A stretch of 64,000 nt of DNA from Psychroserpens mesophilus (GTDB lineage: Bacteria; Bacteroidota; Bacteroidia; Flavobacteriales; Flavobacteriaceae). Location: assembly GCF_000826645.1 (NCBI RefSeq), contig NZ_JXJP01000030.1:1-64000 (forward strand), in the 5' to 3' direction. Shown here in pieces: positions 1 to 64,000 of the stretch. The translations under genes were made by a program, and so were the position numbers. Under the pieces are notes generated by a model. It had not been told where the DNA came from. It saw nothing but the letters and a program-made list of their open reading frames with translations, and made no database searches. Within the stretch, counting starts at the first letter, position 1. The number at the start of each line of letters is the position of its first letter.

Positions 1-31
1 TAATTAGGGATTTTTTTTAAGTATTTAAGTT

Positions 32-1036
32 TTAAGCGTCACCCTTAATGAGTGCCCTTACTTTGTCTTCAAGTTCATCCATTAATTCAGGATTATCTTT
101 AATTAATGCTTTAACGGCATCTCTCCCTTGACCGAGTTTGGTTTCACCATAACTAAACCAAGAACCACTTTTTTTAATAATTTCGTGTTCAACTGCTAAA
201 TCTAATACTTCACCTACTTTTGAAATTCCTTCACCATACATGATGTCAAACTCACACATTTTAAAAGGTGGCGCAACTTTGTTTTTTACTACTTTAACTC
301 TTGTTTTATTACCTGCTACATTGCCATCAGTTTCTTTAATTTGAGTAGATCGTCTAATATCTAGTCTTACAGAGGCATAAAATTTTAAGGCATTTCCACC
401 AGTAGTAGTTTCGGGATTTCCAAACATCACACCAATTTTTTCTCTAAGCTGATTAATAAAGATTACTGTGCAATTGGTCTTGCTAATAGAACCCGTTAAT
501 TTTCTCAATGCCTGAGACATTAAACGAGCGTGAAGTCCCATTTTAGAATCTCCCATTTCACCTTCAATTTCACTTTTTGGTGTCAATGCCGCAACAGAAT
601 CTATCACCACAATATCTATAGCTCCAGAGCGAATTAAATTATCGGCAATTTCAAGCGCTTGTTCACCATTGTCTGGTTGAGAAATGATAAGATTATCAAT
701 ATCAACTCCTAATTTTTCTGCATATGTTCTATCAAAAGCATGTTCAGCGTCTATAAAAGCAGCTATACCTCCAGCTTTCTGTGCTTCAGCAATGGCATGA
801 AGTGTTAATGTGGTTTTACCAGAAGATTCTGGTCCGTAAATTTCAATCACTCTTCCTCTTGGATAACCTCCAACACCTAATGCAATATCTAGCCCTAAAG
901 AACCAGAAGAAATGGCGTCAACATCAACGACTGCCTGGTCGCTCATTTTCATAACGGTTCCTTTTCCATAGGCTTTATCAAGCTTATCTAAGGTTAATTT
1001 TAAGGCTTTTAATTTGGCTTCTTTTTCACTACTCAT
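32..1036 (-). CDS. recA: Recombinase RecA
   Basis: RecA is the ATP-dependent strand-exchange protein of homologous recombination and the co-protease of the SOS response. The 334-residue product has the usual RecA length. The Walker A loop GPESSGKTT starts near residue 68, and the core motifs [18 protein letters not shown] and [18 protein letters not shown] follow in the expected order. The start MSSEKEAK matches the N-terminal helix expected before [10 protein letters not shown]. The gene is transcribed leftwards from a probable promoter at 1065-1095 and is divergent from trhO. No LexA box was recognised. Identification is secure. Confidence 0.99.
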
Positions 1037-1064
1037 TACAATCTGTTTTTATTTGATAGGTCTG

Positions 1065-1095
1065 CTAAATTACAATAAGTTTTAATTTTTTTCAA
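1065..1095 (-). promoter_or_regulatory. Putative recA promoter (Bacteroidota type)
   Basis: Read on the minus strand, TTG at 1095-1093 is followed after 20 bases by TAATTTAG at 1072-1065. This is one mismatch from the Bacteroidota -7 consensus TAnnTTTG, with an allowed spacing. It lies about 30 bases upstream of the recA ATG. This is a pattern match only. Confidence 0.45.
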
Positions 1096-1211
1096 TCTTC
1101 TGACGCAACCTTTTTAAACATTTTGCATCTACCAATTGAGATTGGGAAATCTTGCTATGAAAAAGGTCAGTTACATGACGTATCCACTTAAATTAAATTC
1201 TAATAATTAGA

Positions 1212-1304
1212 ATGAGATTTTTTAGAAAAATTATTTTTAACAACGCATTAGGTATTACAGTTACCGTACATATAAACAGTAACTGTAAAGCCGATGGTGG
1301 CTAA
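1212..1304 (+). CDS. Possible 30-codon peptide in structured intergenic region
   Basis: An ATG at 1212 opens 30 codons (MRFFRKIIFN at the start, a single Cys near the end, and C-terminal ADGG), ending in TAA at 1302-1304. A 17-codon ORF (1157-1210) ends one base before this ATG. The N-terminus is basic and hydrophobic. No family was recognised. The coding stretch contains a 9-bp inverted repeat (1256-1264 with 1279-1287), so the segment may be RNA rather than coding. No consensus promoter was seen upstream. Coding status is doubtful. Confidence 0.25.
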   Translation: MRFFRKIIFNNALGITVTVHINSNCKADGG

Positions 1305-1397
1305 CTCGTAAAATATTTTTAAGATCAAATTAAAAATATTAATAACGAGTTAGTCTGTAAAAAAAGCACTTTGGATAACCCATAAGTGCTTTTTTGT
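1256..1397 (+). ncRNA. Candidate structured RNA: two stem-loops plus terminator
   Basis: Three inverted repeats follow one another. The first is TACAGTTAC (1256-1264) with GTAACTGTA (1279-1287), a perfect 9-bp stem. The second is a two-part stem, CTAACTCGT (1301-1309) with ACGAGTTAG (1345-1353), enclosing AATATTTTTAA (1312-1322) with TTAAAAATATT (1330-1340). The third is a rho-independent-like hairpin, AAAAAAGCACTT pairing with AAGTGCTTTTTT, ending near 1395. The arrangement resembles a short terminated transcript. No known RNA family was recognised, and the strand is inferred from order and from the T-run. Confidence 0.35.
1359..1396 (+). terminator. Intrinsic terminator (bidirectional form)
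   Basis: An A-run plus GCACTT, a loop of about 13 bases, then AAGTGC followed by six T. It would stop rightward transcription just before the trhO promoter. The flanking A-run and T-run allow function on either strand. Confidence 0.7.
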
Positions 1398-1408
1398 TGT
1401 TTTATATT

Positions 1409-1436
1409 TTGATACTCAATGCTTTTTCTATCTTTG
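1409..1436 (+). promoter_or_regulatory. trhO promoter (TTG-N17-TATCTTTG)
   Basis: TTG at 1409-1411, exactly 17 bases, then TATCTTTG at 1429-1436 is a full match to the Bacteroidota sigma-ABfr consensus TTG-N17-23-TAnnTTTG. It lies 36 bases upstream of the trhO ATG and immediately after a terminator. Confidence 0.75.
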
Positions 1437-1472
1437 CAATTCATATTTTTTAACACCTAAAATTAGTATAGC

Positions 1473-2537
1473 ATGCAACTGTACAATAACTTAAGTGCTA
1501 AAGAAAGAGCAGAACTTATCGAGAAAGCGGGAAAAGACCGCTTAACAATCTCTTTCTACAAGTACGCCAAAATTGGTAATACCGAAATTTTTAGAAACCA
1601 TATGTTTTTAGCCTGGAACGATTTAGATGTTCTTGGAAGAATTTATGTAGCTAAAGAAGGCATCAATGCCCAACTATCAGTTCCAGCTGAAAATTTCCAA
1701 AATTTTAAAAATCACCTGGATACTATTTCTTTTTTAGAAAACGTAAGATTAAACATCGCTATTGAGCATGATAATTTTGCTTTTTTAAAGTTAAAAGTTA
1801 AAGTGCGTCACAAAATTGTTGCTGATGGATTAAATGATGATACTTTTGATGTAACTAATAAAGGAATTCATGTTAATGCTGAGACTTTTAACTATTTAAT
1901 TGAAGATCCAAATACCGTTTTGGTAGACATGCGAAATCACTATGAAAGTGAGATTGGGCATTTTAAAAATGCAGTGACTCCAGATGTTGATACGTTTAGA
2001 GAATCGTTAGATTTAATTGAAGAAGACCTCAAGGAACACAAAGAAGATAAAAATCTGGTGATGTATTGCACTGGCGGAATTCGTTGTGAAAAAGCGAGTG
2101 CTTACTACAAGCACAAAGGGTTTAAAAAGGTGTTTCAGCTTGAAGGAGGTATCATCAATTATGTAAGACAGGTTGAAGCTAATGATTTAGAAAATAAATT
2201 TATTGGAAAAAACTTTGTGTTTGATGAGCGTCGTTCTGAGCGAATTTCTGAAGATATCATTGCCAATTGTCATCAATGTGGTCAACCTGCAGATTTACAT
2301 ACCAATTGTGCAAATGAAGCTTGTCATTTATTATTTATTCAGTGTGATGACTGTAAAGAACAAATGGAAAATTGTTGTTCTTCAAATTGCATGGAAATAA
2401 ACAGATTGCCTTACGAAGAACAAAAGGAACTGCGAAAAGGACAAGGTAATAGTAATGATATTTTTAAAAAGGGAAGAGCAGATCACCTACCTTATAAAAA
2501 AGACTTAAGAAACATTTTTGAAGTATTAAAGAAATAA
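1473..2537 (+). CDS. trhO: tRNA uridine(34) hydroxylase TrhO (rhodanese family)
   Basis: TrhO (YceA family) carries out oxygen-dependent 5-hydroxylation of wobble uridine 34 in tRNA. The 354-residue product has an N-terminal acylphosphatase/ferredoxin-like domain (KEGINAQLSV), a central rhodanese domain whose active-site loop MYCTGGIRCEKA carries Cys199 and Cys205, and a C-terminal Cys-rich segment with several CxxC pairs (CHQCG, CDDC, CCSSNC), probably a metal site. The gene stands alone behind a good promoter at 1409-1436. A 65-codon ORF in another frame at 2203-2400 is a shadow. Family assignment is secure; the enzymatic role is taken from characterised homologues. Confidence 0.95.
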   Translation: MQLYNNLSAKERAELIEKAGKDRLTISFYKYAKIGNTEIFRNHMFLAWNDLDVLGRIYVAKEGINAQLSVPAENFQNFKNHLDTISFLENVRLNIAIEHDNFAFLKLKVKVRHKIVADGLNDDTFDVTNKGIHVNAETFNYLIEDPNTVLVDMRNHYESEIGHFKNAVTPDVDTFRESLDLIEEDLKEHKEDKNLVMYCTGGIRCEKASAYYKHKGFKKVFQLEGGIINYVRQVEANDLENKFIGKNFVFDERRSERISEDIIANCHQCGQPADLHTNCANEACHLLFIQCDDCKEQMENCCSSNCMEINRLPYEEQKELRKGQGNSNDIFKKGRADHLPYKKDLRNIFEVLKK

Positions 2538-2573
2538 AGTAAACTGTCTATTAAGTCAATAAAAAAGTATAAT

Positions 2574-2645
2574 TGTCACATTGAGCGCAGTCGAAATGTC
2601 TTAGAAATCAATCATATAGATTTCTCGACTGCACTCAAAATGACA
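2574..2645. repeat. Palindromic intergenic repeat (GAGCGCAGTCGA family)
   Basis: A 72-bp imperfect inverted repeat runs from TGTCACATTGAGCGCAGTCGA to TCGACTGCACTCAAAATGACA, with an inner GAAATC/GATTTC stem. It lies between the convergent trhO and M23 genes, where the hairpin could also end transcription. Shorter relatives occur at 26253, 35226 and 38777. Confidence 0.8.
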
Positions 2646-2674
2646 GATTTGATTTTAAACTACTTCTTTTAGGT

Positions 2675-4075
2675 TTATTCCTTAATTAGTTTAATTGTTT
2701 TCATTTCATTAGCTTCACTTTCCAGCCTAACAAAGTACATTCCGTTTGAAAAATCAGATACATTTATTTGACTTATTCCATTTGAGGTATCTTCAATATT
2801 TAGAACTGTTTTTCCTAAAATATCTACAATATGAGCCTTCACTACTTTTGTTTTAGAAGAAATATTAATGACATCATTAAACGGATTAGGATATACGGAA
2901 GTTTGATTAAAATTGTTCTCATCAATACTTAAAGGATCTATAACATTAAAAGTATGTGTGACAGTTTCTCCAGCATAAGTAGCTTCCCATTTCCATTCTC
3001 CAGCGACATCAGGATAAGCAGTCCACCTCCACCAAGAGGCATAAAAGTTGTCTGTTAAATCATGAGCCCAGTTAAAATAATCAGTGTTATCAGGTTTTAT
3101 TATTCTTAAGTTAGCGCTAGTTCCTGAAACTTGATCTTTTAAAAATATGGTAAAAAACACCTCCTGATTGATTTCAAATTGGTTACTTTCATTGGTGGTT
3201 TCTGATGTTGGGCATGTTGGAAAAACAGGATCTGCAGTATGCGTTAGTACCGCATTAATGCCAGGATCGTTATATGGTCTCTGGCTTGCCCACCACGAAT
3301 CTGAAGTTGTTGAATTACAAGTCCCAACATAAGGATCAACTATTGTTGTAAAAGTCTCATCAGTAAGAACTTCAAAATGTAAATGTGGTCCAGTTGAAAT
3401 GCCTGAACTTCCTACAATGCCTAGGTATTCGCCAACAGAAACCATATCACCAACATTTTTTGAAGTGGTAGAACCATTTTTCATGTGTCCGTAAGCAGCA
3501 ACACTACCATCGCCGTGTTGTACGATTATTATATTCCAAGGATTTGGATTATTAAAAGAACAACTTCTGTCGAATTCTCCATCATGTTTCACAATAATTT
3601 GACCAGGAGCGGCAGCTATAATTTCAACATCGTCGTCGTCCATCATTTTCCATCCAAATGGCCACGTAAACATATCAGTACCTTGATGATTGTATCCAGC
3701 ACTTGTGTCATAAGTTCTCGTTCCACAGTTATAATCGTTTAACTGATTTGGGAATCCAGTATCATGATCTACATATCCACTAATACCGTAAATTTCGTTG
3801 TAGCTTACACCATTAGCTTTTTGTAAAGGCCATTCAAAAAGTGGGTGATTACCTCTTCTGTCTTCTGAAAATGATAATTTATGCTCTTGTCGTAATTCTT
3901 CAATGTTAGCTTGAATTTCTTGAATCATATCACGTCGTTGTTCTGGGGTTATACAAGATTTTTTTTCAGGATTGAAAACGAATTCACCTCCACCGACTTC
4001 AGAGTTAGGAGATTGAGCATAGCTGAATAAAACAAAAAAAAGAGCTAAAAAGGAAAGTGTAGTTTTAAATTTCAT
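2675..4075 (-). CDS. Secreted M23-family metallopeptidase with T9SS sorting tail
   Basis: A predicted zinc endopeptidase of the lysostaphin/LytM (M23) type, which usually cleaves peptidoglycan cross-bridges or glycine-rich peptides outside the cell. The 466-residue precursor begins with a signal peptide ending near SYAQ. The peptidase core carries the ligands of HQGTD and GPHLHFEV, with HGDGSVAAYGHMKNG between them. A beta-rich domain follows. The last about 80 residues (SVYPNPFND to IKLIKE) match the Por secretion tail, so the protein should cross the outer membrane by T9SS. It is convergent with trhO and has no operon partner. Substrate is unknown. Confidence 0.9.
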   Translation of the reverse strand: MKFKTTLSFLALFFVLFSYAQSPNSEVGGGEFVFNPEKKSCITPEQRRDMIQEIQANIEELRQEHKLSFSEDRRGNHPLFEWPLQKANGVSYNEIYGISGYVDHDTGFPNQLNDYNCGTRTYDTSAGYNHQGTDMFTWPFGWKMMDDDDVEIIAAAPGQIIVKHDGEFDRSCSFNNPNPWNIIIVQHGDGSVAAYGHMKNGSTTSKNVGDMVSVGEYLGIVGSSGISTGPHLHFEVLTDETFTTIVDPYVGTCNSTTSDSWWASQRPYNDPGINAVLTHTADPVFPTCPTSETTNESNQFEINQEVFFTIFLKDQVSGTSANLRIIKPDNTDYFNWAHDLTDNFYASWWRWTAYPDVAGEWKWEATYAGETVTHTFNVIDPLSIDENNFNQTSVYPNPFNDVINISSKTKVVKAHIVDILGKTVLNIEDTSNGISQINVSDFSNGMYFVRLESEANEMKTIKLIKE

Positions 4076-4233
4076 AATTGTAAGTTTTACGTTTATATGA
4101 TATCATCGAAAGAGAATTAAATTGTGAGCATCTTAAACTCATTATTTTTTGTTAAAAAAAATGTATGCCACACAGATTAAAGAAAAAGAAATCTGGTTCA
4201 TCTTATTCATGGATTATACTTAATAAATAATCT

Positions 4234-4241
4234 TATCTTTA
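4234..4241 (+). promoter_or_regulatory. Putative -7 element for the ricT-gldH-PBP operon
   Basis: TATCTTTA matches seven of eight positions of TAnnTTTG, 67 bases upstream of the ricT-like ATG. No clear TTG partner is present. A 20-codon ORF starting at 4258 overlaps the downstream start and could be a leader, but nothing else supports it. Confidence 0.3.
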
Positions 4242-4308
4242 CATTTCAAAAGAACTATGAATCGTCTTCTGAAATTACTATTTTTCAGAATCTATATATA
4301 TAAAACTT

Positions 4309-5481
4309 ATGAGTTGTAACAGTTGCTCAACTGGAAAAGATGGACAACCAAAAGGATGCAAAAACAATGGAACTTGTGGCACAGATAGCTGTAACAAATT
4401 AACTGTTTTTGATTGGTTGGCTAATATGTCGTTACCTCAAGGTGAAGAACCTTTTATTGGTGTTGAGGTGCGTTTTAAAAACGGAAGAAAACAATACTAT
4501 AAAAACACCGAAAATTTGTCTTTAAGTATTGGAGATATTGTTGCTACACAAGCACAATCTGGCCATGATATTGGCATGGTAACACTTACTGGTGAATTGG
4601 TAAGAGTTCAAATGAAACGCAAAAAAATAGATATTAATGATGAAGAAAACGTCTTAAAAATCTATAGAAAAGCATCTCAAAAAGATATTGACGTTTGGTC
4701 TGATGCCAGAGATAAAGAGGAACCAATGAAGGTTAAAGCACGTCAATTTGCTATTGATTTAAAACTCAAAATGAAAATTTCTGATATCGAATATCAAGGT
4801 GATGCCAGTAAAGCCACATTTTATTATACTGCTGAAGAACGCGTTGATTTTAGAGAATTAATTAAATTGTTTGCTCGTGAATTTAGAACACGTATTGAGA
4901 TGAAGCAAGTTGGTTTCCGACAAGAAGCTGCTCGTCTAGGAGGAATTGGTTCTTGCGGTAGAGAGTTATGCTGCTCTACCTGGCTAACCGATTTCAGATC
5001 AGTGAGTACATCTGCTGCTCGATACCAACAATTATCATTGAACCCATTAAAGTTGGCTGGTCAATGTGGGAAACTTAAGTGTTGTTTAAATTATGAGTTA
5101 GATGCCTATTTAGATGCTCTAAAAGCATTCCCTAAAAATGACACCAAATTATATACTGAAAAAGGAACAGCAGTTTGCCAGAAAACGGATATTTTTAAAG
5201 GACATCTTTGGTATGCTTATGAAGGTGAATGGATGAATTGGCACGTGCTTACAACAGATCAGGTTAGAGAAATTATTGATAAAAATAAAGCAAAACAAAA
5301 AGTTGCTAGCTTAGAGGAATATGCTGCTGAGCTAATTCAAGATACTAAAACCGAGTTTGAAAACGTTGTTGGTCAAGATAGTTTAACCCGTTTCGATAGT
5401 CCAAAACGCAACAACAAACGTAAAAATAATAAAGGTAAACAAAGACGTCGTCAAAAGCCTCAGAATAATGCTAAAAAGTAA
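4309..5481 (+). CDS. PSP1-domain protein, RicT-like
   Basis: The 390-residue protein holds a PSP1 domain with a Cys cluster (GSCGRELCC, then CGKLKCC), the hallmark of RicT/YaaT. In Bacillus this protein joins a Fe-S-containing complex that stimulates RNase Y and development. An extra Cys-rich N-terminus (CNSCSTGKDG, CGTDSC) could hold metal. The C-terminus is a basic Arg/Lys/Asn-rich tail (KRNNKRKNNKGKQRRR), likely disordered and able to bind RNA. The gene opens an operon: its end overlaps gldH by 14 bases, and a PBP1A gene follows. The functional role in Bacteroidota is inferred, not shown. Confidence 0.9.
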   Translation: MSCNSCSTGKDGQPKGCKNNGTCGTDSCNKLTVFDWLANMSLPQGEEPFIGVEVRFKNGRKQYYKNTENLSLSIGDIVATQAQSGHDIGMVTLTGELVRVQMKRKKIDINDEENVLKIYRKASQKDIDVWSDARDKEEPMKVKARQFAIDLKLKMKISDIEYQGDASKATFYYTAEERVDFRELIKLFAREFRTRIEMKQVGFRQEAARLGGIGSCGRELCCSTWLTDFRSVSTSAARYQQLSLNPLKLAGQCGKLKCCLNYELDAYLDALKAFPKNDTKLYTEKGTAVCQKTDIFKGHLWYAYEGEWMNWHVLTTDQVREIIDKNKAKQKVASLEEYAAELIQDTKTEFENVVGQDSLTRFDSPKRNNKRKNNKGKQRRRQKPQNNAKK

Positions 5482-5968
5482 GTATCGCATTGTTTTTTTA
5501 ATGGCCTTAATTGCTGTCTCATGCGATTCTAATCGTGTTTTTGACCAGTATAAGTCCATTCCAGATCAATGGCATAAAGATTCAATTGTGACTTTTAAAG
5601 TTTCACCACCAGACACTATTAGTAATTATAATTTGTTTGTCAATTTGAGAAACACCAGTGATTACAAATACAGTAATTTATTTTTGGTTGTTGAATTAAA
5701 CTATCCTAATGGAAAAACCGTAAAAGATACCTTAGAGTATCGAATGGCTGCTCCAGATGGAACATTTCTGGGTTCAGGATTTACAGATATAAAAGAAAAT
5801 AAACTATGGTATAAGGGTTATGAAGAACCTTTTGTATTTAATGAAGCGGGAGAATACCTAATTAAAGTTCAACATGCTATGCGTAAAAATGGCGAAGTAA
5901 AAGGGGTGTTAAGTCTTGAAGGTATTACAGATGTAGGTTTTAGAATTGAGAGAGATATTAATAATTAG
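5468..5968 (+). CDS. gldH: Gliding motility lipoprotein GldH
   Basis: GldH is a lipoprotein needed for gliding in Flavobacterium. The 166-residue sequence starts with a type II signal peptide (lipobox ending AVSC, Cys near residue 19), followed by VFDQYKSIPDQWHKDS and the beta-rich region typical of the family. It overlaps the ricT-like gene and ends two bases before the PBP1A start, so the three genes are probably co-transcribed. The lipoprotein would sit at the inner face of the outer membrane or in the periplasm. The assignment is by sequence recognition; whether this strain glides cannot be told from the window. Confidence 0.92.
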   Translation: MLKSKYRIVFLMALIAVSCDSNRVFDQYKSIPDQWHKDSIVTFKVSPPDTISNYNLFVNLRNTSDYKYSNLFLVVELNYPNGKTVKDTLEYRMAAPDGTFLGSGFTDIKENKLWYKGYEEPFVFNEAGEYLIKVQHAMRKNGEVKGVLSLEGITDVGFRIERDINN

Positions 5969-5970
5969 TT

Positions 5971-8325
5971 ATGGCAAAAAAAATAACAAAAAAGAAATCG
6001 ACATCGACTACAACCGTTGATTTTTCTAAATATATACGTTGGTTTTGGATGACCTTTACAGGAGGCGTATTATTATTCATATTAACATTTTTGCTAGCAT
6101 CTTGGGGATTTTTAGGTGAAATGCCAGATCATACAATTTTAGAAAACCCTAAAACCCATTTGGCAACTGAAGTGATTTCTTCAGATGATAAAACCTTAGG
6201 CAAGTTTTATCTTAATGATAATCGAACGCCTGTTGATTACAGTGAACTGCCAAAGCATTTAGTTGATGCATTAGTAGCCACTGAAGACATTAGATATTAT
6301 GATCACTCTGGTATTGATGCCAGAGGAACTTTAAGAGCAATAGCAAAATTTGGTAAAGGTGGAGGAGCGAGCACAATTTCACAGCAACTGGCTAAACAAT
6401 TATTCACAAAACAAGTCTCATCAAATAAAATACAACGCGTATTTCAAAAGGTAAGAGAATGGATTATTGCTATCCGATTGGAACGTCAATACACCAAGGA
6501 AGAAATCATTGCTATGTATTTCAATATCTATGATTTTGGAAATAATGCTGATGGCATTAGAAGTGCAGCCCGAATTTATTTTGGAAAAGAACCGAAAGAG
6601 TTAGATCTTAAAGAATCTGCAATGCTGGTTGGCATGTTTAAAAACTCTTCCTTGTATAACCCAAGACCACATCGTAATCCTGAAGGCACAAAAAACAGAA
6701 GAAATGTAGTGTTCAGCCAAATGGAAAAGTATGAGTTCATTACTGAAGCTCAAAAAGATTCACTTCAAAAAACAGAGTTAGATTTAAATTATTCACCAGA
6801 ATCGCATCGCGAAGGCATAGCAACCTATTTTAGAGCGTACCTTGATGGTTTTATGAAAGACTGGATTAAAAATAATCCTAAACCAGATGGCGGAAATTAT
6901 AATTTGTATAATGACGGACTCAAAATTTACACAACGATAGATTCTAGAATGCAGCAACATGCTGAAGATGCAGTACAAAGACACATGCCAAGACTTCAGG
7001 CTGAATTTGATCATCAAAATACACCTGACCGAAATAAAACAGCGCCTTTTTTAGAGCTTGATGAGAGCGAAATCAAATCGCTTTTAAAAACTTCAATGCG
7101 ACGTTCTGAACGCTGGAGAGTTTTAAAAAGCCAAGGGAAAACTGAAAAGGAAATTGAAGCCTCTTTTGAGAAACCAGTCCAAATGACTGTTTTTACCTGG
7201 AAAGATGGTAATGCATCAGAGATTGATACCATCATGAAGCCTATTGATTCTATGCGCTATTACAAATCATTTTTACAACCAGGTATGATGTCTATGGATC
7301 CGCAAACGGGCCATGTAAAAGCTTGGGTTGGCGGAATGAATTACAGACACTTTCAATACGATCATGTCAAGCAAGGAAAACGTCAGGTAGGTTCTACATT
7401 TAAACCATTTGTGTATGCAACTGCAATAGATCAATTGCATTTATCACCTTGCGATACTTTACCAAGACAACAAATTACGATTGAAGCTGGTAAGTATGGA
7501 AATCCTGATCCTTGGACAACTAAAAACTCTGATGGTCGTTATGACGGCTTTCTCACGCTTAAAGATGCTTTGGCAAATTCAGTCAACACAATTACTGCAA
7601 GATTAATGGATAAGGTTGGTCCACAACCTGTAATAGATATGGCTAGAAATTTAGGTGTCGAATCAGAAATTCCACCTGTTCCAGCAATTTCTCTGGGAAC
7701 ACCAGATTTAAGTGTCTATGAGATGGTTGCTGCGTATGCCACCTTTGCTAATAAAGGCGTTTATAATAAGCCTGTAATGGTCACTCGAATAGAAGACAAG
7801 AATGGAACTGTGTTATACCAATTTACTCCTGAGAGTCGTGATGTACTTAGTGATGAGGTTGCCTATACAACTGTGAATTTAATGGAAGGTGTTACTCAAA
7901 GTGGTTCTGGTCAACGATTAAGACATAACTGGGCAACTAAAGTACCAGTTTACAAAGAGATAATAACGGGTTACCCTTATGAACTTACAAATCCCATAGC
8001 TGGAAAAACAGGAACCACTCAAAATCAAAGTGATGGTTGGTTTATGGGAATGGTTCCAAACTTAGTTACAGGTGTTTGGGTAGGAGCAGAAGACAGGGCA
8101 GCACATTTTCAATCTATAACCTATGGACAAGGTGCATCTATGGCATTGCCAATTTGGGCATTATACATGAAAGCATGTTATGAAGATCCGGAATTAAACG
8201 TGTCTAAAGGTAATTTTGAAAGACCACAAAATCTTTCTATTGAAGTCGATTGTAGTAAACTAAGTAATGATGATTCCGATGGAAAAGATCCTGCCGATGA
8301 TTTAAAAGATGTTTTAGATTTTTAA
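5971..8325 (+). CDS. Class A penicillin-binding protein 1A
   Basis: A bifunctional peptidoglycan glycosyltransferase and DD-transpeptidase. The 784-residue protein has a short basic N-terminus, one membrane helix (about residues 20-45), a GT51 domain with the catalytic-Glu motif ATEDIRYYDHSGID and QQLAKQLF, and a transpeptidase domain with Ser475-T-F-Lys478, an SVN motif and KTGTT. The acidic C-terminus (NDDSDGKDPADDLKD) is probably a flexible periplasmic tail. It is the last gene of the ricT-like/gldH operon and is followed by a strong terminator. All catalytic motifs are present. Confidence 0.96.
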   Translation: MAKKITKKKSTSTTTVDFSKYIRWFWMTFTGGVLLFILTFLLASWGFLGEMPDHTILENPKTHLATEVISSDDKTLGKFYLNDNRTPVDYSELPKHLVDALVATEDIRYYDHSGIDARGTLRAIAKFGKGGGASTISQQLAKQLFTKQVSSNKIQRVFQKVREWIIAIRLERQYTKEEIIAMYFNIYDFGNNADGIRSAARIYFGKEPKELDLKESAMLVGMFKNSSLYNPRPHRNPEGTKNRRNVVFSQMEKYEFITEAQKDSLQKTELDLNYSPESHREGIATYFRAYLDGFMKDWIKNNPKPDGGNYNLYNDGLKIYTTIDSRMQQHAEDAVQRHMPRLQAEFDHQNTPDRNKTAPFLELDESEIKSLLKTSMRRSERWRVLKSQGKTEKEIEASFEKPVQMTVFTWKDGNASEIDTIMKPIDSMRYYKSFLQPGMMSMDPQTGHVKAWVGGMNYRHFQYDHVKQGKRQVGSTFKPFVYATAIDQLHLSPCDTLPRQQITIEAGKYGNPDPWTTKNSDGRYDGFLTLKDALANSVNTITARLMDKVGPQPVIDMARNLGVESEIPPVPAISLGTPDLSVYEMVAAYATFANKGVYNKPVMVTRIEDKNGTVLYQFTPESRDVLSDEVAYTTVNLMEGVTQSGSGQRLRHNWATKVPVYKEIITGYPYELTNPIAGKTGTTQNQSDGWFMGMVPNLVTGVWVGAEDRAAHFQSITYGQGASMALPIWALYMKACYEDPELNVSKGNFERPQNLSIEVDCSKLSNDDSDGKDPADDLKDVLDF

Positions 8326-8357
8326 ATTTTTTGAGATTCAGATTCTAGTAAAAATCC

Positions 8358-8389
8358 AAAGCCATTCATTTTAGAATGGCTTTATTATT
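8358..8389 (+). terminator. Terminator after PBP1A
   Basis: AAAGCCATTC (8358-8367) pairs perfectly with GAATGGCTTT (8374-8383) across a 6-base loop and is followed by a T-rich run. An in-frame ATG at 8376 for the next gene lies inside this hairpin, which argues against that start. Confidence 0.85.
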
Positions 8390-8420
8390 TCGTATTTTTC
8401 GGTATCAAAATATTATACTA

Positions 8421-9122
8421 ATGATTAATAAAAAAGTGGCTAATGTTTCCGAAGCTTTACAAGGCGTAAAGGACAATATGACCTTTATGTTTGGTGGTTT
8501 CGGTCTCTCAGGAATACCAGAAAATGCGATTGCAGAATTAGTTAAAAAGGGCGTAAAAGGTCTTAAATGTATTTCTAATAACGCAGGCGTTGATGATTTT
8601 GGATTGGGCTTATTATTGCAAGGAAAGCAGATCGATAAAATGACCTCGTCTTATGTTGGCGAGAATGACGAATTTGAACGGCAAATGTTATCTGGCGAGT
8701 TAGAAGTTGAATTAATTCCGCAAGGAACTTTAGCAGAACGCTGTAGAGCAGCACAAGCTGGATTTCCTGCAATTTACACACCAGCAGGTTATGGGACAGA
8801 AGTTGCTGAAGGTAAGGAAACCAGAGAATTTGACGGAAAAATGTATGTATTGGAATATGCCTTTAAAGCAGACTTTGCATTTGTAAAAGCATGGAAAGGT
8901 GATGCGGCAGGAAATCTTATCTTTAAAGGAACAGCTCGAAATTTTAATCCGAATATGTGTGGTGCAGCTAAAATAACTGTTGCTGAGGTTGAAGAATTAG
9001 TGCCTGTTGGAGAATTAGACCCGAACCAAATTCATATACCAGGTATTTTTGTACAGCGTATTTTTAAAGGAGAACGCTATGAAAAACGAATTGAACAACG
9101 AACAGTAAGACAAAGAGATTAA
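8421..9122 (+). CDS. scoA: Acyl-CoA:3-ketoacid CoA transferase, subunit A
   Basis: Alpha subunit of a family I CoA transferase that activates acetoacetate or a similar 3-oxoacid using succinyl-CoA. The N-terminal motif [17 protein letters not shown] and the later [20 protein letters not shown] are typical. I place the start at 8421 ([15 protein letters not shown]): the upstream in-frame ATG at 8376 is inside the PBP1A terminator and would add an unrelated leader. A putative -7 element, TATTTTTC, sits at 8393-8400. The beta subunit gene begins one base after this stop, which supports a heteromeric enzyme. Substrate specificity is inferred from the family. Confidence 0.93.
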
Positions 9123-9123
9123 T

Positions 9124-9777
9124 ATGTTAGATAAAAATGGAATTGCTAAGCGTATAGCAAAGGAAGTTCAAGATGGTTACTATGTTAACCTGGGAATAGG
9201 CATACCAACTTTGGTAGCAAATTATGTAAGAGATGATATTGAAGTGGAGTTTCAAAGTGAAAATGGCGTTTTAGGAATGGGACCTTTTCCTTTTGAAGGC
9301 GAAGAAGATGCAGATATTATTAATGCTGGTAAACAAACCATAACGACATTACCTGGAGCAAGTTTCTTTGATTCGGCAATGAGTTTTTCAATGATTCGTG
9401 GTCAGCACGTCGATTTAACAATTTTGGGTGCTATGGAAGTTGCAGAAAATGGAGATATCGCTAACTGGAAAATTCCTGGAAAAATGGTTAAAGGTATGGG
9501 AGGCGCAATGGATCTCGTTGCTAGTGCCGAAAATATTATCGTCGCTATGATGCACACCAATAGAGCAGGCGAATCTAAACTTCTAAAAAAATGTTCATTA
9601 CCTCTCACTGGAGTAGGTTGTGTTAAAAAAGTGGTGACTAATCTGGCCGTCATGGAAATTACAAATCAAGGATTTAAACTTTTAGAACGAGCACCTGGTG
9701 TTTCGGTGGAGGAGATTAAAAATGCTACGGAAGGCACTTTAATTATTGAGGGCGATATTCCTGAGATGCAGATTTGA
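9124..9777 (+). CDS. scoB: Acyl-CoA:3-ketoacid CoA transferase, subunit B
   Basis: Beta subunit of the same CoA transferase, 217 residues. It contains the conserved segment EFQSENGVLGMGPFPFEGEED, whose Glu in the SENG motif forms the covalent glutamyl-CoA thioester in this family, and AGKQTITTLPGASFFDS. The ATG follows the scoA stop by one base, so translation is probably coupled. A terminator follows at 9807. The pair would feed ketone-body or branched-chain degradation into central metabolism. Confidence 0.95.
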   Translation: MLDKNGIAKRIAKEVQDGYYVNLGIGIPTLVANYVRDDIEVEFQSENGVLGMGPFPFEGEEDADIINAGKQTITTLPGASFFDSAMSFSMIRGQHVDLTILGAMEVAENGDIANWKIPGKMVKGMGGAMDLVASAENIIVAMMHTNRAGESKLLKKCSLPLTGVGCVKKVVTNLAVMEITNQGFKLLERAPGVSVEEIKNATEGTLIIEGDIPEMQI

Positions 9778-9806
9778 TTCTATTTTTGCATTTAGAACGA
9801 TATATT

Positions 9807-9831
9807 AAACCACTTTAAAAGTGGTTTTTTT
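9807..9831 (+). terminator. Terminator after scoB
   Basis: AAACCACTTT pairs with AAAGTGGTTT and is followed by a T7 run. Confidence 0.85.
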
Positions 9832-9917
9832 GTGTTTTAGAACAAAACCTCAGAAAAGTTAAATCTATTTATTTGTAGGAAAAATACTCAAAATACATGC
9901 TAAATGTTAAAATTTAA

Positions 9918-9977
9918 TGTATTTCATCGATTTATTGTGTATTTTGTCTGATTATTTCAAAACATGTTACATATTAG
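9918..9977 (+). promoter_or_regulatory. Direct-repeat activator site and promoter, copy 1 (orphan)
   Basis: TGTATTTCAT at 9918 is repeated 20 bases later as TGTATTTTGT, and CATATTAG (9970-9977) lies 52 bases from the start of the site. The same layout precedes two protease genes (12021 and 16613). Here the site points right into a stretch with no established gene. Recognition is by comparison inside the window; a LytTR-type response regulator as ligand is my inference. Confidence 0.5.
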
Positions 9978-10004
9978 CAAAACCAAATCGAAACAAACAA
10001 TTAA

Positions 10005-10101
10005 CCAAATTTACCATAAACTTAACTTTGTGATTTTCCCCAAATCTATCATAAACTTTAACTTATGAATCTTTTTGCCCCAAATCTACTTAAACCTACA
10101 G
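10005..10101 (+). repeat. Imperfect leader repeats (CCAAATCTA units)
   Basis: Units starting at 10005, 10040 and 10080 share CCAAATCTA followed by CATAAACTTTAACTT or a degraded form, with periods of 35 and 40 bases. They fill the leader downstream of the orphan direct-repeat site. The rest of 9832-10187 is AT-rich and holds no other recognisable gene. Confidence 0.45.
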
Positions 10102-10193
10102 ATTCTGAAAATAAACTCAAATTTAATTTCAGAAACACACTAAGATTATTTAAAAATATCTTAACCCTAACTAAAAAAATATTCATGCTATAA
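10065..10193 (+). CDS. Possible 42-codon basic peptide behind orphan regulatory site
   Basis: ATG at 10065 opens 42 codons (MNLFAPNLLKPTDSENKLKF at the start), ending TAA at 10191-10193. The peptide is rich in Lys, Leu, Phe and Asn, with a basic amphipathic second half. It is not a signal peptide and matches no family I know. Its end overlaps the last codons of the convergent ABC gene by six bases. The only support is the upstream regulatory motif, so it could equally be the remnant of a lost gene or an untranslated RNA. Confidence 0.28.
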   Translation: MNLFAPNLLKPTDSENKLKFNFRNTLRLFKNILTLTKKIFML

Positions 10194-11879
10194 TCCTTTT
10201 GGAATGGCATGAATAAGTTTTTTAGTGTATTCATTTTTAGGATGTTTATAGATGATGTCTGCATCATCAATTTCTTCAACTTTTCCCTTATTCATGACTA
10301 AAAGCTGATCTGACATATATTTAACTACTGCAAGATCATGTGAGATAAAAATATACGTGAATCCGAAATTATCTTTCAAATCATTTAACAGATTTAATAC
10401 TTGCGCCTGTACTGAAATATCTAAAGCAGATACAGATTCGTCACAAATAATTAACTTTGGTTCTAAAGCAATAGCTCTTGCAATTCCTATTCTTTGACGT
10501 TGACCTCCAGAAAATTCGTGAGGATAACGATTAAAATAACTTTCATCTAGACCTACTTTCAATAGCAAATGCAATACTTTTTCTTTTCTTTCAGTATCAG
10601 AAGTTCCTATGCGATGCACTTTCATAGGTTCCATAATTGCTTTTCCGACAGGGATTCTTGGATTCAAAGAAGCATAAGGATCCTGAAATATAATTTGAAT
10701 ATCTTTTCTTAATTGACGTACTTTAGAAGTATTGAGTTTAGTTATATCAATACCATTATAAAGAATATGTCCTGCAGTAGCTTTATCTAATAGAAGGATA
10801 GCATTTGCTAAAGTTGATTTTCCACATCCAGATTCTCCTACTAAACCCAATGTTTCTCCTTTATAAAGTTTAAAACTCACTTGGTTTACAGCTTTAAATG
10901 AATCTTGCTTTCCAAACCAGCCTGATTTAGATAAATACTCTTTCTCAAGATTTATAACTTCTAATAAAGGTGGCTTACTGTATAATATCTTGTGAGCTTC
11001 CTCACGTTGATTTGTATCAATGGTTTCAGTTAGCGAATTACCTTCCATAAAATCTTTAATAGTTGGCAAACGTTTTAAACGAACGTCTAATGAAGGTTTT
11101 GAGCTCAATAAAGCTTTAGTGTAGGTATGTTGAGGTCTATGGAAAATGTCCGTTACGTTTCCTTGTTCAACGATTGCTCCTTTATACATGACCAAAATAC
11201 GATCTGCGATTTCAGAAACAAGTGCTAAATCATGAGAAATGAATATAATACTCATTTGTTCTTCAACTTGTAATTGTTTTAGAAGTTCAATAATTTCCTT
11301 TTGAACCGTTACGTCTAAAGCTGTTGTAGGCTCGTCTGCAATTAAAAGTTTGGGTTTACAAGCAATCGCCATTGCAATCATGACACGCTGTTTTTGTCCA
11401 CCAGATATTTCGTGAGGATACGCTTTATAAATTCGGTCTGGTAGTGGCAGTTTTACCTTTTCGAAAAGAGATAATGTTTCGGCTTTTGCTTTAGCTTTAG
11501 ATAAATTAGTATGTTGTAATAGAATTTCGGAAACCTGTTTTCCGCAGGTCATTGACGGATTTAAAGAACTCATAGGTTCTTGAAAAATCATGGCAATATC
11601 ATTTCCTCTGATATGTTGAAATTCTTTTTGAGATAGTGATGATAAATCTTGCCCATTAAAATGAATCGTTCCTGATGTAATTTTTGATATGTTCTTCGGA
11701 AGTAATCCCAGTATCGCTAATGATGAAACCGATTTTCCTGAACCCGATTCACCTACAATTCCAAGAATTTCATTAGTGTTTAACTGATAGGAAATATTAT
11801 GAATGATTTTAGTCTCATTTTTTTTATTAAAAAATGAGATCGAAAGGCTATTTACATCAAGCAATAACGTATTTGACAT
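10188..11879 (-). CDS. Peptide-type ABC transporter, double ATP-binding protein
   Basis: A 563-residue protein with two tandem ATPase domains of the Dpp/Opp (YejF-like) type, which power import of di- or oligopeptides or related solutes. Half one has Walker A GESGSGKS, signature SGGQKQR and LLIADEPTTALD. Half two has GESGCGKS, signature SGGQRQR and LIICDESVSALD. The oligopeptide C-terminal linker, ending RPQHTYTKALL, follows the first domain, and a similar HPKNEYTKKL segment follows the second. No permease or binding protein gene is adjacent, so its membrane partners must be encoded elsewhere. It is divergent from the secreted-protease genes, so a link between extracellular proteolysis and peptide uptake is attractive but unproven. 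Confidence 0.92.
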   Translation of the reverse strand: MSNTLLLDVNSLSISFFNKKNETKIIHNISYQLNTNEILGIVGESGSGKSVSSLAILGLLPKNISKITSGTIHFNGQDLSSLSQKEFQHIRGNDIAMIFQEPMSSLNPSMTCGKQVSEILLQHTNLSKAKAKAETLSLFEKVKLPLPDRIYKAYPHEISGGQKQRVMIAMAIACKPKLLIADEPTTALDVTVQKEIIELLKQLQVEEQMSIIFISHDLALVSEIADRILVMYKGAIVEQGNVTDIFHRPQHTYTKALLSSKPSLDVRLKRLPTIKDFMEGNSLTETIDTNQREEAHKILYSKPPLLEVINLEKEYLSKSGWFGKQDSFKAVNQVSFKLYKGETLGLVGESGCGKSTLANAILLLDKATAGHILYNGIDITKLNTSKVRQLRKDIQIIFQDPYASLNPRIPVGKAIMEPMKVHRIGTSDTERKEKVLHLLLKVGLDESYFNRYPHEFSGGQRQRIGIARAIALEPKLIICDESVSALDISVQAQVLNLLNDLKDNFGFTYIFISHDLAVVKYMSDQLLVMNKGKVEEIDDADIIYKHPKNEYTKKLIHAIPKGL

Positions 11880-12020
11880 ATGTAAAAATAGACAATTTAA
11901 AAAGTCCGTAAACAGAAATAATGGTGATATTTTCTTGAAATAACAAAAATTAGTAAAATTCTCAAAAAAACATAAAACACTGATAATGAGTGATGTGGCA
12001 TTTTTACATGTTTTATATTA

Positions 12021-12081
12021 TGCATTTCATCGATTTTTTATGCATTTCATAGATAAAAATCAATTAGAAGTTATATATTAG
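12021..12081 (+). promoter_or_regulatory. Direct-repeat activator site and promoter, copy 2
   Basis: TGCATTTCAT occurs twice, at 12021 and 12041, exactly 20 bases apart; the first is followed by CGAT and the second by AGAT. TATATTAG (12074-12081), a -7-like element, starts 53 bases from the site start and 41 bases upstream of the ATG at 12115. The fixed geometry shared with copies 1 and 3 suggests an activator binding just upstream of the promoter. Confidence 0.6.
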
Positions 12082-12114
12082 CCAAAATATAATTCATTGA
12101 AACCCCAAATTAAA

Positions 12115-15100
12115 ATGAAAAGAATTACGATTACCTTAACCGCTATGTTTTTGCTTTTACTTCATGTAAATGCGCAAAATTCAGAAAGTAAATCAGTAGA
12201 AAAAGAAAAAGCTGAACAATATCTTTCAACTCAAGGAGAACTTACGTTTACGTTTCAAGTAGAAAGTGATAGTGATGTAGAGTTATTAACTCGTGATATG
12301 TCTCTAATTCATTATGATTCTACTACAAAAACAGTGAAAGCTTGGGCAAATGAAGAACAGTTTAGAAGTTTTGAAACTACCAACATTCCTTATAATGTTC
12401 CAAAAAGTGAAAATGAAGCTGATGAGTCTTTTATTTATGATGTAAGACCACTTTCTGCTCGATCTGCAGCGTCAACACTTACTTTTCCTTTAAGCTCTTA
12501 TCCTACTTATGCTGAGTATGCACAACAAATGCAGGATTTTGAAGATGATTATCCAGCTTTAGTTGAGAAAATAAGTATTGGAACTACAGGTCAAGGTGAT
12601 AAGGAATTATTATTCGTTAAAATTTCAGATAATGTATCAGTAGATGAAAAAGAACCTAAATTGATGTTTACATCTTCAATGCATGGTGATGAAATTGCAG
12701 GTTACCCAATGATGCTTACTTTAATAGACTACATATTAACAGTGTATAGCAATCCTGGTCATTCAGATCATTTAAGAGTAAAAAACTTAGTTGAAAATAC
12801 AGAGCTTTGGATTAATCCGAGTGCTAACCCAGATGGCACATATCACAATAGTGCCAATAATACGTCGGTTGTAAATGCAAGACGAGGAAATGGTAATAAT
12901 ATTGATTTAAACAGAAATTATCCTGATAATGTTGCTGGTCCTCATGATGATGGGAATGCTTATCAAACAGAAACGATTGCATTTATGAATTTTGCAGATG
13001 CTCATAATTTTGTGCTATCAGCAAACTTCCATGGAGGTACTGAACTGGTGAATTATCCTTTTGACAATGCCTATGTAAGCCAGTATGAGCATGCTGATGG
13101 TGATTGGTTTGAGTATGTAGGTGTAGAATATGCAACACATTGCCAAACTGATGCCAACTCAGGTAATACATCGTCACCTACTTATACCAATAAGGCATCT
13201 TATATGACAGATGATGATGATAGTAATGTGTTTCCTAGTCCAGGTGTGACGCATGGCGCTGAATGGTATCGTGTATATGGTGGACGACAAGACTATATGA
13301 ATTTTTACCAACAGTGTAGAGAGATAACAATAGAATTGTCAGATCAAAAGATTTTACAGGAAAGTCTTTTAGATGATTATTGGTATTATAATAGAGATGC
13401 CTTGTTAGATTATTTAACACAAGGAACTTATGGCTTTAGAGGAGATGTTGTAGATGCTACAAATAATTCCTTAGCTATTGAAGGCGTAAAGGTAACCATT
13501 GTAGGTCATGATGCTTATGGATCAGAAGTTTACACAGATACACAAGGCGATTATTACAGACCAATCAAAGCAGGAACATATGATTTACTATTCGAAGCGC
13601 CTTGCTATCAGTCTGTGACAGTTACAGGTCAAACAATAGCAGATGGCACGACAGTAGTTTTAGCTGATGTTCAAATGACACCTTTGTCAACTGTTCCAAC
13701 AGGATTGGCAGCTTCTAATGTTAGTACAACTGTTGCAACCTTAAGCTGGGATGAAATCTCTGGAATGACCTATGATTTACGTTATAGAGAAGTTGGTGCA
13801 CCTTCTTGGACTACAACTTCGGTTACAGGAGGAACTTTCCAATTAACAGGTTTAACGTCATTAACGCAATACGAAGTTCAAATACGAAGTAATTGTGGCA
13901 GTTTTAACTCTGCCTATAGCAATTCAGTAGTATTTACAACTACAGATGTCGTGGCATGTTCAGGCACACTTATTTCGTCTTTTCCATATTTAGAAACCTT
14001 TGATTCTGGATTAGGTGATTGGACTCAGGATTCTGGTGATGATGGAAATTGGTCTTTAGATGCAGGTGGAACTCCAACTGGTAATACTGGGCCTTCAGAC
14101 GATATTTCAGAAGGTGGAAATTATTTATATACTGAATCATCTACTAGTGGTTTAGGTTCTAACGCTACAGTGAGTTTAACAAGTCCTTGTTATAATCTCA
14201 CAAATTATCCAGATGCTTACTTTTCTTTTTATTACCATATGTTTGGAAACACTATGGGAACGTTGAATCTCGAAATATCATCAGATGATGGCGATAATTG
14301 GACGAACATTTTTAACGCTTCTGGTAACTTAACTAATGTATGGAATTTACAAAACATAGATTTAAGTGGGTATTACGGCGAAACTGTAAAGTTTAGATTT
14401 ACAGGCATAACAGGTAATGGTTTTAGAAGTGATATGGCTATTGACCACATTGGAGTTGGTAGCAAAGCATATTGCATTTCTGAGGCTAAAACAGACTCTA
14501 ATCAATTAGGAATTCAACGCGTACAATTAAACGATTTAGATAATACATCTGCTATTGCGGTATATTCTGATTTCACATCCATTTCTACCACCTTATCTAA
14601 AAACACAGCCTATAGCATATCTATTACACCACAGTATAATAATGTTAACACTAGTAATCCAGTTGGCTATGCTGTCTGGATTGACTTTAATCAGAATGGA
14701 GTTTTTACCGATAGCGGAGAACAGGTGTTTTCACTAAATCCTGTGACTGGAGGAAATACAGTAAACTGGAATTTTAGTGTGCCAGCAAATATTAGTACAG
14801 GAAACACTAAAATGAGAGTTTCTATGAAATACAATGGAGTTCCAACAGCCTGTGAAGGTTTTGCTTATGGTGAAGTTGAAGACTATAATATCTATCTTTT
14901 CAACGGTTTGGTTTATAATGCCAACACTTGGACACCTAGTGCACCAACCAGTTCTACGTCTTCAGAAGATGTACTTATTGAAAATGGTACTTATACAATA
15001 AATAGTACTGATATTGCTATGAACAACTTAACGGTTAAAACTGGAGCAACAATTGATGTTGATAAAACTTCTAATCTAACAGTTGCAGGTAATATTATAA

Positions 15101-16485
15101 ACAATGGAGAACTTACTTTAAATTCTGATTCTAATGAGTTCTCGAGTTTAATCGTAGATGGATCAGTGACAGGGCATGTGAAATACAATCGTCATGTCAC
15201 TTCAAATGCAGGTGGTAATGATATCATTGCGCCACCAGTAAGCGGAGAATCTTTTACAAGTTTTATTTCTAATAATTCTAATATATTATCGAATTCAGGA
15301 CAAACATTATATCTGTTTGGTCCTTTCGAAAAACCAACAAATGATTATCAATTGTATTCCAATGTTGAATCTGCAACGCTAGATGCAGCTAAAGGATATC
15401 GAGCTGCTTCAACTGATAATGGAACATTTACATTTTCGGGTGCAGTAACCACAGAATCATTAACTGTTCCAATTATAAAAACAGGTGCTGATTTTGCTAA
15501 ATGGAACTTAATAGGTAATCCTTATACTTCATATATAAAATTAGAAGACTTCTTAACTGAAAATTTAACTACACTTGACGCTCAAAGTGTTGCAATATAT
15601 GGCTATGATGCTAATGACTCTGATGGAAGCGTTTGGACCATTTGGAATATGGCGTACTCAGATGCGAACCCTAATTCTTTAATCGCTCCAGGACAAGGGT
15701 TTTTTGTGTCTTCAAAAGATGGAGGCTCAAACGTATCCTTTACACCTTCAATGCGTACCACAGGTTCATCAGATGATTTTATTCAAGGAAGAAATTCAAA
15801 CTATGCTCATTTTGTACTTAGTATGACATCAACAGATAAAGTTTCTAACACTCATCTCTACTTTAAAGATAATGCGTCATTGGGATTAGATATTGGTTAT
15901 GATGCAGAACTGTTTGGTGAAACACCGTCGCCGTATTCTATTTATTCAGAATTAACCGAAGAAGGTCAAGATTTAAACATGGCTATTCAATCTATAGGTT
16001 TTGATGATGTTAATGGTACAACATTAATTCCTCTAGGCGTTAATTTGTTGCAAGGAAGACAGGTCGTTATAAGCATGGATACGTCTAACTTAGAGTATAA
16101 TGTATATTTGGAAGATGTCGTAACCAATACGACTACACTTTTAAATACATCTGACTATAATTTAACGGCTGAAACTGATTTAGTTGGTACAGGGAGATTT
16201 TATTTGAGATTCGAGGACGATACCTTGTCTATTATAGAATCAAATCTTGACAATGTTCAAATTTTTAACAATTCAGAATTGAAAGAGATCACTATTAAAG
16301 GTCAATTTGCTGAAGATACCACATTCGTTTTGTACGATATTCAGGGAAGGGAAATTATTAGAAGAGATTTAGATAGTAATAGCAGTGTAAACATAGTTAA
16401 TGCTTCAGATTACTCTAAAGGTGTTTATCTAGTTCAACTTATAAACAAATCAAATACCATTAGTAAAAAGCTAATTATCAGATAA
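12115..16485 (+). CDS. Secreted M14 zinc carboxypeptidase, multidomain, T9SS-targeted
   Basis: A predicted metallocarboxypeptidase trimming C-terminal residues outside the cell. I use the ATG at 12115, because the earlier start at 12097 is a TTG with no leader support. Domains in order: signal peptide ending VNAQ; N-terminal propeptide; M14 domain with ligands His190 and Glu193 (MHGDE) and His306 (NFHGG) and catalytic Glu407 (ITIEL); a CarboxypepD-regulatory-like fold; one fibronectin III domain; a MAM-like jellyroll (FPYLETFDSGLGDW); a GEVED domain; a long module of about 500 residues (NTWTPSAP onwards); and a Por secretion tail ending KKLIIR. From the MAM-like domain on, it is closely similar to the next gene although the catalytic domains are unrelated. 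At about 1456 residues it is far longer than a simple M14 enzyme. Confidence 0.93.
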   Translation: MKRITITLTAMFLLLLHVNAQNSESKSVEKEKAEQYLSTQGELTFTFQVESDSDVELLTRDMSLIHYDSTTKTVKAWANEEQFRSFETTNIPYNVPKSENEADESFIYDVRPLSARSAASTLTFPLSSYPTYAEYAQQMQDFEDDYPALVEKISIGTTGQGDKELLFVKISDNVSVDEKEPKLMFTSSMHGDEIAGYPMMLTLIDYILTVYSNPGHSDHLRVKNLVENTELWINPSANPDGTYHNSANNTSVVNARRGNGNNIDLNRNYPDNVAGPHDDGNAYQTETIAFMNFADAHNFVLSANFHGGTELVNYPFDNAYVSQYEHADGDWFEYVGVEYATHCQTDANSGNTSSPTYTNKASYMTDDDDSNVFPSPGVTHGAEWYRVYGGRQDYMNFYQQCREITIELSDQKILQESLLDDYWYYNRDALLDYLTQGTYGFRGDVVDATNNSLAIEGVKVTIVGHDAYGSEVYTDTQGDYYRPIKAGTYDLLFEAPCYQSVTVTGQTIADGTTVVLADVQMTPLSTVPTGLAASNVSTTVATLSWDEISGMTYDLRYREVGAPSWTTTSVTGGTFQLTGLTSLTQYEVQIRSNCGSFNSAYSNSVVFTTTDVVACSGTLISSFPYLETFDSGLGDWTQDSGDDGNWSLDAGGTPTGNTGPSDDISEGGNYLYTESSTSGLGSNATVSLTSPCYNLTNYPDAYFSFYYHMFGNTMGTLNLEISSDDGDNWTNIFNASGNLTNVWNLQNIDLSGYYGETVKFRFTGITGNGFRSDMAIDHIGVGSKAYCISEAKTDSNQLGIQRVQLNDLDNTSAIAVYSDFTSISTTLSKNTAYSISITPQYNNVNTSNPVGYAVWIDFNQNGVFTDSGEQVFSLNPVTGGNTVNWNFSVPANISTGNTKMRVSMKYNGVPTACEGFAYGEVEDYNIYLFNGLVYNANTWTPSAPTSSTSSEDVLIENGTYTINSTDIAMNNLTVKTGATIDVDKTSNLTVAGNIINNGELTLNSDSNEFSSLIVDGSVTGHVKYNRHVTSNAGGNDIIAPPVSGESFTSFISNNSNILSNSGQTLYLFGPFEKPTNDYQLYSNVESATLDAAKGYRAASTDNGTFTFSGAVTTESLTVPIIKTGADFAKWNLIGNPYTSYIKLEDFLTENLTTLDAQSVAIYGYDANDSDGSVWTIWNMAYSDANPNSLIAPGQGFFVSSKDGGSNVSFTPSMRTTGSSDDFIQGRNSNYAHFVLSMTSTDKVSNTHLYFKDNASLGLDIGYDAELFGETPSPYSIYSELTEEGQDLNMAIQSIGFDDVNGTTLIPLGVNLLQGRQVVISMDTSNLEYNVYLEDVVTNTTTLLNTSDYNLTAETDLVGTGRFYLRFEDDTLSIIESNLDNVQIFNNSELKEITIKGQFAEDTTFVLYDIQGREIIRRDLDSNSSVNIVNASDYSKGVYLVQLINKSNTISKKLIIR

Positions 16486-16505
16486 CCTTAAATCTATATA
16501 ATTGT

Positions 16506-16536
16506 AAAGCTCAGATGAAAATTTGGGCTTTTTTTG
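16506..16536 (+). terminator. Terminator after M14 gene
   Basis: AAAGCTCA pairs with TTGGGCTTT (one G-T pair) and is followed by a T7 run. Confidence 0.75.
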
Positions 16537-16612
16537 GTGAAAAGCTTTAATTCATTCATTTTATTAAAAAACTGGCGATCAGTAATTTACATTTGTGTCT
16601 ATTTTCAATAGA

Positions 16613-16674
16613 TGTATTTCATCGATTTTTAAGGCGTTTTACAGAAAAAAAATCACTTAAATATGATATATTTA
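16613..16674 (+). promoter_or_regulatory. Direct-repeat activator site and promoter, copy 3
   Basis: TGTATTTCAT at 16613 is followed by CGATTTTTAA and then a weaker half-site, GGCGTTTTAC, exactly 20 bases on. TATATTTA (16667-16674) starts 54 bases from the site start, 39 bases before the ATG at 16706. The layout is the same as at 12021. Confidence 0.55.
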
Positions 16675-16705
16675 CCGACAATAAATCCTTTAGATATCTA
16701 AAATA

Positions 16706-19700
16706 ATGAAAATTAAACTACTCCTACTTATTTTTTTAATGAGCACTTGCGTTGTGATGGCACAAAGTAAATCACTTTGGCAAAAACAAACTACAACTAA
16801 TAATTTAAGAGTAAAAGCAGGGAAACAATATCTTCCAAAAACTCAAGTTTTTACTCTAAATACTGAAGCTTTAAGACAGACTTTGAATGAATCATCTCAG
16901 TCTGGTAAGTCAACTAATTTGGTCTTATCATTTCCAAACGCTGATGGACAATTCGAACGTTTCAGAGTTTTTGAAGCTTCAGTTATGGAGCCTGAATTAG
17001 CTGAAAGATATCCAGACATTAAGTCTTATGCAGGACAAGGGATAGATGATCCAACAGCCATAATAAGATTTAGTGTAACACCTTTAGGTTTTCAAAGTAT
17101 AAGATTGTCGGCTAATAAGCCAGCTTCATTTATTGAAGCAATTACTGATGATGCTACTATGTATTCAGTATTCACAAGAGCAAACACATTAAATATGAAT
17201 GATGATTTTGAATGCTCAGTAACAGAGAGTATGAATAGATCAATGAATTCAGACAATACTATGTCCATGAGAAATGCTGATGATGGTATTTTGAGAACCT
17301 ATCGATTAGCAGTCTCGGCTACCGGAGAATATACCAACTATCATGGAGGAACAAAGCCTTTAGCATTAGCTGCAATTGTTCAAACTATGACTCGTGTTAA
17401 TGGAATTTTTGAAATTGACTTTAATGTAAAAATGACTTTAATTGGAAATACTGATGATGTCATTTATACAAATACAGCAACTGACCCTTATGGAAATACA
17501 ACAGCAAATTATAACAGTCAGTTACAATCAACATTAACTAGTGTTATTGGTGAAGCAAATTATGATATCGGACATTTATTTGCCAATCTGCAAAACAATG
17601 GAAATGCTGGTTGTATAGGATGCGTTTGTGTCAATAATCAAAAAGGAAGCGGATGGACATCAGCCACAGTTCCTGAAGGGGAATTTTTTGATGTCGATTA
17701 CGTAGCTCATGAAATGGGACACCAATTTGGTGCAAATCATACATGGACTTTTAATGGAAACGAAGGGACTAATGTACAAGTAGAACCAGGAAGTGGTACA
17801 ACAATTATGAGTTATGCTGGAATTACTGGTGCTACAGATGTTGAACCAAATGTAACGCCAAATTTTCATGCAGTTTCAATTGAACAAGTAACCGATTATG
17901 TTAAAAGTACAAGTTGCCAAACGAATACAAATACTATGAATGCTGTTCCTGTAGTTAATGCAGGTTCTGATTATACAATTCCAAGAGGGACTCCTTTCGT
18001 GTTAGATGGCTCAGCGACAGATGCAGATACACCTTCTAATCAACTGTCTTATGTTTGGGAGCAAATGGATGAAAACAATGCCACTTCTACATACCCAAGT
18101 ACAACAGCTACAACAGGTGTTGCATTTAGATGTTACGAGCCTTCATCTGAAACGAACCGCTATTTCCCTAGATTAGAAACGATTAAAACTGGTTCAACTT
18201 CATGGCAATGGGAAGCCGTGCCAAACGTGGCAAGAACACTTAATTTCAGATTTACGGTTAGAGATAATGTTGCAGGAGGAGGTACAAATAACAGTGATGA
18301 TGTCGAAATTACAGTTAATGGAACTGCAGGACCTTTTGTTGTAAATTCGCCAAATACAAATATCACATGGAATGAAGGTTCTTTCGCAACAGTCACTTGG
18401 GATGTTGCAGGCACAACAGGTAACGGAATAAATGCTGCAAATGTCGATATTTTTCTTTCAACAGATGGTGGAGACACCTACACAATTCCTTTAGCAACCG
18501 GAGTTCCAAATGATGGTTCGCATGATATCGTCGTGCCAAATAATCAAGGAACTCAAAACCGGGTTATGGTAAGAGGTGCTAATAATATTTTCTTTGATAT
18601 TTCAAATACTAATTTTACTATTGCAGCACCTTTACCTTGTACAGCAACTGTTCCAACTAGTTTTATTGCTTCTGGTGTAGGTGCGACATCTGCTACGCTG
18701 TCTTGGGATAATATTGATAATGTTGTCTTTGATATTCAGTATAGAGAAGTGGGTTCTGGGACTTGGATGGATGCGTCCACGAGTAATACGACGATTGCTT
18801 TAAATGGATTATCTCCGGAAACGACCTATGAAGCCCAAATTAGAAGCCGATGTCCTGATACGTCTACATCTGCTTATTCATCAATCATTACTTTTACAAC
18901 ACCTGTATTACCACCTTGTACTGGAACTCAAATCACAAGCTTTCCTTACTTGGAAACCTTTGATACAGACCTAGGCGACTGGACGCAGGCATCAGGTGAT
19001 GATGGAGACTGGATTTTGGACGCTGACGGAACACCGTCAGGAAACACAGGACCTTCAGATGATATTACAACGGGTGGCAATTATTTGTTTTTAGAGGCAT
19101 CATCTAATGGTTCTCCGGGAGAAATTGGTGCTAACGCAACAGCTATTTTAGAATCTCCTTGTTTTGACCTTTCTGGACTTACCGAAGCATATTTTACTTT
19201 TTATTACCATTCGTATGGTGCTGATGCAGGAACCATAAATGTTGAAATTTCTGGTGACAATGGGAATAATTGGACATTAATTTTTTCTACTTCCGGCGAC
19301 TTAGGTAATATTTGGAACAGTCAAAGTATCGACTTAGCCTCTTATTTAAACCAAAACGTCAAAATTCGTATTACGGGAACAACAGGTGACGGATTTTCCA
19401 GTGATATAGCCATAGATCATATTGGGATAGGAGGTCCGCCTCCTATTACATATTGTGATTCTTTTGGAGATACGCAATTTGAAACTGGAGTAACACGTGT
19501 GATATTTGGTTCTATTGATAATGTTGATGGTTCACCAAAAGATGTTGGATACGAAGACTTTACAAATATAACCACTGATGTGTTGCAAGGCTCATCAGTA
19601 GACCTAACTGTTCATGTTGATACAGATGGGAATTTTGTTGTGCATACATTTGTATGGATAGATTGGAATATTGATGGTGATTTCGATGATCCTGGAGAAG

Positions 19701-21478
19701 AATATGATTTAGGTGATATTCAAAATGTTGCAGATGGAGCTTTACCTACCTTATCTGTTGCTATTCCTGAAAGTATGATTTTTGGTAACACAAGAATGAG
19801 AGTTTCCACACAATATAATGCTGATCCTACTGCTTGCTTAACAGATTTTGATGGCGAAGTTGAAGATTATACAGTGAATGTCAAATTTGACGGATTATTA
19901 TATTCTGGAGGTACTTGGGATCCTAGTGCTCCAGATGAAACGTCAACTGCTGATAATGTATTGATTTTAGATGGTACTTATAATACAGTTACTGATATCA
20001 GTATAAATGACCTCACAATAAACACAGGTGCAACCTTAAATATTCCTCAAACAAATAATATTACTGTGGCTGGTGATATCGACGTTTTAAACAATGGAAA
20101 TCTTATTTTAAACTCAAGTTCGACTGTGTTTTCAAGTTTACTAGTTGATGGAACAGTTACTGGCGATGTGACATACAATCGACATGTCACAGATAATGCT
20201 GGAGGTAATGATTTAATTGCTCCTCCTGTTAGTGGAGAGCCTTTTACTGATTTCATCTCTAATAATTCAAATGTGTTTGCTAACACAGAACAAACGTTAT
20301 ATCTTTTCGGTCCGTTTGAAAAGCCTGCAAACACCTACGGTCTCTTCTCTAACGCAGAAGCTGTAAATTTAGAAGCGGCTAAAGGGTATCGTGCGGCCTC
20401 TACCGATGATGGCACGTTCACATTTTCAGGAGCTGTAACCAATCAATCTTTAAGCGTACCTATTGTAAAAACAGGCACCGAATATGATAAATGGAATTTA
20501 ATCGGAAATCCATATACATCTTATATTAAGTTGGAAGATTTCTTATTAGCAAACTTAAATGAATTAGATCCAAATACCGTTGCAGTCTATGGCTATGATG
20601 CAGATTTGACATATGGTACTGAATGGACCATCTATAACATGGCATATTCAGATAATAATCCTGGAAGTTTAATCGCTCCAGGTCAGGGATTCTTCGTGTC
20701 GTCTAAAGATGGAGGTTCAAATGTTGTTTTTAATCCATCTATGAGATCTATTGGTACTTCAGATGATTTTATTGCTGGAAGAAATTCAGGAGCTCTCGCT
20801 CATTTTGTATTAACAATGTCAACAACAGAAAAAACTTATAATACGGATATTTACTTTAAAGATAATGCGACTCTTGGTTTAGATTTAGCCTATGATGCTG
20901 AATTATTTTCAGAAGAACCATCATCATTTTCGATTTATTCTGAACTAACTGAAGGAGGTCAGGATTTAAACATGGCAATTCAAACCATAGGATATGATGA
21001 TGTTAATGGTACAACTTTGATTCCAATTGGGATTAATCTTTTACAAGGTCAACAAGTTACTATAAGTATGAACACGTCTGATTTAGATTATGATGTATAT
21101 TTTGAAGATACCCTCACAAATACCATCACATTATTAAATACATCAGATTATAGTTTAACTGCTAACAGCGATTTACAAGGAACTGGCCGATTTTATTTGA
21201 GATTTGAAGTAGAAACATTAACAGTTTCTGAATCTAGTCTGGATGCCATCCAAATTTATAGTGACACCAATTTAAAGCAGATTGTAGTCAAAGGACAATT
21301 ACTGGAAGACACGTCCTTAATACTTTATGATATTCAAGGAAGAGAAATTATCAGAACCAATTTAGATACAACTATAAATAGAAATATTATTGATGCTTCT
21401 AATTTCTCAAACGGAGTTTATTTAGTTCAGCTTACTAACAAGTCAAATACAATCAGCAGAAAAGTTGTTGTAAAATAA
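16706..21478 (+). CDS. Secreted M12B-like metalloprotease, T9SS-targeted (shares C-terminal module with M14 gene)
   Basis: A predicted reprolysin-like zinc endopeptidase, 1590 residues. A signal peptide ends near MAQS. A propeptide (KQYLPKTQVFTLN) precedes the catalytic domain, whose zinc motif HEMGHQFGANH places ligands at His335, His339 and His345 with catalytic Glu336. The Met-turn is TIMSYAG. After that come an Ig/PKD-like segment (GSDYTIPRGTPFVLDGSATD), a fibronectin III domain, a MAM-like domain, GEVED, a long module and a Por tail ending RKVVVK. The N-terminal half matches the next gene and the C-terminal half matches the previous gene, so this protein is a mosaic of its two neighbours. 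Its upstream site resembles that of the M14 gene. Confidence 0.93.
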   Translation: MKIKLLLLIFLMSTCVVMAQSKSLWQKQTTTNNLRVKAGKQYLPKTQVFTLNTEALRQTLNESSQSGKSTNLVLSFPNADGQFERFRVFEASVMEPELAERYPDIKSYAGQGIDDPTAIIRFSVTPLGFQSIRLSANKPASFIEAITDDATMYSVFTRANTLNMNDDFECSVTESMNRSMNSDNTMSMRNADDGILRTYRLAVSATGEYTNYHGGTKPLALAAIVQTMTRVNGIFEIDFNVKMTLIGNTDDVIYTNTATDPYGNTTANYNSQLQSTLTSVIGEANYDIGHLFANLQNNGNAGCIGCVCVNNQKGSGWTSATVPEGEFFDVDYVAHEMGHQFGANHTWTFNGNEGTNVQVEPGSGTTIMSYAGITGATDVEPNVTPNFHAVSIEQVTDYVKSTSCQTNTNTMNAVPVVNAGSDYTIPRGTPFVLDGSATDADTPSNQLSYVWEQMDENNATSTYPSTTATTGVAFRCYEPSSETNRYFPRLETIKTGSTSWQWEAVPNVARTLNFRFTVRDNVAGGGTNNSDDVEITVNGTAGPFVVNSPNTNITWNEGSFATVTWDVAGTTGNGINAANVDIFLSTDGGDTYTIPLATGVPNDGSHDIVVPNNQGTQNRVMVRGANNIFFDISNTNFTIAAPLPCTATVPTSFIASGVGATSATLSWDNIDNVVFDIQYREVGSGTWMDASTSNTTIALNGLSPETTYEAQIRSRCPDTSTSAYSSIITFTTPVLPPCTGTQITSFPYLETFDTDLGDWTQASGDDGDWILDADGTPSGNTGPSDDITTGGNYLFLEASSNGSPGEIGANATAILESPCFDLSGLTEAYFTFYYHSYGADAGTINVEISGDNGNNWTLIFSTSGDLGNIWNSQSIDLASYLNQNVKIRITGTTGDGFSSDIAIDHIGIGGPPPITYCDSFGDTQFETGVTRVIFGSIDNVDGSPKDVGYEDFTNITTDVLQGSSVDLTVHVDTDGNFVVHTFVWIDWNIDGDFDDPGEEYDLGDIQNVADGALPTLSVAIPESMIFGNTRMRVSTQYNADPTACLTDFDGEVEDYTVNVKFDGLLYSGGTWDPSAPDETSTADNVLILDGTYNTVTDISINDLTINTGATLNIPQTNNITVAGDIDVLNNGNLILNSSSTVFSSLLVDGTVTGDVTYNRHVTDNAGGNDLIAPPVSGEPFTDFISNNSNVFANTEQTLYLFGPFEKPANTYGLFSNAEAVNLEAAKGYRAASTDDGTFTFSGAVTNQSLSVPIVKTGTEYDKWNLIGNPYTSYIKLEDFLLANLNELDPNTVAVYGYDADLTYGTEWTIYNMAYSDNNPGSLIAPGQGFFVSSKDGGSNVVFNPSMRSIGTSDDFIAGRNSGALAHFVLTMSTTEKTYNTDIYFKDNATLGLDLAYDAELFSEEPSSFSIYSELTEGGQDLNMAIQTIGYDDVNGTTLIPIGINLLQGQQVTISMNTSDLDYDVYFEDTLTNTITLLNTSDYSLTANSDLQGTGRFYLRFEVETLTVSESSLDAIQIYSDTNLKQIVVKGQLLEDTSLILYDIQGREIIRTNLDTTINRNIIDASNFSNGVYLVQLTNKSNTISRKVVVK

Positions 21479-21497
21479 GAGCAGAATATTTAATTTT

Positions 21498-21528
21498 AAA
21501 AAAGTCTGGTGCAAGCCAGGCTTTTTTT
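21498..21528 (+). terminator. Terminator after first M12B-like gene
   Basis: AAAAAAG-T-CTGG pairs with CCAG-G-CTTTTTTT around a 6-base loop. Confidence 0.85.
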
Positions 21529-21613
21529 GTTCTACAACAAACTCTACTCATTACAGAATTGACTAAAGGGTTTTATCGATTTTGTTAATTGTAGTAGTTT
21601 TCTTCAAAATATG

Positions 21614-21663
21614 TACGGAAAAACCGTAAATTTTCAATTTTTAATGCAAACTTATTAACATTG
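21614..21663 (+). promoter_or_regulatory. Palindromic operator TACGGAAAAACCGTA and -7-like element
   Basis: A perfect 5-bp palindrome with a 5-base spacer lies at 21614-21628. TAACATTG (21656-21663), one mismatch from TAnnTTTG, follows with the palindrome centre 35 bases upstream. The position suits an activator. The direct-repeat site of the two upstream protease genes is absent here. The start codon is 79 bases further on. The ligand is unknown; a LuxR/NarL-type response regulator is a guess from site symmetry. Confidence 0.45.
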
Positions 21664-21741
21664 TGACTTTTTTTTTGCGAAAAATCCATATTTTCATTTT
21701 CGAATTTTTACTATACTACTAATCTTTTAACCCTCTAAAGA

Positions 21742-24700
21742 ATGAAAATTAAATTACTTCTTCTCATTGTATTAATGAGTGTAAACTTCTCATGGTCTCA
21801 AGGGAAATCTTTTTGGCAGAGACAATCCAAAGCAACTAATCAAACCATTAAAGCAAGTAAACAAAACTTGCCCAAAACACAAACCTATGGTTTGAGTATT
21901 GAAGGTTTAAAACAAGCTTTGGTAAATGTTCCAAAACGAAATGATGGTTCTAAATCATCGAATGTTATCTTATCGTTTCCTGATGAAAATGGACAATTTG
22001 AGCGCTTCAGAATCGTAGAAGCTTCTGTATTGCATCCTGATTTGGCTGAGCAATTCCCAGATATCAAATCTTATGCTGGACAAGGGGTAGATGATCCAAC
22101 AGCAGTAATCAGATTTAGTATCTCTCCTTTAGGTTTTCAAAGTATGCGCTTGTCTGCTAATAAGCCAGCAGCTTTTATCGAAGCCTATACAGAGGACTTA
22201 TCTCAATATACGGTATTTACAAGATCACAACGTTTAGATTTTAGTGATGACTTTGAATGTACTGTTACAGATAAGATGAACAATGCTATGGATTCTGGAT
22301 TTGCAGCTAGAAACGCAGATGATGGTATTTTAAGAACTTACCGTTTGGCAGTTTCAACAACTGGAGAATATACTGCGTATCATGGTGGAACAAAAGCATT
22401 GGCTCTTGCTGCAATTAACGCAACAATGACGCGCGTTAACGGAATTTTTGAGAATGACTTTAACGTCACTATGGTGCTTATCGCTAACAATGCTAATGTG
22501 ATTTATACAAGTGCCAATTCTGATCCTTATACATCCTCCGGTTCTTACAATTCGCAATTGCAATCAACATTAACGAGTGTAATAGGAGAATCTAATTATG
22601 ATATCGGACATTTATTCGCTCGTGCATCAAATAATGGAAACGCAGGATGTATTGGTTGTGTTTGTGTAAATGGTCAAAAAGGTAGCGGATTTACATCGCG
22701 TACAGATCCTGAAGGAGACCCTTTCGATGTGGATTATGTGGCTCATGAAATTGGTCACCAGTTTGGTGGAAATCATACCTGGACGTTCAATGGAAATGAG
22801 GGAACTAATGCGCAAATGGAACCTGGTAGTGGATCTACAATAATGGGTTATGCAGGAATTACAGGAGCAACAGATGTACAATCTAATAGTGATCCTTATT
22901 TTCATGCACGATCAATAGAACAAATTACCAACTATATTAAAACAACCAGTTGCCAGACAAATACGGCTACAGGAAATGCAGTGCCATCTGTAAATGCTGG
23001 CTTTAATTACACAATTCCAAAAGGAACGGCATTTGTTCTTGAAGGCTCAGCTACTGATGCTAATTCAGGAGATGTGTTAACGTACTGCTGGGAACAATAT
23101 GACGAAAACAATGCATCAACAACGTATCCGAGTGTCAATGCAACTTCTGGTGTAGCTTTCAGATCTTACAGTCCTACAACCGATACAAAACGTTATTTCC
23201 CAAGATTATCTACGATAAAAACTGGTGCAACTTCTTGGCAATGGGAAGCTGTTCCTAATGTGGCACGTAGTTTAAATTTCAGACTAACAGTTAGAGATAA
23301 TAAAGCAGGAGGCGCAACAAATAATAGTGATGATATGGTTGTTACTGTTAATGGAACTGCAGGACCTTTTGTGGTTAACTCTCCCAATACAAATGTAACT
23401 TGGAATGCTGGTGCAACTGAAACAGTTACTTGGAATGTTGCAGGAACAACTGGAAATGGTGTAAATGCAACAACAGTTGATATTTTCTTATCTACAGATG
23501 GCGGAAACACTTATCCAATTACTTTGGCTTCTGGTGTTGCAAACGATGGGTCTCAAACCATTACTGTACCAAACAATCAAGGCACACAAAACAGAGTAAT
23601 GGTCAAAGGAGCAAACAATATCTTTTTCGATATTTCTAATACCAACTTTACCATTTCTGGAGCTGTATCTTGTACAGCTACTGTCCCAACAGGATTATCA
23701 GCATCAAATGTTGGTTCTTCAACGGCAACTTTAAGTTGGAATGCCGTTTCAGGAGCGTCTTATGATTTAAGATATCGAGTTACTGGTACGTCGACATGGA
23801 CGACCAATGCGGTCTCTGGAATATCTTCAAACCTTACGGGTTTAACAGCATTAACGCAATATGAAGCACAAGTAAGAAGTAAATGTTCTGGTGGAAGTAA
23901 TTCTGCTTACAGTTCATCAGTGAATTTCACAACGACAGAAGTGCAATTAACGTATTGTAACTCCGCAAGTACAAATGTGAACGACGAATACATCAGTAGA
24001 GTTCAGTTAAATACGATCAACAATACGTCTGGTGCACAATTTTATTCGAATTTTACTTCAATTTCAACAAACCTGACCAAAGGAAATCAATATACTATTA
24101 CAGTCACTCCAACCTGGACAGGAACCGTCTATTCTGAAGGTTATTCCGTGTGGATTGATTATAATAAAGATGGTGATTTTACAGATTCCGGAGAACAGGT
24201 CTGGTCGCAATCTGCAACTCAAAACACACCAGTAAGTGGCAGTTTTACAGTGCCAACAAGCGCTGTTAATGGCGCAACAAGAATGCGTGTGTCTATGAAA
24301 TATAATGGGATTCCAACATCTTGCGAATCATTTACCTATGGTGAAGTTGAAGATTATACGGTAAACCTAGCTGCTGGAACACCAGATACGACGCCACCAG
24401 TGATTACCTTAAATGGAGCATCAACCATAAATTTAGAAGTTGGAGACACCTATAACGAATTAGGAGCTACTGCGACCGATAATATTGATGGCAACTTGAC
24501 TTCAAGTATTGTAATTACAGGAACAGTTAATACCAACACTGCTGGAACGTACACACGTTTTTATAATGTAAGTGATGCAGCAGGAAACGCAGCAACACAA
24601 CGCACAAGAACAGTTGTCGTGTCGCAACCTGCAGATACAACGCCACCAGTGATTACCTTAAACGGAGCATCAACCATAAATTTAGAAGTTGGAGATACCT

Positions 24701-26004
24701 ACAACGAATTGGGAGCAACTGCAACCGATAATGTTGATGGCAACTTGACTTCAAGTATTGTAATTACAGGAACAGTTAATACCAATGCTGCAGGAACGTA
24801 TACGCGATTCTATAATGTTAGCGATGCGGCAGGAAACGCAGCAACGCAACGTACAAGAACTGTAATAGTGACACAGCCTTCTACAGGAGGGTGTTCTGGA
24901 GGAATTTCTTCTTTTCCATATAGCGAGAGTTTTGAAAGTGGCTTTGGTGCATGGTCACAGACTTCTGGAGACGATCTTAACTGGACAAGGGATAGCAATG
25001 GAACACCTTCAAGTAATACAGGGCCATCTAGTGGTTCTGACGGAAACTGGTACGTGTTTGTTGAGGCGTCTTCACCAAACTATCCAAGTAAAACAGCAAT
25101 CTTAAATTCACCTTGTTTCGATTTAAGCGGAGAAACGGAAGCTAATTTTACCTTTGATTACCATATGTATGGCGCAAATAATTTAGGAAGTATCTCTGTT
25201 GAAGCGAGCAGTAATAACGGATCGTCTTGGACTAGTATCTGGAGCGAATCTGGATCTAATCAAGGTAACTCTTGGCAGTCTGTTGATTTAGACCTTGCTG
25301 CTTATGTAGGCGGATCAGTTCAATTACGATTCAATCGTGTTACTGGAAATACATGGCAAGCAGATATTGCCATAGATAATATTGGGTTGACTGCTGGAGG
25401 CGGAAGTGGCTCAGGATGTTCTAATGTTAATCTATCGATTACGTTCGATAATTATCCTGAAGAAACGGCTTGGACAATTAAAAATTCATCAGGTCAAACT
25501 GTAGCTTCAGGCGGAACTTATGGTTCTCAGGCAGATGGCTCTACGCTCAATATCGCTGTGGGTTGTTTAGATGATGGTTGCTACGATTTCCAAATCACAG
25601 ATACGTATGGTGACGGAATTTGCTGTGCTTATGGTAATGGATCTTATACATTAACGAACACAGATACTGGAGCAACACTAGCGTCTGGTGGATCATTTAC
25701 GAGTTCTCAAACGACTAATTTCTGTTTAACAGGTACTTCTAAAGGAGAAACTGCAAAAGATCAAATTAGTTTAAGTATGAATGATATCAAGTTGTATCCA
25801 AATCCAGTAAAAGGTCATATCTTAAATGTAGCAACGCGCTATAAAGACGTATCCTACGAAATTTACAATATGGTAGGACAACTGGTTTCAAAAGGAAAAC
25901 TTGATAGCAAATCGATAGATGTAAGCGGATTAGAAGGTGCTATGTATCAAATTAAATTTACTACAGAAGGCGAAACCTTAACAAAACGCTTTATCAAACA
26001 GTAA
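21742..26004 (+). CDS. Secreted M12B-like metalloprotease, T9SS-targeted (paralogue with different C-terminus)
   Basis: A paralogue of the preceding gene over the signal peptide, propeptide, catalytic domain and Ig-like segment. The zinc motif HEIGHQFGGNH again falls at His335/His339/His345, and the Met-turn is TIMGYAG. Beyond the fibronectin III domain the architecture changes: GEVED domain, two tandem Ig-like repeats of 83 residues (DUF5011/HYR type, residues about 882-1046), a MAM-like domain (FPYSESFESGFGAW), a Cys-rich beta domain (GDGICCAYGNGSYTL), and a Por tail of another subtype ending TLTKRFIKQ. Length is 1420 residues. It has its own leader, operator and terminator, so it is probably regulated separately. 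Confidence 0.93.
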   Translation: MKIKLLLLIVLMSVNFSWSQGKSFWQRQSKATNQTIKASKQNLPKTQTYGLSIEGLKQALVNVPKRNDGSKSSNVILSFPDENGQFERFRIVEASVLHPDLAEQFPDIKSYAGQGVDDPTAVIRFSISPLGFQSMRLSANKPAAFIEAYTEDLSQYTVFTRSQRLDFSDDFECTVTDKMNNAMDSGFAARNADDGILRTYRLAVSTTGEYTAYHGGTKALALAAINATMTRVNGIFENDFNVTMVLIANNANVIYTSANSDPYTSSGSYNSQLQSTLTSVIGESNYDIGHLFARASNNGNAGCIGCVCVNGQKGSGFTSRTDPEGDPFDVDYVAHEIGHQFGGNHTWTFNGNEGTNAQMEPGSGSTIMGYAGITGATDVQSNSDPYFHARSIEQITNYIKTTSCQTNTATGNAVPSVNAGFNYTIPKGTAFVLEGSATDANSGDVLTYCWEQYDENNASTTYPSVNATSGVAFRSYSPTTDTKRYFPRLSTIKTGATSWQWEAVPNVARSLNFRLTVRDNKAGGATNNSDDMVVTVNGTAGPFVVNSPNTNVTWNAGATETVTWNVAGTTGNGVNATTVDIFLSTDGGNTYPITLASGVANDGSQTITVPNNQGTQNRVMVKGANNIFFDISNTNFTISGAVSCTATVPTGLSASNVGSSTATLSWNAVSGASYDLRYRVTGTSTWTTNAVSGISSNLTGLTALTQYEAQVRSKCSGGSNSAYSSSVNFTTTEVQLTYCNSASTNVNDEYISRVQLNTINNTSGAQFYSNFTSISTNLTKGNQYTITVTPTWTGTVYSEGYSVWIDYNKDGDFTDSGEQVWSQSATQNTPVSGSFTVPTSAVNGATRMRVSMKYNGIPTSCESFTYGEVEDYTVNLAAGTPDTTPPVITLNGASTINLEVGDTYNELGATATDNIDGNLTSSIVITGTVNTNTAGTYTRFYNVSDAAGNAATQRTRTVVVSQPADTTPPVITLNGASTINLEVGDTYNELGATATDNVDGNLTSSIVITGTVNTNAAGTYTRFYNVSDAAGNAATQRTRTVIVTQPSTGGCSGGISSFPYSESFESGFGAWSQTSGDDLNWTRDSNGTPSSNTGPSSGSDGNWYVFVEASSPNYPSKTAILNSPCFDLSGETEANFTFDYHMYGANNLGSISVEASSNNGSSWTSIWSESGSNQGNSWQSVDLDLAAYVGGSVQLRFNRVTGNTWQADIAIDNIGLTAGGGSGSGCSNVNLSITFDNYPEETAWTIKNSSGQTVASGGTYGSQADGSTLNIAVGCLDDGCYDFQITDTYGDGICCAYGNGSYTLTNTDTGATLASGGSFTSSQTTNFCLTGTSKGETAKDQISLSMNDIKLYPNPVKGHILNVATRYKDVSYEIYNMVGQLVSKGKLDSKSIDVSGLEGAMYQIKFTTEGETLTKRFIKQ
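24385..24882 (+). repeat. Tandem 249-bp intragenic repeat (two Ig-like units)
   Basis: Two in-frame units, 24385-24633 and 24634-24882, encode almost the same 83 residues (DTTPPVITLNGAST start). Long stretches are identical at the DNA level and the rest differ mostly at third positions, which implies a recent duplication or gene conversion. Confidence 0.9.
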
Positions 26005-26027
26005 CAATTAACTAACTATTAATTGAG

Positions 26028-26059
26028 AAAGGTCCAGATGTCATGTCTGGGCTTTTTTT
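26028..26059 (+). terminator. Terminator after second M12B-like gene
   Basis: AAGGTCCAGA pairs with TCTGGGCTTT and is followed by T-rich sequence. Confidence 0.8.
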
Positions 26060-26252
26060 ATTTGGGCAAATTTATAGTTTTATAAAAGTTTAAATGAAAA
26101 TGGTATAAAACTATAAACCAGGCTTTCACTACTCAATCTTTTTTTGAAAACAAAAAAAGGATTTCAAACATTCCATTCAATCCTTTTTGCGTGACTAAAT
26201 AATCTAGTTTAGATATAATAACTAAATGAATCTGTTATATAATATTAATTAT

Positions 26253-26276
26253 GTCACCTTGAGCGCAGTCGAAGGG
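26253..26276. repeat. Half copy of GAGCGCAGTCGA repeat
   Basis: GTCACCTTGAGCGCAGTCGA plus AGGG matches the left arm of the palindrome at 2574. The right arm is not present. Confidence 0.65.
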
Positions 26277-26348
26277 TCTTTAACATTGATAATTTTTATA
26301 GGATTCGACAGATTGAAGAATGAGCGACGATAAATCTAAATAATTATA

Positions 26349-26377
26349 AGATTCTTCCTCGTTTCTCGTTCGGAATG
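26349..26377. repeat. Fragment related to the repeat at 63007
   Basis: AGATTCTTC followed by CTCGTTTCTCGTTCGGAATG resembles the right arm of the palindrome at 63007-63065. Confidence 0.5.
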
Positions 26378-26451
26378 CCAATAAAAAAGTCATTACCTTT
26401 AATTAAGTAGAGAATCAATAGTGTAACTTATAAAGTGATATCAGATTCTTG

Positions 26452-27165
26452 TTAAATATGAATAATCTCATTGTCGTGAAGCAGCTCATCGCCTCGCAAT
26501 CTTAAAAATATTTGAGCTACAGCAATGGTGTCTTTTTCACAATAGTTAACAATGCGATCGATATCTTTTTCTTTATAATACACACCAAATACTTCACTAC
26601 CATCAATGTCATCTTTAGGAGAAGGAATGCCTAAAACATTCGTGAGTAACTTTAAAGAGGTATAGGTTTTATAATCTCCAAATTTCCATAATTCTAAAGT
26701 ATCAAGATGAGGTACTTCCCATGGTTTTTTTCCGAAGAGATTTAATTTATAAGGCAATTCGATATTATGGATAATCATTCGCCTTGCGATATACGGAAAG
26801 TCAAATTCTTTTCCATTATGTGCACAAAGTAAATGCTTGGTCTGACTAAAATGAGAAATTAATAAATTTTTAAAATCTTTCAATATTTTAACTTCATCTC
26901 CATAAAATGAGGTCACTCTAAAGGTTCTCACATCACCTTGATAGGTAAAATATCCAACCGAAATACAAACAATTTTACCAAATTCGGCCCAAATACCTGC
27001 ACGATCATAAAATTCTTCAGCAGTAAACTCATCACGTCTCTGGTATTGCGATTTTAATTCCCAAAGTTGTTGTTTCGTTTCATCTAAATCTGAAAAATGT
27101 TCAGTTTCAGGAACGGTTTCAATATCTAAAAACAAAATGTGTTCTAAGTTGAGTTTTGAGATCAT
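26452..27165 (-). CDS. DEDDy 3'-5' exonuclease (PolB-like)
   Basis: A 237-residue predicted 3'-5' exonuclease of the stand-alone DNA-polymerase-B-proofreading type. The exo I motif LFLDIETVPE gives Asp14 and Glu16, exo II is CAHNGKEFDFPY, and exo III is NYCEKDTIAV, whose Tyr-x3-Asp spacing defines the DEDDy subgroup. No polymerase domain is attached. It is the last gene of a leftward set after the penicillin acylase and a small membrane protein. Its role in DNA or RNA turnover is unknown. Confidence 0.85.
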   Translation of the reverse strand: MISKLNLEHILFLDIETVPETEHFSDLDETKQQLWELKSQYQRRDEFTAEEFYDRAGIWAEFGKIVCISVGYFTYQGDVRTFRVTSFYGDEVKILKDFKNLLISHFSQTKHLLCAHNGKEFDFPYIARRMIIHNIELPYKLNLFGKKPWEVPHLDTLELWKFGDYKTYTSLKLLTNVLGIPSPKDDIDGSEVFGVYYKEKDIDRIVNYCEKDTIAVAQIFLRLRGDELLHDNEIIHI

Positions 27166-27192
27166 ATCATTTTAACTTTAATTTAAAAGTCT

Positions 27193-27546
27193 TTACTTTC
27201 TTAATAACATAGCACATTGCTTTCCGAAAATTCCAGCAATTCCAGCGGCTAGTCCGCCAACAATACCTGTAACCAAAATAAGCAGGTAAGGATTGCCTTC
27301 TAGTGGCAATAAGACTGCAATCTTTTTAGATAATGTAAAATCGTTGGCATTACTCAACCAGAACGCATACACCATCCAAAACAGAACCATAGCAAAAAAC
27401 GGCACAAAAAATACAGCACTCTTTCTCAAACTGAAAAGTATCGCTGTTATAAAACTCGCTAGCATCACAGACCACCAAGGTAAAACCTGAGAGAGTAGTA
27501 AAGCGATAATGATTGTGGCTATAAAATTGATCAGGTTTTTTTTCAT
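27193..27546 (-). CDS. Small integral membrane protein of unknown function
   Basis: 117 residues with about four hydrophobic helices (LINFIATIIIALLLSQVLP, VMLASFITAILF, VFFVPFFAMVLFWMVYAFW and a Gly-rich final helix LVTGIVGGLAAGIAGIFG). No enzymatic motif was seen. Its start overlaps the penicillin acylase stop by four bases (ATGA type), so the two are translationally coupled. The exonuclease gene follows after 27 bases. Confidence 0.75.
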   Translation of the reverse strand: MKKNLINFIATIIIALLLSQVLPWWSVMLASFITAILFSLRKSAVFFVPFFAMVLFWMVYAFWLSNANDFTLSKKIAVLLPLEGNPYLLILVTGIVGGLAAGIAGIFGKQCAMLLRK

Positions 27547-29957
27547 TGGTTTGGTGTTAGGGTTTGCGTCGCTGTGACTCCTTCGGTTGTGTTTTGATTC
27601 TGCATAAACAATAAATCATAATAGACTCCTGCTGCCCAATCGTCAATAAAATTATCATAGTAACGACTTCCAGGATTTCCAGATTGACCTCCAGGATAAA
27701 TACCATAAGCTTTTGGTGGCGAAGACATTTCAACAATCATTCGCCATGAAGGGCCATGATTTACATCAGAAGCATTGACTGTGTTTCGATCACCTCCAAT
27801 AGGAATGTCAAATCTTGAAAAGGCAGGTAATGACTGTAATAAATGACCAACATAAGCACCTTTATATTGTTTCCAGTTAAACTCGCCATTCTCAGTTTGC
27901 CATTCTTTCAATTCTTCAGCAGCAGCTTTAAATGAAAGCGTAAACAAATCAATTGCTGTTTCTTTTTTTGGCGTGTCTACAATATCCATAAACGTATCAT
28001 TTGGATGATTTTTCAGCATGTAAATAGTTTGATACATAAAAGGCGCCTTCATGGCTTCATCTTCAATATCAAATTCATCCCAAGTCATTCGATATAAGTG
28101 TTTGATCCATGCAGACCAGATACTTGGCCCTACATTATCAATATGAGTATTAAAATTCCAGTGTCTTATATGATTTAGAAGTAATTGTTCATCTTTAGTA
28201 AGTGCAGGCGTTTCCATTCTAGCTAGCATAAATGGTACGAGTTCTTGAGCTTTAAGATTCAAATTATTATTTTGAAGTCTTTTGAAGTCTTGAATACTTA
28301 AGGTTTCTCTTTGTCTGAAATACTCATTAATCACTCGGTTTCTGTAAGTTTCATAGCCATCATTAAACACATAAAACGGATACGATTCATCAACTGGATG
28401 CTGATTGGCAGAACTTACATAACCACGTTCAGGGTTTTTAATATGAGCATTAAATGCTGTAGGAATATAACCTTGCCAGTCGTGTTTAGGGTTGCTTCCA
28501 TCAAGCAAAAATTTACCCTGACCTTCCCACTTATTGGGAAATTCACCCTGAATCCATAAGGCAATGTCACCTTTAGTTGAGGCAAAAGCAAAGTTTTGTG
28601 CTGGAGCCACGTGATTGGAAATAGCCGCTACATAATCATCATAATTTTTACCCTTATTCAGTTTTAAAAACAACTCTGTAAAGTTGTGACCTTTATGACC
28701 TGCCCATTTCATAGCATAGCCCTTTTTAGCATCATCACTTTTAAAGGTATGATCGTAACTCACAGGACCATGATGCGTATAAATTACAGAATCAATAAAG
28801 GTTTCCTTTCCTCTAACTTTAATTTCTTCAAGTCTTAAAGATGTTTTTTTCCAGGCATTATCATATTTGTATGCTTGTCTGCTTTCATCTTGAAATTCAA
28901 TTTTATACCAGTCTTTGACATCTCGAGTTGCATTGGTAACGCCCCAGGAAATATCATTATTGAAACCGATAATAATTCCTAAGGCACCAGGAAGAGTGGC
29001 TCCAAACACATTTTGATTAGGCGAATGTAATTGCATTACAAACCAGATTGAAGGTAATTTTAAACCTAAATGCGGATCGTTAGCCAGAATAGCATTACCA
29101 GAATATGATTTTTGCGGACTTACAGCCCAATTGTTACTGCCATTGTTTGGATGCGGTTTTTCCATCGTTTCAGAAATGGAATCGAGAGGCATTTCACTAA
29201 GAGGAAGTTCAGTTTGTTCAACATCAATAAAGCACCAGTCTTGTTCTTTCGGAATGACAGGATCATTAACATCAAAAAAATCAGGGAATAGTAAATCAAA
29301 ACGCGCTTTGCCAAATTTCCGAAGCATATTAGTGTATTCCAAATCGGAATCTTTTCCGCAGAGCATATCAGTCATATACATTAATAAATGCATGGTTTTA
29401 TCAATATTCCAAGCTTCAGGTTGGTAATCTAATAATTTATACTCAACAGGATAATCTTCTGGTTGAAGCTGATTGATATAGGCATTAACACCATCACTGT
29501 ATGCTTGAAGATGTTTAAGAGATTCTGGATCTTTTTTTATTACCTCTAAGCTGTTTTCGGCACCAAAAAGCATTCCTTTTCTACGCTGTGCTCTGTCAAA
29601 ATCCAGACCTTTTTCACCAATAATTTCTGAAATTCGCCCAGCAGCCGCAAAGGTTTGGAACTCCATTTGCCACAAACGATGTTTGGCAGTAATATACCCT
29701 TGAGCTTTGTATAAATCGTAATCATTTTTGGCAAAGACATGAGGAATGAGTTGTGCATCATAATGCACAGTGACTTCATCTTCCAATCCATTAATTGAAA
29801 CACTACCTGTAGTGGCATCATCAGTTTCATTTTGCCAAATACCTTCGTTTGGCGCTAAAAATTTACCAAGAGGAGGAAGGCTACCAAGTTTGGTATTTAA
29901 AACATAAAAAATGGCTATTGTAGCTAAAATAGAACTAACGAGCTTCAAGTATTTCAT
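27543..29957 (-). CDS. Penicillin acylase family N-terminal-nucleophile hydrolase
   Basis: A large amidase precursor that self-cleaves into alpha and beta chains. The start is placed at 29957 (MKYLKLVSS), because the seven codons before it (MLYSYTI) add nothing to the signal anchor. The beta-chain nucleophile is Ser274 in NNGSNNWAVS, and downstream motifs include ANDPHLGLKLPSIW and the late RMIVEMS/GGQSGNPGSRYYDNF that fit the family. Such enzymes hydrolyse beta-lactams, acyl-homoserine lactones or other amides, and sequence alone does not say which. One N-terminal hydrophobic segment suggests periplasmic or membrane-anchored location. Confidence 0.92.
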   Translation of the reverse strand: MKYLKLVSSILATIAIFYVLNTKLGSLPPLGKFLAPNEGIWQNETDDATTGSVSINGLEDEVTVHYDAQLIPHVFAKNDYDLYKAQGYITAKHRLWQMEFQTFAAAGRISEIIGEKGLDFDRAQRRKGMLFGAENSLEVIKKDPESLKHLQAYSDGVNAYINQLQPEDYPVEYKLLDYQPEAWNIDKTMHLLMYMTDMLCGKDSDLEYTNMLRKFGKARFDLLFPDFFDVNDPVIPKEQDWCFIDVEQTELPLSEMPLDSISETMEKPHPNNGSNNWAVSPQKSYSGNAILANDPHLGLKLPSIWFVMQLHSPNQNVFGATLPGALGIIIGFNNDISWGVTNATRDVKDWYKIEFQDESRQAYKYDNAWKKTSLRLEEIKVRGKETFIDSVIYTHHGPVSYDHTFKSDDAKKGYAMKWAGHKGHNFTELFLKLNKGKNYDDYVAAISNHVAPAQNFAFASTKGDIALWIQGEFPNKWEGQGKFLLDGSNPKHDWQGYIPTAFNAHIKNPERGYVSSANQHPVDESYPFYVFNDGYETYRNRVINEYFRQRETLSIQDFKRLQNNNLNLKAQELVPFMLARMETPALTKDEQLLLNHIRHWNFNTHIDNVGPSIWSAWIKHLYRMTWDEFDIEDEAMKAPFMYQTIYMLKNHPNDTFMDIVDTPKKETAIDLFTLSFKAAAEELKEWQTENGEFNWKQYKGAYVGHLLQSLPAFSRFDIPIGGDRNTVNASDVNHGPSWRMIVEMSSPPKAYGIYPGGQSGNPGSRYYDNFIDDWAAGVYYDLLFMQNQNTTEGVTATQTLTPNQ

Positions 29958-30061
29958 AATGGTATAACTATACAGCATTAAAGATATGAAAATATAGAAT
30001 ATAATCTACATTTTTATACATGTAATACTTTTTGATTCATATAATATTGTAATTCGAACTA

Positions 30062-31216
30062 CTAATTATTTAGCATTTCATAAGCTTCTTCAATGTAAAT
30101 GTAAATATCGTCAGTGTATGATTCTAAAGGATTGCCAGGACCTTTTGAATGTCCTAGTCTAACAATAATTATGTTGTCATCAGGTTGTACGATAACATAT
30201 TGCCCGAGATGACCTTGCATCATAAAAAACGGTTTCCCTAAATGTTCAATGAGCCACCAGCCATAACCATATTCTGGACTTTCAGGAAAACGTGGCGTAA
30301 CAGATTTAGCTACAAATGCAGAATCTAAAAGTTGTTGTCCGTTCCATTTTCCATGATCTTTATACAATTTTCCAAATCGAGCAAAATCCTTGGCATTACT
30401 AGCAATGCAACAATAGGCTTTTACCAAATCATGATCTTCACTATCAACTTGCCACAAGGTGCTGTTTTCGCTTCCAAGAGGTTTCCAGAAGCTCTCTTCA
30501 AGATAGTTGTATAGTTTTTTTCCAGTAGCTTTTTCAATAACCATAGCTAACATTTGTGTATCTCCACTGGCATACTTGAAACGTTGTCCAGGTTCATCAA
30601 CGACTTTAAGTCCGTTCATCACTTTAGCCAAATCATCATCAAAATAAGCCCTAGTTGTAATAGACAAAGGAGAATAATAAGCTTCATCCCAATTTGTGCC
30701 TGAAGCCATTGATGATAAATCACCAACCGTCATTGTAAATGCTTTTCCTTCACAAAATGCTGGTAAGAAATCGCAAACAGGTTGGTCTAAACTTTTTATA
30801 TGACCATCCATTATTGCTTTTCCTAATAAACCAGAAACATAGCTTTTTGCCATTGAAAACGAATTGGATTTGGAATCTTCACCAAAACCATCATAATAAT
30901 TTTCAAACCAAATACTATCATTTTTTATAATAAGATAAGCGATTGTACCCCAATTTTTATTTGCTTTTTTTAAGATTTCTGTGGGTTGAGCCGAATTATA
31001 ATCTTTATGGTTTGACCATGCTATTGGATTTGCTGAAGCCTCGATTGTTTGATTATCGAATTCTTTGTAATCTTCTAAAAAGGCTGTTGTATGGCCTTTC
31101 AAATAAATAGTTCTTACAGCTTTGATTAAGTAATCGGTATCTGTGATGTATAAAACGATAATAAGTAATCCCAAAAACAGGATTATAAATTTTAATAGCT
31201 TTTTAAGGTATTTCAT
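30062..31216 (-). CDS. Beta-lactamase-fold serine hydrolase
   Basis: 384 residues with an N-terminal membrane anchor (IILFLGLLIIVLYI) and a class C beta-lactamase/esterase fold. The nucleophile motif is Ser121-M-A-Lys124 in NSFSMAKSY, the second motif is YASGD, and a late HLGQY stands in the place of the third. Related proteins act as esterases, DD-peptidases or amidohydrolases; a resistance role should not be assumed. It begins 15 bases after the DUF4442 gene on the same strand, so it is probably the last gene of the CBS/MGMT/DUF4442 operon. Confidence 0.88.
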   Translation of the reverse strand: MKYLKKLLKFIILFLGLLIIVLYITDTDYLIKAVRTIYLKGHTTAFLEDYKEFDNQTIEASANPIAWSNHKDYNSAQPTEILKKANKNWGTIAYLIIKNDSIWFENYYDGFGEDSKSNSFSMAKSYVSGLLGKAIMDGHIKSLDQPVCDFLPAFCEGKAFTMTVGDLSSMASGTNWDEAYYSPLSITTRAYFDDDLAKVMNGLKVVDEPGQRFKYASGDTQMLAMVIEKATGKKLYNYLEESFWKPLGSENSTLWQVDSEDHDLVKAYCCIASNAKDFARFGKLYKDHGKWNGQQLLDSAFVAKSVTPRFPESPEYGYGWWLIEHLGKPFFMMQGHLGQYVIVQPDDNIIIVRLGHSKGPGNPLESYTDDIYIYIEEAYEMLNN

Positions 31217-31231
31217 TTGAGAATATCAGTG

Positions 31232-31747
31232 TTATGCTTGGCGTTGTTTTAGTTTTTGTTTGTAAAAGTCTTTATTGGCTATATAAAGGGTTTTATTAAA
31301 AGTAGCAATTTTATTTTGTTCCACATCAACAAGGTTCATGGTTTTAGTAAGATCCATTTCATTTGAAATGGCAATATGTTTTTTGATGTGTTCAATTTCT
31401 TCAGGAGTAAAAATAAACTCCCCAAAAATTCTTTGTTTGGCAGGTTTTCTGTAGCGCGCTTCAACGGATTTGTCCCAAACAACATAGTCATTGCCAAGAA
31501 TTTGAATGAGTTGGATCATATAAATGGGATCTGTTGCTGCTAACATACTTCCACCAAAAATACTTCCAGCATAGTTTCTGTTTTTCCAGTTGAGGTTTAA
31601 AGTAATGACAACTTTGTGTAAATCATCACTAACTTCAATAATTTTGGCCGTTGTTCTTCGATACATTGGTGACCAGTTAAATCCGTACTTATAAATAGTA
31701 GAAGGTTTAAAAAAGCGTTGTAAAAATTCGTCGGCAATTTTATACAT
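31232..31747 (-). CDS. DUF4442 hotdog-fold protein
   Basis: About 171 residues with the DUF4442 pattern KYGFNWSPMYRRTTA and GGSMLAATDPIYM, a putative acyl-CoA thioesterase-like hotdog fold. The start is set at 31747 (MYKIADEFLQRFF). An in-frame ATG 48 bases earlier lies well inside the MGMT gene, and the chosen ATG overlaps the MGMT stop in a TGATG junction. Function and substrate are unknown. Confidence 0.85.
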   Translation of the reverse strand: MYKIADEFLQRFFKPSTIYKYGFNWSPMYRRTTAKIIEVSDDLHKVVITLNLNWKNRNYAGSIFGGSMLAATDPIYMIQLIQILGNDYVVWDKSVEARYRKPAKQRIFGEFIFTPEEIEHIKKHIAISNEMDLTKTMNLVDVEQNKIATFNKTLYIANKDFYKQKLKQRQA

Positions 31748-32220
31748 CAAAAAAGGCTTTGTTGTTTGTACGGACTTTCGTGTTCTAGCAACCATTGTTT
31801 TCTGGATAATCCACCTGCATAACCTGTTAAGCTACCATCACTTCCAATGACACGATGACAAGGAACGATAATCCACAACGGATTTTTACCATTAGCATTT
31901 GCGACTGCTCTAATCGCTTTGATGTCGCCAAGTTGTTTAGAAAGTTCTAAATATGATATTGTTTCTCCGTAAGGAATTTGCTCTAACTGCTTCCAGACTT
32001 TTTGTTGAAATTCTGTGCCTTGCGGATTTATTTTGAGGTCGAATTCAGTTCGAGTGCCTTCAAAATATTCTCGGAGTTGTATGACGCAGTCTTCAAGTTC
32101 TACTGGAATAATGTCTGTTTCTTTGTCCTGGGAATTAAGTATCGTTACTTCAGAAATACCATCGTTATCACCAACAATTTTGGTAAAACCTAAAGGCGAT
32201 TTGATAATACAACTTTCCAA
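31747..32220 (-). CDS. ogt: Methylated-DNA-protein cysteine methyltransferase
   Basis: Suicide repair protein that moves an alkyl group from O6-alkylguanine to its own Cys. The 157-residue protein has the active-site motif IIVPCHRVIG with Cys121, the arginine-finger helix region GTEFQQKVWKQLEQIPYGETISY, and AIRAVANANGKNP. No Ada-type N-terminal domain is present, so it is the Ogt/MGT form. It lies two bases after the CBS-domain gene and overlaps the DUF4442 gene by one base. Confidence 0.95.
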   Translation of the reverse strand: MESCIIKSPLGFTKIVGDNDGISEVTILNSQDKETDIIPVELEDCVIQLREYFEGTRTEFDLKINPQGTEFQQKVWKQLEQIPYGETISYLELSKQLGDIKAIRAVANANGKNPLWIIVPCHRVIGSDGSLTGYAGGLSRKQWLLEHESPYKQQSLF

Positions 32221-32222
32221 TA

Positions 32223-33347
32223 TTATTCGTTTTCTTCGGAAGTGTTATCTTCTAGTATGCCCAATTTTTTCGCTCTCGATTCCCAGCTTTTTCTAGCGAG
32301 ATGCTGAAGATCTGATACGTTATCGCTTTCGTCCATGATTTCCAAACCAAGCAATGTTTCAATAACATCTTCCATTGTAACCAAACCACTTACAGATCCA
32401 TATTCATCTACCACTAAAGCCATATGATTTCTACTCTCCACTAATTTTTCAAAGAGTTTAGGGATTGGTAAGTCTCGAGAAACGACAATAATGTTTCTTT
32501 TTAATTCTGAAAGCTTTTTTGAGCCATGATCTAATGCCATTTCCTTAAAAACTTCATCTTTTAATACAAGACCATTTATATTATCAGCATCATTTGAATA
32601 AATAGGAATTCTTGAAAATCGGAGATTCATATTTTGCTTGAAAAAATCTTCAACAGTTGTTTCTTCATCAACCGATTTCATAACCGTTCTTGGTGTCATC
32701 ACATCTTTAGCGAAGACCTCTTTAAAGGTTAAAAGATTTTTAATGATTTTGCTTTCATTCTCTTGAAACACACCTTCTTCATGAGCCATGTCGGCCATCA
32801 CTAAAAACCCTTCACGACTTAACACACTGCCATGGCCTTTGCCACCAATTAACTTTGTAGTCAATTGTAAAATCCAGAGAATTCCTGTCCATTTTAATGG
32901 AAAAATAAGAACATGGAGAGCTTTGGTCGTAAAGTTAGCCAACTGTTTCCAATAGGTTGCTCCTATGGTTTTCGGAATAATTTCTGAAGCCACAAGAATA
33001 AGAATCGTCATGATAGTAGATACCACACCTACCATGATATCTTCTGTAAACTCAATGCCTAAAACAGTTCTTGAAGTAGTACCGTAAAGTTCAGCATAAG
33101 CCACTTTTGCTTGTACACCAACTAAAATTGCGCCAACTGTATGTGCAATAGTATTTAAAGTAAGTATGGCAATGAGAGGACGATCGACATCTTTCTTTAA
33201 TGTCTCTAAATCTTCAGCATAGGTTTTTCCTTCACTCTTTTTTAAATTAATAAAGGTTGGAGTAACACTTAGAAGAACAGCTTCTAAAATGGAACATAAA
33301 AAGGAAAAGAAAATAGATATAAGCGCGTAGAATATAAGTAATCCCAT
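32223..33347 (-). CDS. DUF21/CBS-pair membrane protein (CNNM type)
   Basis: 374 residues. The N-terminal DUF21 domain has about four membrane helices (LLIFYALISIFFSFLCSI, AILTLNTIAHTVGAIL, VSTIMTILILVASEIIPK and FPLKWTGILWIL). It is followed by two CBS domains (VMTPRTVMKSVDEET; LFEKLVESRNHMALVVDEYG). CNNM/CorB relatives bind Mg-ATP through the CBS pair and export Mg2+. The C-terminal CorC_HlyC domain usual in hemolysin-C-like proteins is missing, because the sequence ends soon after the second CBS domain. It probably opens the operon reading left. Confidence 0.88.
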   Translation of the reverse strand: MGLLIFYALISIFFSFLCSILEAVLLSVTPTFINLKKSEGKTYAEDLETLKKDVDRPLIAILTLNTIAHTVGAILVGVQAKVAYAELYGTTSRTVLGIEFTEDIMVGVVSTIMTILILVASEIIPKTIGATYWKQLANFTTKALHVLIFPLKWTGILWILQLTTKLIGGKGHGSVLSREGFLVMADMAHEEGVFQENESKIIKNLLTFKEVFAKDVMTPRTVMKSVDEETTVEDFFKQNMNLRFSRIPIYSNDADNINGLVLKDEVFKEMALDHGSKKLSELKRNIIVVSRDLPIPKLFEKLVESRNHMALVVDEYGSVSGLVTMEDVIETLLGLEIMDESDNVSDLQHLARKSWESRAKKLGILEDNTSEENE

Positions 33348-33427
33348 TAATGTCTTTTATTTAGTTAATGCGAAGTTACAAAATGAATACTTAAAACATG
33401 ATTGAAATTTATTTCTTAAATTAGATT

Positions 33428-34144
33428 ATGAAAAATTTATTTTTATTGGTCTTGCTTTTTGGATATTTAAATCTATGGTCTCAAGGAAAAGGAAAGATAA
33501 CTTACCTCGTTTCTTTAGAAAAAAGCACGTTTGAAGCGCCTTATGAAAATCCTGAAAATACTCAGGAACAAAATGATGCTTTAGAATTACTGCACAACGC
33601 TCAAAACGTTGAAAGCTATTTGATTTTTAATGATAGCGTTTCAGGATATTATGTGGAGGATAAAGACACGCCTAAATTCGAACATGTTGATGGCGCTATT
33701 TCAATTAATCCAACAGTAGTTCATTTAACATGGATAAGAGCTGGTGGAGAACGCTATTTTTATACAGATTGGAGCCGAGATTACAATATCAGCACATTTG
33801 ATTTAATGGGAGAGAAAAAGCGGTTAATATCTAAAACGATACATTGGACGATTACTGAAGAAAAAAAAGAAATTAAAGGGTATTTATGTCAAAAAGCAAT
33901 TGACAGCTCTAACGAAAAGCGCGTAGCATGGTTTACTAAAGAAATATTTGTGAAGCATGGTCCTAGAGGAGTAAACGGTTTACCAGGAATGATTTTAGAA
34001 TTTTACGACAACAAATTCAGTTATATTGTCCAAGATATTGAGTTAGATTATCAAGAGTTTGAAGAGATATATGAACCAATGGAAGGTGATTTAATTACCA
34101 ATGAAGAATTAAAAAGCTTAGCGGGAAACCCTTTTGGTAACTAA
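33428..34144 (+). CDS. GLPGLI family protein
   Basis: A 238-residue exported protein, with signal peptide MKNLFLLVLLFGYLNLWSQ. It carries the name-giving motif as GVNGLPGMILEFYD near residue 180 and the upstream pattern ICQKAI-like KGYLCQKAID. The family is Bacteroidota-specific with no known function. It stands alone on the plus strand between two minus-strand blocks. Confidence 0.9.
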   Translation: MKNLFLLVLLFGYLNLWSQGKGKITYLVSLEKSTFEAPYENPENTQEQNDALELLHNAQNVESYLIFNDSVSGYYVEDKDTPKFEHVDGAISINPTVVHLTWIRAGGERYFYTDWSRDYNISTFDLMGEKKRLISKTIHWTITEEKKEIKGYLCQKAIDSSNEKRVAWFTKEIFVKHGPRGVNGLPGMILEFYDNKFSYIVQDIELDYQEFEEIYEPMEGDLITNEELKSLAGNPFGN

Positions 34145-34211
34145 AAAATGTAGTTTATGAATCTTTAGTTCAATTTACGTCTTTTCATACTAAATTCTGT
34201 TTATAAGATGT

Positions 34212-35201
34212 TTAGCCCAATAATTTAACAACATCCTTAGCAAAATAACTTGCAATTATATCTGCTCCAGCACGCTTGATAGCAGTGATTTGTTCAAGCA
34301 TTACTGCATCATGGTCTAACCATCCTTTTTCGGCAGCTGCTTTAAGCATTGCATATTCTCCAGAAACCTGATACACTGCAACAGGAACATCGACTTCATT
34401 TTTAATTTCACGAACGATATCTAAATAGCATAAGCCAGGTTTTACCATAACGATATCTGCACCTTCATCAATATCCATTTCGGTTTCTTTAAGCGCTTCA
34501 AAACGATTAGCAAAATCCATTTGGTAGGTTTTTTTATCCTTAGGAATGTCTTTAACATCAGCAGGAGCCGAATCTAAAGCATCACGAAATGGTCCATAAA
34601 AAGCAGAGGCGTATTTTGCAGAGTAGCTCATAATTCCGGTATCTGTAAAACCATCGTCTTCCAGAGCTTCACGAATGGCTAAAATGCGACCATCCATCAT
34701 ATCACTTGGTGCAACAAAATCGGCTCCAGCCTGTGCATGAGACAAACTCATTTCTGCTAATACATCAACAGTATCATCATTGATGATTTTTCCATCAGCA
34801 ATAATCCCATCATGACCATAAGATGAATAGGGATCGAGTGCAACATCTGTCATCACTAACATGCCAGGACACACATTCTTAACGGTTTTTATAGCACGTT
34901 GCATGAGTCCGTTAGGGTTTAAAGCTTCAGTGCCTTTGTTGTCTTTAAGGTTGTCGGGCACTTTAACAAAAAGTAAAACCGATTTTAAACCGAGTTTCCA
35001 GAGTTCTTTCACTTCGTGTTCTAACAAATCTAAACTAAAGCGATAATAATTTGGCATAGACGGAATCTCCTGCTTAACACCTTTTCCTTCCACTACAAAA
35101 AGAGGGACAAGGAAATCATTAGGAGAAATTATGGTTTCTCGAACTAAACTTCTAATCGCTTCGTTGGTTCTTAATCTTCGGTTTCTTCTTAAAGGGAACA
35201 T
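34212..35201 (-). CDS. hemB: Porphobilinogen synthase (delta-aminolevulinate dehydratase)
   Basis: HemB condenses two 5-aminolevulinate molecules into porphobilinogen. The 329-residue sequence shows both active-site lysines in MSYSAKYASAFYGPFR and DIVMVKPGLCYLD. The metal region reads DVALDPYSSYGHDGI: the zinc-binding cysteines of the DVCLCxYxxHGHCG type are replaced by Ala/Asp, so this is the Mg- or metal-independent class rather than the zinc class. It is the last haem gene of the minus-strand group. A half repeat lies upstream in the gap to hemF. Confidence 0.97.
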   Translation of the reverse strand: MFPLRRNRRLRTNEAIRSLVRETIISPNDFLVPLFVVEGKGVKQEIPSMPNYYRFSLDLLEHEVKELWKLGLKSVLLFVKVPDNLKDNKGTEALNPNGLMQRAIKTVKNVCPGMLVMTDVALDPYSSYGHDGIIADGKIINDDTVDVLAEMSLSHAQAGADFVAPSDMMDGRILAIREALEDDGFTDTGIMSYSAKYASAFYGPFRDALDSAPADVKDIPKDKKTYQMDFANRFEALKETEMDIDEGADIVMVKPGLCYLDIVREIKNEVDVPVAVYQVSGEYAMLKAAAEKGWLDHDAVMLEQITAIKRAGADIIASYFAKDVVKLLG

Positions 35202-35225
35202 ATTATTTATGTTTTTTATTGATTA

Positions 35226-35253
35226 TTGAGGTTTCGACTGCGCTCAACCTGAC
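35226..35253. repeat. Half copy of GAGCGCAGTCGA repeat
   Basis: TTGAGGTTTCGACTGCGCTCAACCTGAC lies between hemF and hemB. It is an arm of the palindrome family seen at 2574 and 38777, and itself has TTGAG/CTCAA ends. Confidence 0.65.
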
Positions 35254-35263
35254 ATTTATTTTA

Positions 35264-36166
35264 CTAAACCCAGTCTATAGGATTTTGCAATATGTTTATT
35301 AATTTTTCTTCTTCGCTTCCTGCATCTGGATGATGATCGTAAACCCATTGCACATGAGGAGGAAGGCTCATCAAAATACTTTCAATTCTTCCGTTGGTTT
35401 TTAATCCGAATAAGGTGCCTTTATCATGAACCAAATTAAATTCGACATAACGACCTCGACGAATTTCCTGCCAGTCGCGTTGTATTTTTGTGTACTCTAA
35501 ATCCTTTCGTTTCTCAACGATAGGCACATAAGCGTCAAGGAAACTATTGCCAACTTCGGTAACAAATTCGTACCAGTTTTGCATGCTCATCTCGTCTGAA
35601 GCTTTGCAATAATCAAAAAACAAACCACCAATACCACGACCTTCATTTCTGTGCGTATTGTAAAAATACTCGTCGCAACGCGCTTTGTACTTTGGATAAA
35701 ATTCTGGATGGTGTTTGTCGCAAGCTGTTTTACACGTTTGATGAAAATGTTTCGCATCGTCTTCAAACAGATAGTAAGGCGTTAAATCTTGTCCGCCTCC
35801 AAACCATTGGTCCACAATATTACCATCTTTATCATACATTTCAAAATAACGCCAATTGGCATGAACCGTTGGAACCATTGGATTTTTAGGATGTAAAACC
35901 AGACTTAATCCACAGGCAAAGAAATCGGCATCTTCAACTCCAAAATAGTTTTGCATGCTTTCAGGTAATTTTCCGTGAACACCAGAAATATTGACGCCTC
36001 CTTTTTCAAATACGTTTCCGTTTTCAATAACACGAGTTCTACCACCTCCTCCTTCAGGACGTTTCCAGAGGTCTTCTTGAAAAGTTGCTTTACCATCAAT
36101 TTTTTCTAAACCAGAAGTGATGGTGTCTTGTAATTCATGTATGTAGTTGAAGAATTTATCTTTCAT
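35264..36166 (-). CDS. hemF: Oxygen-dependent coproporphyrinogen III oxidase
   Basis: HemF oxidatively decarboxylates two propionates of coproporphyrinogen III to vinyls using O2. Over 300 residues the family blocks are all present: VHANWRYFEMY, WFGGGQDLTPYYLFEDDAKHFH, RGIGGLFFDYC and RRGRYVEFNLVHDKGTLFGLKTNGRIESILMSLPP (shown in parts of the final third). This is the aerobic enzyme; no radical SAM HemN is in the window. It lies between a GNAT gene and hemB on the minus strand. Confidence 0.97.
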   Translation of the reverse strand: MKDKFFNYIHELQDTITSGLEKIDGKATFQEDLWKRPEGGGGRTRVIENGNVFEKGGVNISGVHGKLPESMQNYFGVEDADFFACGLSLVLHPKNPMVPTVHANWRYFEMYDKDGNIVDQWFGGGQDLTPYYLFEDDAKHFHQTCKTACDKHHPEFYPKYKARCDEYFYNTHRNEGRGIGGLFFDYCKASDEMSMQNWYEFVTEVGNSFLDAYVPIVEKRKDLEYTKIQRDWQEIRRGRYVEFNLVHDKGTLFGLKTNGRIESILMSLPPHVQWVYDHHPDAGSEEEKLINILQNPIDWV

Positions 36167-36206
36167 TTCAGTATTTGATATTGTTTTTTCAAATCCTATA
36201 TGCTCT

Positions 36207-36233
36207 CCTGTAAGGTTTTTAAAACCTTGCAGG
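36207..36233. repeat. Palindromic repeat CCTG-TAAGG...CCTT-GCAGG
   Basis: CCTGTAAGGTTTT and AAAACCTTGCAGG form a near-perfect hairpin between the GNAT gene and hemF. It may be an interspersed repeat and can also act as a terminator for the GNAT gene. Confidence 0.65.
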
Positions 36234-36238
36234 ACGTT

Positions 36239-36775
36239 TTAGTCTTTATATAATTCGTATAACTCCATGTCTAAAGGTTGTTCACCAGTTGGAGTAAATG
36301 CATTTTTTAAGGTTTTTTGCCAATTGAAACTGTTGTTGATTGCGACGTTTATACTTGGCTGATTGTTTCTATGCGCTATGATTTGTAATCGTTCTAATCC
36401 TAACGTTTTAAAAGCATAAGTTGATAGTTTTTCAATGGCTTTTGACATGATTTTTTTACCGTTAAAGTTGTAATCGATGGCATAAGCAAATTCCCCTTGT
36501 TTAAAATTCCAATCTATATTTTTTAAGATAATTAATCCTACCAGCTTCCGAGTTTCAGAGTGTTTTAAAGTGAATACGAACAATTCTTTATTCTGAAACG
36601 ATTTTACGCGATTATCAACGTAGATTTTAGATAGTGTCGGATTTAAATTTTGCTCTAAGGTCTTTGGGAAATAACGTTTTAAACGATCAGTATTTGTAAT
36701 TACAAAGTCACAAATTTTCCACGCATCACCTTCATGAATGGGATTGATTTCGTAACCCTCAAATTGCGCTATCAT
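36239..36775 (-). CDS. GNAT family N-acetyltransferase (RimJ/RimL-like)
   Basis: 178 residues with the layout of RimJ/RimL-type protein or small-molecule acetyltransferases: GEFAYAIDYNFNGKKIMSKA is the acetyl-CoA pyrophosphate-loop region and LGLERLQIIAHRNNQPSINVA the C-terminal half. The substrate cannot be told. Its start overlaps the stop of the upstream EI24 gene by four bases, and hemF follows, so it probably belongs to the haem-region transcript. Confidence 0.85.
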   Translation of the reverse strand: MIAQFEGYEINPIHEGDAWKICDFVITNTDRLKRYFPKTLEQNLNPTLSKIYVDNRVKSFQNKELFVFTLKHSETRKLVGLIILKNIDWNFKQGEFAYAIDYNFNGKKIMSKAIEKLSTYAFKTLGLERLQIIAHRNNQPSINVAINNSFNWQKTLKNAFTPTGEQPLDMELYELYKD

Positions 36776-37542
36776 GGTGTTAGAATTTTGTGATCTAAAA
36801 AGCGATTTTCTTCTTTAAGAAGTTTAACTGTATTTATGGAAGATGCCGTCACACTCAATGGTAACACCAAAATTACTCCTAAAATGGGAATAAATAAAAA
36901 TAAGATGAATACAATTCCGTTTCCAATGGCAATACCTTTATGTTTTCTGAGAAATTGAATACTCTCACGATAATTTAAATGACGCTCTAAGGTGTAATCC
37001 ATATTACCAAAACCAGCATAATAGGCTTGAATTATGAACAGTAAAATTGTTGAAAAAATATTTACAATAGGAATGAACTTCAGTAATAAAATAGGAATTG
37101 TTATTAGGAGTTCTTTGATAAGGTTTCTCATATTTAATTTAACACCTCGCCAAAGTTGTTCATTAAAGGTTGTGTTTCTGTGATTATGTCTTTCAATACC
37201 AGTTAAGTGGTCTTCTATTTTTTCTGAAACAGGACTCATAAAAGGTGCAGATAATGCCAAAATAATGTGCTTATACAGAATTAAACCAATAATTAAAATG
37301 ACAATTCCACTAATAAATGAGAAAATTCCTTTTACCCAAGAATTATCTGCCCAATCAGGTAATATGCGCAGAATCAACTCACTAATATTATCCGATAAGC
37401 CGTAAGCCGTTAGAAAAATTAGTGTTGCAGTAACGATACTAATAACGATAGGAATGAAAAAAAAATTCCAAAGCCTTAGCCTTGATATTAATTTTAAAGC
37501 ACTTGAATATGCTTGTATGCCTTTTAATATATTTTTTATCAT
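36772..37542 (-). CDS. EI24-domain (CysZ-like) membrane protein
   Basis: 256 residues with four or more long hydrophobic segments (FFFIPIVISIVTATLIFLTAY, GIFSFISGIVILIIGLILY, ITIPILLLKFIPIVNIFSTILLF as parts, and IGNGIVFILFLFIPILGVILVLP in part). The pattern ALSAPFMSPVSEKIEDHL between helices two and three is typical of EI24/CysZ. CysZ transports sulfate in Proteobacteria; a sulfate role here is not supported by context, since the neighbours are haem genes. It is coupled to the GNAT gene. Confidence 0.82.
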   Translation of the reverse strand: MIKNILKGIQAYSSALKLISRLRLWNFFFIPIVISIVTATLIFLTAYGLSDNISELILRILPDWADNSWVKGIFSFISGIVILIIGLILYKHIILALSAPFMSPVSEKIEDHLTGIERHNHRNTTFNEQLWRGVKLNMRNLIKELLITIPILLLKFIPIVNIFSTILLFIIQAYYAGFGNMDYTLERHLNYRESIQFLRKHKGIAIGNGIVFILFLFIPILGVILVLPLSVTASSINTVKLLKEENRFLDHKILTP

Positions 37543-37611
37543 AACATACTTCCAACTAATTCAGTAATAGTTTTAATTTATAGAACTAAAATAATAAAAG
37601 TGTCGCAATTT

Positions 37612-37688
37612 TGCGTTAGCGATGGCGCAATTGTTGGAGCTCATCTTTGATAGCGACTTGCGTGAGCGCGACCCTTGTGGTAACGCCC
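37612..37688. repeat. Interspersed repeat, GCGTTAGCGAT...GTGGTAACGCCC type
   Basis: The sequence starts TTGCGTTAGCGATGGCGC and ends ACCCTTGTGGTAACGCCC, and is much more GC-rich than its surroundings. It resembles an intergenic repeat I recall from flavobacterial genomes. It lies between hemE and the EI24 gene. Only one copy is in the window, so the repeat nature rests on memory. Confidence 0.5.
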
Positions 37689-37695
37689 AAAATAA

Positions 37696-38721
37696 TTAAG
37701 TTTTGTATTCTTTTACAGCATCTATAAATGCTTTGGCGTTGTCTAAAGGAATATTTGGTAGAATTCCATGACCTAAATTTACAATATATTTATCTTTCCC
37801 AAATTCGTTAATCATTTGGTGTACCATTTTTTTGATTTCTGAAGGAGGAGAAAATAATCGTGTTGGATCAAAATTACCTTGTAAAGTAATGTTTCCACCA
37901 GTTAAATAACGCGCATTTCTTGCAGAACACGTCCAATCAACTCCCAAAGCAGAAGCACCAGATTTAGCCATTTCGCCAAGTGCAAACCAACAGCCTTTTC
38001 CAAACGCAATTACAGGAGCATCATCTTTTAGTGCATCTATAATTTGCTGAATGTATTGCCATGAAAATTCCTGATAATCTACAGGAGATAACATGCCTCC
38101 CCAAGAATCGAACACTTGCACAGCGTTACAACCTGCTTTTACTTTTTCTTTTAAATATGCAATTGTAGTATCTGTAATTTTTTGTAATAATTGATGTGCG
38201 GCAATTGGATTTGTAAAACAAAACTCTTTCGCTTTATCAAAGTTTTTCGAACCCTGCCCTTGTACACAATAGCATAAGATGGTCCAAGGTGAGCCAGCAA
38301 AACCAATTAAAGGGATGTCGTCATTTAATTTTTCTTTGGTCGCTTTAATCGCTTCATACACATAATTCAAAGCGTCTTTTACATCTGGAACAATCACATT
38401 ATCGACATCTTTTTGACTGCGAATAGGATTAGGTAAATACGGACCAAAATTGGGTTTCATTTGAACCTCAATGTTCATTGCTTGAGGAATTACTAAAATG
38501 TCACTAAACAAAATGGCAGCATCCATGCCGTAACGACGAATAGGTTGCACTGTAATTTCACTTGCTAATTCTGGAGTTTGACAACGTGTAAAGAAATCAT
38601 ATTTGGCTTTGATTTCCATAAACTCAGGAAGGTAACGACCTGCTTGGCGCATCATCCATACTGGCGGACGCTCAACAGTTTCTCCTTTTAATGCTCTTAA
38701 AAATAAATCGTTTTTTATCAT
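37696..38721 (-). CDS. hemE: Uroporphyrinogen decarboxylase
   Basis: HemE removes four carboxylates from uroporphyrinogen III to give coproporphyrinogen III. The 341-residue sequence has the N-terminal signature [31 protein letters not shown] with the catalytic Asp, [11 protein letters not shown], and the C-terminal [11 protein letters not shown]. All are canonical. The start follows two palindromic repeats that separate it from hemC-hemD. Confidence 0.97.
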
Positions 38722-38730
38722 GTTTTTGTT

Positions 38731-38750
38731 ATTCCTGCGAAGGCAGGAAT
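38731..38750. repeat. Palindrome ATTCCTGC-GAAG-GCAGGAAT
   Basis: A perfect 8-bp stem with a 4-base loop, directly upstream of hemE. Other copies are at 62103 and 62230. Confidence 0.8.
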
Positions 38751-38776
38751 CTTATTCATTTAACTTTTATTTGAAT

Positions 38777-38840
38777 AGGTCTCGACTGCGCTCGACCAGA
38801 GAGCGTTTTGTCTCCTCGAGTGCAGTCGAGAGGTCTTTTT
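38777..38840. repeat. Palindromic repeat (GAGCGCAGTCGA family) after hemC-hemD
   Basis: AGGTCTCGACTGCGCTCGACC and CCTCGAGTGCAGTCGAGAGG form the arms, separated by about 17 bases, followed by TCTTTTTTT. It ends one base before the hemC-hemD stop codon and can form a hairpin on either strand. Confidence 0.75.
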
Positions 38841-40421
38841 TTATTCAAAATGTTCATTCACCAAATCAATCACACTTTCAACAGTTGGCATTTTAGCAAT
38901 GCGTACATCGTCAAAATGTTTTCGCGCTTCTTTGGCTGTAGTTTCTCCAATACAGAAGGCAATCATACCTTCAGATGCTACATTTTCTTGTTTATAACTT
39001 TGAACTGTCGACGGACTGTAAAACATAATACCTTTTATGGCATCATCAATTTTTACAGCATCGTATTTGGTTTCGTAAGCTATAATTTCGTTGACTTCAA
39101 TGTTATTTTTATTTAAAATAGTTGGTAATTCATCCAAACGAATATCACTACAAAAATAAGTAACTTCAGTACCTTCGATATATTCAACTAAGTATTCAGC
39201 TAAAGCTTTAGCATTGTTTTCGGTGTGTTTTACTGTTCCAATTTTGCGTTCTACGAGACGTTTAGTTCTTCGTCCAACACAATAGATGTTTTCGAACTGA
39301 AGTTCTTGTGGTGCAAAATTCATTAGTAAAGCTTCAACTGCATTTTTGCTGGTAATGACAACGTTTTTAGGCAATGGGCGCAATACCTTTGGTGTCATTC
39401 GGTTTAAGCTAATTTTTATAAAATCTGAACTTTCTGAGACCACCTTATCGTGAAACATTTGCTTCTGGTCATCGGTTAAAGTTTTGGTTGAAAAAACATT
39501 TACATCTTGAGATGACTTTTTTAGATTGTCCATTAAACGCTTTCCACCACGTTCAATAATATAATCTGCACAGAATTGTGCGAGTTCATCATGTTTTTCA
39601 AGAGGCATTGTACGTTGTACTTCAATCTTTTTGCTTCCGTCAAGACTCAAAAGCACACCTTGCATGTGTATTTCTTCATCTTTAACAAAGGCTAAAGCAC
39701 CAATTGGAGCAGAACATCCACCTTCTAAAAGATTTAAAAATTTGCGCTCTACAGATGTTGCAATTTCAGTGTCTTTATGATTAATTTCAGCACAAATAGC
39801 GAGTGTTTCCTCGTCATTTTCTAAAGCTGTAATCATAACAGCACCTTGAGCAGGTGCAGGAATCATCCATTCGAGATTAAAACTGTCTTCAGGCTTCATA
39901 TTCAGTCGCCCTAAACCAGCAGCTGCAAAAATGGCACCATTCCAGTCATTATCTTCCAGCTTTTGTAGTCTAGAATTCACATTACCACGCAACCCAACGA
40001 TAGTGTGTGTTGGGTAGCGGTTGAGCCATTGCGCTCTTCGTCTTAAACTTCCAGTTGCTATAACAGCATCTCGCTGAGATAAAAACTCTTCATTATTTTT
40101 AAACACCAGACAATCTCTTACGTTTCCACGTTTGATAACGGCTGCTTGAACGATACCCTTTGGAAGCAGTGTTGGTACATCTTTTAAAGAATGAACAGCA
40201 ATGTCAATATCACCATTAAGCATTGCGATATCGAGCGTTTTTGTGAATACTCCTGTGATTCCTAATTCGTAAATGGGTTTGTCTAACATCAAATCTCCAG
40301 TGGATTTAACCGGAATTAATTGAGTTTTATAACCTAAATGTTCGAGTTGACTTTGTACGGTTTTGGCTTGCCATAGCGCAAGTTCGCTATCACGAGTTCC
40401 AATTCTTATAAGTTTAGACAT
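38841..40421 (-). CDS. hemCD: Hydroxymethylbilane synthase / uroporphyrinogen-III synthase fusion
   Basis: A 526-residue two-domain enzyme for two successive steps, porphobilinogen to hydroxymethylbilane and then ring closure to uroporphyrinogen III. Residues 1-300 are HemC: IGTRDSELALWQAK, VHSLKDVPT, GSLRRRAQW, VGLRGNVNSRLQKL and the dipyrromethane cofactor Cys236 in EGGCSAPIGA. Residues from about 310 on fit HemD (VVITSKNAVEALL, IYCVGRRTKRLVE, YSPSTVQSY, FCIGETTAKEARKHF). There is no stop or frameshift between them. The gene overlaps hemA by eight bases. Confidence 0.95.
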   Translation of the reverse strand: MSKLIRIGTRDSELALWQAKTVQSQLEHLGYKTQLIPVKSTGDLMLDKPIYELGITGVFTKTLDIAMLNGDIDIAVHSLKDVPTLLPKGIVQAAVIKRGNVRDCLVFKNNEEFLSQRDAVIATGSLRRRAQWLNRYPTHTIVGLRGNVNSRLQKLEDNDWNGAIFAAAGLGRLNMKPEDSFNLEWMIPAPAQGAVMITALENDEETLAICAEINHKDTEIATSVERKFLNLLEGGCSAPIGALAFVKDEEIHMQGVLLSLDGSKKIEVQRTMPLEKHDELAQFCADYIIERGGKRLMDNLKKSSQDVNVFSTKTLTDDQKQMFHDKVVSESSDFIKISLNRMTPKVLRPLPKNVVITSKNAVEALLMNFAPQELQFENIYCVGRRTKRLVERKIGTVKHTENNAKALAEYLVEYIEGTEVTYFCSDIRLDELPTILNKNNIEVNEIIAYETKYDAVKIDDAIKGIMFYSPSTVQSYKQENVASEGMIAFCIGETTAKEARKHFDDVRIAKMPTVESVIDLVNEHFE

Positions 40422-41676
40422 TGTCTGAGGTTGCTTCTAATTGAAACACTTTTTTTATGAGTTCAAGGCTGTCGTCGGTAGATACATCATCGCCTTTTAA
40501 ATGATGTGCAAAGTGATTTGTTATTTTTTGAATGATATTATTACTAATCACTTCGGCTTGAGCTTCATTAAAGTCAGCCATTTTTTTACGTTGCGTATCT
40601 AGTTCTGCCGAAGCAAAATCGGTAAGCTTATGTTTTAATGCCTTGATTGTAGGGGCAAATTTTCGAGTAGCTAGCCATGCATTAAAATCAGATTTGATAT
40701 CTTCAATAATAGCTTCAGCCACTGGAATGTGTTCTTTTCTTCGTTCTAAAGTTTCATCAGTGATTTGTGATAAATCATCTAAATGTACTAACGTTACATG
40801 CTCCAAATCGGTAACATTATCATTAACGTTTTTTGGAATAGATAAATCTAAAATCAATAAGGGTTTTGTAGTTTGAATGCAATGCTTATCTACTGTCGGG
40901 TTTTGAGCGCCAGTAGCTACAATTAAAATATCTGAGGTATTTATTTCCTCCTGAAGATTGGCGTAATCTTTAACCAGTAAATTAAATTTTCCTGCAACAG
41001 CTTCAGCTTTATCTTTGGTTCTGTTTATTAATGTGATGTGCTCATTCTTGGTATGTTTTACTAAATTTTCACAAGTGTTTCTTCCTATTTTACCAGTTCC
41101 GAAGAGTAAAATATTTTTATCTGATACGTTTTCAATCTCATTCATGATGTACTGTACAGAAGCAAAAGATACTGAAGTAGCTCCAGATGAAATATTAGTT
41201 TCAGTTTTAATACGTTTAGATGCTTGTATTACAGCATTTACCAAACGTTCGAAAAACGGATTGAATAAGCCATATGATTTTGATAATCTTGCACTGACTT
41301 TTAATTGACTGATGATTTCGAAATCACCAAGAATCTGGCTATCTAAGCCAGAACCTACGCGAAACATATGAGAAATGGCATCTCTATTTTTATATACGTA
41401 AGCTACTTTTTGAAATTCTTCAACAGTTCCTATGGTGTTATCACACAGCAATTGTATCAATTGAAAAGGATGTTCTGCAAAACCGTAAATTTCAGTTCTG
41501 TTGCATGTTGAAGTGACAATAAGACTTTCAATGCCATTTTGTTGCGCTTGTTCTAAAACATTCCGTTTGGAAGATTCATCTAAACTAAAATGACCACGCA
41601 CTTCGGCATCTGCTTTTTTATAGCTCAACCCAATCGCATAAAATGTTGTGCCTCTCGACATATTGTAGTGCTCCAT
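40414..41676 (-). CDS. hemA: Glutamyl-tRNA reductase
   Basis: HemA reduces Glu-tRNA to glutamate-1-semialdehyde with NADPH, the committed step of the C5 haem pathway. The 420 residues include catalytic Cys58 in TSTCNRTEIYG, GLDSQILGDFEIISQLK, the Rossmann loop LFGTGKIGRNTCENL and NRTKDKAEAVAGKF, and the C-terminal dimerisation helices. An internal ATG at codon 6 is an alternative start. It is the first gene of the leftward haem group. HemL, the next enzyme, is not in the window. Confidence 0.97.
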   Translation of the reverse strand: MEHYNMSRGTTFYAIGLSYKKADAEVRGHFSLDESSKRNVLEQAQQNGIESLIVTSTCNRTEIYGFAEHPFQLIQLLCDNTIGTVEEFQKVAYVYKNRDAISHMFRVGSGLDSQILGDFEIISQLKVSARLSKSYGLFNPFFERLVNAVIQASKRIKTETNISSGATSVSFASVQYIMNEIENVSDKNILLFGTGKIGRNTCENLVKHTKNEHITLINRTKDKAEAVAGKFNLLVKDYANLQEEINTSDILIVATGAQNPTVDKHCIQTTKPLLILDLSIPKNVNDNVTDLEHVTLVHLDDLSQITDETLERRKEHIPVAEAIIEDIKSDFNAWLATRKFAPTIKALKHKLTDFASAELDTQRKKMADFNEAQAEVISNNIIQKITNHFAHHLKGDDVSTDDSLELIKKVFQLEATSDNV

Positions 41677-41699
41677 ACCTGATTTGGAAATTACATGAA

Positions 41700-41731
41700 C
41701 AAAAATAAAAAGCTTACCAGAATAAAAACAA
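41700..41731 (-). promoter_or_regulatory. Putative hemA promoter
   Basis: Read on the minus strand, TTG at 41731-41729, 21 bases, then TATTTTTG at 41707-41700, a full TAnnTTTG match 23 bases from the hemA ATG. Confidence 0.6.
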
Positions 41732-41801
41732 CGCTAGAAGAACTTTTAGTATCGTTTGTGGTTTTTTATGGTTATTTCTTAAAATAACATGATAAATGTC
41801 A

Positions 41802-41809
41802 TATTTTTG
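41802..41809 (+). promoter_or_regulatory. Putative -7 element for the AraC gene
   Basis: TATTTTTG matches TAnnTTTG 36 bases upstream of the ATG. A TTG partner is not clear (TTA at a 20-base spacing). Together with the hemA promoter it makes a divergent control region of about 170 bases. Confidence 0.45.
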
Positions 41810-41845
41810 TAGTGAAATCAACGCTTTAAAACGCTTTAGTTTAGA

Positions 41846-42766
41846 ATGAATCTAAATAACAATAAAAATAATTCTGATTTTAATGACTCGAAAAATATCG
41901 CTAGAGGTTCTTTTAAAGAAACTAAATTAGATGATGGCTTTTTTGTTTTAACCTATCAAAATGAATCTCATACGATTCAAATTGTTGAACGTGAGATTGA
42001 TAGTCGGTTTATTCAGTTTCACTTTTGTGTTAAAGGATCGAGTGAGTTTATCTTTAATAATGGTAATTACCGTTTAAAAATAGAGGAAGAAAACTCATTG
42101 TTGCTTTACAATCCGCAACGTGATTTACCAATCCATCTTGAAGTTAATCCCAACTCCTGGTTGGTGTCAGTACTAGTCTCAATCAAAAAATTTCATGGGT
42201 TATTCTCACAAGAAGCCGATTATATCAGCTTTTTAAGTGATGATAATAAAGATAAAAAGTATTATAAAGATGGAAAAATTTCTCCATCAATGGCTATCGC
42301 TTTGAATCAAATCATTAATTATAATTTAAACAGTATTATTAAAAGTATTTATTTCAAAGGAAAAGCTTTAGAGCTCTTGAGTTTATATTTCAATAGAAGT
42401 GAAGATGCCGATATTGAGCAATGTCCTTTTTTAGTTGATGAAACCAATGTGATTAAAATTAGAAAAGCTAAAGATATTATCATTTCCCGAATGGCAGAAC
42501 CTCCAACATTACAAGAGCTTTCAGATGAAATTGGTTTGAGTCTAAAAAAACTTAAAGAAGGTTTTAAACAAATCTATGGAGACTCAGTTTTCAGTTTCTT
42601 ATTTGACTATAAAATGGAAGTTGCCAGAAAGTTGTTAGAATCAGGTGATCACAATGTAAATGAAGTCGGGCTCAAAGTTGGTTACAGCACATCAAGTCAT
42701 TTTATTTCAGCCTTTAAGAAGAAATACGGAACAACACCAAAGAAATATTTGATGTCACTGAGTTAA
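41846..42766 (+). CDS. AraC-family regulator, PchR-like, next to haem genes
   Basis: A 306-residue transcription factor with an N-terminal ligand-binding region (about 1-190) and a C-terminal pair of helix-turn-helix motifs (LQELSDEIGLSLKKLKEGFK; NVNEVGLKVGYSTSSHF). The C-terminal sequence resembles PchR-type activators, which sense iron-siderophore complexes. It is divergent from hemA and 55 bases upstream of hemH, so control of haem synthesis or iron supply is a reasonable inference. The ligand is unknown. Confidence 0.88.
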   Translation: MNLNNNKNNSDFNDSKNIARGSFKETKLDDGFFVLTYQNESHTIQIVEREIDSRFIQFHFCVKGSSEFIFNNGNYRLKIEEENSLLLYNPQRDLPIHLEVNPNSWLVSVLVSIKKFHGLFSQEADYISFLSDDNKDKKYYKDGKISPSMAIALNQIINYNLNSIIKSIYFKGKALELLSLYFNRSEDADIEQCPFLVDETNVIKIRKAKDIIISRMAEPPTLQELSDEIGLSLKKLKEGFKQIYGDSVFSFLFDYKMEVARKLLESGDHNVNEVGLKVGYSTSSHFISAFKKKYGTTPKKYLMSLS

Positions 42767-42778
42767 AAAATACTGTCG

Positions 42779-42786
42779 TATTTTTG
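42779..42786 (+). promoter_or_regulatory. Putative -7 element for hemH
   Basis: TATTTTTG, a full -7 match, lies 36 bases before the hemH ATG and just after the AraC stop. No TTG is found at a standard spacing, so an activator may be needed or the match may be chance. Confidence 0.35.
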
Positions 42787-42821
42787 TATTATAAAAATTG
42801 CTAAAAAAGAAATATAAAACC

Positions 42822-43865
42822 ATGAAAGGAGTTTTACTTGTCAATTTAGGGTCTCCAGATTCACCAGAGCCTAAAGATGTTAAAAAGTATTTAGGTGAGT
42901 TTTTAATGGATGAACGCGTCATTGATGTGCCACTTTGGGCAAGAAATTTACTTGTAAAAGGGATAATTTTAAATACTCGTCCGAAAGCGTCAGCTAAAGC
43001 TTATCAAAAAATATGGTGGGACGAAGGGTCTCCATTAATTGTACTTTCAGAACGACTTCAGCAAAAGATTCAAAAAAATGTAGAATTTCCTGTTGCGTTA
43101 GCTATGCGTTATGGAAGTATGACCATTAAAAAAGGACTTCAAGAATTGGTAGATAAAGGCGTTGATGAGGTGTTTTTAATTCCGTTATATCCTCAGTATG
43201 CCATGGCTACAACCGAAACTATTTTGGTCTTAGCTGAAGAGATAAGAAAAGAACATTTCCCAAATATTTCTATTCAGGATTTAAAACCATTTTATAACAA
43301 TCAGGATTATATAAAAGTTTTATCAAATTCTATTGCTAAACATTTAGAGGGGAAAGATTATGAACATCTATTGTTTTCTTATCATGGTGTTCCAGAACGT
43401 CATATCAGAAAAAGTGATATTACAAAATCACATTGTAAGCCCAGCGATAAAATAGATTGTGTTTGCTGTAAAACACCATCGCCAGCACATGAGTTTTGTT
43501 ACAAGCATCAATGTAAAGAAGTGACTCGATTAGTTGGTGAAGCTTTAAACCTTAAAGCCGGAACATTTTCAACCTCTTTCCAATCACGTTTAGGTTTTGA
43601 TCCATGGTTACAGCCATATACAGACAGAACAATTGAACGATTAGGAAAAGAGGGCATCAAAAAAATGGCCATTGTAACGCCAGCGTTTGTGAGTGATTGT
43701 TTAGAAACACTTGAAGAAATTGCTATGGAAGGTGAAGAGATTTTTCACGAAATGGGAGGACAAGATTTTACGACTATCCCTTGCTTAAATGATGATAACG
43801 AATTTGTCGACATATTATCAAACTGGATTAATGAATGGGCTATATCTGAAACCGTTTCAGTATAA
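42822..43865 (+). CDS. hemH: Ferrochelatase
   Basis: HemH inserts Fe2+ into protoporphyrin IX. The start is ATG 42822 (MKGVLLVNLGSPDSPEP); an upstream in-frame TTG at 42798 is not needed. Core motifs are present: LLFSYHGVPERHI with the metal-site His, STSFQSRLGFDPWLQPYT, and VVTPAFVSDCLETLEEI-like VTPAFVSDCLETLEEI with the second-site Glu. A Cys-rich insertion (HCKPS, DCVCC, EFCY, HQC) follows the first motif and might bind metal or an Fe-S cluster. The stop overlaps the MATE start (TAATG). Confidence 0.96.
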   Translation: MKGVLLVNLGSPDSPEPKDVKKYLGEFLMDERVIDVPLWARNLLVKGIILNTRPKASAKAYQKIWWDEGSPLIVLSERLQQKIQKNVEFPVALAMRYGSMTIKKGLQELVDKGVDEVFLIPLYPQYAMATTETILVLAEEIRKEHFPNISIQDLKPFYNNQDYIKVLSNSIAKHLEGKDYEHLLFSYHGVPERHIRKSDITKSHCKPSDKIDCVCCKTPSPAHEFCYKHQCKEVTRLVGEALNLKAGTFSTSFQSRLGFDPWLQPYTDRTIERLGKEGIKKMAIVTPAFVSDCLETLEEIAMEGEEIFHEMGGQDFTTIPCLNDDNEFVDILSNWINEWAISETVSV

Positions 43866-45217
43866 TGGCAAAAATAGCTTCAAAAGATTTAGGAACGCAG
43901 CCGATCGGTAAATTATTGATTAAGCAAGCAGTTCCTGCGTCTATTGGAATCTTAGTGATGTCACTGAACATTCTAGTCGATACTATTTTCGTTGGTCAAT
44001 GGATTGGCTCAACTGCCATTGCCGCCATTAATGTCGTACTTCCCGTGTCTTTTTTTATTGCAGCTTTAGGAATGAGTATTGGCGTTGGAGGTTCTTCAAT
44101 TATTTCAAGAGCATTAGGCGCGAATAATGCAGCCAAAGCTTTACAAACCTTTGGGAATCAAATCACACTCACACTTCTATTTACGGTACTATTAATTATT
44201 CCTGGACTTTTATTTGTAAATGATATTATTCCAGTGTTTGGAGGTAAAGGTGCCATTTTTGAACCAGCTAAAATCTATTATACCATTGTGCTTTATGGAA
44301 TTCCATTCTTAGCACTGTGTATGATGGGTAATACGGTTATTAGAGCTGAAGGAAAACCGAAATTTGCGATGTATGCTATGATGATTCCGTCGGTTGGGAA
44401 CTTAATTTTAGATTATGTGTTTATCAATATGATGGATCTAGGCATGGCAGGAGCTGCTTGGGCTTCTACAGCTTCATATTTACTTTGTTTTTTGTTTATT
44501 CTTTGGTATTTCTTGTCGAAAAATTCAGAATTGAAACTCAATAAATGTCAGTTTCATTTAAAACTTCCAATTGTAAAAGAAATTGGATCTCTGGGATTTG
44601 TAACACTATCAAGACAAGCTGTGGTAAGCATCACGTATTTATTTATGAATAATATTTTATACGATTTAGGAGGAGAAACCTCTGTAACGGCTTATGCCAT
44701 TGTTGGACGAATGTTGATGTTTGCATTATTTCCTGTTTTCGGAATTACGCAAGGATTTTTGCCTATTGCAGGATATAATTATGGCGCCAATCAGTATGAT
44801 CGTGTAAAGCAGGCCATAGCAACTGCTCTGAAATATGCGGCAGCTTTAGCCACTTTAGTATTTATTATGTTGATGCTTTTTCCTGAAGAAATTACCAGAC
44901 TTTTTACAACTGATGCCGAGGTTATTAAGGAAACACCTTCAGCAATGCGTTGGGTTTTTGCTGCGACACCAATCATTGCCATTCAGCTTATTGGAGCAGC
45001 TTATTTTCAGGCTGTTGGAAAAGCTATTCCAGCATTATTATTAACTCTAACACGTCAAGGTTTTTTCTTTATCCCGTTAATTTTTATACTTCCTAAGTTC
45101 TATGGCGAACTTGGTGTGTGGATGTCTTTTCCTATTTCAGATGTATTATCAACTATTGTCACAGCCTTATTTTTAAATCGAGAAGTGAAGTTAAAATTGA
45201 GTAAGACAACTGCATAA
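43865..45217 (+). CDS. MATE family efflux transporter
   Basis: A 450-residue protein with about 12 membrane helices in two related halves: VPASIGILVMSLNILVDTIF opens the first, and FVTLSRQAVVSITYLFMNNI opens the second. The MATE pattern ends the first half with MIPSVGNLILDYVFI. MATE proteins export cationic compounds in exchange for H+ or Na+. The ATG overlaps the hemH stop by one base, so it is co-translated with ferrochelatase. Porphyrin or haem efflux would fit this position, but the substrate is not visible in the sequence. Confidence 0.92.
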   Translation: MAKIASKDLGTQPIGKLLIKQAVPASIGILVMSLNILVDTIFVGQWIGSTAIAAINVVLPVSFFIAALGMSIGVGGSSIISRALGANNAAKALQTFGNQITLTLLFTVLLIIPGLLFVNDIIPVFGGKGAIFEPAKIYYTIVLYGIPFLALCMMGNTVIRAEGKPKFAMYAMMIPSVGNLILDYVFINMMDLGMAGAAWASTASYLLCFLFILWYFLSKNSELKLNKCQFHLKLPIVKEIGSLGFVTLSRQAVVSITYLFMNNILYDLGGETSVTAYAIVGRMLMFALFPVFGITQGFLPIAGYNYGANQYDRVKQAIATALKYAAALATLVFIMLMLFPEEITRLFTTDAEVIKETPSAMRWVFAATPIIAIQLIGAAYFQAVGKAIPALLLTLTRQGFFFIPLIFILPKFYGELGVWMSFPISDVLSTIVTALFLNREVKLKLSKTTA

Positions 45218-45264
45218 TATTTTTTTATGCTTATTTTTATCCAACTAACAAACCCATGCTAATA

Positions 45265-48200
45265 ATGAGATTATTTACGCTTATTTTTTGCCTGTTGTGT
45301 ATTGGAAATACTGCACAATTAGAGGCACAGACTTTCAATGAATCACAATATGATGCTTTAGAATATCGATTGCTGGGACCTTTTAGAGGTGGTCGTAGTG
45401 CTGCTGTTACGGGAGTTCCTAATAAACCTAATTTATACTATTTTGGATCAACAGGTGGAGGAATCTGGAAGACTTTGGATGGAGGACGAAGTTGGGACAA
45501 TATTTCTGACGGATTTTTTGGTGGCAGTATTGGAGCCATTACAGTTTCAAAAAGCGATCCTAACGTGATATATGTTGGAGGAGGAGAAAAAACGGTTCGA
45601 GGAAATGTATCCTCTGGTTATGGGATTTGGAAGAGTGTTGATGCAGGGAACACATGGGAATCTGCTGGATTAAAAAATTCACGTCATGTTCCACGAATTG
45701 CTGTGGATCCAACAGATCATAATGTGGTTTATGCTGGTGTTTTGGGCAACATATATAAACCAACACAAGATCGTGGTGTTTATAAAAGTACTGATGGTGG
45801 AAAAACATGGAAGAAAACCTTATATGCTAATGATCAGGCTGGCGTTGTCGATTTATTAATTGATCCAACAAATCCTAGAATATTATATGCCTCCACTTGG
45901 AGAGTGCAACGCACACCTTATAGTTTAAGTTCAGGAGGAGAAGGTTCAGCACTTTGGAAAAGTACCGATAAAGGTGAAACTTGGACTGAAATTTCAAAGA
46001 AAGAAGGTTTTCCTAATGACACTCTTGGAATCATTGGAGTTACAGTGTCTCCAGTTAACAACCAACGTGTTTGGGCAATTGTAGAAAACAAAGATAAAGG
46101 AGGATTATATCGAAGTGATGATGGAGGAGAAACCTGGACTCAAGTCAACAGTGAACGCAAATTGCGTCAGCGTGCGTGGTATTATACCAGAGTTTACGCA
46201 GATACTAAAGATATTGATGTCGTCTATGTATTGAATGTACGCTATCATAAGAGTACAGATGGTGGAACATCTTTTGACACCTATAATGCGCCTCATGGCG
46301 ATCATCATGATTTATGGATTGCTCCTGAAGATCCTAACCGCATGATTATTGGCGATGATGGAGGAGCGCAAGTCACGTACGATGGAGGTGAAACCTGGAG
46401 TACGTATCATAATCAGCCTACATCACAATTTTATCGAGTAACAACTGATAATCATTTTCCATATCGAATTTATGCAGCACAGCAAGATAATTCCACGGTC
46501 AGAATTCCACATAGAACAGATGGTTGGTCAATTACTGAAGACGATTGGGAATCGACAGCAGGAGGCGAATCAGCTCATATTGCTGTAGATCCTGAAGATA
46601 ATGATATTGTTTATGGCGGAAGTTATGATGGATTTCTAACAAGGTTAAATCATAAGAGGGGAACCGTTAGAGCCATCAATGTCTGGCCTGATAATCCAAT
46701 GGGTCATGGAGCAGAAGGCATGAAATATCGCTTTCAATGGAATTTTCCCATAATCTTTTCAAAACATAATCCAAATCGATTATATACGTTTTCGCAGCAT
46801 GTTCATGTAACCGAAAATGAAGGACAATCCTGGGAGATTATTAGTCCGGATTTAACAAGAAATGATCCTGAAAAACTAAAATCTTCAGGCGGACCAATTA
46901 CTCAGGATAATACATCTGTAGAATATTACTGTACCATTTTTGCAGCTCAAGAATCACCTATCACTGAAGGTTTGCTTTGGGTTGGAAGTGATGACGGCTT
47001 AATTCATGTCACGAAAGATGGTGGTCAAAATTGGGAAAATGTTACGCCTAACGGAATGCCAGAATGGATGATGATTAATAGCATTGAACCTAGTGCATTT
47101 GATGCTGGAACGTGTTATGTGGCTGGAACAAAATACAAAACAGGAGATTTTGCACCTTACTTGTACAAAACTACAGACTACGGGAAAACATGGAAGAAAA
47201 TCACGAACGGAATTCAACCAGAGCACTTTACCAGAGTATTGAGAGAAGATCCAAAACAAAAAGGCTTGCTATATGCTGGCACAGAAACTGGTATGTATAT
47301 ATCGTTTAATGATGGCACAAACTGGCAACCATTTCAGTTGAATCTTCCAATTGTTCCAATAACCGATTTAGCAATTAAAGACCATAATTTAATTGTGGCA
47401 ACGCAGGGTCGTAGTTTATGGATAATTGATGATTTAACGGTTTTACATCAATTGAAAGGTGCAAATTCTCAAGAGCATAAATTGTTTAAACCAAAAGACA
47501 CTTATAGAATACAAGCTGGTTATTCTAAAGAAAGCAAAACATCTGGTACTAATCATCCAAATGGTGTTATGACGTATTTTAATTTAAAGGATTTCGACAA
47601 AGAAAATGATGAAGTGTCTTTAACCTATTTTGATCAGAAAGGCGACACTATAAAAACCTATTCTACAAAAAACAAAACAAAGGATAAACTCGAAGTCAAA
47701 AAAGGCATGAATCAATTTATTTGGGATATGACCTATGAAGGCGCAGAAAAATTAGATGGAATGATTTTATGGTGGGCAAGTTTGGATGGTCCAGTAGCCA
47801 TTCCAGGATCATACAAAGTGAATCTTAATGTCAATGGAAATGCATTATCACAATCTTTTAAAATTATTGCAGATCAAAGGGCAGAAAGCACTCAGGCTGA
47901 CATGCAAAAGCAATTTGATTTCATTACAGATGTTAATAAAACAATGGATGATGCTCATAAATCAATCAAAAAAATCAGAAACATCACAGCACAATTATCG
48001 GCATTTGAAACACAGTACAATGGTAATGAAGATTTGAAAGATTTATTGGAAAAAGCAAAAACTTTGAAAGAAGAGTTTACTAAGATTGAAGAAGCCTTAT
48101 ACCAAACTAAAAACAGAAGTGGTCAGGATCCGCTAAACTTTCCGATTAGATTAACTAACAAATTAGGACATTTAAATGCCTTAGTAAGTATGGGTGATTT

Positions 48201-48357
48201 TGCTCCAACTGATCAGGATGTAGCTGTTAAAAATGAATTAACTTCACAAATTAAAGTACAATTAGATACATTTAACAACTTGATAAATGAAGAAATAAGA
48301 GCTTTTAATAAAGCATTTAACACAAAACAATTAAACTATTTATTTGTTGAAGATTAA
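45265..48357 (+). CDS. Large secreted BNR/Asp-box repeat protein (sortilin-like beta-propeller)
   Basis: About 1030 residues with a signal peptide (MRLFTLIFCLLCIGNTAQ). I prefer ATG 45265, but ATG 45256 gives three more residues. At least ten Asp-box motifs (S/T-x-D-x-G-x-T/S-W) run through residues 60-700, for example TLDGGRSW, SVDAGNTW, STDGGKTW, SDDGGETW and TTDYGKTW, forming one or two beta-propellers like those of Vps10/sialidase-type proteins. The last 250 residues include a beta domain and a helical tail. No catalytic residues of sialidases were identified. There is no Por tail. Similar proteins are common in Bacteroidota and often labelled glycosyl hydrolase without proof. Confidence 0.85.
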   Translation: MRLFTLIFCLLCIGNTAQLEAQTFNESQYDALEYRLLGPFRGGRSAAVTGVPNKPNLYYFGSTGGGIWKTLDGGRSWDNISDGFFGGSIGAITVSKSDPNVIYVGGGEKTVRGNVSSGYGIWKSVDAGNTWESAGLKNSRHVPRIAVDPTDHNVVYAGVLGNIYKPTQDRGVYKSTDGGKTWKKTLYANDQAGVVDLLIDPTNPRILYASTWRVQRTPYSLSSGGEGSALWKSTDKGETWTEISKKEGFPNDTLGIIGVTVSPVNNQRVWAIVENKDKGGLYRSDDGGETWTQVNSERKLRQRAWYYTRVYADTKDIDVVYVLNVRYHKSTDGGTSFDTYNAPHGDHHDLWIAPEDPNRMIIGDDGGAQVTYDGGETWSTYHNQPTSQFYRVTTDNHFPYRIYAAQQDNSTVRIPHRTDGWSITEDDWESTAGGESAHIAVDPEDNDIVYGGSYDGFLTRLNHKRGTVRAINVWPDNPMGHGAEGMKYRFQWNFPIIFSKHNPNRLYTFSQHVHVTENEGQSWEIISPDLTRNDPEKLKSSGGPITQDNTSVEYYCTIFAAQESPITEGLLWVGSDDGLIHVTKDGGQNWENVTPNGMPEWMMINSIEPSAFDAGTCYVAGTKYKTGDFAPYLYKTTDYGKTWKKITNGIQPEHFTRVLREDPKQKGLLYAGTETGMYISFNDGTNWQPFQLNLPIVPITDLAIKDHNLIVATQGRSLWIIDDLTVLHQLKGANSQEHKLFKPKDTYRIQAGYSKESKTSGTNHPNGVMTYFNLKDFDKENDEVSLTYFDQKGDTIKTYSTKNKTKDKLEVKKGMNQFIWDMTYEGAEKLDGMILWWASLDGPVAIPGSYKVNLNVNGNALSQSFKIIADQRAESTQADMQKQFDFITDVNKTMDDAHKSIKKIRNITAQLSAFETQYNGNEDLKDLLEKAKTLKEEFTKIEEALYQTKNRSGQDPLNFPIRLTNKLGHLNALVSMGDFAPTDQDVAVKNELTSQIKVQLDTFNNLINEEIRAFNKAFNTKQLNYLFVED

Positions 48358-48368
48358 TTTTAAGGTCA

Positions 48369-48386
48369 TTTCGATAACAATCGAAA
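48369..48386. repeat. Small palindrome TTTCGAT-AACA-ATCGAAA
   Basis: A 7-bp perfect stem with a 4-base loop in the gap before hemJ, flanked by GGTCA and AATCTC as in other intergenic repeats of this window. Confidence 0.5.
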
Positions 48387-48432
48387 AATCTCTATGAATA
48401 GTTATAAGGTTTAAATAGTTACAGATTAATAA

Positions 48433-48981
48433 ATGGAATATTACAACTATATAAAGGCGTTACATCTCATTTTTGTGGTCACTTGGTTTGCGGGTTTATT
48501 TTATATTCCACGACTATTTGTATATCAAATTGAAGCGTTTCATAAGCCGTCACCAGAAAAAGAAATTCTCGGAAAACAATTGAAGCTAATGGCTAAACGT
48601 TTATGGACAATCATTACCTGGCCTTCAGCAATTTTAGCAACGGGATTTGCCATCTGGTTAATTATGCTACAACCATTTTGGTTAAAACAGCCTTGGATGC
48701 ATGTCAAACTCACATTTGTAGTATTATTAATTATCTATCATTTAAAAACACATCAATATTTCAAACAATTGCAGCGCGATGAGGTAAAGAAATCTTCAAA
48801 TTTCATGCGACTTTGGAATGAAGGTGCCACTTTTATCTTATTTGCTGTTGTATTTCTTGTAATTCTTAAAAACGCCATTAACTGGGTGTTTGGTGTTGTT
48901 GGGATTTTAGTCCTAGGAATCGTATTGATGTTAGGGTTTAAAGTCTATAAAAATATAAGAAGTAAAAACCCTGATGCATAA
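48433..48981 (+). CDS. hemJ: Protoporphyrinogen IX oxidase, HemJ type
   Basis: 182 residues with about four or five membrane helices. The N-terminal block IKALHLIFVVTWFAGLFYIPRLFVYQIEA holds the conserved His and the AGLFYxPRLFVYH-like motif of HemJ. WMHVKLTFVVLLIIYH carries the conserved Lys. HemJ oxidises protoporphyrinogen IX to protoporphyrin IX with a haem cofactor at the membrane, the step between HemF and HemH. The product is often annotated only as a CopD-family or hypothetical protein. Proximity to hemH supports HemJ. Confidence 0.9.
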   Translation: MEYYNYIKALHLIFVVTWFAGLFYIPRLFVYQIEAFHKPSPEKEILGKQLKLMAKRLWTIITWPSAILATGFAIWLIMLQPFWLKQPWMHVKLTFVVLLIIYHLKTHQYFKQLQRDEVKKSSNFMRLWNEGATFILFAVVFLVILKNAINWVFGVVGILVLGIVLMLGFKVYKNIRSKNPDA

Positions 48982-49139
48982 AAGTTATTCAGTTTCAAAG
49001 TGAGAACATCTGATTGTCAAAAGATTGTTTCAGATATTGCACGTTGAATTTTTTAATTTGGGTTTTAGTTCAAGTGCTTTTGGTGTAATTATTGTTACAT
49101 TTAATCAATTAATGACCTAAATTCACTACAAATTTTCAA

Positions 49140-50594
49140 ATGAGGTTAAAAAAACTGTCTTTACGTGTTCGTATATTTTTTGCCATGATCCTATTGGTGT
49201 TAATTGCCTCTATTTTAATTGCAGCGGTGACTATTTACCAATACAATGAAGAAGCTATTGATTATCATAAAGAAAGGCTGGAGCGAAAAGAAACCGCTAT
49301 TATTAGTGATATTAACTATGTTATTAAAGAGACTACGTATCCTGTTGAAACCGAAAAAGTACCACTCATTTTTAAAGATGAAATTTATCGAATAGCAGCT
49401 ATTCATGGCTTAAAAATTAATTTATATGATTTAGATGGCACCTTATTAAAGTCTTCTAAAGCAAGTTTCACCAGAGATTCGATTTTACAATGTATTGATG
49501 TCAATATTTTAAATGCAATTTCTAATACGGCTGAACACAGATATGTCGTCAAAAACAGTAAAAACGGAGAAACCTTTCAGTCTTCCTATACATATATCTA
49601 CGATTCAAAATCTAAACCATTAGCTATTTTGAATTTACCATATCTAGAAAATGATGACTTTTTAAATAAAGAACTAAACGAGTTTTTAGAACGATTGGGT
49701 TATGCTTATGTATTCATGATGCTAATTGCTGTAATTTTGGCATTATTACTTTCTAAATATATCACGAGGACTCTCAAAACCATTTCAGATAAGATCAATG
49801 AAACGCGCTTGGAGAAGCGTAATAAAAAGATTGATATTGAATCTTCAAGTGAAGAGATATCAACCCTTGTTAATTCGTACAATAGCATGATTGACGAACT
49901 CGAAGAAAGTGCTGTGCAATTAGCAACAAGTGAGCGTGAGCAAGCATGGCGGGAAATGGCGAAACAGGTTGCTCATGAAATTAAAAACCCGTTAACACCA
50001 ATGCGATTAAGTGTACAAAGTTTTCAGCGTAAGTTCAATCCTGAAGACGAAAATATCTACCAAAAAGTAGATGAATACAGTAAGACGCTCATTCAGCAAA
50101 TTGATACGATGAGTTCTATCGCTTCTGCATTTTCAAATTTTGCAAAAATGCCAGCACAAAAGAATGAAACACTAAATGTTTCAAAAATTGTCAAATTAGG
50201 ACTGGATATTTTTAGTGAAGATTATATTCAGTTTTCTACTGAAGACGAAGGCATTATGGCCAATTTTGATCGAACACAGTTAATTAGAGTGGTCACAAAT
50301 TTGGTTAAAAATGGAATTCAGGCCATTCCTCATGACAGAGAAAACCCAAAGATTGAAGTTAAAGTATCTTCAGAAAACAATATGGTCAAAATAACTATTG
50401 AAGATAATGGTATTGGAGTTTCCGAAGACAATAAAAACAAGATTTTTGAACCTAAATTTACAACTAAAACCAGTGGAATGGGACTAGGTCTCGCCATGGT
50501 AAAAAATATTGTGGAAACTTATAAAGGAAATATTACCTTTACATCTCAACAGGGAATAGGTACAACCTTTATAGTGACATTTCCAAAATTATAA
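49140..50594 (+). CDS. NtrY-like sensor histidine kinase
   Basis: 484 residues: N-terminal membrane helix (IFFAMILLVLIASILIAAVTI), an extracytoplasmic region of about 150 residues, a second helix (YVFMMLIAVILALLLS), HAMP, then a HisKA domain with His279 in AHEIKNPLTPMRLS and an HATPase domain (NLVKNGIQAI, IEDNGIGV, GMGLGLAMVKNIVE). The H-box resembles NtrY-type kinases. No response regulator is nearby. An enoyl-CoA hydratase gene begins 14 bases after the stop. The signal is unknown. Confidence 0.92.
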   Translation: MRLKKLSLRVRIFFAMILLVLIASILIAAVTIYQYNEEAIDYHKERLERKETAIISDINYVIKETTYPVETEKVPLIFKDEIYRIAAIHGLKINLYDLDGTLLKSSKASFTRDSILQCIDVNILNAISNTAEHRYVVKNSKNGETFQSSYTYIYDSKSKPLAILNLPYLENDDFLNKELNEFLERLGYAYVFMMLIAVILALLLSKYITRTLKTISDKINETRLEKRNKKIDIESSSEEISTLVNSYNSMIDELEESAVQLATSEREQAWREMAKQVAHEIKNPLTPMRLSVQSFQRKFNPEDENIYQKVDEYSKTLIQQIDTMSSIASAFSNFAKMPAQKNETLNVSKIVKLGLDIFSEDYIQFSTEDEGIMANFDRTQLIRVVTNLVKNGIQAIPHDRENPKIEVKVSSENNMVKITIEDNGIGVSEDNKNKIFEPKFTTKTSGMGLGLAMVKNIVETYKGNITFTSQQGIGTTFIVTFPKL

Positions 50595-50608
50595 TAAGAC
50601 CAAATACA

Positions 50609-51391
50609 ATGAATTATCAAAATATTTTATCAAGCACCAATAACGGTATTACAAAAATAACGATTAACAGACCTAACAAACTCAACGCTTTAAATAGAGA
50701 TACAATTCAAGAATTACATGAGGCCTTTGATGACGCTAATAACAGTAGTGATACCAAAGTGATTATTATCACAGGTAGTGGTGAAAAGGCTTTTGTTGCA
50801 GGTGCAGATATTAGTGAATTTGCCGATTTTGATGTGAAGCAAGGTGGCAAATTAGCCGCTAAAGGTCAGGAATTATTATTTGATTTTGTTGAACATTTAT
50901 CGACGCCTGTAATTGCTGCTATTAATGGTTTTGCATTAGGAGGAGGTTTAGAATTAGCAATGGCTTGTCATTTCAGAATAGCAAGCATAAACGCTAAAAT
51001 GGGTTTGCCTGAAGTGTCTCTTGGAGTGATACCTGGTTATGGAGGCACACAACGTTTACCACAATTAGTCGGTAAAGGTCGCGCTATGGAAATGGTAATG
51101 ACTGCTGGAATGATTGATGCTAATCAAGCTTTAGAGTATGGTTTAGTAAATCATGTTACTAGTGAAGATGAGTTGATTGCTTTAGCCGAAAAAATTGCTG
51201 GTAAAATCATGCGAAATTCTTCTGTTGCTATAAAAGGTGCTATCAAAGCAATCAATGCCAATTATAAAGATGGTGTTGATGGTTATAAAACAGAAATCAA
51301 ACAGTTCGGAAAATGTTTTGGAACTGAAGACTTTAAAGAAGGTACAACAGCCTTTTTGGAAAAACGAAAAGCAGACTTCCCAGGGAAATAA
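50609..51391 (+). CDS. Enoyl-CoA hydratase/isomerase (crotonase) family protein
   Basis: 260 residues of the crotonase fold, which hydrates 2-enoyl-CoAs in fatty acid or amino acid breakdown. The oxyanion and active-site regions are AGADISEF, GFALGGGLELAMACHFRIAS (Glu) and GLPEVSLGVIPGYGGTQRLP (second Glu), all consistent with an active hydratase. It lies between the NtrY-like kinase and a secreted unknown protein with gaps of 14 and 15 bases, so the three are likely one operon. Substrate length is not predictable. Confidence 0.95.
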   Translation: MNYQNILSSTNNGITKITINRPNKLNALNRDTIQELHEAFDDANNSSDTKVIIITGSGEKAFVAGADISEFADFDVKQGGKLAAKGQELLFDFVEHLSTPVIAAINGFALGGGLELAMACHFRIASINAKMGLPEVSLGVIPGYGGTQRLPQLVGKGRAMEMVMTAGMIDANQALEYGLVNHVTSEDELIALAEKIAGKIMRNSSVAIKGAIKAINANYKDGVDGYKTEIKQFGKCFGTEDFKEGTTAFLEKRKADFPGK

Positions 51392-51406
51392 CTAAAAACT
51401 AAATAC

Positions 51407-53005
51407 ATGCAATTCATTTTTAAATTATTCATAGCAAGTATGCTATGTACATCATTTTTTGTCTCTGGACAAACAGACCAAATTAAAATTCAAAAAAGTG
51501 TTATTACTAAAGATAAAAAGAAACATTCTGAGCTTGTTTTTAGTTGTAGCAATGATGATGGCGGAGTTTTGATCGTCAGACAATTTTTTGGTGGCCTTAT
51601 GAGAATGCCTAAAGGGTATTATTTAGAATATTATGATGAAAATCTTAATCTTTTAGCGAACACTGAAATGGAAATGGACGATAGTGGCATTAAGAATATT
51701 TTTATAAAAGATAATCAGGTCAACATCATCGAGTACAGAAAGAATAAAGACGATAAGACCAACGATTATTATATATTGACGGCTGATCCATCAAAACTAC
51801 AATTCTCTGATAAAAAATTATTTTCGATAGATCGAAAAGATGTCAAGAAACCATTCTTTGTTGGGATAGGTTTTATTCCCATTTCTAATATGGGTCAAAT
51901 AGATCATGATCCAACAGGCGAAGTTCAAGTCTCAACTAATAATGAGTTTATAGCCTTTAACTTCGATATTAAAGACGACAAAAATGAAACACATCAAATC
52001 ATAGTTTACAATAGTAACTGGGAAAAAGTCATTGATGAAACGATAAAGGAAGATATTAGAGATAAATATTTTCAGTATAACTCATTTTCTGTCAGTGATA
52101 TTGATGGCTCGGTATACTATTTAGGAAAAGCCTATAAAAATGACTCGTTTAGAGATAAAGTTAAAGGCGAAATTAATTACAATTATATCGTATATAAAGT
52201 AAGTGCATCAGGTGCTTCAAGTAGTGTTTTTAATACTGAAAATCATTACATACAATCGATGAGTATCTTACTTGATGGTGATAAACTTTATACTTTAGGG
52301 TCTTATTCAGACAAGGATTCAGATGATTATAAAGGGATTTGTTATTTTAAATTAAATTCTGAAACTTTAAACATAGAAAATACGACGTTCAATGAATTTA
52401 CTGAGCAATTTATGATTGATAAATATGGTGAGAAAAAAGGTAAAAGGAAAAAGAAAAAAGAAAAGGAATTGCCTTTTCTAACCTACAGAGATTTTATTGT
52501 TGATCAAAATGGGGACATTTATTTCAATGCGGAAGAGTTTTATATTACAACGCACACTTCCATGGGAACTAATGGTTCAATGCGAACTTATACAGTGTTA
52601 CATTACGATGATATATATGCATGTAAGCTCGATAGTTCTGGAGAATTACAATGGATAAGAACTATAAATAAACGACAAGCAACATCGGGAGGCTTATCTA
52701 GCTATTTATCTTTTTCTTCTACAGTTGTAAATGGGAATATGTACATCTTTTTAAATGGAGCCGATGATGTTAAGAAATTGAAGGATGACAGAATTCAATT
52801 CAAACAAAAAAAGGTAAAAAAATTAAATCTTTATGTGATTGAAATCCAGCCTGACGGAACATTTAATTATGATATCATAGTTGATGACAAAGATTCTAAA
52901 ATGACCTATAAAACAAAGTATGGTGTCATGTCTGAAGATGGTAATAGTATTCTATTTGAAGGTAATAAGAAAAAAGACAAACAAGTCTTAAAACTCACAT
53001 TTTAA
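51407..53005 (+). CDS. Exported protein of unknown function
   Basis: 532 residues with a signal peptide ending near FVSGQ. The mature part is rich in beta-strand-like repeats with Asp/Lys-rich turns, and has a very basic stretch (GEKKGKRKKKKEKELPF). It reads like a beta-propeller, but I find no family motif, no lipobox and no Por tail. It is the last gene of the kinase/crotonase set and is followed by a strong terminator. Confidence 0.75.
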   Translation: MQFIFKLFIASMLCTSFFVSGQTDQIKIQKSVITKDKKKHSELVFSCSNDDGGVLIVRQFFGGLMRMPKGYYLEYYDENLNLLANTEMEMDDSGIKNIFIKDNQVNIIEYRKNKDDKTNDYYILTADPSKLQFSDKKLFSIDRKDVKKPFFVGIGFIPISNMGQIDHDPTGEVQVSTNNEFIAFNFDIKDDKNETHQIIVYNSNWEKVIDETIKEDIRDKYFQYNSFSVSDIDGSVYYLGKAYKNDSFRDKVKGEINYNYIVYKVSASGASSSVFNTENHYIQSMSILLDGDKLYTLGSYSDKDSDDYKGICYFKLNSETLNIENTTFNEFTEQFMIDKYGEKKGKRKKKKEKELPFLTYRDFIVDQNGDIYFNAEEFYITTHTSMGTNGSMRTYTVLHYDDIYACKLDSSGELQWIRTINKRQATSGGLSSYLSFSSTVVNGNMYIFLNGADDVKKLKDDRIQFKQKKVKKLNLYVIEIQPDGTFNYDIIVDDKDSKMTYKTKYGVMSEDGNSILFEGNKKKDKQVLKLTF

Positions 53006-53022
53006 AAATTATATAAACGTTT

Positions 53023-53052
53023 AAAAAAAGCGACTTACTGAGTCGCTTTTTT
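53023..53052 (+). terminator. Terminator after the kinase/crotonase operon
   Basis: AAAAAAAGCGACT pairs with AGTCGCTTTTTT around a 5-base loop. Confidence 0.9.
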
Positions 53053-53122
53053 ATTCATAATACCGAACGCAATAGATGCAATGCTATATTAAATTTTGTA
53101 ATTTTACAAAAAATTATAAAAT

Positions 53123-54196
53123 ATGTTTAAAAAATCAATTACAAAAGGTCGTGGAGCTCAACAAAATATTCACAATCGTTTTTTTGAACTAAGTCATGAA
53201 CAGCGTGATGATTTTTTAGAATATTGTGCTAAAGAAGGCGAAGAAGCCGATAAAAATAAAACGCTTTACTTACCTGTTTTTCCAAAGACCATTGTCAATA
53301 AAGTTGCTAGTCCAGATGTTGGAATGGCCTATTCTATGAATATGTATCAAGGTTGTGAACATGGTTGTGTGTATTGTTATGCTAGGAATAGTCATGAGTT
53401 TTGGGGTTTAAGTGCTGGATTAGATTTTGAACGAAGGATTCTTATTAAAAAAGACGCTCCGAAATTATTGGAAGCTTTTATCAAGCGTAAAAGCTGGCAA
53501 GCTTTCCCAATAGTGATGTCGGGAAATACTGACTGTTATCAGCCAGCTGAAAAAACATTTGAAATAACAAGACAATGCTTAGAGGTATTTTTAAAATACA
53601 AACATCCAGTAGGCATCATTACAAAAAATACATTAATACTTCGTGACTTAGACATTATTAAAGCGTTAGCAAAAGATAATTTGATTAGCGTAAATATATC
53701 TGTTACGTCCCTTTCTGAACCAACAAGACGTATTCTAGAACCGAGAACAGCGACCATTAAAAAAAGATTGGAAACGGTTAAAGTATTGAGTGAAAATGGT
53801 ATTCCAGTAAATGTCATGTTGGCACCAATAATTCCGTCCATCAATAGCCACGAAATTCTGCCTTTAGCAAAAGCAGTATCCGAAGCTGGTGCATTGAGTA
53901 TCGCTCATACTATTGTGAGATTAAATGGTGTTATTGGAGAGATTTTCACTGACTGGATCTATAAGACATTACCAGATCGAGCTGAAAAAGTTTTGCATCA
54001 AATTGAAAATTGCCATGGTGGAACCCTCAATGATTCCAGATTTGGAACACGAATGCGTGGTGAAGGCGAAATAGCAAAACAAATTAATGATTTAGTGAAA
54101 TTGGCGCGCATGAAATATTTCAAAGATAAAGCGATGCCAACGGTTAATACAACATTGCATGAAGGATGTAAGAGCACACAACTTAGGCTGTTTTAA
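53123..54196 (+). CDS. PA0069-family radical SAM protein (SplB-like)
   Basis: 357 residues. The Fe-S cluster motif CEHGCVYC gives Cys78, Cys82 and Cys85 in the CxxxCxxC spacing. N-terminal KSITKGRGAQQNIHNRF and YSMNMYQGCEHGCVYCYARN are typical of the PA0069/Rv2578c group, distant relatives of spore photoproduct lyase. The reaction is not established for this group. The gene is monocistronic, with its own terminator. Confidence 0.92.
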   Translation: MFKKSITKGRGAQQNIHNRFFELSHEQRDDFLEYCAKEGEEADKNKTLYLPVFPKTIVNKVASPDVGMAYSMNMYQGCEHGCVYCYARNSHEFWGLSAGLDFERRILIKKDAPKLLEAFIKRKSWQAFPIVMSGNTDCYQPAEKTFEITRQCLEVFLKYKHPVGIITKNTLILRDLDIIKALAKDNLISVNISVTSLSEPTRRILEPRTATIKKRLETVKVLSENGIPVNVMLAPIIPSINSHEILPLAKAVSEAGALSIAHTIVRLNGVIGEIFTDWIYKTLPDRAEKVLHQIENCHGGTLNDSRFGTRMRGEGEIAKQINDLVKLARMKYFKDKAMPTVNTTLHEGCKSTQLRLF

Positions 54197-54199
54197 ATG

Positions 54200-54231
54200 A
54201 AAAAGGCTACTAATTTTAGCAGCCTTTTTTT
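54200..54231 (+). terminator. Terminator after the radical SAM gene
   Basis: AAAAAGGCT and AGCCTTTTTTT form the outer stem of a hairpin, with an inner CTA/TAG pairing. Confidence 0.85.
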
Positions 54232-54250
54232 GTCGGAATTAAATGATCCT

Positions 54251-54835
54251 TTAAAGTTTAAAATATTCTATGTATGATCTGTTGTCAGATTTAACAATAG
54301 CATGATAATTTCCAAATTGTTCATTTTGGAGTTTATAAACGCGATTTATTGTTTTCTCATCATTAATAGTTTCAGAATAAATAAGTTCATCTTCATAGAA
54401 AATTTCTACTTTTACAGGCACTGAAGAAAGAGATAACTGAGAAATTAAGAGCTTATTTTTGTTATGTCTCACTAATGGTTTAAAGATTTTAATTTCTTTA
54501 TTCTGTAGAAAAGTCAATATGTTATTTTTTATCTCAACAGGCTTAATGATAATCTCGTAATCTTTTTCCAGCTCAATAGTGTATTTACCATCTTCAAGTT
54601 GATTTAAGTTGAATGCTTTCGATAAGTCTCCACTATTTTTTAAAGTTTCTGAGTGAAGAATTAATCCATGCTCATTTTTTACCAATAGTTTTTGTCCTTT
54701 TTTGGCATTAACAAATTCAACTAAAATAGATTTAGCAAATGCCTTTGCATTATCCTTTTCTTTTTTTCCTGCGTAACTTAATGTTGTACTTAACATTAAT
54801 ACTACTAGTGTGATTTTGTTTATTGTTTTCATCAT
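54251..54835 (-). CDS. Exported protein of unknown function
   Basis: About 194 residues, with signal peptide MMKTINKITLVVLMLSTTLSYA. The start is put at 54835, because an earlier in-frame ATG at 54862 falls inside the putative -7 element. The mature protein is Lys-rich and contains repeated beta-hairpin-like stretches (KYTIELEKDYEIIIKPVEI; KVEIFYEDELIYSETIND). No known domain was recognised. It is transcribed alone, convergent with the radical SAM gene. Confidence 0.75.
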   Translation of the reverse strand: MMKTINKITLVVLMLSTTLSYAGKKEKDNAKAFAKSILVEFVNAKKGQKLLVKNEHGLILHSETLKNSGDLSKAFNLNQLEDGKYTIELEKDYEIIIKPVEIKNNILTFLQNKEIKIFKPLVRHNKNKLLISQLSLSSVPVKVEIFYEDELIYSETINDEKTINRVYKLQNEQFGNYHAIVKSDNRSYIEYFKL

Positions 54836-54859
54836 AATTGGGTTTAATGATTTACAGTA

Positions 54860-54893
54860 CAAATTTATGGCAGTTTTAATGTTTAGAAAACAA
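54860..54893 (-). promoter_or_regulatory. Putative promoter for the exported protein
   Basis: Minus-strand TTG at 54893-54891, 23 bases, then TAAATTTG at 54867-54860, a full -7 match at the upper end of allowed spacing and 25 bases before the start codon. Confidence 0.5.
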
Positions 54894-54990
54894 TCATTTT
54901 AGCATATATGTGTTCTAAATTAACACTGATTTCTGTTTTATCTTAGCTTAAGGTTAATTATGTATATATTTTTGGTAATTATACATACAT

Positions 54991-55017
54991 TTGGATTTTT
55001 ATTTACAGTTAGATTTG
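54991..55017 (+). promoter_or_regulatory. Putative promoter for AraC-family gene
   Basis: TTG at 54991, 16 bases, then TAGATTTG at 55010-55017 matches the -7 consensus fully and lies 19 bases before the ATG. Confidence 0.5.
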
Positions 55018-55036
55018 TAAAAGTGAATTAGTTGAG

Positions 55037-55909
55037 ATGATTATAAGAAAACCAACATTAGAAAAAATAAGTCCAGGATTTGGAAGTTCTATCAAAGTGA
55101 TTAAGCATGAAGCTTATATGGGAGAGAAGAAACCGTTTTGGCATTTTCATCCAGAGCTTGAATTGGTTTATGTAAACAAAGGAAAAGGGAAGCGTCATAT
55201 TGGAAATCATTTGTCGTACTTTAATAACAGTCAGTTGTTGCTTATTGGAGCAAATTTACCTCACAATGGATTTACAGACCGACTTACCATAAATGGTAGT
55301 GAAACGGTTGTTCAGTTTAGACCAGAATTTCTTGGAACACATTTTTTTGATGTTCCAGAGATGGAAGGCATCAGCAATTTATTTGAACGTGCTAAAAGCG
55401 GCATCCTCTTTGGTGTGAAAACTAAAAAGAAGATGGGACAGAAAATTGAGAAACTTTCAGAAAAGGAAGGCTTTAAGAAAATATTGATTCTACTTGAAAT
55501 CTTACATGGTTTAGCAAAATCTAAAGACTACACAATTTTAAATGCCGATGGATTTGCTTTTGAAACAGAACCACAGGACAGTGCTAAGATTGATATCATT
55601 TTCAAGCATGTGAATGAAAATTTCACACAGCACATCACCTTAGATGAAATTGCAGATAAAGTAAGTATGACAGTTCCTGCATTTTGTAGATATTTTAAAA
55701 AAGTTACTGGAAAAACATTTACAAAGCTGGTAAACGAATATCGCGTTGTACATGCCACAAAATTATTATCTGAAAGTCAGTTAAGTATTACTGATGTGAG
55801 TTTTGAGTGTGGTTTTAACAATTTTTCTCACTTCAATAAGTTATTCAAAGAATTTACAGGGAAAAGTGCTTCAAAATATAGAAGCGAATTAAAATTAATG
55901 GTTCAATAG
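55037..55909 (+). CDS. AraC-family regulator with cupin sensor domain
   Basis: 290 residues. The N-terminal half is a cupin-like ligand domain (KKPFWHFHPELELVYVNKGKGKRHIGNH), and the last 100 residues are the AraC DNA-binding domain (ITLDEIADKVSMTVPAFCRYFKKVTGKTF and the second helix-turn-helix ISITDVSFECGFNNFSHFNKLFKEFTG, quoted in part). Such regulators usually respond to sugars or their derivatives. No catabolic operon is adjacent, so the target is unknown. It is divergent from the exported-protein gene at 54251. Confidence 0.9.
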   Translation: MIIRKPTLEKISPGFGSSIKVIKHEAYMGEKKPFWHFHPELELVYVNKGKGKRHIGNHLSYFNNSQLLLIGANLPHNGFTDRLTINGSETVVQFRPEFLGTHFFDVPEMEGISNLFERAKSGILFGVKTKKKMGQKIEKLSEKEGFKKILILLEILHGLAKSKDYTILNADGFAFETEPQDSAKIDIIFKHVNENFTQHITLDEIADKVSMTVPAFCRYFKKVTGKTFTKLVNEYRVVHATKLLSESQLSITDVSFECGFNNFSHFNKLFKEFTGKSASKYRSELKLMVQ

Positions 55910-55919
55910 GAGGTTTAAC

Positions 55920-56579
55920 TTATTTTTCTCCATTCCATTCAGCATAAAACTGTTTCAAAAATACTTCCATATAGTGATGTCTGCTCAATGCTATTTGTCG
56001 TCCTGTTTTGGTTTTCATTCTATCTTTTAAGAGGAGTAATTTTTCGTAAAAATGATTAATTGTTGGCGCAGTAGAAGCTTTATAAACGTCTTTAGTCATA
56101 TGTAATTCGGGTTGTATTTTAGGATCATATAACTTACGGTTTTTATAGCCACCATAATTAAAGGTTCGAGCAATTCCAATTGCACCAAGTGCATCAAGTC
56201 GATCTGCATCTTGTACAACATTCAGCTCCATAGAAGAAAATGTTTGAGCTTCATTTCCGCCTTTAAAAGAAACGTTTTCAATAATATTAGCAACATGTTC
56301 AATGACTTCAGAATCCACATTAATTTTTAATAAAAATTCCCGAGCTTTTCGTGGACCAATGCTATCATCACCATTGTAAAACTTACTATCTGCAATATCA
56401 TGTAACAATGCTCCAAGAGCGACAATATAATCATCTACACGTTCATCTTTAGAGATGAGTAATGCGTTTTTATAAACCCGTTCAATGTGAAACCAGTCAT
56501 GACCGCCTTCAGCAGATTCTGAAGTTTGTTTTACAAAATCTTCAGTTAATCGAATATGGTTGAGTTGCGCTTTCGTCAT
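55920..56579 (-). CDS. HD-domain phosphohydrolase
   Basis: 219 residues of the HD superfamily. Metal ligands are seen in GGHDWFHIERV (His), GALLHDIADSKF (His-Asp) and VVQDADRLDALGAIGIAR (Asp). This pattern matches the YedJ/YpgQ-like subgroup that hydrolyses nucleotides. It overlaps the upstream acyltransferase gene by four bases. Physiological substrate unknown. Confidence 0.88.
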   Translation of the reverse strand: MTKAQLNHIRLTEDFVKQTSESAEGGHDWFHIERVYKNALLISKDERVDDYIVALGALLHDIADSKFYNGDDSIGPRKAREFLLKINVDSEVIEHVANIIENVSFKGGNEAQTFSSMELNVVQDADRLDALGAIGIARTFNYGGYKNRKLYDPKIQPELHMTKDVYKASTAPTINHFYEKLLLLKDRMKTKTGRQIALSRHHYMEVFLKQFYAEWNGEK

Positions 56580-57319
56580 TTATCTAAAATTATAGCCTTA
56601 GTAATGGTCTGTTCAATATCTTTTATAAGTGTTGAATGATCTTCTACTGAGCTTAATGCTATGGGTTTATGAACCGTAAATGTCAGGTGGTTGCCAATTC
56701 CCATTGGAAATTTCCCGTAGCGTAACATTTTCCATGAATTATTTACTGTTATAGGAACCACTAATGCGGAAGGTACGTTCTTAAACAGCAACTGTAATCC
56801 TTTAACTTTAAACGGTTTTGGATGACCATCTTTACTGCGAGTGCCTTCAGGAAAAATAACAGCTGCACGATTATGCTTTTCGATATAGCTTCCAAATTCA
56901 AGCATTGCAGGTAAGGCTTGACGTGGATTTTTCCGATCGATTAATACAGAGCCACCATGACGTAAATTATAGGACACACTTGGAATCCCTTTTCCGAGTT
57001 CTTTTTTACTAACAAACTTAATATGGTGTTGCCTCATGTACCACATAATTGGTGAAATATCGTACATGCTTTGATGATTGGAAACAATAATTAAAGGTAT
57101 GTTTTTAGGAATGTTATGCAGATTGTTCCATGTAAAACGAGTGCCTAATATATGTAAGCATCGTACTAAGCATAACTGAAGTAAATCAACACTCTTTTTA
57201 TGAGCTTGATAACCAAATAGATTAAAACAAATCCATTGTATGGGATGAAAAATGAGTAAGGTCATTCCAAACACAATCAAATACAAAACCGTTAGTGGAT
57301 AAGCCAGTAATTTTCTCAT
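56576..57319 (-). CDS. plsC: 1-acyl-sn-glycerol-3-phosphate acyltransferase
   Basis: PlsC-type enzyme adding the second acyl chain to make phosphatidic acid at the inner membrane. The start is put at 57319 (MRKLLAYPL), dropping eight codons before it that have no leader features. The catalytic NHQSMYD motif has His82 and Asp87, and VIFPEGTRSKDG is the second block. An N-terminal hydrophobic helix anchors it. It is coupled to the HD-domain gene by a 4-base overlap. Confidence 0.9.
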   Translation of the reverse strand: MRKLLAYPLTVLYLIVFGMTLLIFHPIQWICFNLFGYQAHKKSVDLLQLCLVRCLHILGTRFTWNNLHNIPKNIPLIIVSNHQSMYDISPIMWYMRQHHIKFVSKKELGKGIPSVSYNLRHGGSVLIDRKNPRQALPAMLEFGSYIEKHNRAAVIFPEGTRSKDGHPKPFKVKGLQLLFKNVPSALVVPITVNNSWKMLRYGKFPMGIGNHLTFTVHKPIALSSVEDHSTLIKDIEQTITKAIILDK

Positions 57320-57352
57320 GAAGCAAATGTAATTCAATGTCAATAATACACA

Positions 57353-57378
57353 AAAAAACCACGACTTAATCGTGGTTT
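57353..57378 (-). terminator. Terminator after bacilliredoxin gene
   Basis: Read on the minus strand, AAAACCACGA pairs with TCGTGGTTTT and continues into a T-run. It sits 26 bases past the end of the gene starting at 57814. Confidence 0.8.
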
Positions 57379-57403
57379 TAATTCTGTAGCAATTTTACTT
57401 TTT

Positions 57404-57814
57404 CTAGCAATGATCGTTGTAAGCATCCATAAGATTTTCAGCAATTAATTCTGCTGGTCGACCTTCAATATGATGACGTTCTAACATGTGTACCAATTCT
57501 CCATCTTTAAATAAAGCCATACTTGGCGAACTTGGAGGAAACGGAACCATATGTGCTCTTGCTGCATCAACAGCTTCTTTGTCAACTCCTGCAAAAACAG
57601 TGACAATATGATCTGGACGCTTAGCGTTTTGTAAACTCATTCTTGCTCCCGGACGAGCATTCGCTGCAGCACAACCACATACAGAATTTACAACAACTAA
57701 GGTTGTACCTTCTTTGGCTAATGCAGTTTCAACAGCTTCTGATGTATGTAATTCTTCAAAACCAACCTTGGTTAAATCCTCACGCATTGGTTTTACTAAT
57801 TCTGCTGGATACAT
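57404..57814 (-). CDS. Bacilliredoxin (BrxA/BrxB, YphP/YqiW family)
   Basis: 136 residues, the usual family size. The redox motif is Cys46-Gly-Cys48 in VVNSVCGCAAANARPG, characteristic of bacilliredoxins. In Bacillus these remove bacillithiol from proteins; in Bacteroidota they are believed to act as general disulfide or thiol-disulfide enzymes. The C-terminal MLERHHIEGRPAELIAENL is also conserved. A -7 element TATCTTTG (minus strand, 57854-57847) lies 33 bases upstream. Confidence 0.95.
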   Translation of the reverse strand: MYPAELVKPMREDLTKVGFEELHTSEAVETALAKEGTTLVVVNSVCGCAAANARPGARMSLQNAKRPDHIVTVFAGVDKEAVDAARAHMVPFPPSSPSMALFKDGELVHMLERHHIEGRPAELIAENLMDAYNDHC

Positions 57815-57846
57815 ATATTTAAATGTTTAAATTAATATTTAGACTG

Positions 57847-57854
57847 CAAAGATA
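57847..57854 (-). promoter_or_regulatory. -7 element for the bacilliredoxin gene
   Basis: Minus-strand TATCTTTG is a full TAnnTTTG match. No TTG at 17-23 bases was seen. Confidence 0.45.
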
Positions 57855-57966
57855 CGTAAAATAAAAGTGTAGGCTTCGGTCTTTAGTTAGCAGTTTCAAT
57901 GTTGCCATTTAGGTTTTCTATATGTAAATTCAGTAACAAATGATATTAAAAAAAGACTAACTGTAG

Positions 57967-57974
57967 TATATTTG
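57967..57974 (+). promoter_or_regulatory. -7 element for the J-domain gene
   Basis: TATATTTG is a full match, 25 bases before the ATG at 58000. The partner is TTA rather than TTG, at a 19-base spacing. Confidence 0.45.
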
Positions 57975-57999
57975 GCTTAATTAAAAATAAAACACATAC

Positions 58000-58791
58000 A
58001 TGAGTTTTGCAAAATGGATTGGTGGAGCTATAGGTTGGTCTTTTGGTGGACCAATTGGAGCAATTATAGGATTGGCAATAGGAAGTTTAATTGATAATAC
58101 AGCTCAGCAAGGTGGCTTTTTATTAGGTGATGGACAAACAACCAGAAAACGATCTGGAGGAAGCTATCGCAAAACGCCTAATTATGACAGGCAACCACAA
58201 CGACCTCAAACGCAATCTGGAGACTTTGAAGTGAGCTTACTTATTTTGGCTTCAGTGGTGATAAAAGCTGATGGTATTCAAGATCAAAAGGAATTAGATT
58301 ACGTAAGGCAACAGTTTGTAAGTATGTATGGGAAAGAACGAGCCAATCACGCTTTTCGCTTGTTTAAAAATATAAGTAAACAACAAATTCCTACGCGTCA
58401 GGTGTGTTTACAGATTAAGCAAATGATGGATCATGCCTCACGTTTACAACTGGTTCATTTTCTCTTCGGAATAGCAAAAGCAGATGGGATGGTGACCGAA
58501 GTTGAGGTTAAACAAATTTATACCATTTGTGGTTATTTAGGTGTAAGTTCTCGTGATTATGAAAGTATAAAAGCCATGTTCTACGATAGTAGTGATAATG
58601 CTTACAAAATTTTAGAGATTACTAAAAGTGCGACCGATGATGAAATTAAGAAAGCCTACCGACAAATGGCTAAAAAATACCATCCAGATAAGGTGATTCA
58701 TTTAGGGAAGGAACACCAACAAGGTGCTGAAGAAAAATTCAGGCAAGTTCAAAAAGCTTACGAGCAGTTACAGAAAGAACGAGGGTTTTAA
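58000..58791 (+). CDS. TerB/J-domain protein, DjlA-like
   Basis: 263 residues. A Gly-rich hydrophobic N-terminus ([22 protein letters not shown]) may insert in the membrane. The middle is a TerB-like helical domain ([37 protein letters not shown]). The C-terminal J domain has His228-Pro229-Asp230 in KKYHPDKV, which activates DnaK. The order is that of DjlA co-chaperones. It ends four bases into a small convergent gene. Confidence 0.92.
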
Positions 58792-58937
58792 TTATTCTGA
58801 TTTCTGTTATTTATGCGTTTCTCAACATCTTTAAAATAACGTTTTTCTTTATACTTTCTATATACAAATAGAGCAACAGCAATAAGGCCAAGAATCATGA
58901 TTCCGCCTTTACCTGTCATGTATTCAATGAGTTCCAT
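58788..58937 (-). CDS. 49-residue single-span membrane protein
   Basis: ATG at 58937 (minus strand) opens 49 codons with no interruption. The product has a short acidic N-terminus ([12 protein letters not shown]), one hydrophobic helix ([14 protein letters not shown]) and a strongly basic C-terminus ([19 protein letters not shown]), the pattern of a small inner-membrane protein with its tail in the cytoplasm. It fills an otherwise empty gap and overlaps the J-domain stop by four bases. No family was recognised. Confidence 0.6.
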
Positions 58938-59026
58938 ATGATTCGTTTCAGGACATAATAATCGGCAAGAAAAGCAAAACTTTCATGTTAATCGCTTATT
59001 TTAGATGAATTACTTAATTATACGTT

Positions 59027-59350
59027 TTGGATAAAGCACAAGTAAAACAGACGATACTCGATGAGATTTCTAAAACAGAAGCCTCGATAATTCATTATAA
59101 AGAATTAACTCAACCCATTGCTCCAAATGATGCTATTGGTCGTGTTAGCAGAATGGATGCTATCAATAATAAAACCATCAATGAAGCGTCTTTAAGACAA
59201 GCTGAACACAAACTAAAGACATTAAAAATTGTACTTTCGAAGATAGATGGTAATGACTTTGGAATCTGTTTAAAATGCAAGCAAGCTATTCCTTTGGGAC
59301 GAATTCTCATTAGACCAGAAAGTTTGCTTTGTGTGAATTGTGCTCGATAA
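59027..59350 (+). CDS. TraR/DksA family zinc-finger protein
   Basis: 107 residues. The C-terminal zinc finger reads CLKCKQAIPLGRILIRPESL and then CVNC, the two CxxC pairs of the DksA/TraR family, and the preceding coiled coil runs from residue 30 to 75 (SRMDAINNKTINEASLRQAE). DksA proteins bind RNA polymerase through the secondary channel and act with ppGpp. The start is a TTG: no in-frame ATG gives a full N-terminus, and the conserved helix begins right after it. It is shorter than classical DksA. Confidence 0.87.
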   Translation: MDKAQVKQTILDEISKTEASIIHYKELTQPIAPNDAIGRVSRMDAINNKTINEASLRQAEHKLKTLKIVLSKIDGNDFGICLKCKQAIPLGRILIRPESLLCVNCAR

Positions 59351-59402
59351 CAAGTTGGTATAAGTTTTGCTGCAAAAGATATCATTAACCAATTCGACTA
59401 CA

Positions 59403-59819
59403 ATGAAATTTCTATTATCCTTTTTATTTGTTCTAAGTTCTATTATTCTAAATGCACAGGACGTTTCAGGCATGTATCAATTAACAGTATATGCTACAAA
59501 TGCAGAATTGCAAAGGACCTTAACATTGAGCGCTGATGGCACTTTTGAATTTTATAATTTTGAAAGACATGATCAAGGAATTCCGCCAGAAAAGCATATT
59601 TATGGAAAAGGTACTTGGACTCAAGATAAAAAGGTGATTTCTTTTTTTTCTGAAACCTCAGATTTAGATGATAAATTCACTTTAGATTTTAATGGAACGA
59701 AAGCAAGATTTATCACTAAATCGCCTAGAGATAAATCCAATCGAGACATTGAAACAGCCCTTAGCTTCTATGAATCTGACATTTTTTGGATTTCAGGAAT
59801 GAAGCTAGTCAAACAATAA
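59403..59819 (+). CDS. Small exported protein of unknown function
   Basis: 138 residues, with a signal peptide ending SSIILNAQ. The start is ATG 59403; an upstream in-frame TTG at 59367 would add twelve unrelated residues. The mature part (GMYQLTVYATNAELQRTLTL, GKGTWTQDKKVISFF) looks like a small beta-barrel of the lipocalin-like type, but the resemblance is only in pattern. It ends one base before the convergent metal permease gene. Confidence 0.72.
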   Translation: MKFLLSFLFVLSSIILNAQDVSGMYQLTVYATNAELQRTLTLSADGTFEFYNFERHDQGIPPEKHIYGKGTWTQDKKVISFFSETSDLDDKFTLDFNGTKARFITKSPRDKSNRDIETALSFYESDIFWISGMKLVKQ

Positions 59820-59820
59820 A

Positions 59821-60981
59821 TCACCCTCTAAATAAGAAGAAATCTTCTTTCATGTCTTCAATCTGAGAATCTTCATTGGTCATAATATAATCAATGGCTT
59901 GCGTTGTAAATTCATCACCTTTAGTGGTAAGTGAAACAATCTTATTATCAATCCTAATCATATTGTTTTTTAAAGCTAAATCTAAAACTGTTTTAGAACG
60001 TACTTTTTGCCAGTTGATGTGTTCGTTTAAATGATTCACATGACGTTCACGCTCATCATCATGATTTTTTAAATGTAGAAGAAAGGTCAATAACGATACC
60101 TCTGTACGTTGTTGTTTTTCTCTATACATTACAGCAATAATGCCTTTGCTTGGTGCAAATAAATATACCGCTAAGAATAAAACACCTAACATTGTCGTAA
60201 TAGATCCTGCAATTGAAGCATCTAGCCAATGTGCAAACCAATAGCCAGAAATAGCACTAAATACGCCAAAAACAACAGATAGAATAAGCATTTTTTTAAG
60301 GTCTGTAGTTAGTAAGTAAGCAGCTGCAGCAGGAGCAATCATAAGCGCTACAACCAGAATAGCTCCAACAGCATCAAACGCACCAACTGTCGTTATTGAA
60401 GAAACAGACATCAATCCGTAATGAATAATTACTGGCGAAAAGCCTAATGAAGCAGCTAAACCTTTATCAAACGTACTTAGTTTCAGTTCTTTGAAAAAGG
60501 CAACGAGTAACACGATTGTTATGAAGAGAATACTTCCTATAATCCAAAGTGATTTCGGACCAACATCTACTCCAGAAATTAGCAATCGATCAAATGGTGC
60601 AAAGGCTAATTCACCAAGCAACACAGCATCAATATCGAGATGTACATCATTAGCATTTTTAGCAATCATAATCACACCAATACTAAATAGTACAGGAAAA
60701 ACTAAACCGATAGCTGTATCTTCTTTTACTAAACCAGTTTTTTGAATGTATTCTACCAAAACCACAGTAATCACTCCAGTAATTGCAGCCAGCAGAATTA
60801 ACAAAGGTGAATTTAAATCCTGAGTTATAAAAAAACCAATAACAATTCCTGGTAATATAGAATGACTAATCGCGTCACTTATCATAGCCATTTTCCGAAG
60901 TACTAAAAATGTACCTGGAATTGCACAAGCAATAGCTACTAAACTCGCAATTATTTGTATTTCCAGTTGTGCACTACTCAT
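59821..60981 (-). CDS. Metal ABC transporter permease with C-terminal winged-helix-like domain
   Basis: Membrane component of a Mn/Zn/Fe-type ABC importer (ABC-3 family). The start is placed at 60981 (MSSAQLEIQ), which overlaps the stop of the preceding permease by eight bases; the longer form adds fourteen residues inside that gene. About eight helices fill residues 1-270, with the family motif AISHSILPGIVIGFF. After that, about 110 cytoplasmic residues (HVNHLNEHINWQKVRSKTV, MIRIDNKIVSLTTKGDEF) have the look of a DtxR/MntR-like winged-helix domain. Confidence 0.9.
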   Translation of the reverse strand: MSSAQLEIQIIASLVAIACAIPGTFLVLRKMAMISDAISHSILPGIVIGFFITQDLNSPLLILLAAITGVITVVLVEYIQKTGLVKEDTAIGLVFPVLFSIGVIMIAKNANDVHLDIDAVLLGELAFAPFDRLLISGVDVGPKSLWIIGSILFITIVLLVAFFKELKLSTFDKGLAASLGFSPVIIHYGLMSVSSITTVGAFDAVGAILVVALMIAPAAAAYLLTTDLKKMLILSVVFGVFSAISGYWFAHWLDASIAGSITTMLGVLFLAVYLFAPSKGIIAVMYREKQQRTEVSLLTFLLHLKNHDDERERHVNHLNEHINWQKVRSKTVLDLALKNNMIRIDNKIVSLTTKGDEFTTQAIDYIMTNEDSQIEDMKEDFFLFRG

Positions 60982-62101
60982 CTTTTTTGTTGGATTGATT
61001 ATATAAATTTGAAGCGGATTCAAAACCTTCAGCTGTTAAACTCCAAGTCGTTCCTTTTAGTGTTACATAGTTTTTTTCAACAAGTTTTTTTAAAGTCCCT
61101 TTTGTAAAACCTTGAAAATTATTCAGGATTTTAATTTCATGAGGATGCGCAATATTTTCATGTGTTTCAGCAATATGATACATAAATGCCAGTGTTTTAT
61201 GCAATTCTAAATCGCGTCTGTTTTTGATAAAACGGATTTGTTTAAAAAGCAATCCACGTGTAGGAGAAAACACAAACGAAACAAACACAAATACAGCAGC
61301 TACTAAAACAATAACTGGTCCAGTTGAAAGGTTGTTTTGACTAGCACTAATGGCAGTTCCGAAAACCCCAGAAAATGCTCCAAATAACGCTGCAAGAAAG
61401 ACCATTTTTGCAAGGCTGTTTGTCCATTGTCGTGCGGCAGCGGCAGGAGCTAACAACATAGCACTCATTAATACAACACCAACAGTTTGAAGTCCTAGTA
61501 CGATGGCTAAAACAATAAAACTTGTGATTAAAATGTCAATAGTTTTAGTGTTAAAGCCAAGGGTTTTAGCATAGTCTTTATCAAATAATAAGATTTTGAA
61601 TTCTTTCCAAAACAGTAGAAGCACAAAGAGGCAAACTCCAGTAACAATAGCCATAAGCCAAACATCACTTTCAATAAGCGTTGCTGCTTGTCCGAATAAA
61701 TATTTATCCAGTCCAGCCTGATTAGCATTAGGTTGCTTTTGTATGAATGTAAGCAATAACATTCCGAAGCCAAAGAATAAAGATAAAATGAGTCCTAGAG
61801 CTGTATCCGATTTAAGATGTGTTTTTGTAATAATTCCTCTAATCCAAAAGGTTCCAATCAAGCCGCTTACTAAGGCTCCTAGTAATAAGGTATTGCTGTC
61901 TTTTGCACCAGTGATGAGAAACGCAATAGCAATTCCTGGTAAAGCTGCATGAGAAATAGCATCACCCAAAAGGCTTTGTTTTCTGAGTACAGCAAAGCTC
62001 CCTAACATACCAGTAACTACTCCTAAAATAGCCGTTCCTAGTGTGATGGTTCGCAAGGTGTAATCACTGAAAACAAGTTGTATGTAGTCTTTTAAGTCCA
62101 T
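60974..62101 (-). CDS. Metal ABC transporter permease with C-terminal helical domain
   Basis: Second permease of the importer. The start is 62101 (MDLKDYIQLVFSDY). The longer reading frame would begin with EIPAFAG, which is only the translation of the palindromic repeat at 62103-62122. About eight helices carry the ABC-3 motif AISHAALPGIAIAFL and the region APAAAARQWTNSLAKM. A tail of about 90 residues (HKTLAFMYHIAETHENI, GTLKKLVEKNYVTLKG) resembles a winged helix, as in its partner. Both permeases are likely to act as a heterodimer. Confidence 0.9.
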   Translation of the reverse strand: MDLKDYIQLVFSDYTLRTITLGTAILGVVTGMLGSFAVLRKQSLLGDAISHAALPGIAIAFLITGAKDSNTLLLGALVSGLIGTFWIRGIITKTHLKSDTALGLILSLFFGFGMLLLTFIQKQPNANQAGLDKYLFGQAATLIESDVWLMAIVTGVCLFVLLLFWKEFKILLFDKDYAKTLGFNTKTIDILITSFIVLAIVLGLQTVGVVLMSAMLLAPAAAARQWTNSLAKMVFLAALFGAFSGVFGTAISASQNNLSTGPVIVLVAAVFVFVSFVFSPTRGLLFKQIRFIKNRRDLELHKTLAFMYHIAETHENIAHPHEIKILNNFQGFTKGTLKKLVEKNYVTLKGTTWSLTAEGFESASNLYNQSNKKDE

Positions 62102-62102
62102 T

Positions 62103-62122
62103 ATTCCTGCGAACGCAGGAAT
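62103..62122. repeat. Palindrome ATTCCTGC-GAAC-GCAGGAAT abutting a start codon
   Basis: A perfect 8-bp inverted repeat ending one base before the ATG of the permease gene read on the minus strand. Same family as 38731 and 62230. Confidence 0.8.
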
Positions 62123-62229
62123 CTCATCCAACGTTTTGCATTTTTCTTATGTCTAACTATATTTTTTTAAATAATATGTCTTTTTATGATTAGGTTATAT
62201 TTATTGACTTTTGATTTTTTGATTACGAG

Positions 62230-62249
62230 ATTTCTGCCTTTGCAGGAAT
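62230..62249. repeat. Palindrome ATTTCTGC-CTTT-GCAGGAAT
   Basis: A slightly diverged copy (one mismatch) of the ATTCCTGC palindrome, between the ATPase and permease genes. Confidence 0.7.
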
Positions 62250-62252
62250 TTG

Positions 62253-62987
62253 TCACTCTTGGATACTTACCTTATAATTAATGCCATACGTTTTAGTTAA
62301 ATTATCATCATTAAAAATGTCTTTAACAGGACCAGTGGCTATTTTTTTAACATTCAAAAAGGTCACCCAATCAAAATATTCGGGAACTGTTTGTAAATCG
62401 TGATGTACAACGATAACCGTTTTGCCTGCTTTTCGTAATTCTTTTAAAATATTGATGATTGCAATTTCAGTAGTTGCATCAACACCTTGAAAGGGTTCAT
62501 CCATAAAATAGATGGAAGCATCTTGCACTAAGGCTCTGGCCAAAAATATACGCTGTTGTTGTCCTCCGGAAAGCTGACTAATTTGTCTGTTTTTAAATGG
62601 AAGCATGCCAACTTTTTCTAGTGCTTCAAGAGCTGCTTTTTTTTCTTTTTGTGTTGGACGCTTTATCCATCCTAAACTTCCGTAAGTTCCCATTAAAACG
62701 ACATCAAGTGCCGTTGTAGGGAAATCCCAATCGACGCTGCCTTTCTGAGGCACATAAGCAACTAAAGACCGTTGCTTTTTGTAAGACTTTCCATAAATGG
62801 AAACACTTCCGGCAATAGGTTTTAGAATACCCAATATAGCTTTAATGAGAGTTGATTTTCCAGCGCCATTCGGACCTACAATAGCCATAAGCACGCCTTC
62901 CGGAATTTCTAAATCAATATCCCAAAGCACAGGTTTATAGTTATATGCAACTGTTAAATCATCTATTTGAACTGCAATTTTAGTCAT
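62253..62987 (-). CDS. Metal ABC transporter ATP-binding protein
   Basis: 244 residues: Walker [12 protein letters not shown]-loop [15 protein letters not shown], signature LSGGQQQR, Walker [17 protein letters not shown], and H-loop [16 protein letters not shown]. The sequence is of the ZnuC/MntB/TroB group that energises Mn, Zn or Fe uptake. Two permeases follow on the same strand, separated by about 150 bases with repeats, and the binding lipoprotein precedes it. Sixteen A lie just before its ATG. Confidence 0.95.
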
Positions 62988-62990
62988 GTA

Positions 62991-63006
62991 TTTTTTTTTT
63001 TTTTTT
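62991..63006. repeat. Homopolymer T16 (A16 on the coding strand) before the ATPase start
   Basis: Sixteen consecutive T, four bases upstream of the minus-strand ATG at 62987 and touching the palindrome at 63007. Such runs mutate by slippage; it may equally be a length-variable leader or a sequencing weak spot. Confidence 0.85.
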
Positions 63007-63065
63007 CATTCAGAACGAGGTACCGACTGAAGAATCTTTTTAGATTCTTCGCTTCGCTCTGAATG
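63007..63065. repeat. Palindromic repeat CATTCAGA...TCTGAATG
   Basis: Outer arms CATTCAGAACGA and TCGCTCTGAATG and inner arms GAAGAATCT and AGATTCTTC form a 59-base hairpin between the lipoprotein and ATPase genes. It probably acts also as an attenuator or terminator, since a T or A run follows it on each side. A fragment is found at 26349. Confidence 0.75.
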
Positions 63066-63077
63066 ACATGTCAACTT

Positions 63078-64000
63078 CTACTTCAATGCATTAACAATGG
63101 TTTTGACATTGTATTCAAACATTCCAATGTAAGTGCCTTCAGCAGTTCCTGCATTTCCTAAAGCATCAGAGTATAAAGTGCCACCTATTTCAACCTCATG
63201 ACCTTTAGATTTTACAGCAGCCTGTAAAGCCTCAATAGTTCGTTTTGGCACCGAACTTTCTACAAAAATAGCTTTGATGTTTTTTTCAATGATAAATGCT
63301 GATAGTTTCTGAACATCTTGCACTCCAGCTTCGGTTGCTGTTGATAAACCTTGCAACCCAACCACTTCAAAATTGAAAGCTTTTCCGAAGTAATTAAACG
63401 CATCGTGTGCTGTTACCAAAATTCTTTTATCCTTTGGAAGGGTTTCAATGATACCTTTTAATTTTGATTGAAGCACTTCTAATTTATTGAGGTAAGCCGT
63501 TTCATTTTCCTTATAGTTTTCTGCATGTTTAGGATCTTTTTCTGAAAGCACTTCAGTTACTTTTTTAGCAAATTGTTTGAAGTATTCGATATCGAACCAA
63601 ACGTGTGGATCGAAATTAGACGCAAAATAGTCTGAGCCAATTAAGGTGTTCTTATCTAACTCTTCTCCTAGGGCTATTGGTGTTTTGGTTTTGCTTCCCA
63701 TTTTTTCAAAAACCTCTACAAGTTTCCCTTCAAGATGTAATCCGTTGTAAAAAATAATATCTGCTTTGACCAGTTTAGCCACATCGCCTTCACTGGCTTT
63801 ATACAAGTGAGGATCTACACCACTTCCCATTAAACCTTCAATATTGACATCATCACCACCAATATTTTTTACCAAATCTGTAATCATCGTGGTTGTCGTT
63901 ACCACATTAAGTTTTCCGTTGGAAGGTGTGTTATTTTTGCAATTAAAAACTGATATTAAAACGACAAAGACGAAAAGAGTAATTCGTGAAATTTTTTGTC
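63078..64000 (-). CDS. Metal ABC transporter substrate-binding lipoprotein (5' end outside window)
   Basis: Periplasmic metal-binding lipoprotein of the ZnuA/TroA/PsaA cluster A-I family. The frame runs on past the ATG/GTG at about 63900 to the window edge with no stop, and encodes a type II signal peptide (hydrophobic FVFVVLISV then lipobox FNC, Cys at 63945-63947). The true start therefore lies beyond 64000 and the shorter 275-residue reading lacks the signal. Ligand-region motifs are GVDPHLYKASEGD and DPHVWFDIEYF, and VTAHDAFNYFGKAF, with histidines at the expected places. No His-rich loop is seen, which slightly favours Mn or Fe over Zn. Confidence 0.92.
   Translation of the reverse strand, partial: QKISRITLFVFVVLISVFNCKNNTPSNGKLNVVTTTTMITDLVKNIGGDDVNIEGLMGSGVDPHLYKASEGDVAKLVKADIIFYNGLHLEGKLVEVFEKMGSKTKTPIALGEELDKNTLIGSDYFASNFDPHVWFDIEYFKQFAKKVTEVLSEKDPKHAENYKENETAYLNKLEVLQSKLKGIIETLPKDKRILVTAHDAFNYFGKAFNFEVVGLQGLSTATEAGVQDVQKLSAFIIEKNIKAIFVESSVPKRTIEALQAAVKSKGHEVEIGGTLYSDALGNAGTAEGTYIGMFEYNVKTIVNALK

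Follow-up and report, generated by a model that had tools for sequence, protein, structure and literature searches.

What occupies the stretch between recA and trhO in Psychroserpens mesophilus, and does it serve the gene downstream of it or stand on its own? The window (the whole 64,000-nucleotide stretch of DNA that was analysed) begins with recA on the minus strand (32..1036; TIGR02012, PF00154), followed by trhO on the plus strand (1473..2537; NF001133, score over the cut-off), both identities being confirmed with Pfam and NCBIfam. An earlier note on this DNA had described three inverted repeats between the two genes, and all three are where it had put them: 1255-1267/1276-1288 (13 nt, 92% complementary), 1301-1320/1334-1353 (20 nt, 75%; both its 11-bp inner stem, 1312-1322/1330-1340, and its outer stem, CTAACTCGT/ACGAGTTAG, are perfect) and 1360-1371/1384-1395 (12 nt, 100%, with a run of T at its end). 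The two tiny ORFs that it had placed in front of these repeats also exist, one of 17 codons (1157-1210) and one of 30 (1212-1304), except that the first hairpin sits within the 30-codon ORF and not behind it. Positions 1137-1400 fold at -74.2 kcal/mol, whereas shuffled sequences average -41.6 (sd 4.1; z -7.9, reached by none of 200 shuffles), and positions 1240-1400 alone give a z of -9.2, again reached by none of 200. The segment is real, conserved and much more structured than shuffled sequence.

The arrangement suggests a short transcription unit of its own, about 260 nt long, in the order ECF-type promoter, structured leader, 30-codon ORF, hairpin at the stop codon and terminator. The intrinsic terminator (1360..1395, plus strand), correctly recognized in the earlier note, has a perfect 12-nt stem followed by a T run, and a terminator-like hairpin stands at the matching place in 74 of 75 relatives; the miss, L091, has a hairpin there by eye. 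A terminator scan for loops of 3-8 nt left 1360-1395 unlisted, its loop being 12 nt. The earlier note could assign the unit to no family, and Rfam likewise has no gathering-score match to it, whether in the window or in 11 related loci; permissive thresholds brought up nothing credible either, the ten sub-threshold matches in the window included. Among the papers that our search of the open-licence PMC literature listed, none could be tied to the unit, and this gene of about 260 bases between recA and trhO is apparently previously undescribed.

The 30-codon ORF (1212..1304, plus strand; peptide MRFFRKIIFNNALGITVTVHINSNCKADGG) is, judging from its conservation and its selection at the protein level, a small-protein gene. 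Its product has a basic start, a moderately hydrophobic middle and an invariant end, the C-terminus NS[SN]CKADGG being nearly invariant over the genus genomes and the named loci. Eight residues (M1, N22, S23, C25, K26, D28, G29 and G30) are the same in all 65 distinct named peptides; in a first set of 22 peptides N22 varies (one reads SSHCKTDGG) and the other seven are invariant. With all pairs among 62 full-length sequences taken together, and uncorrected for kinship, pN is 0.192 against a pS of 0.470 (pN/pS 0.41), which points to purifying selection on the protein and is the outcome that the earlier note had named as favouring a peptide. The last nine codons, under the same pooling and equally uncorrected, are far more constrained (pS 0.575, pN 0.028, pN/pS 0.05), and the two other frames give pS and pN of 0.256 and 0.244 (ratio 0.95) and of 0.338 and 0.222 (ratio 0.66). 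Mean column entropy in these nine codons is 0.026, 0.124 and 0.746 at first, second and third positions, a third-position excess matched in 2 of 10000 column shuffles. ORF length over 75 loci is 30 codons in 61, 28 in 13 and 29 in one. Pfam, NCBIfam and PADLOC returned 0 matches for the two peptides tried (those of the window and of L145), PHROGs a single match with an E of 0.2 for the L145 peptide, and the peptide profile found nothing among PDB chains.

The peptide gene keeps a fixed position in all the named loci. When 57 genomes were searched at the DNA level, most of the unit was matched in each of the 23 genus members, the window's own genome included, and in the sister-genus genome G027, and four further genomes gave short matches; named records place the genus near Psychroserpens. 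All 24 oriented loci (L001-L024, from the 23 genus genomes and G027) have a 30-codon ORF ending in C-K-[A/S/T]-D-G-G. No such ORF was found at L025 and L026, which belong to two other genera, and the DNA-search matches L027 and L028 are without a recA or trhO match. A profile search of 299 genomes of the family gave matches in 81 at E <= 0.05 and in 49 at E < 1e-6, and a sample of 395 genomes from across the order gave 7, all from the same family, of which 6 are credible. The seventh, a weak match at L167, was set aside as probably fortuitous, since its reading frame ends ahead of the DGG tail and its surroundings are not those of the unit. Most of the Flavobacteriaceae would appear either to do without the peptide or to carry it in a form beyond detection. 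Among the named genomes scanned, 75 Flavobacteriaceae loci carry it, including Psychroserpens, Olleya, Lacinutrix, Winogradskyella, Mangrovimonas, Xanthomarina, Flavivirga, Hanstruepera and Bizionia. The gene is divergent from recA in 75/75 of these loci, and trhO is next downstream of the unit in 73/75; in the remaining two, the L150 sequence runs out 255 nt past the gene and L142 has no trhO within 3 kb. Distant homologs also adjoin recA, one ending in CRVDGG (L187) and two in CKIDGG (L165 and L166, both with an apparent TTG start).

The message itself seems to be under selection as well, as indicated by compensatory changes, although few pairs contribute them and a single clade accounts for part; changes of this kind had been named in the earlier note as support for an RNA. 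The hairpin inside the coding sequence (1246..1296, plus strand, 19 pairs) was examined for covariation in 51 sequences. Its cells are paired in 90.7% of cases, as against 19 to 64% when the pairing is slid, but with shuffled partners the figure is still 89.0%, as the high value is largely due to conserved columns. What speaks for pairing is covariation: change on both sides was counted in 38 cells, where shuffles give 8.0, and the score is reached by none of 500. Weaker measures are unexceptional, with four pairs that show change on both sides (reached by 34 of 500 shuffles) and 19 further pair types (reached by 216 of 500); pair 46-75 is unpaired in 46 of the 51 sequences. The G-C to A-U exchanges join the first bases of codons 17, 18 and 19 (V/I, A/T and V/I) to the wobble bases of codons 24, 23 and 22. 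A role of Ala codon 27 (GCC in 58/62) as a sensor of tRNA modification was considered and given up, since this GCC is paired with GGY where the hairpin has its base.

A further hairpin (1299..1355, plus strand, arms 1299-1309/1345-1355) begins at the last codon and the stop codon. Arms of one sequence pair with each other at -12.42 kcal/mol, permuted arms at -10.66 (0/5000; 59 distinct pairs with 14 distinct 3' arms), and own pairing beats cross pairing in 636 of 767 comparisons, a signal that comes in large part from one group (L113-L116, L120, L122, L124, L128, L133 and L157) in which relatives are counted repeatedly. In the structured 5' leader (1137..1211, plus strand; the start near 1137 follows from the promoter motif), arms with their own partner score -8.25 against -7.26 when permuted (0/5000) in a set of 57 leaders from which 16 had been dropped for a missing anchor and others for shortness or a missing promoter; the leader appears to covary more weakly than the later hairpins. 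RNAalifold on MAFFT alignments proposed 9 pairs with one both-side change in the 3' region and none in the 5' region. We think that gap placement split the hairpin arms in these alignments, and the anchored comparison of arms was used instead for that reason. Five loci, including three distant ones, were also folded singly, and each fold has hairpins both inside the coding sequence and downstream of the stop codon. As in a dual-function small RNA, a structure that seems to be under selection thus accompanies a peptide here, with the reservation that the sequences compared are related.

The 17-codon ORF (1157..1210, plus strand), the other tiny ORF of the earlier note, is a different matter. 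Only its start and first lysines are conserved, nothing being kept beyond MKK(K), and it was rejected as a peptide. Over 76 loci its length, frame and distance to the 30-codon gene are variable, and its start is ATG in 57, GTG in 11, absent in 3 and the peptide's own start in 4, with the promoter not found in the remaining locus; in those four the peptide itself begins at the mini-ORF start site. Five loci (L095, L099, L102, L105 and L121) have about 130 nt extra between leader and peptide, and these inserts share a GTGTGCGACTTAGTT-like stretch and a possible second promoter of sigma-A-like type.

Upstream of the leader, and of the start given in the earlier note, from which it is absent, lies a promoter motif of ECF type, ACGCAACC-N14-GCATCTA (1103..1131, plus strand). 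It is present on the unit side in 74 of the 75 peptide loci. A sigma-70 scan gave 3 sites against 3.4 expected, none of them useful. A loose version of the ECF-type pattern finds 15 sites in the window's own genome and 14 in the related genome G012, against 2 and 5 for a reversed control; the exact GCAACC-N14-GCATCT occurs six times each in G000 and G012, and a longer pattern with <=3 mismatches has 8 sites in G012 and 0 for its reversed control. Besides the unit, the sites stand before genes for lipoproteins, SusC-like proteins and other exported or outer-membrane proteins, the exception being L041 (one of the six exact G000 sites), with no evident envelope gene downstream. The unit, the neighbouring lipoprotein gene and other envelope genes were thus found to have this promoter in common. 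At three loci upstream of recA (L176, L177 and L179) the motif is kept and the leader and ORF look decayed (e.g. ATGAAATTTACCTAA), as if the peptide had been lost.

A copy of the motif also precedes the lipoprotein gene across recA, which is followed by an ECF sigma gene (sigma-70 regions 2 and 4 are clear) and then by a gene whose 530-aa product has what look by eye like a transmembrane helix and a long low-complexity tether, as well as a beta-barrel match (E 1.7e-4) that falls short of the Pfam cut-off. These sigma, anti-sigma-like and lipoprotein genes lie at L206:10622-13271 in the window's own genome, where their adjacency to recA is inferred because they end contig C6 and recA starts contig C24, and at L205:1781-4340 in G012, where the cluster is seen adjoining recA. 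Their layout resembles that of Dma with its ECF21 sigma partners, the Dma/Das system of Bacteroides thetaiotaomicron with a dual-membrane-spanning anti-sigma factor: compared by layout, both appear to have a sigma gene beside an anti-sigma-type gene whose product combines an N-terminal domain, one transmembrane stretch, a long tether and a C-terminal beta-barrel match, and both have an exported lipoprotein alongside (PMC13088901, available in part). Unlike the recA-abutting locus with its unit described here, that system has no small peptide or RNA output named in the available portion of the same source (PMC13088901).

The ECF sigma gene, the lipoprotein gene and the lipoprotein-side motif each accompany the peptide in 73/75 loci. 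One exception, L151, has sequence only as far as the contig end; the other, L127 (Mangrovimonas xylaniphaga), keeps the peptide and is missing sigma and lipoprotein within 3 kb, and at the place of its -10 element reads ACAACT where other loci have GCATCT or ACATCT, a possible case of joint decay of sigma, lipoprotein and -10 element. A second set of 31 recA loci from other genomes (30 genomes without a confident peptide match, 28 of them with recA in 29 loci, plus L165 and L166) shows the unit-side motif in 12 of the 18 loci with sigma adjacent, the other six being without it, and in 0 of the 11 loci without sigma. This count goes by the position of the motif, leaves out a match at L192 that lies 1.1 kb from recA, and includes two loci of one genome among the 11; at L165 and L166 the motif is present and the stretches end too early to show sigma. 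The matching of sigma to promoter is suggested by adjacency and co-occurrence, a pattern that common ancestry would also yield.

As the best explanation we propose, with rather more confidence than doubt, that the unit is a small-peptide gene belonging to the neighbouring ECF envelope-stress regulon and carried on a folded message. The ECF sigma factor encoded beyond recA would drive its transcription; a Dma-like anti-sigma partner would restrain sigma until envelope stress releases it; and folding could stabilise the short message and limit or time its translation. The least certain step is that the peptide, located in or at the membrane, might serve as effector or feedback element of the envelope response.

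Much the same observations could be read with the emphasis on the RNA, in that the unit would be a dual-function or mainly regulatory small RNA acting on other messages, with the peptide secondary. This is how the enterobacterial sigma-E-dependent small RNAs MicA, RybB and MicL work, by antisense pairing with other messages; like them, the unit would be a short terminated transcript (predicted here) in an envelope-stress ECF regulon, and unlike them it has a conserved ORF that fills about one third of the transcript. The very stable fold and the compensatory changes in the hairpins suit this reading, as do six peptide-less loci upstream of recA (L181-L184, L186 and L188), which keep the promoter, a GCTATGAA-like core in an apparent hairpin and the terminator, and in which no CKADGG peptide was found. 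Their hairpins pair GGTCATTT with AAATGGCC, or variants of these, around a GCTATGAAAAAG-like core (the pairing was computed for three of the loci and judged by eye for the others), and they may represent a second type of unit that is perhaps a small RNA. We keep an RNA function open because of these six loci. However, the strongest conservation of the unit is at the protein level, in its last nine codons, and the arms of the stop-codon hairpin co-vary between clades, so that no fixed pairing seed is found there; a mainly regulatory RNA is the chief rival and a minority reading, plausible and not probable.

A bolder and equally tentative proposal unites the two: the unit could be a dual-function RNA family, the first in Bacteroidota, under Das/Dma-like ECF control, whose RNA would regulate envelope messages and whose peptide would feed back on two-membrane signalling or on the membrane, with coding and folding co-selected and with one branch that would have become peptide-less and kept the RNA. 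SgrS/SgrT and RNAIII are dual-function RNAs with small peptides, and the unit is like them in being a structured short RNA with a conserved peptide; it differs in having a hairpin within the coding sequence and bears no sequence relation to them.

The nature of the peptide allows for a special case of the small-peptide gene, overlapping with it in likelihood and by itself unlikely, in which the peptide would serve as a lipoprotein signal and leave a lipopeptide of six residues, C[KR]xDGG. The basic start, the hydrophobic stretch and the invariant cysteine six residues from the end would fit, the distant homolog L165 reads VSSC, and the other targets of the motif are largely lipoproteins. Yet 112 lipoprotein-like ORFs picked by rule have N at -3 in 2, N at -1 in 2 and S at -1 in 100, whereas N stands at -3 in the peptides and at -1 in 31/62 of them. 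Their core looks weak, hydrophobicity being 1.7 to 2.7 in six peptides, to be set against a comparison set that is biased, having been pre-filtered at >2.2. The peptide was not filed as a lipoprotein because this lipobox is atypical.

The other part of the earlier note's interpretation, a leader acting on trhO, fares worse than the structured small transcript with a putative real peptide, which stood. A leader-peptide attenuator would have the ORF, the hairpins and the terminator in the right place upstream of trhO, but the terminator closes the unit and trhO has its own sigma-A-type promoter, read from the TAnnTTTG box (TATCTTTG; 1429..1436, plus strand), which stands <=80 nt from trhO in 68/73 relatives against 3.8 expected from shuffles. 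The unit is moreover kept at L142, L165 and L166, in whose available stretch trhO does not come next; in the latter two, what follows is presumably a PLP-enzyme gene, and it has a SAM riboswitch of its own. By eye, the stop-codon hairpin and the terminator have no common arm sequence between which to switch. YceA is the older name of TrhO. An ECF-type promoter (SM6) is listed for YceA in Flavobacterium psychrophilum (PMC9723704), hence before the same downstream gene, and an older link between ECF sigma factors and trhO is possible for that reason; unlike the promoter described here, SM6 has a CGT box at -10, and the available part of that source lists no peptide or small RNA there (PMC9723704). 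An attenuator of trhO is disfavoured and very improbable. At L182 and L183 a U32/TrhP-like gene adjoins the unit (L208:5081-6322 and L209:3814-5055; the protein, cut at the stretch end, scores under the NCBIfam TrhP cut-off), bringing two putative tRNA U34 hydroxylase genes together; a link of the unit with both enzymes was rejected, the gene being an insertion in conserved synteny, since trhO lies just beyond. After trhO, at 2573-2645 of the window, an inverted repeat of the TGTCACATTGAGCGCAGTCGAAATG type was noticed by eye and resembles a dispersed repeat.

Hardly to be expected, finally, is a small membrane peptide of type I toxin kind, for which the size, the basic and hydrophobic composition and the structured message might speak, as such toxins are usually scattered, and the peptide gene is found at one syntenic site in 75/75 named loci, behind an ECF promoter.

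With the small-peptide gene of an ECF envelope-stress regulon as the preferred reading, the recA-trhO unit would give the Flavobacteriaceae, a large family in which small proteins and small RNAs are little charted, a small protein and RNA that are so far unlisted, occupy a fixed address, and come with a defined promoter and a likely sigma factor. If the coding hairpin is as predicted, its V/I and A/T changes, matched by synonymous changes across the helix, would make it a neat natural case of selection for protein and RNA on the same bases. The Das/Dma pathway of Bacteroides controls vesicle formation, and in the portion of the source available the action of its outputs is left open (PMC13088901). 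The peptide described here is a short, strongly conserved candidate for such an output, encoded near the sigma gene and directly testable.
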